The notes under the pieces: generated by a model
Told to the model about the DNA's origin: nothing
The model's input: the letters and a program-made list of their open reading frames with translations, nothing else
Databases searched by the model: none
Shown here: positions 1 to 28,787 of the stretch, piece by piece
How positions within the stretch are numbered: the stretch's first letter is position 1
How the letters are laid out: each line of letters opens with the position of its first letter
Translations under genes and position numbers: made by a program
Virus record (IMG/VR): IMGVR_UViG_3300023176_001959
Span: 1 to 28,787 of that record
DNA length: 28,787 nucleotides
Direction: 5' to 3' (one strand)
From: a virus

Positions 1-3
1 ACT

Positions 4-174
4 CTAAACATATCTACCCATGCCAGATAGATTGATAATGTTATCAACATCTTGCTGAATGAAAGTGCTCTCATCCGAATCAATGTCAACCAGCAAAGCA
101 CCATTGTAATAATGGTCAGTCTCATTATTCAACAAAGATGCTATTGAATTATAGTATTCAAGAGTGTTTGCCAT
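4..174 (-). CDS. small hypothetical protein (56 aa)
   Basis: An ATG ORF of 56 codons with a TAG stop at 4-6, directly downstream of the 246-aa gene (14-base gap). The peptide is acidic and soluble-looking (contains LLVDIDSDEST) with no membrane segment and no domain I recognise. There is no clear Shine-Dalgarno sequence; the leader is an A-rich run. An ATAAATA motif (186-192 on this strand) sits just upstream and could be a late promoter, but at 12 bases from the start it would leave almost no leader. It is probably the last gene of the accessory operon, but a chance ORF is possible. Confidence 0.45.
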   Translation of the reverse strand: MANTLEYYNSIASLLNNETDHYYNGALLVDIDSDESTFIQQDVDNIINLSGMGRYV

Positions 175-188
175 TTTTTTATTTTTAT

Positions 189-929
189 TTATTGGATGTA
201 TGGGTTTGTTGAGTTATATGTTCTGTAAAACTTGACCGTTGGTTTCTGGTTCTTGTAGAGTTTTACTTTGAAGTGATAATGAAACTTAGTTGGTGTGTAC
301 CCTTCAAACATACTTTCATACTTATCAAATAGTTCTCCATTCACATGAGGGAAACATTCTTTAAGTGCTGTCTTTACATGCAAGAAGTTTTCTACCGTAT
401 AGTTTGGTAATAGTTCTACATTGATATTATCATGCACCACATTGCCATTCTTGTCAAAGTCAAACGCATACAAAACATTGTATGCTCCACCACCAAGAAG
501 TCCTGCAAGTTCTAGTGCATCATTCTTCATTTTGTGGTCTATCTTATTAAACTCTCCAAAGAGAAACCCACACTTAAAGTCTGTTTTCTTACCAATGTCA
601 CCCATCAGTTTAGTAAAGTAACTGTACTGATAATTTGTATTCAAACCAAAAGCATCATTTATCAACTGATACTCCTGCTCGCTTACACCGTTCAACGATA
701 AGTGAAAGTATGGTGACTCAATAAACTTATTACATGGTGTTATTGCCTTATGGAATGTGCGCATCCCTCTAACACCATCTAGTTTATCTGTTAAGATATT
801 GTAGATAGTTTCATATTCTTTTTCTATCTTAGACTTTTTTGGAAAAGAAACTTTTTGATAATCTAAGAAGCAATAATGATAAGAAACATGGTCAGAGGTT
901 AAGTCCCTCTCGAAAAGATAATAAGTCAT
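189..929 (-). CDS. conserved unknown protein, paralogue of the protein at 3859-4578
   Basis: A 246-aa cytoplasmic-looking protein with no signal peptide or membrane helix. Its C-terminal half resembles the 239-aa protein at 3859-4578. Both have an acidic strand of the type INVELLPNY / MHLELYPEK (near residue 170 here), then a lysine-rich strand, and both end in a K-[FY]-Y-R-[TS]-[YL]-N motif. The alternating beta/alpha pattern vaguely recalls ABBA-type prenyltransferases, but this is only an impression and I assign no function. It overlaps the upstream dioxygenase gene by 4 bases (ATGA), so it is translationally coupled to it and belongs to the accessory operon. Confidence 0.75.
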   Translation of the reverse strand: MTYYLFERDLTSDHVSYHYCFLDYQKVSFPKKSKIEKEYETIYNILTDKLDGVRGMRTFHKAITPCNKFIESPYFHLSLNGVSEQEYQLINDAFGLNTNYQYSYFTKLMGDIGKKTDFKCGFLFGEFNKIDHKMKNDALELAGLLGGGAYNVLYAFDFDKNGNVVHDNINVELLPNYTVENFLHVKTALKECFPHVNGELFDKYESMFEGYTPTKFHYHFKVKLYKNQKPTVKFYRTYNSTNPYIQ

Positions 930-1621
930 AGTTGATTATTATGAATACCAATCCAGAAAACTATTGTGTGTCTATTGCCAGATGTAATGGGAGTAACACC
1001 GTGATAATACATCCAGTTACTAGGAAAGACAATAACATCTCCTGTCTTGAAACCGTATGTTTTTCCTATTGATGGAAAGTCTAGATAACCTCCCTCATAG
1101 TCTTCATTAAGATAAACGCAAACGGTCAGTAACCTAGAAAAGTTTAGAGACTCTGCATAGTGGTCATGATGTACTCTAAAAAAGTTATCCTTAGAATAGT
1201 CTAAGATGTGAGCATCACTCACACTCAGTCTGTCACCATAAGCATAGTAGAATGGTCTAACATCTCTGGTGTATCTTCTACCAACTTCTGCCGCCACATC
1301 TTTTACAGTTTTATCTGCAAAGTTTTTGAACGTTGCATCAACTGCATACAGGTTGACATACTCTCCTGTTCTAAGAAGATCGGTCATTGGACTATCAAAT
1401 TTATTTTTGTTAGTCTCGTTGGCAATCTTTTCAGAAAACTCTTGACAAGTTTCCTTTTTTAGTAGGTTTGTATAAACCTTGACATACTGATCTGCTCTAA
1501 GGTCAAACTTCTTTTCTTTAACCTCAGAGAGCATTTGGGTATACTCTTTATTGAATTTATTTCTATACTCTTGGTTATTGAATCTAGAATATAAGTTCGT
1601 GAATGATGTGTTATTATGCAT
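926..1621 (-). CDS. 2OG-Fe(II) oxygenase, prolyl-4-hydroxylase type
   Basis: This 231-aa protein has the complete catalytic signature of the prolyl-4-hydroxylase-like 2OG/Fe(II) superfamily in its C-terminal half. The iron-binding HxD lies in RVHHDHY (H151, D153), the distal histidine is H207 (MYYHGVTP), and the 2-oxoglutarate-binding arginine is R217 (GNRHTIVFW). GGYLDFP and GDVIVFPS are also typical of the double-stranded beta-helix core. The first 100 residues are helical and not recognised. The family hydroxylates proline or related residues using O2 and 2-oxoglutarate; the substrate here is unknown. It overlaps both neighbours (8 and 4 bases), so it is co-translated with another dioxygenase and an unknown protein. 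Confidence 0.9.
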   Translation of the reverse strand: MHNNTSFTNLYSRFNNQEYRNKFNKEYTQMLSEVKEKKFDLRADQYVKVYTNLLKKETCQEFSEKIANETNKNKFDSPMTDLLRTGEYVNLYAVDATFKNFADKTVKDVAAEVGRRYTRDVRPFYYAYGDRLSVSDAHILDYSKDNFFRVHHDHYAESLNFSRLLTVCVYLNEDYEGGYLDFPSIGKTYGFKTGDVIVFPSNWMYYHGVTPITSGNRHTIVFWIGIHNNQL

Positions 1622-2120
1622 CCTCTACACAAATGTCAATACTAACGAATTCAAAACTTTTGTCTGACTCATTCTTTGCAGAATGTTTCACATGTCTAAC
1701 ATCAAAGAAGTAGAGTTCTCCTTTCTTCCAGTTTATCTCCTCATCACCATAATAGAACATCGCGTCAGTGTCCATCAGAGGAATGTGTGCTCTGAAAAAC
1801 TCTTTTGGCCAATACTTCGTATCAACATGCTCACCAACATGCTGACCAGGAGGAATAGTTATCTTAGAAAATGCTAAGATACGATCATCAGATGCAAACT
1901 CTTCAACCGTTTCTGTCGAATACTTATCCTTTGGGATAGTTGCTTCTTCTCTTGGTATCTTTTTGAACGAATAAAGGACACAACCACTATCTTCATCAAT
2001 GTTCCAAGAGATTTTCATATTGGTTTTTGGACTGAAATGTTCGTCCAAAATCAACTGCTTTAACTCATTGATCTTATCATAATATTCAACATAATAAGGT
2101 CTAGAAAAATCAATACTCAT
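1614..2120 (-). CDS. aspartyl/asparaginyl beta-hydroxylase-like 2OG-Fe(II) dioxygenase (168 aa)
   Basis: A short cupin-fold dioxygenase. Its motifs match the Asp/Asn beta-hydroxylase family: HxD in GEHVDTKY (H98, D100), an R-x-H pair (R110, H112 in FFRAHIPL), and a distal histidine in VKHSAKN (H146, N150). At 168 aa it is essentially the catalytic domain alone. It shares this motif order with the upstream 203-aa protein, so the two look like a tandem duplication that has diverged. It overlaps that gene by 4 bases and the downstream one by 8. The substrate is not visible; the family hydroxylates Asp or Asn side chains in proteins, and relatives act on small molecules. Confidence 0.8.
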   Translation of the reverse strand: MSIDFSRPYYVEYYDKINELKQLILDEHFSPKTNMKISWNIDEDSGCVLYSFKKIPREEATIPKDKYSTETVEEFASDDRILAFSKITIPPGQHVGEHVDTKYWPKEFFRAHIPLMDTDAMFYYGDEEINWKKGELYFFDVRHVKHSAKNESDKSFEFVSIDICVEDA

Positions 2121-2728
2121 AGCTTTTCATAAGCACCCATATCAATATTTAGAACCTTCAAGTAAAGAGGATCATTGGTGAAATGTGAACCCATGTACTC
2201 TCTATCATTCTCATAAAGAATATCAAAACAGAGGAAAGATAGGTCTACATCTTTAGATTTGTTTGTTCCACTATGCGTGTCATATACAAAGTCTAGTATG
2301 AAAGGTTTGCCAACTTCTACCTTGATAGTTCCAAAACTTTCGGCAGTGATGTAACTCTCCTCAGCAGTAATAGGAACCAGGATTCTCCATAGGTTCTTAC
2401 CATAATAAGGTGGGTCAACATGTTCTTTAATATCAGAACTTGCTGCGAAAGTGTTTAGACTTACCGTAGGGATATTCTCGTCTAATACAATTTCTTTTAG
2501 TGCATCACTATAAAAGTTTTTGAGTTGTAGACCATCTGTTGGAGACTTAATGACACGGAATGTCCAGTCTCCATATTCATACTTTGATGGAACTTTATAT
2601 GCAGGAACTTCTGTGAAGTCCTGTTTAAGAACATCAGCAGTTACGTCTTGTATCTTTTTGAAGTAGTCTTTTACATACTTAGATTCAAGGTCCAGGAATG
2701 GTCTATTCTGGGGATTCGTCGATTTCAT
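2117..2728 (-). CDS. aspartyl/asparaginyl beta-hydroxylase-like 2OG-Fe(II) dioxygenase (203 aa)
   Basis: This 203-aa protein carries HxD in KEHVDPPY (H103, D105), an arginine in NLWRILVPI (R115), and the distal histidine in YDTHSGTN (H152, N156). It therefore belongs to the same cupin-like dioxygenase group as its downstream neighbour. The second arm of the R-x-H pair is replaced (RIL), a difference from the 168-aa paralogue. The ATG at 2728 lies inside the 3' end of the methyltransferase gene (26-base overlap). All active-site ligands appear intact, so it is probably an active enzyme; its substrate is unknown. Confidence 0.75.
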   Translation of the reverse strand: MKSTNPQNRPFLDLESKYVKDYFKKIQDVTADVLKQDFTEVPAYKVPSKYEYGDWTFRVIKSPTDGLQLKNFYSDALKEIVLDENIPTVSLNTFAASSDIKEHVDPPYYGKNLWRILVPITAEESYITAESFGTIKVEVGKPFILDFVYDTHSGTNKSKDVDLSFLCFDILYENDREYMGSHFTNDPLYLKVLNIDMGAYEKL

Positions 2729-3866
2729 AACTTACATCTAGGTTGACAACACGGGATTCGGAAGTGTCTTCTGCAACTTCCTCACTTGAGAATGATGTTG
2801 AATAAGATAGAGTGGTAGAAGAGTCTGTGGTGGATGTTACACCAGAAGATGTATCTCCTTCGTATGATATTGGATCATCGCATGGCGCTTGAACAAACTC
2901 TGCTTGTTCTGGGTGTTCAGCAATGTATCTTTCCCTATACTCAGTGTATCTCTGCATATAAGGAGCATTTGGATGTGAAGGATCGATCTGAGACTTCTCG
3001 ATACCTTCATTATATGTTTTACCAACATATGGAAGTTCAGATGTATGTTCAATAGCATCTGCAACCTTTGTAAACACGAATATCATACACTCATGGTATC
3101 TATTCGGTGCGTAGTTTTGTGGTTGGTTCTTTCTGATATGAGAAATGTATGATGGGTGAGCATCACATAGTTCGTGGTTGGAGCAGAAAGACTCATTGTA
3201 AGTCATGACATCATAGTCAGGAACTTCAATCCTTTCAACTTCAAACCCATTCTCTACGAATGTGTTCTCAATATCATCTTTATTTGGCAACATTCCAAGA
3301 GAACCTTCTTCATATCCATATTCTCTTTCGATAGATGAGAATAGTTCCATGTATTCTGCATCTTTTTCTTCATCAAGAACAATCTTTACTGGGTTCTTGA
3401 CAACAACTTTTCCACCAGTTTTGATACCAGTAGAAATACTTTTTACTAGAATGTCTAGATTCTTTGTATATCCAATACTTTCAACAAAGTAACAAGCATC
3501 AAAGTATGGTTCAAAGAAAAAGAACTCATTCATATCACTGTGGAAGAATGATGATGAGCAAGTTTCTACATCACACTGTGCGTTTTCAATTTGCTTCTCG
3601 CAGCAGTCAACTCCAATGTAGTTGCAGTTTTTGTATGATGGATGACTCTTCAAGAACCTATGAAACTGTCCATTTCCACATCCAATATCTCCAATGAAAG
3701 AATCATTATCAATGTTACCCAACCTTGCAAGGTAACTAAAATTCTGCTCTCTCAACCCAAGATAAGGCATTTCACTATCTTTGATAAGAGCAATCTGATA
3801 CCCTTGTGGATACTGTTTGTTTATGACATCTGCTAGTGAGTCATAATACGCTTTTGTCTCATTCAT
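2703..3866 (-). CDS. SAM-dependent methyltransferase with a disordered Ser/Thr-rich tail
   Basis: A 387-aa class I methyltransferase. Motif I is FIGDIGCGNGQF (residues 57-68), followed by the acidic end of strand 2 (YIGVDCCE) and a later GGKVVVKNP strand, all in the usual Rossmann order within residues 50-160. Residues 160-265 complete the domain. From about residue 330 to the end the protein is a low-complexity Ser/Thr/Glu/Asp tail with no predicted fold, unusual for a stand-alone phage methyltransferase and possibly a tether. Overlaps with both neighbours (8 bases upstream, 26 downstream) place it in the dioxygenase operon. The acceptor (protein, small molecule or sugar) cannot be told from sequence; nothing suggests a DNA-recognition domain. 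Confidence 0.85.
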   Translation of the reverse strand: MNETKAYYDSLADVINKQYPQGYQIALIKDSEMPYLGLREQNFSYLARLGNIDNDSFIGDIGCGNGQFHRFLKSHPSYKNCNYIGVDCCEKQIENAQCDVETCSSSFFHSDMNEFFFFEPYFDACYFVESIGYTKNLDILVKSISTGIKTGGKVVVKNPVKIVLDEEKDAEYMELFSSIEREYGYEEGSLGMLPNKDDIENTFVENGFEVERIEVPDYDVMTYNESFCSNHELCDAHPSYISHIRKNQPQNYAPNRYHECMIFVFTKVADAIEHTSELPYVGKTYNEGIEKSQIDPSHPNAPYMQRYTEYRERYIAEHPEQAEFVQAPCDDPISYEGDTSSGVTSTTDSSTTLSYSTSFSSEEVAEDTSESRVVNLDVSYEIDESPE

Positions 3867-4578
3867 AGTAAAACTGTGGGATTTTGACGTTGAGGGACCT
3901 ATAATATTTTATATTTTTTATCTCACCTTTTTTAATTCTTACTTTGATGTGTGAGAACTTTTTATAGTCAAGAAAATACTTTGCAAATGGTTTTGTATTT
4001 ACACCATATTTTTCTAAGGTATTTATATAGTCCTCCATACCCACGCCGTTCTTCTCTGGATATAGTTCTAGATGCATATCATCGTAGTCAAGACTTCCAT
4101 TACATCCATTAAAACCAATACATTCAAACATTGTGCCGAAGTCTTTGATAGTCTTTTTGGCACACTCCAATGTTTCTGTACCAATAGGAAACTCATCTAG
4201 ATTTGGCATAGGAAATATTTCTCGATGAGGAATATCCATCCCTTCCTGGTACAGATCAAATGTAAATGAGTTTTGGTTTTTAACAGGAACAATGCCAAGA
4301 GTTTTTAGTTCATCATACTTACTCTGGTCTTTCAAAGTGAAGTTGACAAACGTTCCTCTATTGGATACATTCAAAAATAAAATGTGAAAGTTTATATTCT
4401 TGAACTTCTCTCTTACTCTATTCTCTATTTCAAATAATTTTGAACGTGGATCTCTCTCAGGTATCTGAGATAAACTACGATACCCATAATGATATGAAAA
4501 GTATGGGTTAGAATAAACTTCTCGCTCTATTCCAATACCAAACTTAGAAGGTGTGTGTTCCGCCTGCGACTGTTCCAC
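3859..4578 (-). CDS. conserved unknown protein, paralogue of the protein at 189-929
   Basis: A 239-aa protein with no recognised domain, related over its C-terminal half to the 246-aa protein at the other end of the operon (MHLELYPEK; NIKYYRSLN near the end). The start is uncertain. The only conventional start is a GTG at 4578, which makes the gene overlap the adhesin by 35 bases and gives an N-terminus (MEQSQAEHTPSK) that is a frame-shifted reading of the adhesin end. The conserved part seems to begin near KFGIGIERE, and no ATG lies near that point. It is followed by the methyltransferase with an 8-base overlap. Confidence 0.7.
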   Translation of the reverse strand: MEQSQAEHTPSKFGIGIEREVYSNPYFSYHYGYRSLSQIPERDPRSKLFEIENRVREKFKNINFHILFLNVSNRGTFVNFTLKDQSKYDELKTLGIVPVKNQNSFTFDLYQEGMDIPHREIFPMPNLDEFPIGTETLECAKKTIKDFGTMFECIGFNGCNGSLDYDDMHLELYPEKNGVGMEDYINTLEKYGVNTKPFAKYFLDYKKFSHIKVRIKKGEIKNIKYYRSLNVKIPQFYYE

Positions 4579-5551
4579 TTGTCAATACCACATAATACTT
4601 ACCACTTTTTCTACGAATTCCTTTACCACCGCCACCACCGCCACCGGCAGAACCACCTCCACTATTTCCCCAGTCACCACCATTTCCTGCTGGGTTTGTG
4701 CATAATGTTCCTGCTTGCCTTGCACTGTGACATGTACTTCCACCAGAACCATTAGCGCCAGAATCATTATAGTTTCCACTACTACCGCTAGCACCACTAT
4801 ATTGGAAGTTTGCTCCAGGTATTGGACCAGCATTACCACCACTTCCTCCACCAGCTCCACCACCACCGCCAGCTCCACCTATACCAGCGTTAGTTGTATT
4901 GCAGCAATAACACTCATTATATGAAACAGTTTTACCATTACTGGCACCACCGCCTCCACCACCACCAAGAATTCTTCCACCATTATTAACGTAGATGTTA
5001 GATGAAACTACAAATGCTGGTCCTCCATCTCCCCCATTACCGCCATTTGCGTTACCACCATTTCCACCTTTTCCGTAGATTCTATAGTTGTTTGTGAAGT
5101 AACAGGTTGTACCAGGTCTAGAACCTCCCGGGATATTCAACCCATCATTGCCAGTAGAAGTTGCTGTACAGTTTCCGTTTGTTTGAAGTTCAAAGAAAGC
5201 AGAGTTTACACTGTTCGACTTCAGTGCTTCATTCTCAATACTTCCAACATTTACGGATGCATTATTTCCACTAACAGTCGCAACTGTTTGTCTTGCGTAG
5301 TAGTATATTTTTCCATAAAACTGTGTGAGTTTTATCAAACTACCAGAACCAAAAACTGGTATCCCAGCAAAGTGAACTCCTTGAACTGGGTGTGAAGTAT
5401 CTGTTCTAACTTGGTCAGTACACTTATTTTTCTTCAAATGTGTAGAACCATAATAAAAATCGTTCATCGCAACTTGTGCGGTAGAACCTAAGTTTGTGTA
5501 CTCAGTTCTTAAATCTGAAAGTGCAATTTGACCGCTAGATTGTAAAGTCAT
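4544..5551 (-). CDS. glycine-rich tail-fibre adhesin, gp38-like receptor-binding protein
   Basis: This 335-aa protein starts with MTLQSSGQIALSDLRTEY, an N-terminal module seen in many phage tail-fibre proteins, followed by a beta-rich linker. From about residue 160 it becomes extremely glycine-rich, with runs of GGN/GGA/GGG separated by short variable segments (positions 4600-5080). That is the architecture of gp38-type distal adhesins of T-even-like phages, which fold as a polyglycine-II sandwich with host-binding loops. Several cysteines sit in the putative loops (ECYCCN, STCHSARQ, GTLC). It overlaps the upstream dioxygenase by 4 bases (ATGA). It probably determines host range; attachment directly to the virion rather than to a fibre tip is suggested by the N-terminal module. 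Confidence 0.75.
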   Translation of the reverse strand: MTLQSSGQIALSDLRTEYTNLGSTAQVAMNDFYYGSTHLKKNKCTDQVRTDTSHPVQGVHFAGIPVFGSGSLIKLTQFYGKIYYYARQTVATVSGNNASVNVGSIENEALKSNSVNSAFFELQTNGNCTATSTGNDGLNIPGGSRPGTTCYFTNNYRIYGKGGNGGNANGGNGGDGGPAFVVSSNIYVNNGGRILGGGGGGGASNGKTVSYNECYCCNTTNAGIGGAGGGGGAGGGSGGNAGPIPGANFQYSGASGSSGNYNDSGANGSGGSTCHSARQAGTLCTNPAGNGGDWGNSGGGSAGGGGGGGKGIRRKSGKYYVVLTSGTVAGGTHTF

Positions 5552-6204
5552 TTCTGTATCGAAAAACTATATGGACCAGACTTGAATTTTGATGGAACAA
5601 AATTCATAGAGATTGATACTCTACCATTACCGATATTTATATCATACCCATGATCCAAATGGGATGACCACAAAACTAGGTCTCCTTCTTCAATAAAATC
5701 ACAAACAATATCTTTTTGATTGAACTCTGTGCTCTCTGTGGTATTCAACTCCATGAATGGTTCTACATGAACATTCAAGAATGGATTGGAAAATGCAAGT
5801 GCAGAGTGTATTGATGGGATATAGTTTACATAATAAGTTGCAGACACATATGAGTTTGCGTGACTATGATACCGTTGGAAACCATTCTTATAGCATGTGT
5901 TTATCCAACAGTCCGTTATCATCATTTGCTCAACATCGCGTCCCATGACACCACTCACAAAGTCAAAGGCAGATTCTTCTAAGAAGTTTTTGAAGTCTTG
6001 GTCTGGGATATAATCGAAGAAACCTTTTTCTTGTTCGGATGAATTGAAAAAGTGTTTAAGTTCTGGCGAGATAATACCATCTACTTCCAGTTCCTTATTA
6101 TCTTTAATAAAATCTAGTACAGTTTTTTTGAACTCAATGTGTTTTTTTGGTTCGTACTGTGTCTTCGCGATAGGAACTGGAAACAGAGGATATATGCCTA
6201 ACAT
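5548..6204 (-). CDS. 2OG-Fe(II) oxygenase (TIGR02466/PF13759 type)
   Basis: A 218-aa protein beginning MLGIYPLFPVPI, the LFPxPI N-terminus typical of this family. The iron-ligand region is RYHSHANSYVSATYYV (H113, H115), the distal histidine is in SHLDHGYD (H185), and the 2OG-binding arginine is in GRVSISMNF (R195). This type is common in marine T4-like phages; its substrate is not known. It is the first gene of the accessory operon. Its ATG lies six bases after the U-tract of the terminator that ends the fibre gene, so there is no room for a Shine-Dalgarno sequence and none is seen. It overlaps the adhesin by 4 bases. Confidence 0.88.
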   Translation of the reverse strand: MLGIYPLFPVPIAKTQYEPKKHIEFKKTVLDFIKDNKELEVDGIISPELKHFFNSSEQEKGFFDYIPDQDFKNFLEESAFDFVSGVMGRDVEQMMITDCWINTCYKNGFQRYHSHANSYVSATYYVNYIPSIHSALAFSNPFLNVHVEPFMELNTTESTEFNQKDIVCDFIEEGDLVLWSSHLDHGYDINIGNGRVSISMNFVPSKFKSGPYSFSIQK

Positions 6205-6206
6205 AA

Positions 6207-6245
6207 TACAAAAAAATATACCAGCACTATAACTCAGTGCTGGTA
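6207..6245 (-). terminator. intrinsic terminator after the 1869-aa fibre gene
   Basis: On the minus strand a perfect 10-bp stem (TACCAGCACT / AGTGCTGGTA, 6236-6245 and 6219-6228) with a 7-base loop is followed by TATTTTTTTG. It lies 6 bases after the fibre stop codon and immediately before the next operon's first ATG. This is a textbook Rho-independent terminator. Confidence 0.88.
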
Positions 6246-6250
6246 CAATG

Positions 6251-9200
6251 TCAACCTAGTCTCTTTTCCAGAGCGTCTACTTTATCGGAGAGTTCCTTGA
6301 TTGCTTCAATGAGCAGAGGAACAATCTTATCGTACTGAACTGTAATGTAGTTCTCATCAACAGGTGCAGTTTTAACTGCCTCAGGAAGAACTGCTTGAAC
6401 TTCCTGTGCGGAAACACCAACGTGTGTTTCTGCTTTACTGAAACCTAGTTTCTCAGCAACATCGTTGAATGTATAAGTGAAACCGCTCAGTTGGAGAACC
6501 TTATCCAGTGCATTTTCAAGTGGCTTGATGTTCTCTTTGAGTCTTTCATCAGAAACGAAAGCGATAACATCACCAGTTGCACTGAAATCACCAGTGACTC
6601 TTGCACCATCAGAACGAGTATTGATTCTTACCGTATTGTCATGATAGAGGTTGATAGCACCATCAGCGTTAGCATCAATCATGCTCTCGCCAGTGTACTT
6701 CTGAATGTAGACTCCACCATTACCACGGAGGAAGAGTGAACCATCTCCTCTATCATCAATGTAACTGTTAAGACTATCATGATAGAGGTCTAAGTCATCA
6801 CCATCGCCAAGATACAGGTGATCGTTATCACCGAACCTCATGGTTCCGTTTGTATCAATATCGCCTGTGATAGTTGCAACACCAGCAACACTCAGGTTTC
6901 CACAAACGTTCAGGTTCTTAGCAATACCAACGCCACCACCAACTACAAGAGAACCAGTTGTGCAGCTATTTGACTCTGTGGTTCCACCAAGAGTTTGGTC
7001 TCCACCAATGTTGAGGTTCTTCTCAACACCAACGCCACCATCAACAATAAGAGCACCAGTATCTTTGCTGGTAGACTCTGTGGTTCCACCGATAGTAGCG
7101 ACTCCACAAACATTCAGGTTCTTGGCAATACCAACACCACCAGAAACAACCAGAGCACCAGTTTCACAGTTGGTTGACTGTGTTGTATCGGTGATTTGTG
7201 TTGCACTCTCAATCTTAACTTCGCCCTTGATTTGAACGTTGTCGTTCATCTTCAACTCTTTGTTGAAGGTTACTGGACCGTCAAACTGTGACAGAACCTG
7301 CTGTGAGTTACCACCTTCAACCAGGATTCTTTCCTTAACAATAATTTCGTCAAATACAACAGAAAGTCTTGAAGGATCCTGACCAGTAACAGTTGGAACA
7401 GGAATATCGAAGGTGATCTGCTCACCAGACTGTGCAGAATACTTGGTGTTACCAATGAAGAAGTCACCATCACTGTTCATACCAGTGTAGATAACGTTAC
7501 CGCAGGAACTTTCCTGTGATTGTGCAAGGAAGTCTTCTCTTTCTGTCAGAGTTCTGTTCTGAACCTGTGGCAGACCTGTGGAGTAGTTACCAGGACCATA
7601 ACCAAGATATTCGAACGTATGGCTAGAAGCACGAAGAATAGATGGTCTACGGAATTCAATAGGTAGTGGTTTGATCTTACGAATAAGTGTTCCAGTAGCA
7701 TGGTTCTCTTTCAGAGTACCCATGGAACCACGAATGACTTGGATCTCATCATTACCAGAACCACTCAGCGTGCTGCTGGTGATTCTCATAATCTCATTGT
7801 TGACCTGGATATAAGAACCAAGTGGGAATCTGGATGTAGTTGAGATACCAGAGTTTGGTACACTTACAGAGAACGAAACATCGTTTGTGATGTTTTGGTT
7901 GAGAATAAGAGTCTCATTCTGATAGAATGGAACACCTCTGGTTCCAAGGTTTTCTCCTAGTGAGTCGGCAGTTGCATCGTTACCAGACAGAGCGTGCTTG
8001 ATAAGTGAGACATTTGCACCGAAACTTCTCTTAGTCTTAGAAGTTAGAGAGGTTGGAGATAGAACCTCAGTTACAGTATAACTACCAAGGTTGTTGTTAG
8101 AAGCATCTAGTACAGTAAACTTATTACCAGAGACTAAACCATGTGCTCCACCACAAGTGAAGGTAGCAACTTGTGTTGAAGAGTTGTATGAGGTTGATGT
8201 AGTCTTGACAGTAGGACCAATATTGAAGAAGTATTGACCAACTGTTGGATATGCATCAGATGAGGTTTGAGCAATAGAGATCTGGTTCTTAGCAGGAATA
8301 CCGTGGATGGCATAGTGCCCATCAGTAGCAGTACCGACACCAGTCAGTTGGATGGAGTTACCAACGGAAGTTGAAATACCAGCAGTGGAAAGTACAATGT
8401 TTGCGGTAGGTGTTCCACCAATAACAGTACTATCAAACCATAGAGTCTGACCATTGGCATATCCAGATCCACCAGAGATGATGTCTGTGGATGTTACCGA
8501 ACCACCAGAGACTACAACCTTAGCAGTTGCACCACTCCAAGTTGTCAGAGTGTTCTCATTATACAGTTTTACGTTGAAGTAAGTATTATCTGTGTGACCA
8601 GAACCACCATTCAGTGTTCCATAGGTAACAAGACTGTTGAGTTGGTGCTCTCTATCAAATGTAAGTGTGGTGATACCAGCATTTGAAGTAGAAACACCAG
8701 TAATAGATGGACTCAGTACAAGATTATTGACGAACTTGTCAATGCTTTCTCTTGTAATACTCTTTCTAAGGTCGTTAGATACAACCTCACCAAGAGGTTC
8801 TCTCTTAGCAAATGATACAGCAGATGCTGGGTTATCATGAACGTTATCCTTATCCAACTGAGGATAGAGGTCAACAACGTTCTGTGCATAATTCAGGTCA
8901 GTGAACTCACTCTCAATACTGTTGGATGCATTGAGCATGTAGACATAGTAAACACCATCCTGAACATTGTAAATGTAAGGAGTGATGACTTCTTTTCTGT
9001 ATACGAAGAAGTTACCCTTAACATCGTTCCTTTCAAATCTAGGAAGTGAGATGTTTCTTACGTTTGTATTGTTTGTAAATACGCCTGGACTATGAACAGT
9101 ACCAAAAACATCAGTAGTGCTGTACTTAAACTCCTTGTCACTAACAACATCCGATACCGCAAAGGTTCCGTTGTAACCAATATTGATGGTTGCAGCAGTG

Positions 9201-11860
9201 TTTGTTGTGCTGGTAACGTTCTTAACAATGATCTGGTCACCAACTTTCAGACTATGTGCAAGGTCTGATGTTACGGTAACTAGGTTATTGATAGAATCAA
9301 AAGTACATGTACTGATGAATCTTGGGTTGCGCTCGAAGAGGTAATCGGAAGAAGTTAGAGATGAGAGTGAGAAATCTGCATCACTTCTAGCGCCAGTTGT
9401 ACTAGATTCTTGAATGACGAAACCTTCATTAGGATCTCTACCATTTACAAGTTCCTTAGGAATGACAACACGAACCTTGTAGAGTTTTTCATCCAAGCTT
9501 CTTGGGTCATCAATACGCTTGATATATGCAACGTCGGTCTTTTCTGTTAGCGTTGCAACGCCAAGAGAACTGATAGTAGTGAAGATATCGTTGTTTTGGT
9601 CAACGTGTACATACCAGTTGGAGTTTACCGAGTCCCATTGAATTGGTGAACCAATTTCACCAGCATTCTTATCAGATACTCTACTGATAACTTTAAGTTG
9701 AGTACCAAGATAGATGGGGATGGGTACAGGAGTTGCTGCTTCTGCGTTTGTTTGTGATGATGCTACCTTAATTTCCGATGCAGAATGGCGAATAGCATAG
9801 TATACAGTATTTTCTACCAGGTTTTCTGGTACGTCACCAGTTTCACTGATGATTCTAATCTTTTCACCAGTCTGAATGTCATGTGTACCAAGGGTCAGGA
9901 TGTTAGAACCCGATGATACTGCATCATATGTTTTTGCCGATGATGTTTCACCACGAGCAATAGTTGTACCAGAACCGATAATATTGTCAAGCATGTAGAC
10001 GCTTGCACTCTTGGTTCCTAATGTGGTGTCAATGTATAGAGTTTCATTCTCTCTTGCACCAATACGATAACCCTGAGTGATGACAGGTGGTGCATCGTCA
10101 GCATTATTGAAACCAAACAGATACAGGTGGCTGGCAATACCTACCTGTTGAGTCTTATCAACGTCAAACGCAATCCAGTCGATGTTTGCTTCTTCTGTTG
10201 TGACTGCCTTTGGCGTAATGATGTTGGTGATAAATGCTTTGTTGTCCTTATCAAATGCTTCCTTCTTGAAACCATCAGATGATAGGGAGAACTGACCAAA
10301 GTTGGAGTTAGAGTTGGTGATAGAAGCGTCACCACCAGACTCCATGGAGAAGTGCTTGTTGAAACCAATAGCAAAAACGGAAACAACCTGAATGAAGGAG
10401 TCGTTGCTAACTTTAATGTGAACTGGTTGCCAACCTTGTCTGTAAATAGCACCAGAGTCTAGGTGATAGACTGTTGCTAAGTTTGTAGAAGATGAACCAG
10501 AAGATAGAGCAGCACCAGTTACCTTAGAATAGGTGATAGAATCATACGTTCTATTTGTGGTGTTGTACTTCGCAAATGCACGGTCATCTTTTTGTAGAGA
10601 CACAGCGGTGAACTGTGCAACAACCATTGAACGGAAACCTGCCGCCTTTGAACCATCGGCGTGCATACCATTCATACCCCATACAGAGCGTAGGGAGATG
10701 TTGAAGATATATGGAGAAGCACCAGATACGGTGTCAGTTTCAATAGTTACGGTTGCAGATGAACCACTGAGACCACCAGAAGAACCAGCAGGGAGGTTAT
10801 CTCTTACGAATGGGAGAATGTAGGTGAATGTTGTCTCATCAATAACAGTCTGAACCTTTGTTGATACGTTAAAGTCATCAACGTTGACACCACGAATCTT
10901 GATAGGGGTGTCGGCAGTAAAACCGTGTGCAGTCTGGGTAGTAACAGTTACGACTGGACCAGGAGTTACACCGTCACCACAAATGATGTTACCGATGTTG
11001 ATAGGGTCAGAAGCAAACGCACCAACAATTTCCCACTCAGGACGTTGCTTAGAGAAACCAAGTGCATCCTCTGGATACTTTTGGTCAATATCTCTACCCG
11101 ATGCTTCATTGAAAGCATTGGATAGTTTGCTATAATACATGTCAAGGTCAGTGATAGCATATCCAGAGGGGATATTGACGCCATCAGCGTACTCGAAACA
11201 GGTCAGTTTGTGGTGAGAGAATGTTGGCTTCGACTGGTTATTAGTTGAGAAATCAACGGGGTCAGTGTAAACTAGACCGCTCTCGCTACCATCAAAGATA
11301 GAGAACTGCCAGAAGTAACATGCACCAGTTACTCTGAAAATAGCAGAACCATTTAGGTTATCATCAGTTGGGTTTGGAATGTACTTAGGACGAATCTTAG
11401 TCTTTCTAAGGTCAAGACCAACCAGAGAAGTACCACGGGGAACAACAACACCACCGTTGATACTGTTGAACTTATAGAGAATATTGTTTGTCTGAGTTAA
11501 ATCAAAGTTAGAGCTCAGTGTAAGGGAAAGTTCTTCTGACGCTACGCTCTCTGCGCCAGATGGGGATACTGCTCTGGCAACATTCGCGACTGATTTAATA
11601 GCATAACCAGGTCTGTTATCAACTACGTGTTCACCTGGGAACAAAAGAATTGTAGTCTTTTCTACTAAGTCGTTATTATCTCCACGCAAATACGAGAACC
11701 TAGCAGATTCTAGTAATGCCCTCTGAATAGTTTTGAAGGGTTTAGTTAACGAATTGCCTTGGTTATCAATGCTATCCGTTGCATCAAGGTCATTAGGATT
11801 GACGTAAAGAATTCTGCCTTCTGTATTCCTAATAAAATTTTCTAGTTTGTTCAGTGGCAT
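6251..11860 (-). CDS. giant tail-fibre/baseplate appendage protein with C-terminal S74 chaperone domain
   Basis: At 1869 aa this is the largest gene. The N-terminus (GRILYVNPNDLDAT...PFKTIQRAL) has the opening pattern of right-handed beta-helix proteins. The middle is a long series of beta-rich segments, including an ISGGSGYANGQTL module also seen in the gp5-like hub. Three tandem 34-residue repeats follow at about residues 1559-1660, then LYLGDGDDLDLYHDS-type fibre repeats. The last 100 residues are a peptidase S74 intramolecular chaperone: SDERLKENI (catalytic Ser about 1770, with its Lys) and the SAQEVQAVLPEAV helix, ending in a coiled coil. By analogy it trimerises and then cleaves itself before that serine. 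A GATAAATA motif 33 bases upstream is a likely late promoter and a terminator follows the stop. Confidence 0.88.
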   Translation of the reverse strand: MPLNKLENFIRNTEGRILYVNPNDLDATDSIDNQGNSLTKPFKTIQRALLESARFSYLRGDNNDLVEKTTILLFPGEHVVDNRPGYAIKSVANVARAVSPSGAESVASEELSLTLSSNFDLTQTNNILYKFNSINGGVVVPRGTSLVGLDLRKTKIRPKYIPNPTDDNLNGSAIFRVTGACYFWQFSIFDGSESGLVYTDPVDFSTNNQSKPTFSHHKLTCFEYADGVNIPSGYAITDLDMYYSKLSNAFNEASGRDIDQKYPEDALGFSKQRPEWEIVGAFASDPINIGNIICGDGVTPGPVVTVTTQTAHGFTADTPIKIRGVNVDDFNVSTKVQTVIDETTFTYILPFVRDNLPAGSSGGLSGSSATVTIETDTVSGASPYIFNISLRSVWGMNGMHADGSKAAGFRSMVVAQFTAVSLQKDDRAFAKYNTTNRTYDSITYSKVTGAALSSGSSSTNLATVYHLDSGAIYRQGWQPVHIKVSNDSFIQVVSVFAIGFNKHFSMESGGDASITNSNSNFGQFSLSSDGFKKEAFDKDNKAFITNIITPKAVTTEEANIDWIAFDVDKTQQVGIASHLYLFGFNNADDAPPVITQGYRIGARENETLYIDTTLGTKSASVYMLDNIIGSGTTIARGETSSAKTYDAVSSGSNILTLGTHDIQTGEKIRIISETGDVPENLVENTVYYAIRHSASEIKVASSQTNAEAATPVPIPIYLGTQLKVISRVSDKNAGEIGSPIQWDSVNSNWYVHVDQNNDIFTTISSLGVATLTEKTDVAYIKRIDDPRSLDEKLYKVRVVIPKELVNGRDPNEGFVIQESSTTGARSDADFSLSSLTSSDYLFERNPRFISTCTFDSINNLVTVTSDLAHSLKVGDQIIVKNVTSTTNTAATINIGYNGTFAVSDVVSDKEFKYSTTDVFGTVHSPGVFTNNTNVRNISLPRFERNDVKGNFFVYRKEVITPYIYNVQDGVYYVYMLNASNSIESEFTDLNYAQNVVDLYPQLDKDNVHDNPASAVSFAKREPLGEVVSNDLRKSITRESIDKFVNNLVLSPSITGVSTSNAGITTLTFDREHQLNSLVTYGTLNGGSGHTDNTYFNVKLYNENTLTTWSGATAKVVVSGGSVTSTDIISGGSGYANGQTLWFDSTVIGGTPTANIVLSTAGISTSVGNSIQLTGVGTATDGHYAIHGIPAKNQISIAQTSSDAYPTVGQYFFNIGPTVKTTSTSYNSSTQVATFTCGGAHGLVSGNKFTVLDASNNNLGSYTVTEVLSPTSLTSKTKRSFGANVSLIKHALSGNDATADSLGENLGTRGVPFYQNETLILNQNITNDVSFSVSVPNSGISTTSRFPLGSYIQVNNEIMRITSSTLSGSGNDEIQVIRGSMGTLKENHATGTLIRKIKPLPIEFRRPSILRASSHTFEYLGYGPGNYSTGLPQVQNRTLTEREDFLAQSQESSCGNVIYTGMNSDGDFFIGNTKYSAQSGEQITFDIPVPTVTGQDPSRLSVVFDEIIVKERILVEGGNSQQVLSQFDGPVTFNKELKMNDNVQIKGEVKIESATQITDTTQSTNCETGALVVSGGVGIAKNLNVCGVATIGGTTESTSKDTGALIVDGGVGVEKNLNIGGDQTLGGTTESNSCTTGSLVVGGGVGIAKNLNVCGNLSVAGVATITGDIDTNGTMRFGDNDHLYLGDGDDLDLYHDSLNSYIDDRGDGSLFLRGNGGVYIQKYTGESMIDANADGAINLYHDNTVRINTRSDGARVTGDFSATGDVIAFVSDERLKENIKPLENALDKVLQLSGFTYTFNDVAEKLGFSKAETHVGVSAQEVQAVLPEAVKTAPVDENYITVQYDKIVPLLIEAIKELSDKVDALEKRLG
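6881..7186 (-). repeat. three tandem 102-bp coding repeats in the fibre gene
   Basis: Three in-frame copies of a 34-residue unit of the form TT[EQ]S...TG[AS]L[VI]V.GGVG[IV].KNLN[VI].G; adjacent copies of the TGGTTCC boundary lie exactly 102 bases apart (6979 and 7081). Each unit probably forms one rung-like segment of the fibre shaft. Copy number could vary between relatives by recombination. Confidence 0.85.
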
Positions 11861-11892
11861 TGTATGAGTTTTCTCTAACTGTTACATGACTT

Positions 11893-11900
11893 TATTTATC
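11893..11900 (-). promoter_or_regulatory. candidate late promoter for the giant fibre gene
   Basis: GATAAATA on the minus strand, close to the T4 late consensus TATAAATA, 33 bases before the fibre ATG. It overlaps the stop codon of the 101-aa gene. This assumes the phage has T4-style gp55/gp33 late transcription, which the gp33 gene in this window supports. Confidence 0.5.
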
Positions 11901-12201
11901 CCATAAAATCTTCCTCGTCATAGAAAGGAAGCAAGTCAGAAGGCAAATCTTTTGGATTGCTAATATCAACTGGATCGAAGCAAGGGTGCATCGATTCCAT
12001 TATCATATAGTTAGAACCTCTATATACATCCTCCACTTCGTAGGACTCATTGTTATTTGCTTCGTCAACTAATTCTCGATCATAGAGATGACCATCTGGC
12101 ATCTCGTCGAATGTAAAAGGTATTTGCTCAAAAAAGTACATCTTTACGATGGTTCTCCCCTCGTTATACCAACAGTGCTTCGTTGTAATGGTATAAGACA
12201 T
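11896..12201 (-). CDS. small acidic hypothetical protein (101 aa)
   Basis: A 101-aa protein rich in Asp, Glu and aromatic residues (for example LLPFYDEEDF at the end), with no membrane segment and no family I recognise. It lies between the tRNA cluster and the giant fibre gene, 31 bases after tRNA-Leu, with its own ATAAATA motif 19 bases upstream. The ATG at 12201 is the only plausible start. Function unknown; its acidity would be compatible with a nucleic-acid mimic or inhibitor, but nothing specific supports that. Confidence 0.7.
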   Translation of the reverse strand: MSYTITTKHCWYNEGRTIVKMYFFEQIPFTFDEMPDGHLYDRELVDEANNNESYEVEDVYRGSNYMIMESMHPCFDPVDISNPKDLPSDLLPFYDEEDFMG

Positions 12202-12219
12202 AACTTTTTTCTTTTGTCT

Positions 12220-12226
12220 TATTTAT
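12220..12226 (-). promoter_or_regulatory. candidate late promoter for the 101-aa gene
   Basis: An ATAAATA motif on the minus strand in the A/T-rich gap between tRNA-Leu and the 101-aa gene, 19 bases before its ATG. The AT-rich surroundings weaken the call. Confidence 0.35.
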
Positions 12227-12231
12227 TTTTA

Positions 12232-12315
12232 TAGGACGAGAGGGACTTGAACCCTCACGAGCACGATGCTCAACAGATTTTAAGTCTGGTGCGTCTACCA
12301 TTCCGCCACCGTCCC
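12232..12315 (-). tRNA. tRNA-Leu (anticodon UAA)
   Basis: A class II tRNA with a long variable arm. The 7-bp acceptor GGGACGG/TCGTCCT includes two G-U pairs; the D-arm has GCGGAATGGTAGACGC, the anticodon loop is CTTAAAA (anticodon TAA), and the T-arm is GAGGG-TTCAAGT-CCCTC. The discriminator is A and the CCA end is not encoded. It reads UUA/UUG, codons favoured in an AT-rich phage. Confidence 0.93.
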
Positions 12316-12320
12316 GTAGG

Positions 12321-12393
12321 TGCTCCATGCGTGGATCGAACACGCCTCAGGCGAATTATGAGTTCGCTGCATTCACCAGATTGCTAATGGAGC
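12321..12393 (-). tRNA. tRNA with anticodon CAU (Met elongator, or Ile2)
   Basis: The acceptor GCTCCAT/ATGGAGC is a perfect 7 bp. The anticodon arm is GCGAA-CTCATAA-TTCGC and the T-arm GCGTG-TTCGATC-CACGC; the discriminator is A. The encoded 3' end is CCT, not CCA. The G1-C72 pair rules out a standard initiator tRNA. CAU could be Met, or Ile if C34 is converted to lysidine; the neighbouring UAU tRNA already reads AUA, which slightly favours Met. Confidence 0.9.
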
Positions 12394-12395
12394 AA

Positions 12396-12467
12396 TAGGA
12401 GTACTGGGAGTTGAACCCAGACTAACCCGTTATAAGCAGGTCGCTCTAACCATTAAGCTATACTCCC
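12396..12467 (-). tRNA. tRNA-Ile (anticodon UAU)
   Basis: The acceptor is GGGAGTA/TACTCCT (one G-U pair) and the D-arm has TAGCTTAATGGTTAGAGC. The anticodon arm is ACCTG-CTTATAA-CGGGT, giving anticodon TAT, and the T-arm is CTGGG-TTCAACT-CCCAG. The discriminator is A. UAU reads AUA directly, which is uncommon in bacteria because they normally use a lysidine-modified CAU tRNA for that codon. It is two bases upstream of the next tRNA. Confidence 0.87.
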
Positions 12468-12534
12468 GCAGATGAACTTACTGAGCTTCGTTATTTTGCT
12501 CAGTGTATATTCGATACAGTTCATCATCTGCGGG
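12465..12534 (-). other. long inverted repeat joining the antitoxin 3' end to the tRNA 5' end
   Basis: Outer arms 12465-12478 and 12518-12534 (14 bp with a 3-base bulge, CCCGCAGATGA) enclose an inner 7-bp hairpin (12480-12486 / 12498-12504, ACTGAGC). The structure contains the antitoxin stop codon and reaches into the first three bases of tRNA-Ile. In the transcript it could guide 5' processing of the tRNA cluster or protect the mRNA 3' end. There is no U-tract, so it is not a terminator. Confidence 0.6.
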
Positions 12535-12651
12535 TATCATAACTGCGGCAGTACCATCTTCTTTGACGATACCAATACTCTCTCCGTTTTCTACACGTTC
12601 GAGAAGAGAATCAAAGTTCTCTTCCCACTCTTCCAATGTAAATACTTCCAT
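12478..12651 (-). CDS. Phd/YefM-like antitoxin (57 aa)
   Basis: A 57-residue protein: MEVFTLEEWEENFDSLLERV, then ENGESIGIV and GTAAVMIPADDELYRIYTE. This is the core pattern of the Phd/YefM antitoxin fold: a first strand, a helix ending in a VENGE-type turn, a strand, then AAVM and a C-terminal helix. Those proteins dimerise and bind operator DNA. Its ATG overlaps the TAA of the 65-aa gene by one base (TAATG), so translation is coupled. No recognisable toxin (Doc, YoeB or RelE type) lies beside it, so it is either an orphan antitoxin able to neutralise a host toxin or a small regulator. It should be expressed early from the promoter at 12872-12900. Confidence 0.7.
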   Translation of the reverse strand: MEVFTLEEWEENFDSLLERVENGESIGIVKEDGTAAVMIPADDELYRIYTEQNNEAQ

Positions 12652-12848
12652 TATTCTGCTACGGCAAGGTCAGCATACTCGATTTGGTGAGGTTCAAGGT
12701 TAGCAGTGACGACTTCCAGGACATTCATAAACTCCTGAACAGTTTCACACTCTACCATTTTTTCGTTGCCCTCATCACTAAGGAGAAGGAATGAGCGGGT
12801 GCAGACATCAATAACAATGCCCATCACGCATTCGGTTTCTCTGCTCAT
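12651..12848 (-). CDS. small hypothetical protein paired with the Phd-like antitoxin (65 aa)
   Basis: A 65-aa protein with a beta-rich N-terminal half (GIVIDVCTRSFLLLSDEG) and an acidic helical C-terminal half. It is the first gene behind the strong sigma70-like promoter and is coupled to the antitoxin gene by a TAATG overlap. It has no toxin motif that I recognise, and is more acidic than typical mRNA-cleaving toxins. The start at 12848 leaves a leader of about 17 bases without an obvious Shine-Dalgarno sequence. Function unknown. Confidence 0.65.
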   Translation of the reverse strand: MSRETECVMGIVIDVCTRSFLLLSDEGNEKMVECETVQEFMNVLEVVTANLEPHQIEYADLAVAE

Positions 12849-12871
12849 GGTGTTTCGTTGAATACCCCCAT

Positions 12872-12900
12872 ATTATAGGGCAAACCAAAGCAGGCGTCAA
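12872..12900 (-). promoter_or_regulatory. consensus sigma70-type early promoter
   Basis: On the minus strand, TTGACG (12895-12900), a 17-base spacer and TATAAT (12872-12877). Transcription would begin near 12865 and cover the 65-aa gene, the antitoxin and the tRNAs. The -35 box overlaps the last codons of the coiled-coil gene. The first nine bases (TTGACGCCT) are the same as in the gp32 promoter. Confidence 0.85.
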
Positions 12901-13583
12901 GTATCTGGTGACAAATCCTTGATAGTCTCGATGGCAAGGTCTATCTGTGCGTTCTTTTCAGTTAAAACTCTTGATGTTTGGTTATAACCGTACCTAGTTA
13001 TTTCTGATTCGGACCTTTGTTCCTTAATAGCATTGGACTTTGGTATTAAATTAGATACCTGATTTTGCAATATATCTATTCTATCTTGCAGTGCTGTGAT
13101 AGAAGAACCGTGAGAGACGCAAACAGAAGAGGTGCATGGTGATCTATAACATGCGCCAATGTCTGCAAATAAAGATCCTAAACCAACCTGAGAACTATCA
13201 TCTTGGTTATAAACTAAGAAAGAACCAATACCAACATTAGAGGAACTTAACGTATTATCCGTATTTCCATATGGATCATTACCACTATATGTTGATGAAG
13301 AATAGTTTGGTGTCTTTGACACTACCCTGTCAGGAAATACTGTGGTGGCAGCAACAGTTGTTCCACATCCAACATTAAAAGCATTGAGAGATAGAACTAC
13401 AATCTCTGCTTTCAGGTCATTGATTTGTGATACGAGAGAAACAATATCTGAGTCAACTTTAACTAGCGATGGACCAAACAACTCAATTTCTACTTCTGAG
13501 TTTGGTTTCTCCTGAGAAACATAAGAGATTGCATTCTCGTTATTCTTTTTCTTTTGTTCTAAACTATCAATTAACTGACTCAT
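12897..13583 (-). CDS. coiled-coil structural protein of the tail operon (228 aa)
   Basis: Heptad-like helices at residues 1-85 and about 165-228 flank a Ser/Thr/Gly-rich centre. The centre contains cysteines in the pattern ACYRSPCTSSVC (about residues 145-155) and TVFPDRVV. No enzymatic motif is present. Its position as the last gene of the baseplate/hub operon (TAATG overlap with the S74 protein) suggests a virion or fibre-attachment component, trimeric by analogy with its neighbours, but I do not recognise a T4 counterpart. Confidence 0.7.
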   Translation of the reverse strand: MSQLIDSLEQKKKNNENAISYVSQEKPNSEVEIELFGPSLVKVDSDIVSLVSQINDLKAEIVVLSLNAFNVGCGTTVAATTVFPDRVVSKTPNYSSSTYSGNDPYGNTDNTLSSSNVGIGSFLVYNQDDSSQVGLGSLFADIGACYRSPCTSSVCVSHGSSITALQDRIDILQNQVSNLIPKSNAIKEQRSESEITRYGYNQTSRVLTEKNAQIDLAIETIKDLSPDT

Positions 13584-14278
13584 TATTCTTCTCCATTTTT
13601 AAGTTGTTCAACTGTTGCTTTTAGATCATTTATCTGGTCTTGCTGTTCCTTTATCGCTTCAACTAGAAGACCAACTAAGTTTCCATAAGCAACGCCTTTA
13701 TATCCATCAAATCTTTCTTCTACTGCTTCTGGAATAACTTTCTCAACTTCCTGTGCAATAAAACCTATCTGTTTCTTTTTATCTTCTTTGAAGTCAAATG
13801 TGACACCACGAAGAGCAGATACTTTTTCTAGTGGGTCCTTAATAGTATGAATATTTTCTTTCAGTCTTTCGTCTGACGATGGTAATGCTTTACCAAGAGC
13901 AAGTTCTACATCAAGGTTTCTACCATTGACAGTAATTAAACCAAGGAGATTTGTATTTCCAGTAAACGTTGCTGAACCGATAAACTTTACCAGTCCAGTG
14001 TGTATCATGGTGGAGAAACCTGCAAGTATTCCACCAGTAGCAAATAGACTTGGAATAGTTGGTTTTAGGTCAAGTGGATTCTTAATTAAGAAAACACTTC
14101 CAGTTTTAACACTCTGACCAAGAGTAAGACTATTCTTTCCAACTAAGTGGTTCTCATTTACAATAACATTATCCTGAAACATTGATTGTTCAGAATAAGT
14201 TTTCTGAGTTCCTGGTATGTTGCCACCTTTTAGAATATTGAAGATGGAAAATATACTTGTTGCTGCTTGGAATGCCAT
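13583..14278 (-). CDS. short fibre protein with C-terminal S74 autoprotease/chaperone
   Basis: A 231-aa protein with a hydrophobic N-terminus (MAFQAATSIFSIFNILKGG), a short beta-rich shaft (residues 30-130), and a peptidase S74 domain from about residue 134. The S74 region has PSSDERLKENI with the catalytic Ser-Lys pair, IGFIAQEVEKVIPEAV, and a terminal coiled coil. Such domains fold the trimer and then cut themselves off before the serine, leaving a fibre of only about 134 residues here. A strong Shine-Dalgarno (AGGAG, 8 bases before the ATG) stands out among otherwise coupled starts. The SDERLKENI segment matches that of the giant fibre, so the two share a chaperone module. Confidence 0.85.
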   Translation of the reverse strand: MAFQAATSIFSIFNILKGGNIPGTQKTYSEQSMFQDNVIVNENHLVGKNSLTLGQSVKTGSVFLIKNPLDLKPTIPSLFATGGILAGFSTMIHTGLVKFIGSATFTGNTNLLGLITVNGRNLDVELALGKALPSSDERLKENIHTIKDPLEKVSALRGVTFDFKEDKKKQIGFIAQEVEKVIPEAVEERFDGYKGVAYGNLVGLLVEAIKEQQDQINDLKATVEQLKNGEE

Positions 14279-14287
14279 ATTATTCTC

Positions 14288-14818
14288 CTATTTTATAAGA
14301 CCAATGAATGCTTTATATCCACGAACAGCACTAGAACCAACGTGAGAGTCTGCATAGCACTTTTCAGACCATGACAAACCTTCTGGAATCATATTACCTG
14401 TTTGTGCTTTTAGGTTTGCGGCGTTTGCTGATATTGCAACACCACCACCTGCTTTTAAGTTTAAGTCTTTACCTGCGTTGATATTTAGAGTTCCATCACA
14501 GTCTAATGACATGTTATTTCCACGTATCCTTACTCCACCAGTTTTGTCTGCTGTTAGGCAAATATCACCATTAGAAGTAGAAATCTGAACGTCAACTCCC
14601 TTATTACTTTTCTTACCAGCATGTATTTCTACAGCACCATCATTATAGATGGACATTAGTCCACCTTTTGCTAAACCTATTGAATTTTGGAACCCACTGT
14701 CTGCTACACCATATATTTGATATACTCCTTCCCCGTTTAGACCCATCTTAGGGTCATAAACTGTAAACTGAAAGTCATTAACGTGCCACCAAGACCTTAA
14801 ATGATAGTTTTTATCCAT
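14288..14818 (-). CDS. beta-helix central spike needle (gp5 C-terminal domain-like)
   Basis: A 176-aa protein whose middle (residues 60-140) is a run of short alternating strands of the type GDICLTAD, GVRIRGNN, GTLNINAG, KDLNLKAG, GVAISAN. This is the pattern of the triple-stranded beta-helix of T4 gp5C and VgrG. In T4 this needle is the C-terminal part of gp5; here it is a separate gene starting immediately after the gp5-like stop (TAA then ATG). The N-terminal 50 residues may bind the hub. I see no PAAR-type tip protein next to it. Confidence 0.75.
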   Translation of the reverse strand: MDKNYHLRSWWHVNDFQFTVYDPKMGLNGEGVYQIYGVADSGFQNSIGLAKGGLMSIYNDGAVEIHAGKKSNKGVDVQISTSNGDICLTADKTGGVRIRGNNMSLDCDGTLNINAGKDLNLKAGGGVAISANAANLKAQTGNMIPEGLSWSEKCYADSHVGSSAVRGYKAFIGLIK

Positions 14819-16831
14819 TTACTTAGTAATACAATCGATAACTTGCTTGACTTCACCTTGGAAGTCTGGAATATCCAGAGATGGTTTTAGAACTGCTCCA
14901 ACTCCTGTATCACTGTCGATAGTCAGGACAGGCAAACTTGTAACAACTCCATTATTTAGAGGTGTGACTTTAACAATATACCCATTTGATATCTGAGTAT
15001 CATACTCATTTCCTTGGTCATCTGTGACTGTATCCCCATCAGAGTATCCACTACCAGGATCGAGAACAGAAACGGAATCGACAACGTATGGTTGCTCCTC
15101 TGCTGGATAGTTTTCGCCAGGAGATACAATGTAAATACCAGTTACTTGCCCATCAGAAATAATAGATCTAGCAATAGCACCATATCCTTGGTTGCAGTTA
15201 TCTACTATCTCTACAAATGGTGGATAAACATAGTTAGAACCTGGGTTTGTCATCTTGACACTAATGATACCACCGGTGAGTCCATTGGCAGCCTGCGTAA
15301 TGTTTCCGAACAATGGAACGGCAGATGCACCACTACCACCTCCACCGAAGATATTAATCTTTGGTGGTCCGCAGAACTGTGGGAAACCTGCGAAACAGTC
15401 ACTAATACCTGTGAAGTCTGGTTGTGAAATACCCTGACTGAATATATCAAATGCTCCAACTATCTCACCAACACCTTCGACTGGGTTTTCTGTTCCTTGT
15501 TTTTCTGCAGAAATAGCAAATGCAGTATTAGCAACTTCTAAAATACCATCAATATTACTGAGGTTTGGTGCTTTCGGTCCAGCACCAACAATCCATTCTT
15601 TAATATCATCATCAGCATCATCATCTTTACACTTTGGAAGACCAAGCATACCTAAGAAGGCTTCGCCAACACTACGCAAGAAGTCTTCCGTGTTAAAACC
15701 ACCAACATAGTCAAGTATCTTACTCAAACCACTGATAGCAGACTGAAGACCAGTTGCAATTTGACCAATGATGCTGTTCATTATTGAACCCATGAACTGT
15801 TCAGCAACACAGGATACAAAGTTTGCAATGTTATCAACAATAGCATAGAGCATCTGACGAATAACGTTTCCAAGAGACTTGATGATACTCTCAATCAAAC
15901 AAGGTATTCTTTCTTCAAGTTCAACAATAACAGGTATTAAAGCTTTCTCAGCAAGTTCTCCTGCTTTATTTGCGGTTGTTGGGTTCAGAGTTGCTGCAAA
16001 TACTAATCCATACACAGTTCCATAGAGTATTTTTAGACCAGCTTTAATAAGTGGAATAAGTTTATCCATCACTGCTGTAACTGCACCACCAACCATTCCA
16101 GCAACAATGTTTTCTAGTTGCTCCACGCGATAGTCAATTTCTTGTTTTAACCAGTCACGAGCCCACTCAATATCATTTTGTATAGCGTCAGAATATTTCT
16201 GATAGTCCCGTAAGAAATTATTTAAAGCATTAGATATCTTATCAAGAGTAGATGGTTTCTTATCTGCTAACTTAACGTTATCCCCAACAGCATCGGAGAC
16301 TGGGACAGTTCCTTGTGGCGTTTTTCCAGTGGGAAGTGGTACTGGATTTGGTGCCGATGATGCGTGTTGTTCGTTTGTTTCCTCACCGCCACCTTTTGTT
16401 CTGGTCTTACCGTCTGCTTTTTTTATAAGGTCATTGGTTCCAGAAAATGGTGTGAATGGACGCTTATCCTTCTGATTTACAACGTATCTTGACCTACCTA
16501 ATGCACCAATGATTACTGGTGTTTGTGCGTTATCTCCGTCCATAAAGAACCCGAAGACAACATCACCCTCTTGCAGTTTGATATCTTGTGATATGCCACC
16601 AGCACCTGTTCCAGCAGTTGGAGGGAGCATAACCTGTGCCCAAGGCAGTTGGTTATCTGGAAGTTCTACCGCACTTTCGGGATGGTATCCCATGATACGG
16701 ACTTTATATCTATTTCCCCATCCTTCACCTCTGGGTTGTTTTCCCATGGCAGAGAGTGGTGGGATTTGACCTACCCACCATCTAAAACCATCTCTCCCTA
16801 AAAAATTACTTTTGAGTAAATTTTCTTCCAT
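14819..16831 (-). CDS. gp5: gp5-like baseplate hub protein, lysozyme domain absent
   Basis: This 670-aa protein starts with a gp5/VgrG-type OB-fold region: FRWWVGQIPP, GNRYKVRIMGYHP, WAQVMLPPTAG, and GDVVFGFFMDGD...PVIIGALG within residues 15-120. After a Pro/Lys linker there is a long helical, amphipathic segment (about 190-390) where T4 gp5 has its lysozyme; I find no T4-lysozyme catalytic pattern. The last 150 residues contain repeated PGSNY / PGENY / PGSGY turns. The beta-helix needle is encoded by the next gene. It is coupled to the gp27-like gene by a TAATG overlap, matching the gp27-gp5 hub complex. Confidence 0.8.
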   Translation of the reverse strand: MEENLLKSNFLGRDGFRWWVGQIPPLSAMGKQPRGEGWGNRYKVRIMGYHPESAVELPDNQLPWAQVMLPPTAGTGAGGISQDIKLQEGDVVFGFFMDGDNAQTPVIIGALGRSRYVVNQKDKRPFTPFSGTNDLIKKADGKTRTKGGGEETNEQHASSAPNPVPLPTGKTPQGTVPVSDAVGDNVKLADKKPSTLDKISNALNNFLRDYQKYSDAIQNDIEWARDWLKQEIDYRVEQLENIVAGMVGGAVTAVMDKLIPLIKAGLKILYGTVYGLVFAATLNPTTANKAGELAEKALIPVIVELEERIPCLIESIIKSLGNVIRQMLYAIVDNIANFVSCVAEQFMGSIMNSIIGQIATGLQSAISGLSKILDYVGGFNTEDFLRSVGEAFLGMLGLPKCKDDDADDDIKEWIVGAGPKAPNLSNIDGILEVANTAFAISAEKQGTENPVEGVGEIVGAFDIFSQGISQPDFTGISDCFAGFPQFCGPPKINIFGGGGSGASAVPLFGNITQAANGLTGGIISVKMTNPGSNYVYPPFVEIVDNCNQGYGAIARSIISDGQVTGIYIVSPGENYPAEEQPYVVDSVSVLDPGSGYSDGDTVTDDQGNEYDTQISNGYIVKVTPLNNGVVTSLPVLTIDSDTGVGAVLKPSLDIPDFQGEVKQVIDCITK

Positions 16832-18111
16832 TACTTCTTACTTTTTGGACCGAATGTATCTCTGATAAGTTTCATAGAAGTATATGAAGCTTCTGTATCA
16901 AAGTGATGACACAATTCCTTAATCATATATAGACCGCTTGTTTCGGGGTCAAACTCATTCTTTTTAGATAATGTTATCTTTGGTATCTTACATTCTATCA
17001 GATCACCTGCTCTCAGGTTAGTGTTTAGAGGGACAGTCATACTCACTGTCTGGTTAAACAGAGTGTTATATCTCATCAATGCTTGCGACTGATATTCTGC
17101 TGGGTTTGCGTTTGGTGCAGTAGAAACATCATCCTCTAAGGTTCCAACATCAAGAATCTGTGTGATAATTCTAGTTGGCAAGTTACCTAAGTTTTCTGGT
17201 AAGTTAATCTGCTGACCAAGGTTTTCGGTGTTGCTGACATAGTTTTGCAACTTGAATGCACCTTGCTCCTGTGTTGTGAATGTCCAGTCTAGTGGGTTAT
17301 AAAATACACGTTGAGATGCGTATGTTCCGAGTCTAAGTTTTTCTACAAGGTTGTTATTTCTTTCAGTTGTATAGTCAATGATAAGGAAGTCATTGTTTCT
17401 AAAATAGTCTGACTGGTTTCCACCTGCATAGGTATATGTTGCTTTTGGTTTTTGAGCAGCAAGGTTATCTAATGAACGAAACTGAAACCCATCTTGTGTC
17501 TGATAAAAAACATATCCAGCAATACCAGATTGTGGAACTGCCTTTGATGCCAACCAAACTAGAATAGTGAAGGGTTTTCTTAGGTTTCCAATGAAACCAT
17601 ACTTATTTCTAGTTTTATCAACAGTTCCTATTCTCTCTGTTGAAAGATAGTTCTTCAAAATATCAGAAACTGATGTATCAATAGAAGAACCAGTCGAAAA
17701 CTTTTTACCAACTCTTGATGTTTCGTTAGTAATTGCTTCTCTTGATACTAAGTTAAGTTGAAAGGTTTCTCTTTGGGACTGACTTAAAACATTACTAATA
17801 CTTGAAACATAGAGATAGTCTTTCGGTTTAGAAAAATCTAGTCCTTGGTTTGTGGAAGAGTTGCCGTTTATTTTCATCGACAACCTTTCACCACCTCTCA
17901 AAGGAAGACCATTATATATTGTTGAAGGTTCTCCATTTTTATCTGGAATACTTCCACCAGTATCCATTACAATTATCTTTGCTGTAATAGTTGGAGAGAA
18001 AATATCCTCATAATAATCAATGGAATATGTTCCACCTCTAATGTCAGCCGTCTTTGACTTATCGTTCGATTCTAATGTTAGTGTCTGAAACTCTGATGTT
18101 TTTGTTGACAT
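16831..18111 (-). CDS. gp27: gp27-like baseplate hub protein
   Basis: A 426-aa beta-rich protein, close in length to T4 gp27 (391 aa), located directly upstream of the gp5-like gene as expected for the (gp27)3-(gp5)3 hub. Features include GGTYSIDYYEDIFSPTITAK near the start, a SISNVLSQSQRETFQL strand pair, and the terminal GLYMIKELCHHFDTEASYTS segment, which resembles the C-terminal tube-like domain of hub proteins. It overlaps both neighbours by one base (TAATG), so the hub proteins are made in a coupled fashion. The assignment rests on position and fold pattern more than on sequence identity. Confidence 0.75.
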   Translation of the reverse strand: MSTKTSEFQTLTLESNDKSKTADIRGGTYSIDYYEDIFSPTITAKIIVMDTGGSIPDKNGEPSTIYNGLPLRGGERLSMKINGNSSTNQGLDFSKPKDYLYVSSISNVLSQSQRETFQLNLVSREAITNETSRVGKKFSTGSSIDTSVSDILKNYLSTERIGTVDKTRNKYGFIGNLRKPFTILVWLASKAVPQSGIAGYVFYQTQDGFQFRSLDNLAAQKPKATYTYAGGNQSDYFRNNDFLIIDYTTERNNNLVEKLRLGTYASQRVFYNPLDWTFTTQEQGAFKLQNYVSNTENLGQQINLPENLGNLPTRIITQILDVGTLEDDVSTAPNANPAEYQSQALMRYNTLFNQTVSMTVPLNTNLRAGDLIECKIPKITLSKKNEFDPETSGLYMIKELCHHFDTEASYTSMKLIRDTFGPKSKK

Positions 18112-20033
18112 TAGGTATAAGCGAGCTCCGTCAATACTCTATGTTTGATAAGACTATTTAACCCAGCACCAGCGATGATGATAGTGCTACCACCGCTGCC
18201 ACCAATCATCATTGGATTTTGTTGCATCGATTGTGGAGCAGCAACTACCAATGTCTTTCCTTGTCTCTCTGGTGTGATACCACTAGATATTGCTGTCGAT
18301 CTTCCAGTAGAAGAAACCTGAGCAATTGTATTTCCTTTTCCAGGAACAGCAAAAGAAGAACTATTGGGGTTATTTGTGAATAGCAGATATGGAACATATG
18401 GAGAAGGATCAGCATCGCTTCCATATTCACTACTATTATATGTTGTAGTATATTCAAAGTGAAGGTGTGGACCACTAGACTTTCCAGTGCTTCCAACCTG
18501 AGCAAATGATGTCCCTGCTGCAAGTTTTGCAAACGTTTGTGGTTTACTTGCAAGGTGTGCGAAACGAAGTTGGACATTCAGTGAAGGGACCCAAACATCA
18601 AGTACATGCCCATATCCAGTTCCAGGACCGTTAGGGAAGTCTGCTTTATAACCAACCCACTCACAGTCAACTCTCAACGCGATCCAAGTTCCTGAGGGTG
18701 CAGCAATGTCAATACCACCATGCTTTCCACCCCTAGAACCATAAACGTCAGTTACCTCTATATTACTGACACCTCTACCAAGAGATTGTGTTAGAACATC
18801 ACCCGCTACAAATGGTCTAGTTCCCAGTTGTCCTAATGGTTGTGGTCCAGAAACTCCTGTTGTGGCACCCATATTGGGAACAGGAGCAGGAGTGTTGCTC
18901 TTGCCAAGATATGCACTACCCTTGTTGAAACCAAATGTCTGACCATGCCTGGTGGCGTCTTGGGTCATGTCATCATATTTTTGCTCAAAACCTTGACTTC
19001 TAAAGTCTGGTCTATTACCGACAAACTTAGCAGCACTCTGCTGCATAGACTTATTGAGTAAAGCATTTGCAACTCTATCTAAACCATTAGGACTTGCACC
19101 GTTACCACCAAATTTTTTAATATGTGCAATTGCGGTCTCTCTGTTTACAACTTTATTCCAGTCAGCAGTTTTACCATATTCTCCAACTGGTGCATATTGG
19201 TTTCTGGCAAGTATCTCTTGTCTTGCTGTTCTGCCACTATACCCCATTCTATTGTATATTGACTGAGCAACATCAACAGCACCTTGGGTATTAGAGTTCT
19301 CGTATAAAGATATCAGCGCAAGTAACCAGAAGTCTGCACTTCCACCAGTTGCTGGTGTTTGTGGTCCAGGTTTTCCAGGAACTTGGTTATCATCGCCAGT
19401 AGTAGGTTCATCATCATCACCAAATTTAAAAGGTTCTATCAAAAGATTCAGAGCATCTCTGAAATCGATTTCCATTCTGTTGAAAGTACCTTTGACTTTT
19501 TCTAGTTGAGAATTTATCTGCTTTCCTGCTGCAGAAAAGTTAAATGACATCAAGGTTCTTGCAAATATAACAATCAAACCACCAAGTTCTTGCAATAGTC
19601 GTGTCGTGTTTGATGTAAATGAAGATAATGTTTGAGTTAGTTTTACTATCCTTTCACCAAGTTGTTTGGAGAATGATACAATGATTGGCATATTGTTCAC
19701 AATCCAACCAGTCAAGGTTAAACCAATCGCTTTCAATATTCTACCTAAGAATCCTTGTGTTGAACTCGTTATTGCTTTTCCTATCTTTGAAATTGGAGAC
19801 GTTGCTTTTGATGCCTCAACAAGATCTTCTTGGTTCTTTCTACGAATAGCATCTCTTCTCAGACGATAGATGTTTTCTCTCTTAGCAATAGATTCTTTTT
19901 TAAATACAGACTGTCTCTGTAAGGTCTTTACAACACTCTTAGAAAGTTTATTAGTTTCCTCTGCTTTATTTTCAAGTCTAGTTGCAGACTTTAAAAGTTT
20001 AATTGTAACTAGTCGTATGAGTGGTAATGCCAT
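18111..20033 (-). CDS. tail protein with tape-measure-like N-terminus, SleB-like hydrolase and M23 endopeptidase
   Basis: A 640-aa protein in four parts. Residues 1-90 are a basic coiled coil; 93-165 are hydrophobic (LTLTGWIVNNMPIIV); 235-330 look like a SleB/Hydrolase_2 cell-wall hydrolase (ALISLYENSN with probable catalytic E245, then VAQSIYNRM). Residues 425-545 are a complete M23 zinc endopeptidase: HGGID (H438, D442), FAHLA (H493), and HLHFE (H523, H525). The two enzyme domains could open the peptidoglycan during DNA entry, replacing the lysozyme missing from the gp5-like hub. It lies one base after the tape-measure candidate, with which it shares the LTGW hydrophobic segment, and just upstream of gp27. 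Confidence 0.85.
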   Translation of the reverse strand: MALPLIRLVTIKLLKSATRLENKAEETNKLSKSVVKTLQRQSVFKKESIAKRENIYRLRRDAIRRKNQEDLVEASKATSPISKIGKAITSSTQGFLGRILKAIGLTLTGWIVNNMPIIVSFSKQLGERIVKLTQTLSSFTSNTTRLLQELGGLIVIFARTLMSFNFSAAGKQINSQLEKVKGTFNRMEIDFRDALNLLIEPFKFGDDDEPTTGDDNQVPGKPGPQTPATGGSADFWLLALISLYENSNTQGAVDVAQSIYNRMGYSGRTARQEILARNQYAPVGEYGKTADWNKVVNRETAIAHIKKFGGNGASPNGLDRVANALLNKSMQQSAAKFVGNRPDFRSQGFEQKYDDMTQDATRHGQTFGFNKGSAYLGKSNTPAPVPNMGATTGVSGPQPLGQLGTRPFVAGDVLTQSLGRGVSNIEVTDVYGSRGGKHGGIDIAAPSGTWIALRVDCEWVGYKADFPNGPGTGYGHVLDVWVPSLNVQLRFAHLASKPQTFAKLAAGTSFAQVGSTGKSSGPHLHFEYTTTYNSSEYGSDADPSPYVPYLLFTNNPNSSSFAVPGKGNTIAQVSSTGRSTAISSGITPERQGKTLVVAAPQSMQQNPMMIGGSGGSTIIIAGAGLNSLIKHRVLTELAYT

Positions 20034-20034
20034 G

Positions 20035-21345
20035 TTATACTACTACGTTATAATTTGCCATAGAATAATAAACATAGAAGTTGTCAATATTCGAAGAAGC
20101 AATATCTGGAATAGTATTAGCAGAAGGATTTAGATCTGTAGGAACTTCTCTCTGCCCCTGTTGCCCACCAGCGGTGACTACAACATTAGTTTCTGGTTCT
20201 GGTGTAGGTCCAACACTAGCAGCTCTTGCTGATGCAGTTGTTGCTACTGGTTGAACATTTGCAGAAGTTGATATAGAAGGTGCTGCAAACATCTTGGAGA
20301 AGTCCATTCCCTCATACAATGAACCCTGTTGTGCTTGGGTGAAAATATTCTGCCCCAAGTTGCTCATTGGCGTAAAACCAAAGATAGAAGCACCAAGTTT
20401 TACTGGGAATGGAAGAGGAAGTTTTGATAAACCATAAACAAAAGTAGCACCAGATGCAGCACCAGAAACTGCTTGCCCTGGTGAAGCACCATTGAACATA
20501 TTGGCACCAGCACCAAAAATAGTTTGACCTAGTGGATTTGTTGTAAGTGACTTTCCAAAGTTAAAGAGTAAGTTTGTTGGTGAAAATGATTGCTGTTGAT
20601 TATTGTTGTTAGTATTACTACCTGCACCATTATCATCTCCACTACCATTTCCATTATTATCTCTCTTAAAAACTCCTCTGACTTTATCTATTGTACCTTG
20701 AATAAAGTCTCTAAGAAATTGTATTGGTTTTTTAAATAGACCGTTTCTGATAGACTGAGAAACTCTTGACGTAGTTCTACTAATAGAACCAACAATATCA
20801 GTAAGTGCCTGACCAATGTTTGAAAATATATTTTTTGCGGACTCGAATACTTTATCAAAGGTCTGCTTTGCTTCTCTGAGTCTATCAATCGTAAACTTAG
20901 ACGCTGCTTTAATACCAGATATTATCTTTGGACCTAACCATCCAGTCAGTAATAGGGTAAAGAACCCCATCAATCCTTTGAGTGAAGACTGTGCCTTTAC
21001 TGCTGCTTTTTGTGCTGGTTCAATAGTAGCATTTTGTATCTTCCTTTCAACTAAGGATTCTTGCCCTTCTCTTAGTTGAAGTTGAGCAGCTCTTCTTTCT
21101 CTTTCCTGCTCTATTGCTTCCTTCTGTCTTTCTAAGAAAGCATTTGTGGTGACAGTTTGGGATATACTTTGCAGTGATGTGCTCAGACTTACCATCTGAG
21201 CAGATATTCTATCGAGTCTAACGCTTAGACCGCCAACTAAATTCGATACTGCCGCAAGAACTTGTTCGTTTTTCTGATCGACAGTAGTATCCACTTCCCT
21301 CTGAGAGGGTGAGTTATTCAATATTGGCGACCTCATTTTAGCCAT
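20035..21345 (-). CDS. probable tape measure / baseplate hub protein (gp29-like)
   Basis: A 436-aa protein: an N-terminal Gln/Arg/Glu-rich coiled coil (residues 25-118), a hydrophobic segment (122-142, FFTLLLTGWLGPKII), a second helical stretch to about 225, an Asn/Gly/Gln-rich linker, and a Gly/Ala-rich C-terminal half. Coiled coil plus hydrophobic segment directly after the tail-chaperone genes is the usual signature of a tape measure protein. T4 gp29 is 590 aa; this one is shorter, so tail length may depend on it together with the next gene, which repeats the LTGW segment. Its ATG lies inside the 57-codon ORF (8-base overlap). Confidence 0.65.
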   Translation of the reverse strand: MAKMRSPILNNSPSQREVDTTVDQKNEQVLAAVSNLVGGLSVRLDRISAQMVSLSTSLQSISQTVTTNAFLERQKEAIEQERERRAAQLQLREGQESLVERKIQNATIEPAQKAAVKAQSSLKGLMGFFTLLLTGWLGPKIISGIKAASKFTIDRLREAKQTFDKVFESAKNIFSNIGQALTDIVGSISRTTSRVSQSIRNGLFKKPIQFLRDFIQGTIDKVRGVFKRDNNGNGSGDDNGAGSNTNNNNQQQSFSPTNLLFNFGKSLTTNPLGQTIFGAGANMFNGASPGQAVSGAASGATFVYGLSKLPLPFPVKLGASIFGFTPMSNLGQNIFTQAQQGSLYEGMDFSKMFAAPSISTSANVQPVATTASARAASVGPTPEPETNVVVTAGGQQGQREVPTDLNPSANTIPDIASSNIDNFYVYYSMANYNVVV

Positions 21346-21511
21346 TTGCCTGATTCTTTAAGTTTTCTTCTTCAATGAAGTGTTGAAGTAACGTAACATA
21401 AACTTCCCTTTCCCAGGGTATCATGTTTTCAAGCTCTGTTAATGAATATTTATGGTGCTGAATCAAAGCAAAGTTAGTCTTGAAGTATGACTCAAGGTTT
21501 TCATGAGCCAT
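21338..21511 (-). CDS. tail-chaperone extension ORF (57 codons), probably expressed by -1 frameshift
   Basis: A short ORF with ATG at 21511, two bases after the gp26-like stop codon: MAHENLESYFKTNFALIQHH, then KYSLTELENMIPWEREVYV. The LTELENMIPWERE segment is compact and charged, like the C-terminal T part of GT-type tail assembly chaperones. It can be made alone by reinitiation, but a slippery site at the end of gp26 places it in the -1 frame of that gene with no intervening stop (CGG GTG AGT ATG). The fusion product would be 299 aa. It lies immediately before the tape-measure candidate. Confidence 0.8.
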   Translation of the reverse strand: MAHENLESYFKTNFALIQHHKYSLTELENMIPWEREVYVTLLQHFIEEENLKNQANG

Positions 21512-21526
21512 ACTCACCCGAAAAAA
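21483..21526 (-). promoter_or_regulatory. programmed -1 ribosomal frameshift signal
   Basis: On the minus strand the gp26-like gene ends GCT TTT TTC GGG TGA. T TTT TTC (21520-21526) is a canonical -1 slippery heptamer in the correct frame. Four bases later a 12-bp hairpin begins (21504-21515 paired with 21483-21494, 9-base loop, two G-U pairs). Slippage leads into the 57-codon ORF. Confidence 0.75.
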
Positions 21527-22236
21527 GCAGTTAGTCCCTCCAAAACAACATCACTATCCACACCAGTCTTTGGATTAGTTATTGTAATAGTATGAGAAAG
21601 TTTTGGCATTGTCTCAAAGAACTTTTCAATTTCTTTGAACTGCTTGGAACTCAACTGCTCCAAGAATGCACTCAGTTCTTTCTTCGAATACTCGGAAGCA
21701 GACCAAGACTCCTCCTCATTGTACACCTGATCGATACAACTTGAAATAAGTTCGAAGGTGTCATCAACAGTGATTTCTTCATTCTCGACACTGAAGTTTG
21801 TCTTGATGAACTCATTCATCGATGGATACTTCATTCTCAAACTCAACTGATCGTCAAGTTTAATATCCCTATTGTGTTCTGCACTCACCTGAACCTTAAT
21901 TTCATCTAGGTTGATGAAAGTTGGTACTTGGGTGACACCATCATCGGGGCAAGTGATAAGAACTTCAATGTCCTCACCAACAGACTTACCGCGAATATTC
22001 AAGAACAAATACTCGATGTCAAATGTAGAGAGTTGGTCTACTTTAACACCACGAGTCAGAATGCAGTTTGAGATAACATCTTTTACTGCTCTTGCAATTT
22101 GCTTAGGATCCTCAGTCTCCATCGCAATGATAAGGATCTTTTCTTCTTTAACTAAGAAGGGGCGGTATTTTACTTTCTTTTTATTCGAAGGCAACTCAAT
22201 TTCATACGTCGGAGTCGCAATGGTTGGTAAAGGCAT
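21514..22236 (-). CDS. gp26: gp26-like baseplate/tail assembly protein
   Basis: A 240-aa protein of the T4 baseplate gp26 family: KVKYRPFLVKEEKILIIAME near the start, the FDIEYLFLNIRGKSVGE core (about residues 88-104), then a VLITCPDDG turn and a helical C-terminus. T4 gp26 is 208 aa. The protein ends two codons after a slippery sequence, giving a normal short form and a predicted 299-aa extended form. It is preceded by a CTAAATA motif 27 bases upstream. Given its place just before the tape-measure candidate, it probably acts as an assembly chaperone rather than as a permanent hub part; this is inference. Confidence 0.8.
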   Translation of the reverse strand: MPLPTIATPTYEIELPSNKKKVKYRPFLVKEEKILIIAMETEDPKQIARAVKDVISNCILTRGVKVDQLSTFDIEYLFLNIRGKSVGEDIEVLITCPDDGVTQVPTFINLDEIKVQVSAEHNRDIKLDDQLSLRMKYPSMNEFIKTNFSVENEEITVDDTFELISSCIDQVYNEEESWSASEYSKKELSAFLEQLSSKQFKEIEKFFETMPKLSHTITITNPKTGVDSDVVLEGLTAFFG

Positions 22237-22262
22237 AATAACCCAAAAAGTTCAGTTAGAAA

Positions 22263-22269
22263 TATTTAG
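22263..22269 (-). promoter_or_regulatory. candidate late promoter for gp26
   Basis: CTAAATA on the minus strand in the 41-base gap between the gp54-like and gp26-like genes, 27 bases before the ATG. It is the same motif and a similar spacing as at the divergent promoters near 23100, and it is non-coding. Confidence 0.45.
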
Positions 22270-22277
22270 AGTGGAAA

Positions 22278-23090
22278 TTAGAGAACCCTTTCTCTTGCAA
22301 CTGGTCTTGATGTAAGTTTATCATTGACAATTGCTTCACCTGGTCCAACATTAGGAGGTCTAAATCTCACACCACCAGCACCTGCTGCACCAGCAGACAT
22401 TGGAACAAAACCACCACCTTGTGAACTACCATTCAAGAAGTTGAAACCCTTGAATGTCATGTCTAGGTTATTATCAGACCCGCTGTAAACAGCATAACTT
22501 GAAGTCTTTCCACAAACATATCTGTCAAAGTTGAATGATGCACTAACTTTTAAGATATCAGAGTTTGCATATGATACTGGTGTAGAGTTCAATGCAATGG
22601 GGAATAACCCATAGAATGTATATTCTAACTGCTTATTGTAGTCTCTGTCAAACTTGACAATTTTTGTACTATCACACTTATATTCTTCTGGATATCTCAT
22701 TCTGAAAAAGTATCCATCTCTCGAAGGAGAAACACCAGAACCAAAAGAGATAAACTCTATCCAGTGCTCCAAGAACTTCAACGATTTGTACGCATTGTCA
22801 ACATAGAACTCCAAGTCAATTTGTGTGAACAAACGGGTGTGTGCCATCTTCTCAACGACACCCATGTAGTTTCCAGAAATGTCTGCTGTTCCCAAAGAAC
22901 TTCCAGGCAGAACGGCAGAATTGCACAGAAGACCAACACTCTCGCCAATGAAGCGAGCATCAATTCCTCTATATGCAAGGTGTCCTCTCAGTGGGAAAGA
23001 CAAACCACCAAAAATAACTTCGTAGTGTGAAGTTTGTGCTAAGTTAGTTACGAGTGGTTTGAACTCTGATATCTTTCTTGGAGTAGGCAC
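22278..23090 (-). CDS. gp54: baseplate tail-tube initiator (gp54-like)
   Basis: A 270-aa protein with a tail-tube-type fold pattern: SHYEVIFGGLSFPLRGHLA, later YMGVVEKMAHTRLFTQIDLEFYV with FLEHWIEFI, then a QLEYTFYGLFPIALNSTPVSY segment and DILKVSASFNFDRYV. That order matches gp19/gp54-type tube and initiator proteins (T4 gp54, 320 aa). The last 45 residues are Gly/Ala-rich. The start codon is GTG at 23090, without a clear Shine-Dalgarno sequence, 31 bases from a CTAAATA motif. gp54 is the more likely name than tail tube gp19, because it neighbours baseplate genes. Confidence 0.65.
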   Translation of the reverse strand: MPTPRKISEFKPLVTNLAQTSHYEVIFGGLSFPLRGHLAYRGIDARFIGESVGLLCNSAVLPGSSLGTADISGNYMGVVEKMAHTRLFTQIDLEFYVDNAYKSLKFLEHWIEFISFGSGVSPSRDGYFFRMRYPEEYKCDSTKIVKFDRDYNKQLEYTFYGLFPIALNSTPVSYANSDILKVSASFNFDRYVCGKTSSYAVYSGSDNNLDMTFKGFNFLNGSSQGGGFVPMSAGAAGAGGVRFRPPNVGPGEAIVNDKLTSRPVARERVL

Positions 23091-23091
23091 T

Positions 23092-23098
23092 CTAAATA
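23092..23098 (+). promoter_or_regulatory. candidate late promoter, rightward (gp4 operon)
   Basis: CTAAATA in the 37-base intergenic gap, 29 bases before the gp4 ATG, mirrored by an identical motif on the other strand at 23121-23127. Confidence 0.5.
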
Positions 23099-23120
23099 TC
23101 TTATATGTGATTGTTATAGT

Positions 23121-23127
23121 TATTTAG
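23121..23127 (-). promoter_or_regulatory. candidate late promoter, leftward (gp54 operon)
   Basis: CTAAATA on the minus strand, 31 bases before the GTG start of the gp54-like gene; it touches the gp4 ATG. With the rightward copy it makes a symmetrical divergent promoter that would drive both structural operons late. Confidence 0.5.
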
Positions 23128-23565
23128 ATGTCATATAAGGGAAAATATCAACCTTCACATCCCAAAAAATACAAAGGAGACCCAACCAATATCATCTATC
23201 GTTCTCTTTGGGAACGTAAGTTTATGAGATATTGTGATATGAATGAGTGTATCTTGGAATGGGGTAGTGAAGAAATGTTCGTGTGGTATCGTTCTCCAAT
23301 AGACAATAAAGCACACAGATACTTCCCAGACTTTTACATCAAAGTAAAAGAGTCTTCTGGTAAAATTAAAAAATATATCATCGAAATCAAACCTCTACGT
23401 CAAACTGCTCCTCCACCAAAACCAAAGAGGCAGACAAAAGGTTACCTGCGTGAGGCATATGAGTATGCTAGAAACCAGGCAAAGTGGGAAGCAGCAAAAG
23501 AATGGTGTCTTGATAGAGGTTTTGAGTTCAGAGTCTTTACTGAGAAAGAACTAGGTATCAAATAA
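23128..23565 (+). CDS. gp4: gp4-like head completion protein (nuclease fold)
   Basis: A 145-aa protein that lines up with T4 gp4 (150 aa) along its length: YKGKYQPSHPKKYKGDPTNI, IYRSLWERKFMRYCD, the RYFPDFYIKV strand, KYIIEIKPLRQ, then KWEAAKEWC and FRVFTEKEL. The D...E-x-K arrangement (PDFY and IEIKP) is the TnsA/PD-(D/E)XK-type active site found in this family. In T4, gp4 acts with gp2 and gp50 at the head vertex after packaging and before tail joining. It is the first gene of the only plus-strand operon here, with no visible Shine-Dalgarno sequence. Confidence 0.92.
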   Translation: MSYKGKYQPSHPKKYKGDPTNIIYRSLWERKFMRYCDMNECILEWGSEEMFVWYRSPIDNKAHRYFPDFYIKVKESSGKIKKYIIEIKPLRQTAPPPKPKRQTKGYLREAYEYARNQAKWEAAKEWCLDRGFEFRVFTEKELGIK

Positions 23566-23975
23566 TGCCAAGAAAGACAGTTAAAGAACAAAAACAAAAA
23601 AAGGTTACGGATACTGATACTAACCGTAACCGTGTTCGTGCTGTCACCGATGGTCTAGTTGGAACAGAAGACCCAGATGATATCATGCTTGAACTGATAG
23701 AAGTTTTAAATGAAATACCACCGACACAAGTTGAGTCTGGAAAGTTCTACATCTTCGTTTACAACCCCAAAACTCCAAACATTCAATATGATCAAAACCC
23801 ATTCGTAGCAGTCACTGATGTGTTTGGTTGGGGTTTTCGCGGTATCAACTTCCATTGGTCAGAAACACGCCAATACACATGGAATGAAGTTCCTGGTGGA
23901 ATATATGAAGTTTACTCATCGGAAGTAAAAGATTTGCAGGGTATTCCTTTTGGAAAGTTCCGTCTAAATAGTTAG
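23565..23975 (+). CDS. conserved phage protein of unknown function (136 aa)
   Basis: A 136-aa protein with a Lys/Arg-rich N-terminal 45 residues and a compact beta-rich domain containing FYIFVYNPKTP, QYDQNPFVAVTDV and WGFRGINFHW. Such a QNPF...WGF segment occurs in several phage genomes next to morphogenesis genes, but I cannot name the function. It overlaps gp4 by one base (TAATG) and precedes gp48 by 10 bases, so it is made with head-completion and baseplate proteins and is probably structural or an assembly factor. Confidence 0.75.
   Translation: MPRKTVKEQKQKKVTDTDTNRNRVRAVTDGLVGTEDPDDIMLELIEVLNEIPPTQVESGKFYIFVYNPKTPNIQYDQNPFVAVTDVFGWGFRGINFHWSETRQYTWNEVPGGIYEVYSSEVKDLQGIPFGKFRLNS
23964..23970 (+). 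promoter_or_regulatory. possible late promoter before gp48
   Basis: CTAAATA lies 16 bases before the gp48 ATG, followed by AAGGA as a Shine-Dalgarno. The motif is also coding (Leu-Asn of the preceding gene), so it may be coincidence. Confidence 0.25.
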
Positions 23976-23985
23976 AAAAGGATAA

Positions 23986-25008
23986 ATGCCTGATTCTGCA
24001 CTTGGGTACAACCTGGCACAGGAAGGAACTGATCTTAATAAGACTGGTTCTGGAGGAGGAGAAAAGCCTAAAAAGGCACAGTCTCTTCGATATCCCCTGA
24101 AAAGAATTGAGAATAAGAGTGACTACATGGAGATTCAGGTTATAGAATATGAACCTCCTGGTTTTTTAAATACTGGTCAGAGTGCGACTGTATCCTTTCA
24201 AGATGAAAAAACCAAACAAAATGATAGTATTGCATTAACATCTATTAGAACTGGAACTGAAGCAAATAGAAAGAAAAAGGCAAAAAAATATATTTACCTA
24301 CCCATACCACAAAACTTATCAGATACAAACTCCATCACCTGGGGAGATGATAGAGTAAACCCTCTCGAAGCATTTGGATTGAGTGCAGCAACAGAAGGAG
24401 TACAAGGTTTCAAAGAAGCAAAAGGTCAAGTATCAAAATTCTTCCAAGCTGTTGGCGGTCTTGGGGGAATAGTTGGTCAAAATAAAGATGTTATTAATGC
24501 AACAATAGGTGGAGCATTATATAACACTCTTGGTGGTAATGTTAGTTTGCAGTCAGTCATAACAAGATCCACTGGACAAATCCTCAACCCAAACCTTGAG
24601 TTATTGTTCCAGGGTGTAAACATCAGGAGTTTCTCCTTTGTCTTCGACTTTGCTCCAAGAGATCAAAGAGAAGCAAGAGAAGTGAAAAAGATCATAAGAG
24701 CATTTAAAGAATCGGCAGCAGCAAAAGATGAGTCTATCGAAAAACTTGGAAAGGTTTTTATCAAGTCGCCAGATATCTTTATAGTTAAGTTTAAGACTGG
24801 TGGAAAAGATCATCCTTTCCTGAACCGTTTCAAACCAATGGCACTTGTCGATATGAGTTTGAACTATACAGCATCAGGAACTTATGCAACTTATCAAGAT
24901 GGAACACCAGTTCACATCCAAATGTCCTTGACATTCAAAGAACTCAACCCAATTTATGCTAGTGACTATACAGAAGATAAAGAAGGAAAACTTGGAGTAG
25001 GTTACTAA
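23986..25008 (+). CDS. gp48: gp48-like baseplate tail-tube cap
   Basis: A 340-aa protein, similar in length to T4 gp48 (364 aa). A Gly/Lys-rich N-terminus is followed by LRYPLKRIENKSDYMEIQVI and KKYIYLPIPQNLSDTNSITW, both typical of the family. An Ala/Gly helical insertion (about 120-190) comes next, then the tube-like domain LELLFQGVNIRSFSFVFDF and FKPMALVDMSLNYTASGTY, ending HIQMSLTFKELNPIY. gp48 sits on the hub and, with gp54, starts tail-tube polymerisation. It has a good Shine-Dalgarno (AAGGA) and is followed by gp53 with one base between stop and start. Confidence 0.87.
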   Translation: MPDSALGYNLAQEGTDLNKTGSGGGEKPKKAQSLRYPLKRIENKSDYMEIQVIEYEPPGFLNTGQSATVSFQDEKTKQNDSIALTSIRTGTEANRKKKAKKYIYLPIPQNLSDTNSITWGDDRVNPLEAFGLSAATEGVQGFKEAKGQVSKFFQAVGGLGGIVGQNKDVINATIGGALYNTLGGNVSLQSVITRSTGQILNPNLELLFQGVNIRSFSFVFDFAPRDQREAREVKKIIRAFKESAAAKDESIEKLGKVFIKSPDIFIVKFKTGGKDHPFLNRFKPMALVDMSLNYTASGTYATYQDGTPVHIQMSLTFKELNPIYASDYTEDKEGKLGVGY

Positions 25009-25009
25009 A

Positions 25010-25660
25010 ATGAGTTATTTCAGAGAACTTCCAGACTTAGAATACCAGTCAGTAGTAAGTGATAGAAACTCATCACTCGACTATGTAACTGTCAAGAACT
25101 TATTCAGAAGGGCAAAACTTCGTGACGACTTACAGAATGTATTCACGCTCTTCAATAAGTATCAGATAAGAGATGGTGCAAGACCAGACACAGTTGCAGA
25201 AGAAATCTATGGTTCACCAGACTATGACTGGGTGGTCCTTATGTCAGCAAATATCACTAACGTAAGAGACCAATGGCCACTTTCTGATAGAGACTTGTAT
25301 CGCTTCTCAGAAGAGAAGTACACTATTCAGAAACTAACTGACGTAAAATATTATGAAACAACAGAAGTCAAAGACTCTTCTGGAAGACTTATTCTTCCTG
25401 CTGGGAAAGTAGTAGATAAGACTTTCACTATTCCAGACCCATCCAATCCTCTTGCAACTCTGAACCCAACAAGAGGTGTTTCTAACTACGAATACGAAGT
25501 TAAAAAGAACGAAGAGAAGCGTGGTATTTACCTTCTAAAACCAGGATATCTCCAACAGTACATCGAAGACTTTAGGTCAGCAATGTACTATCAGAGATCA
25601 TCTCAGTATGTGAACGATAGACTTATAAGAACTGAAAATACTAGAAATACTTCACCATAG
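25010..25660 (+). CDS. gp53: gp53-like baseplate wedge protein
   Basis: A 216-aa protein (T4 gp53, 196 aa). The conserved core is NLFRRAKLRDDLQNVFTLF, then YQIRDGARPDTVAEEIYGS and DYDWVVLMSANITNVRDQWP, the LysM-like wedge domain typical of gp53; the C-terminal YQRSSQY part is family-typical. In T4 it joins wedges to the hub during baseplate assembly. It is the last gene of the plus-strand operon, and its final 9 bases overlap the end of the convergent Mom-like gene. No terminator is seen between them. Confidence 0.88.
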   Translation: MSYFRELPDLEYQSVVSDRNSSLDYVTVKNLFRRAKLRDDLQNVFTLFNKYQIRDGARPDTVAEEIYGSPDYDWVVLMSANITNVRDQWPLSDRDLYRFSEEKYTIQKLTDVKYYETTEVKDSSGRLILPAGKVVDKTFTIPDPSNPLATLNPTRGVSNYEYEVKKNEEKRGIYLLKPGYLQQYIEDFRSAMYYQRSSQYVNDRLIRTENTRNTSP

Positions 25661-26239
25661 TAGTTTCAACTTCTTATCAAACATCATAACGTAACGGTGC
25701 TTGCGGGAGCGGTCTTTCCATTCTCCCTCAGCACCTTTTATTTTGCCGCGTGAATGTTTGGTGCCGTCGGCGTAGTAGAAGTCTTTCTTAGCATCTGTAA
25801 GCCCACAATATTTAAAGTTGCAAGCACGATAAATTGTGCCGTCATGATACTCAGAATCAGCATAAGAAATGATCGCTGAGACTTCTGTGTCCTTGCGAAA
25901 CTGTCTAATCGCTTTTGCAACGAACCAAGAAGTAATGTTGTACTCTTGTGACTGCGTATCTGGGTGGATGCAGAGTCTAGAGAGTTCGAAGAGTCCTTGC
26001 TGTTCATTTCTTCCAAGACCGAATGCTCCTTGCGCTACTTCTGGAACAGGGAGTCCAGTGAATATAATCACTCCCTGAATACCACCAATATTTAGAGGTG
26101 AGAAGTCGTTTTTCTTATAAAGACCGTAGTTATATCCTGACTTGAAACCTTTTGAAATATCTTTAAGATAATGAAACCGCAGAAGTAACTCTGCGGCTTC
26201 GGTCTTACTTACTCTGTCAATGTAATAGTCAGTTTTCAC
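25652..26239 (-). CDS. Mom-like GNAT-fold protein, possible DNA-modification enzyme
   Basis: A 195-aa protein. The core GLFELSRLCIHPDTQSQEYN, NITSWFVAKAIRQFRK and AIISYADSEYHDGTIYRACNF matches the Mom group of GNAT-related proteins, including the YADSEYHDGTIYRA segment. Phage Mu Mom makes a hypermodified adenine (carbamoylmethyl) that protects DNA from restriction, so a DNA-modification role is plausible, though some relatives are annotated only as acyltransferases. It starts with GTG at 26239, overlapping the stop of a 22-codon ORF by 4 bases (GTGA). It is co-transcribed with gp32 and convergent with gp53. Confidence 0.72.
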   Translation of the reverse strand: MKTDYYIDRVSKTEAAELLLRFHYLKDISKGFKSGYNYGLYKKNDFSPLNIGGIQGVIIFTGLPVPEVAQGAFGLGRNEQQGLFELSRLCIHPDTQSQEYNITSWFVAKAIRQFRKDTEVSAIISYADSEYHDGTIYRACNFKYCGLTDAKKDFYYADGTKHSRGKIKGAEGEWKDRSRKHRYVMMFDKKLKLLW

Positions 26240-26304
26240 TTCAATAGTAAGTTAACATATGCTGCGACCACTAGAAGGGTCAGACAGATTTGATTGTACT
26301 TCAT
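26236..26304 (-). CDS. tiny hydrophobic peptide (22 aa)
   Basis: Starts inside the stop of the 39-aa gene (ATGA overlap) and ends inside the start of the Mom-like gene (GTGA overlap). The peptide begins MKYNQICLTLLVVAAYVNLL and is almost entirely a single hydrophobic helix. The two 4-base overlaps argue that it is translated rather than accidental; it may be a membrane peptide or simply a coupling ORF for the next gene. Confidence 0.5.
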   Translation of the reverse strand: MKYNQICLTLLVVAAYVNLLLK

Positions 26305-26420
26305 CGCCCAAACTTACGGTCCATGCGTAGTTTAATGTAATACATGCCGATGACCCAGAGGGAGAAGAGAAACCCTTCTCCGTAACTTAGGTTCATCCAG
26401 GCATCTAGTGCCTCTCCCAT
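26301..26420 (-). CDS. small membrane protein (39 aa)
   Basis: The ATG at 26420 is one base after the gp32 stop (TGATATG). The sequence begins MGEALDAWMNLSYGEGFLFS, continues LWVIGMYYIKL and ends RMDRKFGR: one possible transmembrane helix with a positively charged C-terminus. It links gp32 to the Mom-like gene by coupled translation. I do not recognise the family. Confidence 0.6.
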   Translation of the reverse strand: MGEALDAWMNLSYGEGFLFSLWVIGMYYIKLRMDRKFGR

Positions 26421-26421
26421 A

Positions 26422-27345
26422 TCACTCTTCTGCCAGACGGGCGAAGTAGGACAGGGTATCGTCGTCTTCATCTTCATCAGAAGAAGAGGAGCGAGTGGGT
26501 TGCAGAGAGTTCAGGTCGCTGCGGAGGTCTTCGGTGAGTTCACGGGCAGAACCACGGGTGTTCTCTTCCTCTTCATAGTCTTCCTCTTGGAGACGAGGAG
26601 TGCCCTTGTTACCCAGAACATAGTCCAGACGCTTTTTCAGTTCGTCATAGGACTTGAACTGGTCAGCAGCAACGATCTCAGCAAGAGAGTACTGCTTCTT
26701 CCACACTGCTTCCATTGCTTCATCATCGTCCAGAAGTGCATCAGGACGGGCGAACTCGGAAGAGTCATAGTTGCGGTAACCAGCAACGTTCTTCGCCTTC
26801 AGTTTGAAGTTGGCACCCTGCCAGAAGTCGAACGGATCGATTGCTTCCTCATCCTCAAACTCAGGTTGCATTGCAGCAGTGAGTTTGTCAAAGATCTTCT
26901 TACCATACTTGAACAGGAAGACCTTACCTTCGTTCTCAGGGTTTGCAGGATCCTTGACCACGTAGATGTTAGAAACGTAGGTCAGTTTGCGCTTCTGCTT
27001 GCGTGCTGCTTCTTTACCAGCGTCGGTGCCGTTGTTCCACAGCATCGTGTTGTACTCAGACACAGGGTCTTTCTGACCAAGAGTAGTCAGGGAGTTCTCA
27101 ATATACCAACCGCCAGGACCTTGGAATGCATGACTGTAGAGTTTCACGAATGGCAGGTCCTCACCATTCGGAGCGGGGAGGAAACGGATAACGGCATAAC
27201 CATTGCCGCTCTTATCACATTCCAGTTTCCAGTTGCGGTCATCGGAAGAACCGCTACCATTGTTATTCATTTTCTCGACTTCTTTGACCAGTTTGGCGGT
27301 CAGAGAACCCAGTTTGGATTGCTTTTTAAGGTCTGCGAAAGACAT
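26422..27345 (-). CDS. gp32: gp32 single-stranded DNA-binding protein
   Basis: A 307-aa protein (T4 gp32, 301 aa). The basic N-terminal cooperativity region (FADLKKQSKLGSLTAKL) is followed by the OB-fold core: NWKLECDKSGNGYAVIRFLP, YSHAF, GGWYIEN, KRKLTYVSNIYVVKDPANPE, KVFLFKYGKKIFDK and QGANFKLKAKNVAGYRNYD. The C-terminal tail is acidic (SSSSDEDEDDDTLSYFARLA). The cysteines that bind zinc in T4 (C77, C87, C90) are absent, although the histidine is kept. It coats single-stranded DNA and recruits gp59 and the replisome. It has its own promoter and a GAGGT Shine-Dalgarno 8 bases before the ATG. Confidence 0.96.
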   Translation of the reverse strand: MSFADLKKQSKLGSLTAKLVKEVEKMNNNGSGSSDDRNWKLECDKSGNGYAVIRFLPAPNGEDLPFVKLYSHAFQGPGGWYIENSLTTLGQKDPVSEYNTMLWNNGTDAGKEAARKQKRKLTYVSNIYVVKDPANPENEGKVFLFKYGKKIFDKLTAAMQPEFEDEEAIDPFDFWQGANFKLKAKNVAGYRNYDSSEFARPDALLDDDEAMEAVWKKQYSLAEIVAADQFKSYDELKKRLDYVLGNKGTPRLQEEDYEEEENTRGSARELTEDLRSDLNSLQPTRSSSSDEDEDDDTLSYFARLAEE

Positions 27346-27347
27346 TA

Positions 27348-27394
27348 GGATTACCTCGGATAGTTTTGGATTTTGGGGGATTTACTCGGATAGT
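27348..27394 (-). repeat. direct repeat in the gp32 leader (candidate operator)
   Basis: Two near-identical 17-mers, ACTATCCGAG followed by TAAATCC (27378-27394) or GTAATCC (27348-27364), 30 bases apart. The first covers the transcription start and the second contains the Shine-Dalgarno of gp32. T4 gp32 represses its own translation through the leader, so this could be the operator; that is inference. Confidence 0.5.
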
Positions 27395-27420
27395 ATAGCA
27401 AAGATGCCCTTAGGCGTCAA
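27392..27420 (-). promoter_or_regulatory. sigma70-type promoter of gp32
   Basis: On the minus strand, TTGACG (27415-27420), a 17-base spacer and TATACT (27392-27397). The start would be near 27385, giving a leader of about 40 bases. The -35 region lies over the end of the DUF1825 gene and shares TTGACGCCT with the tRNA-cluster promoter. Confidence 0.82.
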
Positions 27421-27742
27421 TGTAATCTCTGAGAGACTCGATAGTTGCGTACATACTATTGAATAAAGTCTGCATGTCAGTCTCTGGCGGGAAACCCATC
27501 AGAGCAACAGACTTGCGAAGGTTCTCTTTCATTTCGACCGCTTCGGGGTCGTCTGAAAGGGACAACCTAGTATACATCACTCGCTGCTTTTCTAGCAAGC
27601 TTGTCAGGATATCAATATGTTCCAACTTGTCTTCTCTGGACATCATACCAAAGTTGAAGAGAGACCCGTAGATCTTCTCCTGCATGGAATTAATTTCTTT
27701 TAGTTCTTCCTGAATAATTTCGGAGTCAAAAAAGTCACTCAT
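27410..27742 (-). CDS. DUF1825-family protein
   Basis: A 110-aa helical protein starting MSDFFDSEIIQEELKEINSM, continuing MMSREDKLEHIDILTSLLEK, RVMYTRLSLSDDPEA and KSVALMGFPPETDMQTLF. The FFDSEI[VI]Q opening and the [RK]x[MF]xxRxxLSDD segment are the pattern of DUF1825, a family I know from cyanobacteria and their T4-like phages; function unknown. It overlaps gp59 by 8 bases and precedes gp32, so it is expressed with replication proteins. Confidence 0.75.
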   Translation of the reverse strand: MSDFFDSEIIQEELKEINSMQEKIYGSLFNFGMMSREDKLEHIDILTSLLEKQRVMYTRLSLSDDPEAVEMKENLRKSVALMGFPPETDMQTLFNSMYATIESLRDYIDA

Positions 27743-28331
27743 TTATGATAGTCCTTAGAATCTTTTTGTATTGAAACATATCAATATTTAGAAACGGTGA
27801 ATACTTCTTGAGTTTCAAACTTACGGTTTCCCACACTGGGTCCGTAAGTTCCTTATCAAAGTTTTTTGAGAAACGGAATATTTTGTCGTAGATTACGAAT
27901 GTTTCTAGCGAGAGTCTCCCGCTTAGAAACTCTTTGAGTATCAGAGGGTGTCCCTTGGTACAGTTGAACAAAGTCTCTAACTCGTTCTCCGATAACAATT
28001 CGTTGCTTTGCTCTTTGAACAAGTACGTCAAACTCTGTTGGCGTTTCATCCACTCGGCGTAGTTTCTTTCGCCAGAACTGATAATTTCTCCAATCCATAG
28101 GTTTTGTGGGTTGTCAGAAGATACAAAATTGGATACCAAAAAGTCTACGACTTCTTTATCAGAATACTTGCGTGAAGTCTTTTCGAACCAGTACTTGTCC
28201 TTCCGTTTGTTGAAGGAGGTCATACTGGCGCGAGTCTTCGCACCGTATTTAAAGAAGTCGTATTTGGGGTTTGTGAAGTGATTTTTGAGCGAAAGATAAT
28301 GTTGATAAGTTTCAAAGGGGCTCACAATCAT
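27735..28331 (-). CDS. gp59: gp59-like loader of the replicative helicase
   Basis: A 198-aa all-helical protein that aligns by eye with T4 gp59 (217 aa). Shared features include the YDFFKYGAKTRASMTSFNKR segment (KYD.IKY in T4), KYWFEKTSRKY, DFLVSNFVS, NLWIGEI, LETFVIYDKI, then DPVWETVSLKLKKYSPFLNI. gp59 binds forked DNA and gp32 and loads the gp41 helicase. It overlaps gp33 by 4 bases (ATGA) and the DUF1825 gene by 8. Confidence 0.92.
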   Translation of the reverse strand: MIVSPFETYQHYLSLKNHFTNPKYDFFKYGAKTRASMTSFNKRKDKYWFEKTSRKYSDKEVVDFLVSNFVSSDNPQNLWIGEIISSGERNYAEWMKRQQSLTYLFKEQSNELLSENELETLFNCTKGHPLILKEFLSGRLSLETFVIYDKIFRFSKNFDKELTDPVWETVSLKLKKYSPFLNIDMFQYKKILRTIINE

Positions 28332-28588
28332 AAAGGCAGTTTTGCTCTCGAAGTTCGTTTCATGAAGTTAAGACGAGTTGCGTCCCACTTCAGTCTCTCT
28401 TTCAAAGGTTTTGAAATGAGTTTCGTTACAGATTCTACTTCAAGGTTATTGATTTCGCAATAGTGGCAAATAGCATCAATATAGTTGAAGTTTTCTTCTG
28501 CTACGATTTTTTCAATTTCGAGAGCGAATTTAGAAGGTGTCAAAAATTTACTTTCTATTGCCTGCTCCAGTTCTTTATTTGGTTCCAT
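28328..28588 (-). CDS. gp33: gp33-like late-transcription coactivator
   Basis: An 86-aa protein from the preferred ATG at 28588 (MEPNKELEQAI). The core KFALEIEKIVAEENFNYIDA...HYCEINNLEVESVTKLIS matches T4 gp33 (IEKMVEEFGMSYLEATTAFLEENSI in T4 order), the factor that links RNA polymerase and gp55 to the sliding clamp at late promoters. A longer reading (ATG at 28693, 121 aa) is open, but its first 35 residues are low-complexity and lie inside the upstream nuclease gene, so I reject it. The preferred start overlaps that gene's stop by 14 bases. It supports calling TATAAATA-type late promoters elsewhere in the window. Confidence 0.82.
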   Translation of the reverse strand: MEPNKELEQAIESKFLTPSKFALEIEKIVAEENFNYIDAICHYCEINNLEVESVTKLISKPLKERLKWDATRLNFMKRTSRAKLPL

Positions 28589-28787
28589 AGAGTTCCAGTT
28601 TATCTCTAACAAATTTTCTAATATATTTGCTGAGGAGTTTGATGTACTTTGATTTGTCATGTTCTTCATAGACGACGCATTCTCCATTTTCACAAGCCAT
28701 GATGATTACAAGTTTTTTGACTGAAATACCAGTCAGTTCGTACAGCATACAACCATATGCCATGCACTGTACAAAGTAGTGTTCGAT
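28575..28787 (-). CDS. C-terminal end of a probable PD-(D/E)XK exonuclease (partial)
   Basis: This reading frame is open to the right edge of the window; 70 residues are visible, with the stop at 28575. The visible part (EHYFVQCMAYGCMLYELTGI, then VKKLVIIMACENGECVVYEE) resembles the C-terminal core of RecB-like PD-(D/E)XK nucleases: a conserved Q-x(3)-Y helix followed by a hydrophobic strand. T4-like marine phages often carry such a nuclease near replication genes. The catalytic residues lie outside the window, so the identification is moderate. Confidence 0.6.
   Translation of the reverse strand: MEHYFVQCMAYGCMLYELTGISVKKLVIIMACENGECVVYEEHDKSKYIKLLSKYIRKFVRDKLELYGTK

Follow-up and report, generated by a model that had tools for sequence, protein, structure and literature searches.

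What does a set of tailoring-type enzymes do in the tail-fibre operon of a phage, beside the gene of a Gly-rich adhesin-like protein? The window analysed here, the whole 28,787-nt stretch of IMG/VR record IMGVR_UViG_3300023176_001959, is a contig of a T4-like (Kyanoviridae-type) myovirus that infects aquatic bacteria. An earlier note on this DNA had described eight overlapping genes at positions 189–6204. All eight ORFs (g1–g8) are present on the minus strand, to which all window coordinates below refer, and their overlaps, previously given as 4–35 bases, measure 4, 35, 8, 26, 4, 8, and 4 nt. The coordinates of a relative contig (L002) give identical overlaps, and it is plausible that this arrangement provides a putative matched production of all members. 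Each of the eight genes is under purifying selection, with dN/dS values of 0.04–0.18 between L002 and L003. Besides the Gly-rich tail protein, the cassette encodes four enzymes of the 2OG/Fe(II) type, two predicted prenyltransferases, and two methyltransferases, one of which runs off the end of the window.

The gene of a 1,869-aa tail fibre (phrog_529; 6251–11860) lies just upstream of the cassette. A hairpin with a T-run and a promoter-like TTGACA-17-TATAGT element are located between this gene and g1 (6217–6254), and both hexamers are recognizable by eye in all six aligned loci. In seven of the nine genomes read, the fibre and phrog_3269 genes are 16–42 nt apart and the cassette is absent between them. 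Therefore, the cassette is an optional addition to an operon of virion genes.

The g2 gene (4544–5551) encodes a tail-tip adhesin-like protein of 335 aa, including 79 Gly residues (phrog_11439, tail fiber, 6e-9). Its Gly-rich motifs are located at residues 159–311 with variable loops between them, and an NECYCC motif is conserved. Within residues 159–311, the conservation is 0.90 in the Gly columns versus 0.69 in the other columns. For gp38 of S16, a T4-like Salmonella phage, the available part of the published account (PMC6851490) describes a polyglycine sandwich with Gly-rich motifs, hypervariable loops proposed to touch the host, and conserved attachment tryptophans. g2 resembles gp38 in having Gly-rich motifs split by variable loops and in being coded in the tail-fibre region, but its N-terminal module is different and lacks the conserved attachment Trp; the sole Trp of g2 is located in the Gly-rich part. 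Because these tryptophans are missing and no PDB sequence match was found for g2, the former label "gp38-like" describes a resemblance in make-up and not a homology supported by these comparisons. The predicted structure model of g2 has a pLDDT of only 33, and its loops and receptor role are therefore guesses. Similar adhesins can also be encoded without these enzymes as direct neighbours, as in AG-345-L05 and, for the N-terminal module, in L063 and L064.

Among the oxygenases, g1 (5548–6204, 218 aa) is of the 2OG-FeII_Oxy_5 type (PF13759, E = 3e-14), with 3bvc and 2rg4 as PDB relatives. Its ligand pattern is H113-x-H115...H185, and HxH...H is also found in its aligned PF13759-type paralogues. 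g6 (1614–2120, 168 aa) is an Asp/Asn beta-hydroxylase-type oxygenase (PF05118, E = 3e-7; 30.9 bits against a cut-off of 22.6) with the iron ligands H98-x-D100...H146. Its Asp-hydroxylase-like paralogue g5 (2117–2728, 203 aa) retains HxD...H; it matches no 2OG Pfam family, including PF05118, and is tied to the 2OG enzymes only through g6. g7 (926–1621, 231 aa) is of the prolyl-4-hydroxylase type (PF13640, E = 2e-13). Prolyl 4- and 3-hydroxylases are its best PDB relatives, and PKHD-type hydroxylases are matched as well. Its ligands are H151-x-D153...H207...R217 (numbered as in the alignment), and R217, the 2OG-binding Arg past the distal His, is invariant (7/7). The HxD...H iron triad is invariant in the alignments of g5, g6, and g7. 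The description of the four dioxygenases as intact holds for the iron ligands. In g5 and g6, Leu or Phe (judged by eye) occupies what we take to be the position of the 2OG-binding Arg in the last strand of Asp hydroxylases. The DiO protein (D/B-b-hydroxylase) of the Prochlorococcus phages P-HM1 and P-HM2 is a homologue of g5 and g6 (28–31% identity), but its gene does not adjoin tail genes in P-HM1. A collagen-type substrate for g7 was considered and rejected, since none of six relatives' records, including a 146-kb contig, matches PF01391. Gly-x-y-like tail proteins were noticed by eye in P-SSM2, ACG-2014f, S-CAM7, AG-345-F15, and AG-345-L05.

g4 (2703–3866, 387 aa) is a class I SAM methyltransferase (Methyltransf_11, E = 5e-10) with a Ser/Thr-rich C-terminal tail. 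The single methyltransferase reported before has to be corrected to two, since the ORF at 4–174 is a g4 paralogue, of which the window end leaves the N-terminal 56 aa. The whole gene (1373–2512, ~380 aa) is found in contig L018, which shares 99.5% identity with the window across 1,544 nt. Both enzymes contain a curated methyltransferase domain over the cut-off, and the PDB matches of the methyltransferases include LahSB (6e-12) and BamL/BpumL.

The remaining genes, g8 (189–929, 246 aa) and g3 (3859–4578, 239 aa, GTG start), had been described as two related unknown proteins. They are indeed related (27% identity over 92 aa, E = 1e-3, between g3 of L002 and g8 of the window) and fit one alignment, and the predicted fold of g8 matches prenyltransferases. 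The AlphaFold2 model of g8, a single prediction built from 13 sequences, has a pLDDT of 78.5 and a pTM of 0.79 and contains 10 strands in 5 pairs. In a Foldseek search of the PDB, ABBA prenyltransferases occupied ranks 1–39 of 376 and accounted for all 16 matches at E ≤ 0.001, with TM-scores of 0.44–0.56 by query length for the significant matches. VIA-align likewise gave ABBA prenyltransferases in all 50 matches listed, with a best Z of 10.4 over 228 aligned residues and rmsd values of 4–5 Å; the Z scores with the peptide prenyltransferases PatF, DciF, KgpF, and PagF were 9.7, 9.1, 9.0, and 8.6, respectively. The sequence identity to the matched enzymes is about 5–14%, with 5–11% among the listed matches to PT-barrel enzymes. 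We therefore predict that g8 is a ten-stranded antiparallel PT-barrel with helices outside, that g3 probably shares this fold by its paralogy with g8, and that both have a putative prenyl transfer activity.

Residues E7, T106, E172, H219-x-K221, and K233-x-Y235 are invariant in all 19 members of the g8/g3 family, which are 17–89% identical to g8, and the latter two motifs sit in the last two strands of the g8 model. As in ABBA/PT-barrel enzymes including PatF, PagF, KgpF, and DciF, the conserved Lys, Tyr, and His residues alternate along the last strands of a predicted ten-strand barrel with outer helices. H219, K221, K233, and Y235 are candidates for the basic and Tyr residues with which such barrels bind diphosphate on the inside. 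In contrast to these enzymes, g3 and g8 are shorter, viral, and encoded in a tail-fibre operon instead of a natural-product cluster. They are placed in no named sequence family because the 13 members scanned gave no Pfam or NCBIfam prenyltransferase match. The family profile gave chance-level matches only with PDB sequences, hhalign linked none of 230 ORFs of isolates to it, and tblastn found no match for g3, g4, g8, or a lineage 2 prenyltransferase-like gene among 50,697 phage records. g2 likewise gave no match, a result made uninformative by the low-complexity filter. A cellular origin was also considered; scans of genome contigs revealed no relative. Fold matches in BFVD point to proteins of ACG-2014e (284 aa) and S-CAM3 (325–326 aa), which are leads because their genes were placed only by length; the S-CAM3 candidate (56975–57955) is separated from the tail genes of that phage by at least ~9 kb. 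A 231-aa match from S-RIM32 (Foldseek E = 0.03) fits, by length, a hypothetical gene at 46765–47460.

Relatives of the cassette were found on 24 other IMG/VR contigs, which belong to two diverged lineages. Lineage 2 shows ~30% identity to lineage 1 in the shared enzymes, has its block after the phrog_3269 tail gene and not before it, and carries extra TauD, Asp-hydroxylase, methyltransferase, and sulfotransferase-type genes. When we asked whether relatives separate the enzymes from the adhesin, a Gly-rich adhesin-like gene was found in the block in all 13 contigs long enough to cover the adhesin side, the window included. Because both are kept even in the diverged lineage with its different placement, the linkage holds. 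A scan of nine loci gave no Gly-rich ORFs of at least 250 aa other than the adhesins of the cassettes (7 of 49 ORFs). A cyanobacterial host was considered and set aside: none of three records matches the family of psbA, and a search of the 146-kb contig for PF00504 gave nothing.

Analogous loci are found in isolate phages. Flavin halogenases with 2OG genes adjoin or follow tail-fibre and Gly-rich genes in five of nine halogenase contexts, whereas halogenases, with or without 2OG genes, are located away from tail-tip genes in four of the nine. In syn9, P-TIM40, S-WAM1, and S-SZBM1, halogenase and 2OG genes come after Gly-rich tail genes. In S-SRM01, the halogenase adjoins an adhesin with a Trp-rich loop, for which the PDB gave nothing convincing; in S-SSM7, it is located in a carbohydrate-type locus. 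The first four cassettes and the S-SRM01 pair resemble the window in having tail-fibre genes followed by Gly-rich proteins and several tailoring-type enzymes, but they have halogenases where the window has predicted prenyltransferases, and their genes are annotated singly. In their available parts, published accounts of cyanophage 2OG and halogenase genes propose roles other than adhesin tailoring, namely in nitrogen signalling, the repair of DNA, the protection of the cell, or general metabolism.

We give about an even chance to the reading that the cassette serves specifically to tailor a protein of the phage itself, the tail-tip adhesin g2. The linkage and the fold are supported, and we infer the substrate, the chemistry, the donor, the order of steps, and the effect on binding. 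One operon would make g2 and eight enzymes. Before or during fibre assembly, the four 2OG/Fe(II) enzymes would hydroxylate side chains, the two methyltransferases would methylate, and the two PT-barrel enzymes would attach prenyl groups to exposed g2 residues, with DMAPP or GPP of the host as the donor. The loops between the Gly-rich segments, the counterpart of the proposed host-contacting part of S16 gp38, would be the likely sites. The receptor-binding surface would thereby be chemically altered, becoming more hydrophobic or protease-resistant, and the enzyme set would be swapped between phages. The earlier proposal that the cassette hydroxylates or methylates the adhesin agrees with the linkage but is too narrow, because prenyl transfer is predicted and sulfotransferase-type genes and halogenases occur in analogous loci.

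The position beside the fibre gene would be just as compatible with a different virion substrate (the 1,869-aa fibre, phrog_3269, or a baseplate protein), with the Gly-rich protein as a mere neighbour. In lineage 1, the block borders on the genes of both the fibre and phrog_3269, and in lineage 2 on that of phrog_3269; these genes are close by wherever a contig extends. However, the two genes adjoin each other without the cassette in the seven genomes mentioned above, and the Gly-rich gene is inside the block in both lineages despite the different placement, which makes this substrate rather unlikely. Production of a small molecule or of a RiPP-like compound by the cassette is unlikely, as is a change to a surface molecule of the host; the purpose might be, for instance, to keep competing phages out or to alter the host. 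The enzyme mix does recall natural-product tailoring clusters, and the LahSB and BamL/BpumL matches and the carbohydrate-type locus of the S-SSM7 halogenase speak for this reading, but the methyltransferase matches are generic class I enzymes. Moreover, among the block genes scanned, we recognized neither a core-building enzyme nor a precursor with a leader, a protease, or a transporter, and the Gly-rich tail protein is the only conserved non-enzyme gene recognized in the block.

A lost catalytic function of g3 and g8, leaving a scaffold or chaperone on a PT-barrel-like fold, would fit their short length (239–246 aa versus 280 or more in the matched prenyltransferases) and low identity to these enzymes. 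We consider it quite improbable, as the invariant Lys, Tyr, His, and Glu in 19 divergent members suit an active site better. A service of the 2OG enzymes in 2-oxoglutarate/nitrogen signalling or nucleic-acid repair appears highly improbable, although the available parts of the literature propose the former (PMC3037559) and DNA repair (PMC2984593, PMC9146016) for cyanophage 2OG genes: the block belongs to a tail operon and combines the 2OG genes with prenyltransferase-like, methyltransferase, and Gly-rich genes, none of its genes was recognized as a repair gene, and the PDB matches of g7 are prolyl and PKHD-type hydroxylases.

Cyanophage-type genomes are rich in 2OG oxygenases and flavin halogenases for which no substrate is known. 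Under the reading of adhesin tailoring, a cassette with a tail-tip protein as its only recognized conserved non-enzyme member offers a single testable substrate, and g3 and g8 represent a new viral family of predicted prenyltransferases. The available parts of the open-licence literature on cyanophage and phage enzymes, tail fibres, and adhesins yielded no earlier description of phage prenyltransferases or adhesin tailoring. It is possible, at somewhat less than an even chance, that T4-like phages of aquatic bacteria carry widespread, unnoticed, exchangeable enzyme sets that equip the tip of the tail, where receptors are bound, with non-standard side chains. In that case, g3 and g8 would be protein prenyltransferases of the PT-barrel type in viruses, and at least some halogenases and 2OG oxygenases of phages would have their missing substrates in tail adhesins. 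The exchangeable sets would span prenyltransferases, halogenases, hydroxylases, methyltransferases, and sulfotransferases. Because host range may depend on enzymatic decoration, it would not be predictable from the sequence of the adhesin alone. If this is true, viruses chemically decorate the part with which they grip the host, and host recognition would be diversified by chemistry besides sequence.

The cassette comprises eight overlapping minus-strand ORFs spanning positions 189-6204, with successive overlaps of 4, 35, 8, 26, 4, 8 and 4 nt, and re-reading them bore out the eight overlapping genes of the earlier note. In transcription order, g1 is a PF13759 oxygenase, g2 a Gly-rich protein, g4 a methyltransferase, g5 a relative of g6 (PF05118) and g7 a PF13640 member, and the third and eighth genes, g3 and g8, received no annotation by family search. 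The cassette genes are under purifying selection (dN/dS 0.04-0.18). The stretch separating the fibre gene from g1 contains a promoter-like site (TTGACA-17-TATAGT) and a hairpin of 13 pairs with a T-run, and the cassette region may therefore be a separate transcription unit, the promoter being called by its match to the consensus. By eye, both hexamers are recognisable in all six aligned loci, and in the most diverged of these the hairpin is rebuilt from different bases and lacks the T-run.

The window, a complete IMG/VR virus record of 28,787 bases, carries T4-like replication, head and tail genes according to PHROG matches, including those for a single-strand DNA binding protein, helicase loader, late promoter regulator, baseplate hub and wedge, tail tube and head closure. 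The tail fibre of 1,869 aa (6251-11860) matches phrog_529. The closest named phages by DNA are Synechococcus myoviruses, with approximately 72% identity in the fibre gene only. As to the host, neither psbA nor PF00504 was matched in a related 146-kb contig. Three tRNA genes (Leu-TAA, Met-CAT and Ile-TAT) are clustered upstream of the fibre gene (12232-12467, minus strand), and a gene for a Mom-like DNA modification protein (25652-26239, minus strand; phrog_1384, E 2e-33) is flanked by gp53-like and gp32-like genes. A second methyltransferase is cut by the window end (4-174, minus strand); the whole gene is found at L018:1373-2512, on a relative's contig that is 99.5% identical to the window over 1,544 nt, where it is followed by a 717-aa ORF in place of the relatives' phrog_3269 tail gene. 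The g4 copy in L007:1787-3100, another relative, has a longer C-terminal tail that weakly resembles repeats of neighbouring tail proteins (best E 0.01).

Viral scans located relatives of g3/g8 on 24 contigs besides the window, of which 13 are close (lineage 1) and 11 are about 30% identical to g8 (lineage 2). Because several of the lineage-1 contigs are nearly the same sequence, the 25 contigs including the window do not amount to 25 independent cases. A Gly-rich ORF occurs in the same block in all 13 contigs that extend to the adhesin side (the window, L002-L007, L016, L050, L052, L054, L066 and L067), which upholds the proposed linkage of adhesin and enzymes; the remaining 12 of the 25 end short of this position. 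Among ORFs of at least 250 aa in nine loci, 7 of 49 contain at least 20% Gly: one per locus reaching the place, and always the adhesin gene. In lineage 1 the fibre gene comes first, followed by g1, the adhesin, the enzymes, the phrog_3269 tail gene and the helicase. In L050, L052, L066 and L067, the phrog_3269 tail gene precedes the adhesin and enzymes, with a 2OG gene ahead of the adhesin in L050 and L052, and in L058 the enzymes precede a phrog_3269-like gene. The block members have thus been retained while the block position shifted. Within lineage 1, L006 and L016 have no recognisable g6, and L016 also no g5; both hold another PF13759 enzyme. Further genes in lineage-2 members encode TauD, an Asp hydroxylase with a stronger match (1e-24) and sulfotransferase-type proteins, the last at L054:6401-7051 (2.7e-9) and L050:9318-10028 (1e-3, below the cut-off); for a tail protein, sulfation would be an unusual modification. 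The fibre and phrog_3269 genes are 16-42 nt apart in seven of nine genomes holding both (P-SSM2, Sf-CH5, ACG-2014f, S-CAM7, S-T4, S-SRM01 and AG-345-F15), so we regard the lineage-1 cassette as an insertion within a virion operon. One collar-type ORF separates them in S-SKS1 and one Gly-rich ORF in AG-345-L05.

The C-terminal two thirds of g2 match phrog_11439 (tail fiber, 6e-9). Residues 159-311 are 39% Gly, and across six sequences conservation is 0.90 in the Gly columns versus 0.69 in the others. Of the eight genes, g2 differs most between the window and L002 (64% identity; g3, 65%; g5, 92%). For S16 gp38, one study proposes that hypervariable loops between Gly-rich helices bind the receptor (PMC6851490). 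g2 likewise has variable positions between conserved Gly-rich segments, but the attachment tryptophans of gp38 are absent. Because of this absence, and because a PDB search with g2 gave no match, we call it just "adhesin-like"; the designation "gp38-like" holds for its Gly-rich and variable make-up. An NECYCC motif at residues 212-217 (gene at 4544-5551) is unchanged across the seven adhesins aligned and could be a site of modification, metal binding or disulfide formation. The N-terminal 81-residue module also heads Gly-rich proteins at L063:5860-6876 and L064:2133-3299, on seemingly unrelated contigs in which BLAST found no cassette enzymes, which would fit a general role for the module in virion attachment.

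g3 and g8 align as weak paralogues, and no Pfam or NCBIfam prenyltransferase family fitted any of 13 members. The AlphaFold2 model of g8 (13-sequence input; pLDDT 78.5, pTM 0.79) has ten strands in five pairs. A Foldseek search of the PDB gave 376 matches at E<=10; all 16 at E<=0.001 are prenyltransferases, which fill ranks 1-39 and 46 of the best 50. With VIA-align, they account for all 50 of the best matches listed (top Z 10.4, 228 residues, rmsd 4.4); Z values below 8 may reflect just a common arrangement, and the g8 matches lie above 8 and are uniform in kind. They include PatF (9.7), DciF (9.1), KgpF (9.0) and PagF (8.6), cyanobactin-type enzymes that we take to act on peptides. Besides M1, residues E7, H18, F105, T106, F158, E172, P175, L189, H219, K221, K233, Y235 and P243 (g8 numbering) are invariant in 19 family members. 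H219/K221 and K233/Y235 alternate in the last two strands and would face one direction, and they may line a diphosphate site. Uncharacterised S-RIM44 and ACG-2014e proteins in a library of predicted virus structures match the model as well (E 3e-4); a 284-aa ACG-2014e gene, tentatively assigned by its length, comes after genes for a tail fibre and a tail assembly chaperone, two 2OG genes and an "endonuclease V" gene. These viral prenyltransferases, predicted from the fold, are the strongest new point.

The iron ligands of all four oxygenases are conserved: HxH...H in 8/8 g1 sequences, HxD...H in 9/9 aligned g5/g6 sequences, and H151-x-D153 with the distal His in 7/7 g7 sequences, all of which retain R217 as well. 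The claim of four intact dioxygenases is thus acceptable for iron binding; 2OG binding is less sure in g5/g6, which have Leu or Phe at the presumed Arg position of Asp hydroxylases. In the PDB, g7 is most closely related to prolyl 4-hydroxylases (E 1e-9) and to prolyl 3-hydroxylase 1. The g1 relatives 3bvc and 2rg4 are uncharacterised proteins of solved structure. The ACG-2014e protein labelled DNA endonuclease V (L037:46329-46838) shows the kind of HxD...H arrangement seen in 2OG oxygenases. As some PHROGs matched by g7 likewise bear the names endonuclease or ferrochelatase, such names may be misapplied in this family.

Halogenase genes in isolates offer a parallel. Nine contexts were examined from 65 records with a match, in a selection favouring sites near tail genes; the halogenase lies among tail-fibre and Gly-rich genes in five (syn9, P-TIM40, S-WAM1, S-SZBM1 and S-SRM01) and elsewhere in four (P-SSM2, S-RIM44, S-SSM7 and HTVC008M). 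In syn9, P-TIM40, S-WAM1 and S-SZBM1 (L041-L044), the Gly-rich tail genes are followed by extended series of halogenase and 2OG genes, joined by cupin-type genes in P-TIM40 and S-SZBM1. In S-SRM01 (L033:21681-24262), a tryptophan halogenase gene is directly upstream of a gene for an adhesin-like protein of 362 aa, which contains 9 Trp and a loop rich in Trp and Cys. S-SRM01 gp053 is 27% identical to g2 (E 2e-24, inflated because the low-complexity filter was off). Trp makes up at least 1.5% of 12/13 Gly-rich ORFs beside halogenases versus at most 0.9% in 9/9 without one, a contrast that may reflect ancestry because the compared proteins are not all homologous. VirX1, a halogenase of cyanophage Syn10, is not known to have a natural substrate.

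In published accounts, phage 2OG enzymes are proposed to act in N/2OG signalling (PMC3037559) or DNA repair (PMC2984593, PMC9146016), and 2OG oxygenases, found in 76/153 cyanophage genomes, and halogenase genes, found in twenty, are classed as auxiliary metabolic genes (PMC10452541). Searches of open-licence papers on phage prenyltransferases, halogenases, hydroxylases and tail adhesins turned up no proposal of adhesin tailoring. Because the cassette is co-inherited with one Gly-rich tail protein, lies in a virion operon and is under purifying selection, the simplest account is that eight tailoring-type enzymes modify this protein. The earlier proposal that the cassette modifies the adhesin is partly supported, through the linkage, and extended to predicted prenyl transfer, the substrate itself being what we infer. 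The kinds of enzyme would predict hydroxyl, methyl and prenyl groups on the Gly-rich tail protein.

Follow-up and report, generated by a model that had tools for sequence, protein, structure and literature searches.

Two adjoining reading frames in a tail gene cluster of a T4-type virus, a gp26-like gene and a 57-codon gp51 ORF, raised the question of whether two separate proteins are made here, or one tail assembly chaperone in a short and a frameshifted long form. The window (the whole stretch of DNA analysed) is an IMG/VR virus record of 28.8 kb with tail genes of T4-type, and the virus is related to ocean cyanobacterial phages.

Organization of the gp26-gp51 junction

The locus contains the following features, in minus-strand order.

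22278..23090, minus strand: tail tube protein gene (Pfam PF23849, 4e-19; phrog_45, 2.6e-39), upstream of the chaperone gene
21514..22236, minus strand: gp26-like gene for a product of 240 aa, the putative short tail assembly chaperone (TAC-N) (PF12322 T4_baseplate, 1.1e-75; phrog_150, 7e-81)
21536..21541, minus strand: Shine-Dalgarno (SD)-like GGAGGG, with 10 nt between the end of its GGAGG core and the slip site
21520..21526, minus strand: candidate slippery heptamer T_TTT_TTC in the gp26 frame
21514..21516, minus strand: 0-frame stop codon TGA, one codon past the heptamer, as read from the sequence
21483..21515, minus strand: predicted hairpin starting 4-5 nt past the heptamer (fold; compensatory T-A/G-C pair in 60 relatives)
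21338..21520, minus strand: -1 frame extension, R-V-S and then the 57-codon gp51 ORF, with its stop at 21340-21338; putative C-terminal part of the 299-aa long form (TAC-NC)
21338-21511, minus strand: 57-codon gp51 ORF
20035..21345, minus strand: gene of 436 aa in the tape-measure position, an assignment by position only

The junction on the minus strand reads GGAGGGACTAACTGC-TTTTTTC-GGG-TGA-GT-ATG, in which the 240 codons of gp26 end as GCT TTT TTC GGG TGA and an ATG lies 2 nt past the gp26 stop. A slip of one base on the heptamer would give the product FF-RVSMAHENLESY..., and the resulting long form would have 239+60 = 299 aa, against 240 aa for the short form. The sequence-only reading had placed an in-frame heptamer at the end of gp26 and a -1 frame open through the 57-codon ORF, and our re-reading of the minus strand reproduced these along with the coordinates and both product lengths. 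The -1 frame extension matched phrog_634 (4.8e-27) and the C-terminal end of phrog_150 (4.6e-5).

The gene order on the minus strand is tail tube, gp26, gp51 ORF, the 436-aa gene, a 640-aa gene containing an M23 peptidase domain, a tail protein and a gp5-like gene. The gp51 ORF had earlier been described as lying just upstream of the tape-measure gene; the position was correct, and the tape-measure identity is putative: the 436-aa product has no match among Pfam or PHROG families. Its sole match was in phage S-SRM01 (33% identity over 22% of its length), and its position suggests a tape measure protein. The 436-aa and 640-aa neighbours (18111-21345) show weak similarity (E=0.002) around a stretch that is hydrophobic and helical, and may represent a split or duplicated tape-measure-like region. 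Elsewhere in the window, small ORFs beside three tRNA genes (12478-12848) include a Phd/YefM-antitoxin-like ORF (1.2e-4, below the cut-off) and a DUF7294 ORF, with no toxin evident among them. The region 25652-26239 encodes a protein of the Mom family (1.2e-24), perhaps for DNA modification, and three genes in 926-2120 and 5548-6204 are 2OG-Fe(II) oxygenase- or hydroxylase-like.

Conservation of the slip site among relatives

The gp26 genes of relatives were collected from IMG/VR and from named phages, and the junction was read at 260 loci, which left 184 once near-duplicates were removed; gp26 protein identity in this set reaches down to ~24%. The sequence T_TTT_TTN was found 0-6 nt ahead of the gp26 stop in 179 of the 184 non-redundant relatives, and elsewhere in gp26 only 16 times in 42,558 codon positions. 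The codon preceding the slip codons ended in T in all 179 cases (111.5 expected), while its residue varied between Ser, Ala, Asp, Asn, Gly and Thr. Furthermore, the -1 frame was open over 56-68 codons in 176/176 complete cases, and residues directly past the slip site were conserved, for example as R-[IV]-A-L-x-H. Thus, an in-frame X_XXY_YYZ motif followed by a -1 frame that stays open in relatives, by which a -1 frameshift is recognized, was present at this locus.

If there were no slippage, the Phe-Phe C-terminus would be conserved for the sake of the protein and the two genes would adjoin by chance. FF is a conserved C-terminal motif, which raises the odds of T-rich codons. Synonymous codon resampling within each gene, which preserved FF, gave a mean of 76/184 and a maximum of 95 in 1000 runs against the 179 observed, and we regard the absence of slippage as next to negligible in probability. 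The counts are not independent given the common ancestry of the relatives; descent alone is an unlikely cause of the slip-site conservation, because the constraint is at the nucleotide level and holds across gp26 proteins of down to the identity given above. These comparisons indicate that the slip site is conserved far beyond chance.

An upstream SD-like element held by codon choice

The SD-like element was absent from the sequence-only reading and was brought out by codon choice. The Glu residue at this site was encoded by GAG in 130/170 relatives (49.5 expected), and relatives carry GGAGG or GAGG ending 10 nt ahead of the heptamer. GGAGG itself was present in 66/179 relatives, as compared with a mean of 15 and a maximum of 26 in 500 resampling runs. 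When the definition of PMC4066793 was applied, 152/179 had an SD-like sequence suitably spaced from the slip site (resampling mean 101, maximum 125). SD-like sequences and spacing of a matching kind are described there as experimentally stimulatory. As judged from these codon counts, the SD-like element is held by synonymous codon choice.

A clade-specific hairpin downstream of the slip site

The hairpin had been described earlier as 12 bp long with a 4-base spacer. This holds if the closing G.U pair is counted; otherwise the fold has a core of 11 bp and the spacer is 5. By itself the window hairpin was only modestly unusual (z = -1.95, with 10 of 200 shuffles equally stable). In 60 close relatives, however, 42-nt folds gave a mean z of -3.7, and 55/60 were below -2. 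Several clades have no hairpin (mean z about -0.25), the S-RIM2 and Melnitz groups averaging near zero. At stem pair 20/34, GCT..GAG was found in 38/60 and GCG..GCG in 15/60, with ~8 paired changes on the tree. This covariation is not a codon-usage effect, since one side is a Glu/Ala replacement. Folding and covariation together indicate that the hairpin is real but clade-specific. The sequence-only reading had looked to an alignment over T4-like marine phages, in which loss of the heptamer or a second ORF in another frame would speak against the frameshift; the heptamer and the -1 frame were both kept, and the hairpin was shared only in part.

Stimulators of -1 slippage are an upstream SD, a downstream structure or both, and this locus carries candidates of both kinds, the hairpin within the window clade. 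In E. coli dnaX, an SD ~10 nt before the heptamer and a downstream hairpin are likewise found. The heptamer of dnaX is A_AAA_AAG and that of this locus U_UUU_UUC; at this locus the shift makes the longer product, and its hairpin is missing from several clades. By its sequence elements, the combination of SD-like GGAGG and hairpin is a dnaX-type -1 signal, and the general rules for such SD plus hairpin signals are given in PMC4066793.

These two elements also bear on whether slippage on the T tract is by the RNA polymerase instead of the ribosome, giving mRNAs of altered length. Polymerase slippage was shown on an 11-base A tract (PMC4256274), and some relatives (Melnitz-3 group) have 8 T in a row. 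The tract of the window has 6 T, however, a C caps the heptamer in 152/179 relatives, and the SD-like element and the covarying hairpin fit ribosomal slippage, so that slippage by the polymerase appears extremely unlikely.

A probable long form rather than a separate gp51

The remaining alternative was that gp51 is a separate 57-aa protein, translated when ribosomes that have finished gp26 at its TGA begin again at the ATG 2 nt further on. The TGA-GT-ATG spacing fits such reinitiation, and gp51 is annotated as its own gene in databases. The first 10 codons of the second ORF, however, contained no ATG in 54 and no ATG, GTG or TTG in 38 of 176 relatives, and in those relatives the gp51 protein is already conserved ahead of that point. 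The 38 cases are therefore a strong argument against separate initiation in those phages. In addition, the spacing of the SD-like element suits the slip site and not the ATG, and a separate gp51 would leave the conservation of the heptamer unexplained. We consider a wholly separate gp51 very unlikely; in the window, where the ATG is present, a restart could add free gp51.

Public annotations were compared with the reading of a frameshifted chaperone. Of 16 annotated records examined that have the gp26-gp51 arrangement, not one marked the junction as a frameshift. Among phages without an early start codon, the annotated gp51 start is ~50 nt late in S-RIM2, and gp51 is unannotated in Syn10. Since gp51 is shown as a gene of its own, is given a late start or is left out, public annotations miss the predicted long chaperone.

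Exceptions to the slip site

T_TTT_TTN was missing near the stop in an IMG/VR record (L006), in two Vibrio phages and in a T4-group locus (L096), and in a Rhizobium phage this tract lies farther from the stop. In L006 (IMGVR_UViG_3300049043_000112, 3001-3891), gp26 and gp51 are fused in frame into a protein of 297 aa, through a 2-base difference from its relatives that destroys the slip site. A second gp26 copy that would give a T4-like pair was sought in the 236-kb L006 record, and only the one copy was found. L006 is either a real fusion or an assembly error. The fused protein was used as query to look for other fusions of this kind, and the T tract was kept in each of the 77 additional loci checked; a search with KVP40 gp26 returned KVP40-like contigs only. 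The Vibrio phages 1.244.A and D492 (L093 and L094) have the gp26-gp51 junction without a slip heptamer, and the stop/start overlap TAATG in L093 suggests a different way of making gp51.

We lean towards a modular signal. The heptamer and the SD-like pause ahead of it would be ancient and almost invariant, the hairpin would be a clade-specific addition, and the system would have been left in three ways: by a separate long gene (T4), by in-frame fusion (L006) and by a lost slip site together with overlapping stop and start codons (some Vibrio phages).

Relationship to tail assembly chaperones

The T4-group gp26 matched the gp26 family profile (E=1e-18). When T4-group gp51 was compared by hhalign, its N-terminal part matched the gp26 profile (E=1e-6) and its C-terminus the extension profile (E=2e-4). 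In T4, the short and the long form thus appear to have a gene each, because its gp51 consists of a gp26-like part and the extension. These profile matches support T4 gp51 as a permanently encoded long form, and they favour the suggestion that the 299-aa form resembles it.

Structure modelling covered IMG/VR loci. The predicted structure of the naturally fused L006 protein had a mean pLDDT of 72.8, with values over 90 for most of residues 1-110. Its top two matches in the PDB were both chains of 2ob9, the HK97 tail assembly chaperone, at a level that is not significant (E=0.86), and its matches among viral models were baseplate hub proteins of gp26/gp51 type. The chaperone traits at the locus are a tail tube gene upstream and two predicted forms with a shared N-terminus; the 436-aa gene downstream is without a family match.

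Discussion

The findings as a whole are best explained by a tail assembly chaperone made in two forms by frameshifting, an explanation that we hold with high confidence. The slip site, the frame, the protein extension, the SD-like element and, in this clade, the hairpin are conserved in the sequences compared. From them we infer that slippage takes place and how often, that the stimulators act on it and that the products serve as chaperone, as follows. A single mRNA would encode both forms; most ribosomes would terminate at the gp26 TGA and release the 240-aa short form, and a minority would slip back one base on U_UUU_UUC and read the gp51 ORF into the 299-aa long form. The slip may be aided by pairing of the SD-like GGAGG with 16S rRNA 10 nt upstream and by the hairpin 4-5 nt downstream. 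If they act like lambda gpG/gpGT, the two forms would jointly coat the tape measure protein and recruit the tail tube protein at assembly.

The likeness to the G/GT layout of phage lambda, pointed out before this analysis, is supported, and the two would work alike: the order is tail tube, chaperone, -1 extension and tape measure (putative at this locus), with a short and a long form. Lambda differs in its slip site, G_GGA_AAG, and in its non-contractile tail.

The closest known system to this locus is the TAC-N/TAC-NC pair of T4-like phages. A 2022 study by Vladimirov, Gautam and Davidson reportedly found the frameshifting to be conserved across several groups of T4-like phages, with T4 itself relying on two separate genes, 26 and 51. 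T4 differs from our locus in having these two genes and no slip site. The frameshift had been thought undescribed in T4-type phages, which does not stand: Vladimirov et al. 2022 (Virology 566:9-15), as cited in passages of PMC10885494 and PMC12846349, reported it in T4-like phages, and a passage of the latter speaks of poly-T slippery sequences as known in them. The chaperone frameshift of this locus is thus a well-supported case of a described kind. The chaperone of Vandenendeviridae (PMC12846349) likewise has a -1 shift at a poly-T, with an extension routinely misannotated as its own gene; it belongs to another phage family, and its slip motif is GTTTTT. A search of the literature on cyanophage chaperone frameshifts yielded nothing further. 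Details that may be new are the SD-like element, the hairpin with its covariation and restriction to certain clades, and the exceptions to the slip site.

The trick was reported earlier in T4-like phages; the present analysis maps the slip signal and finds it conserved in nearly every relative. Such a conserved signal would be easy to test directly in culturable cyanophages, and how the ratio of short to long chaperone evolved could be tested through the contrast with T4, which has two genes.
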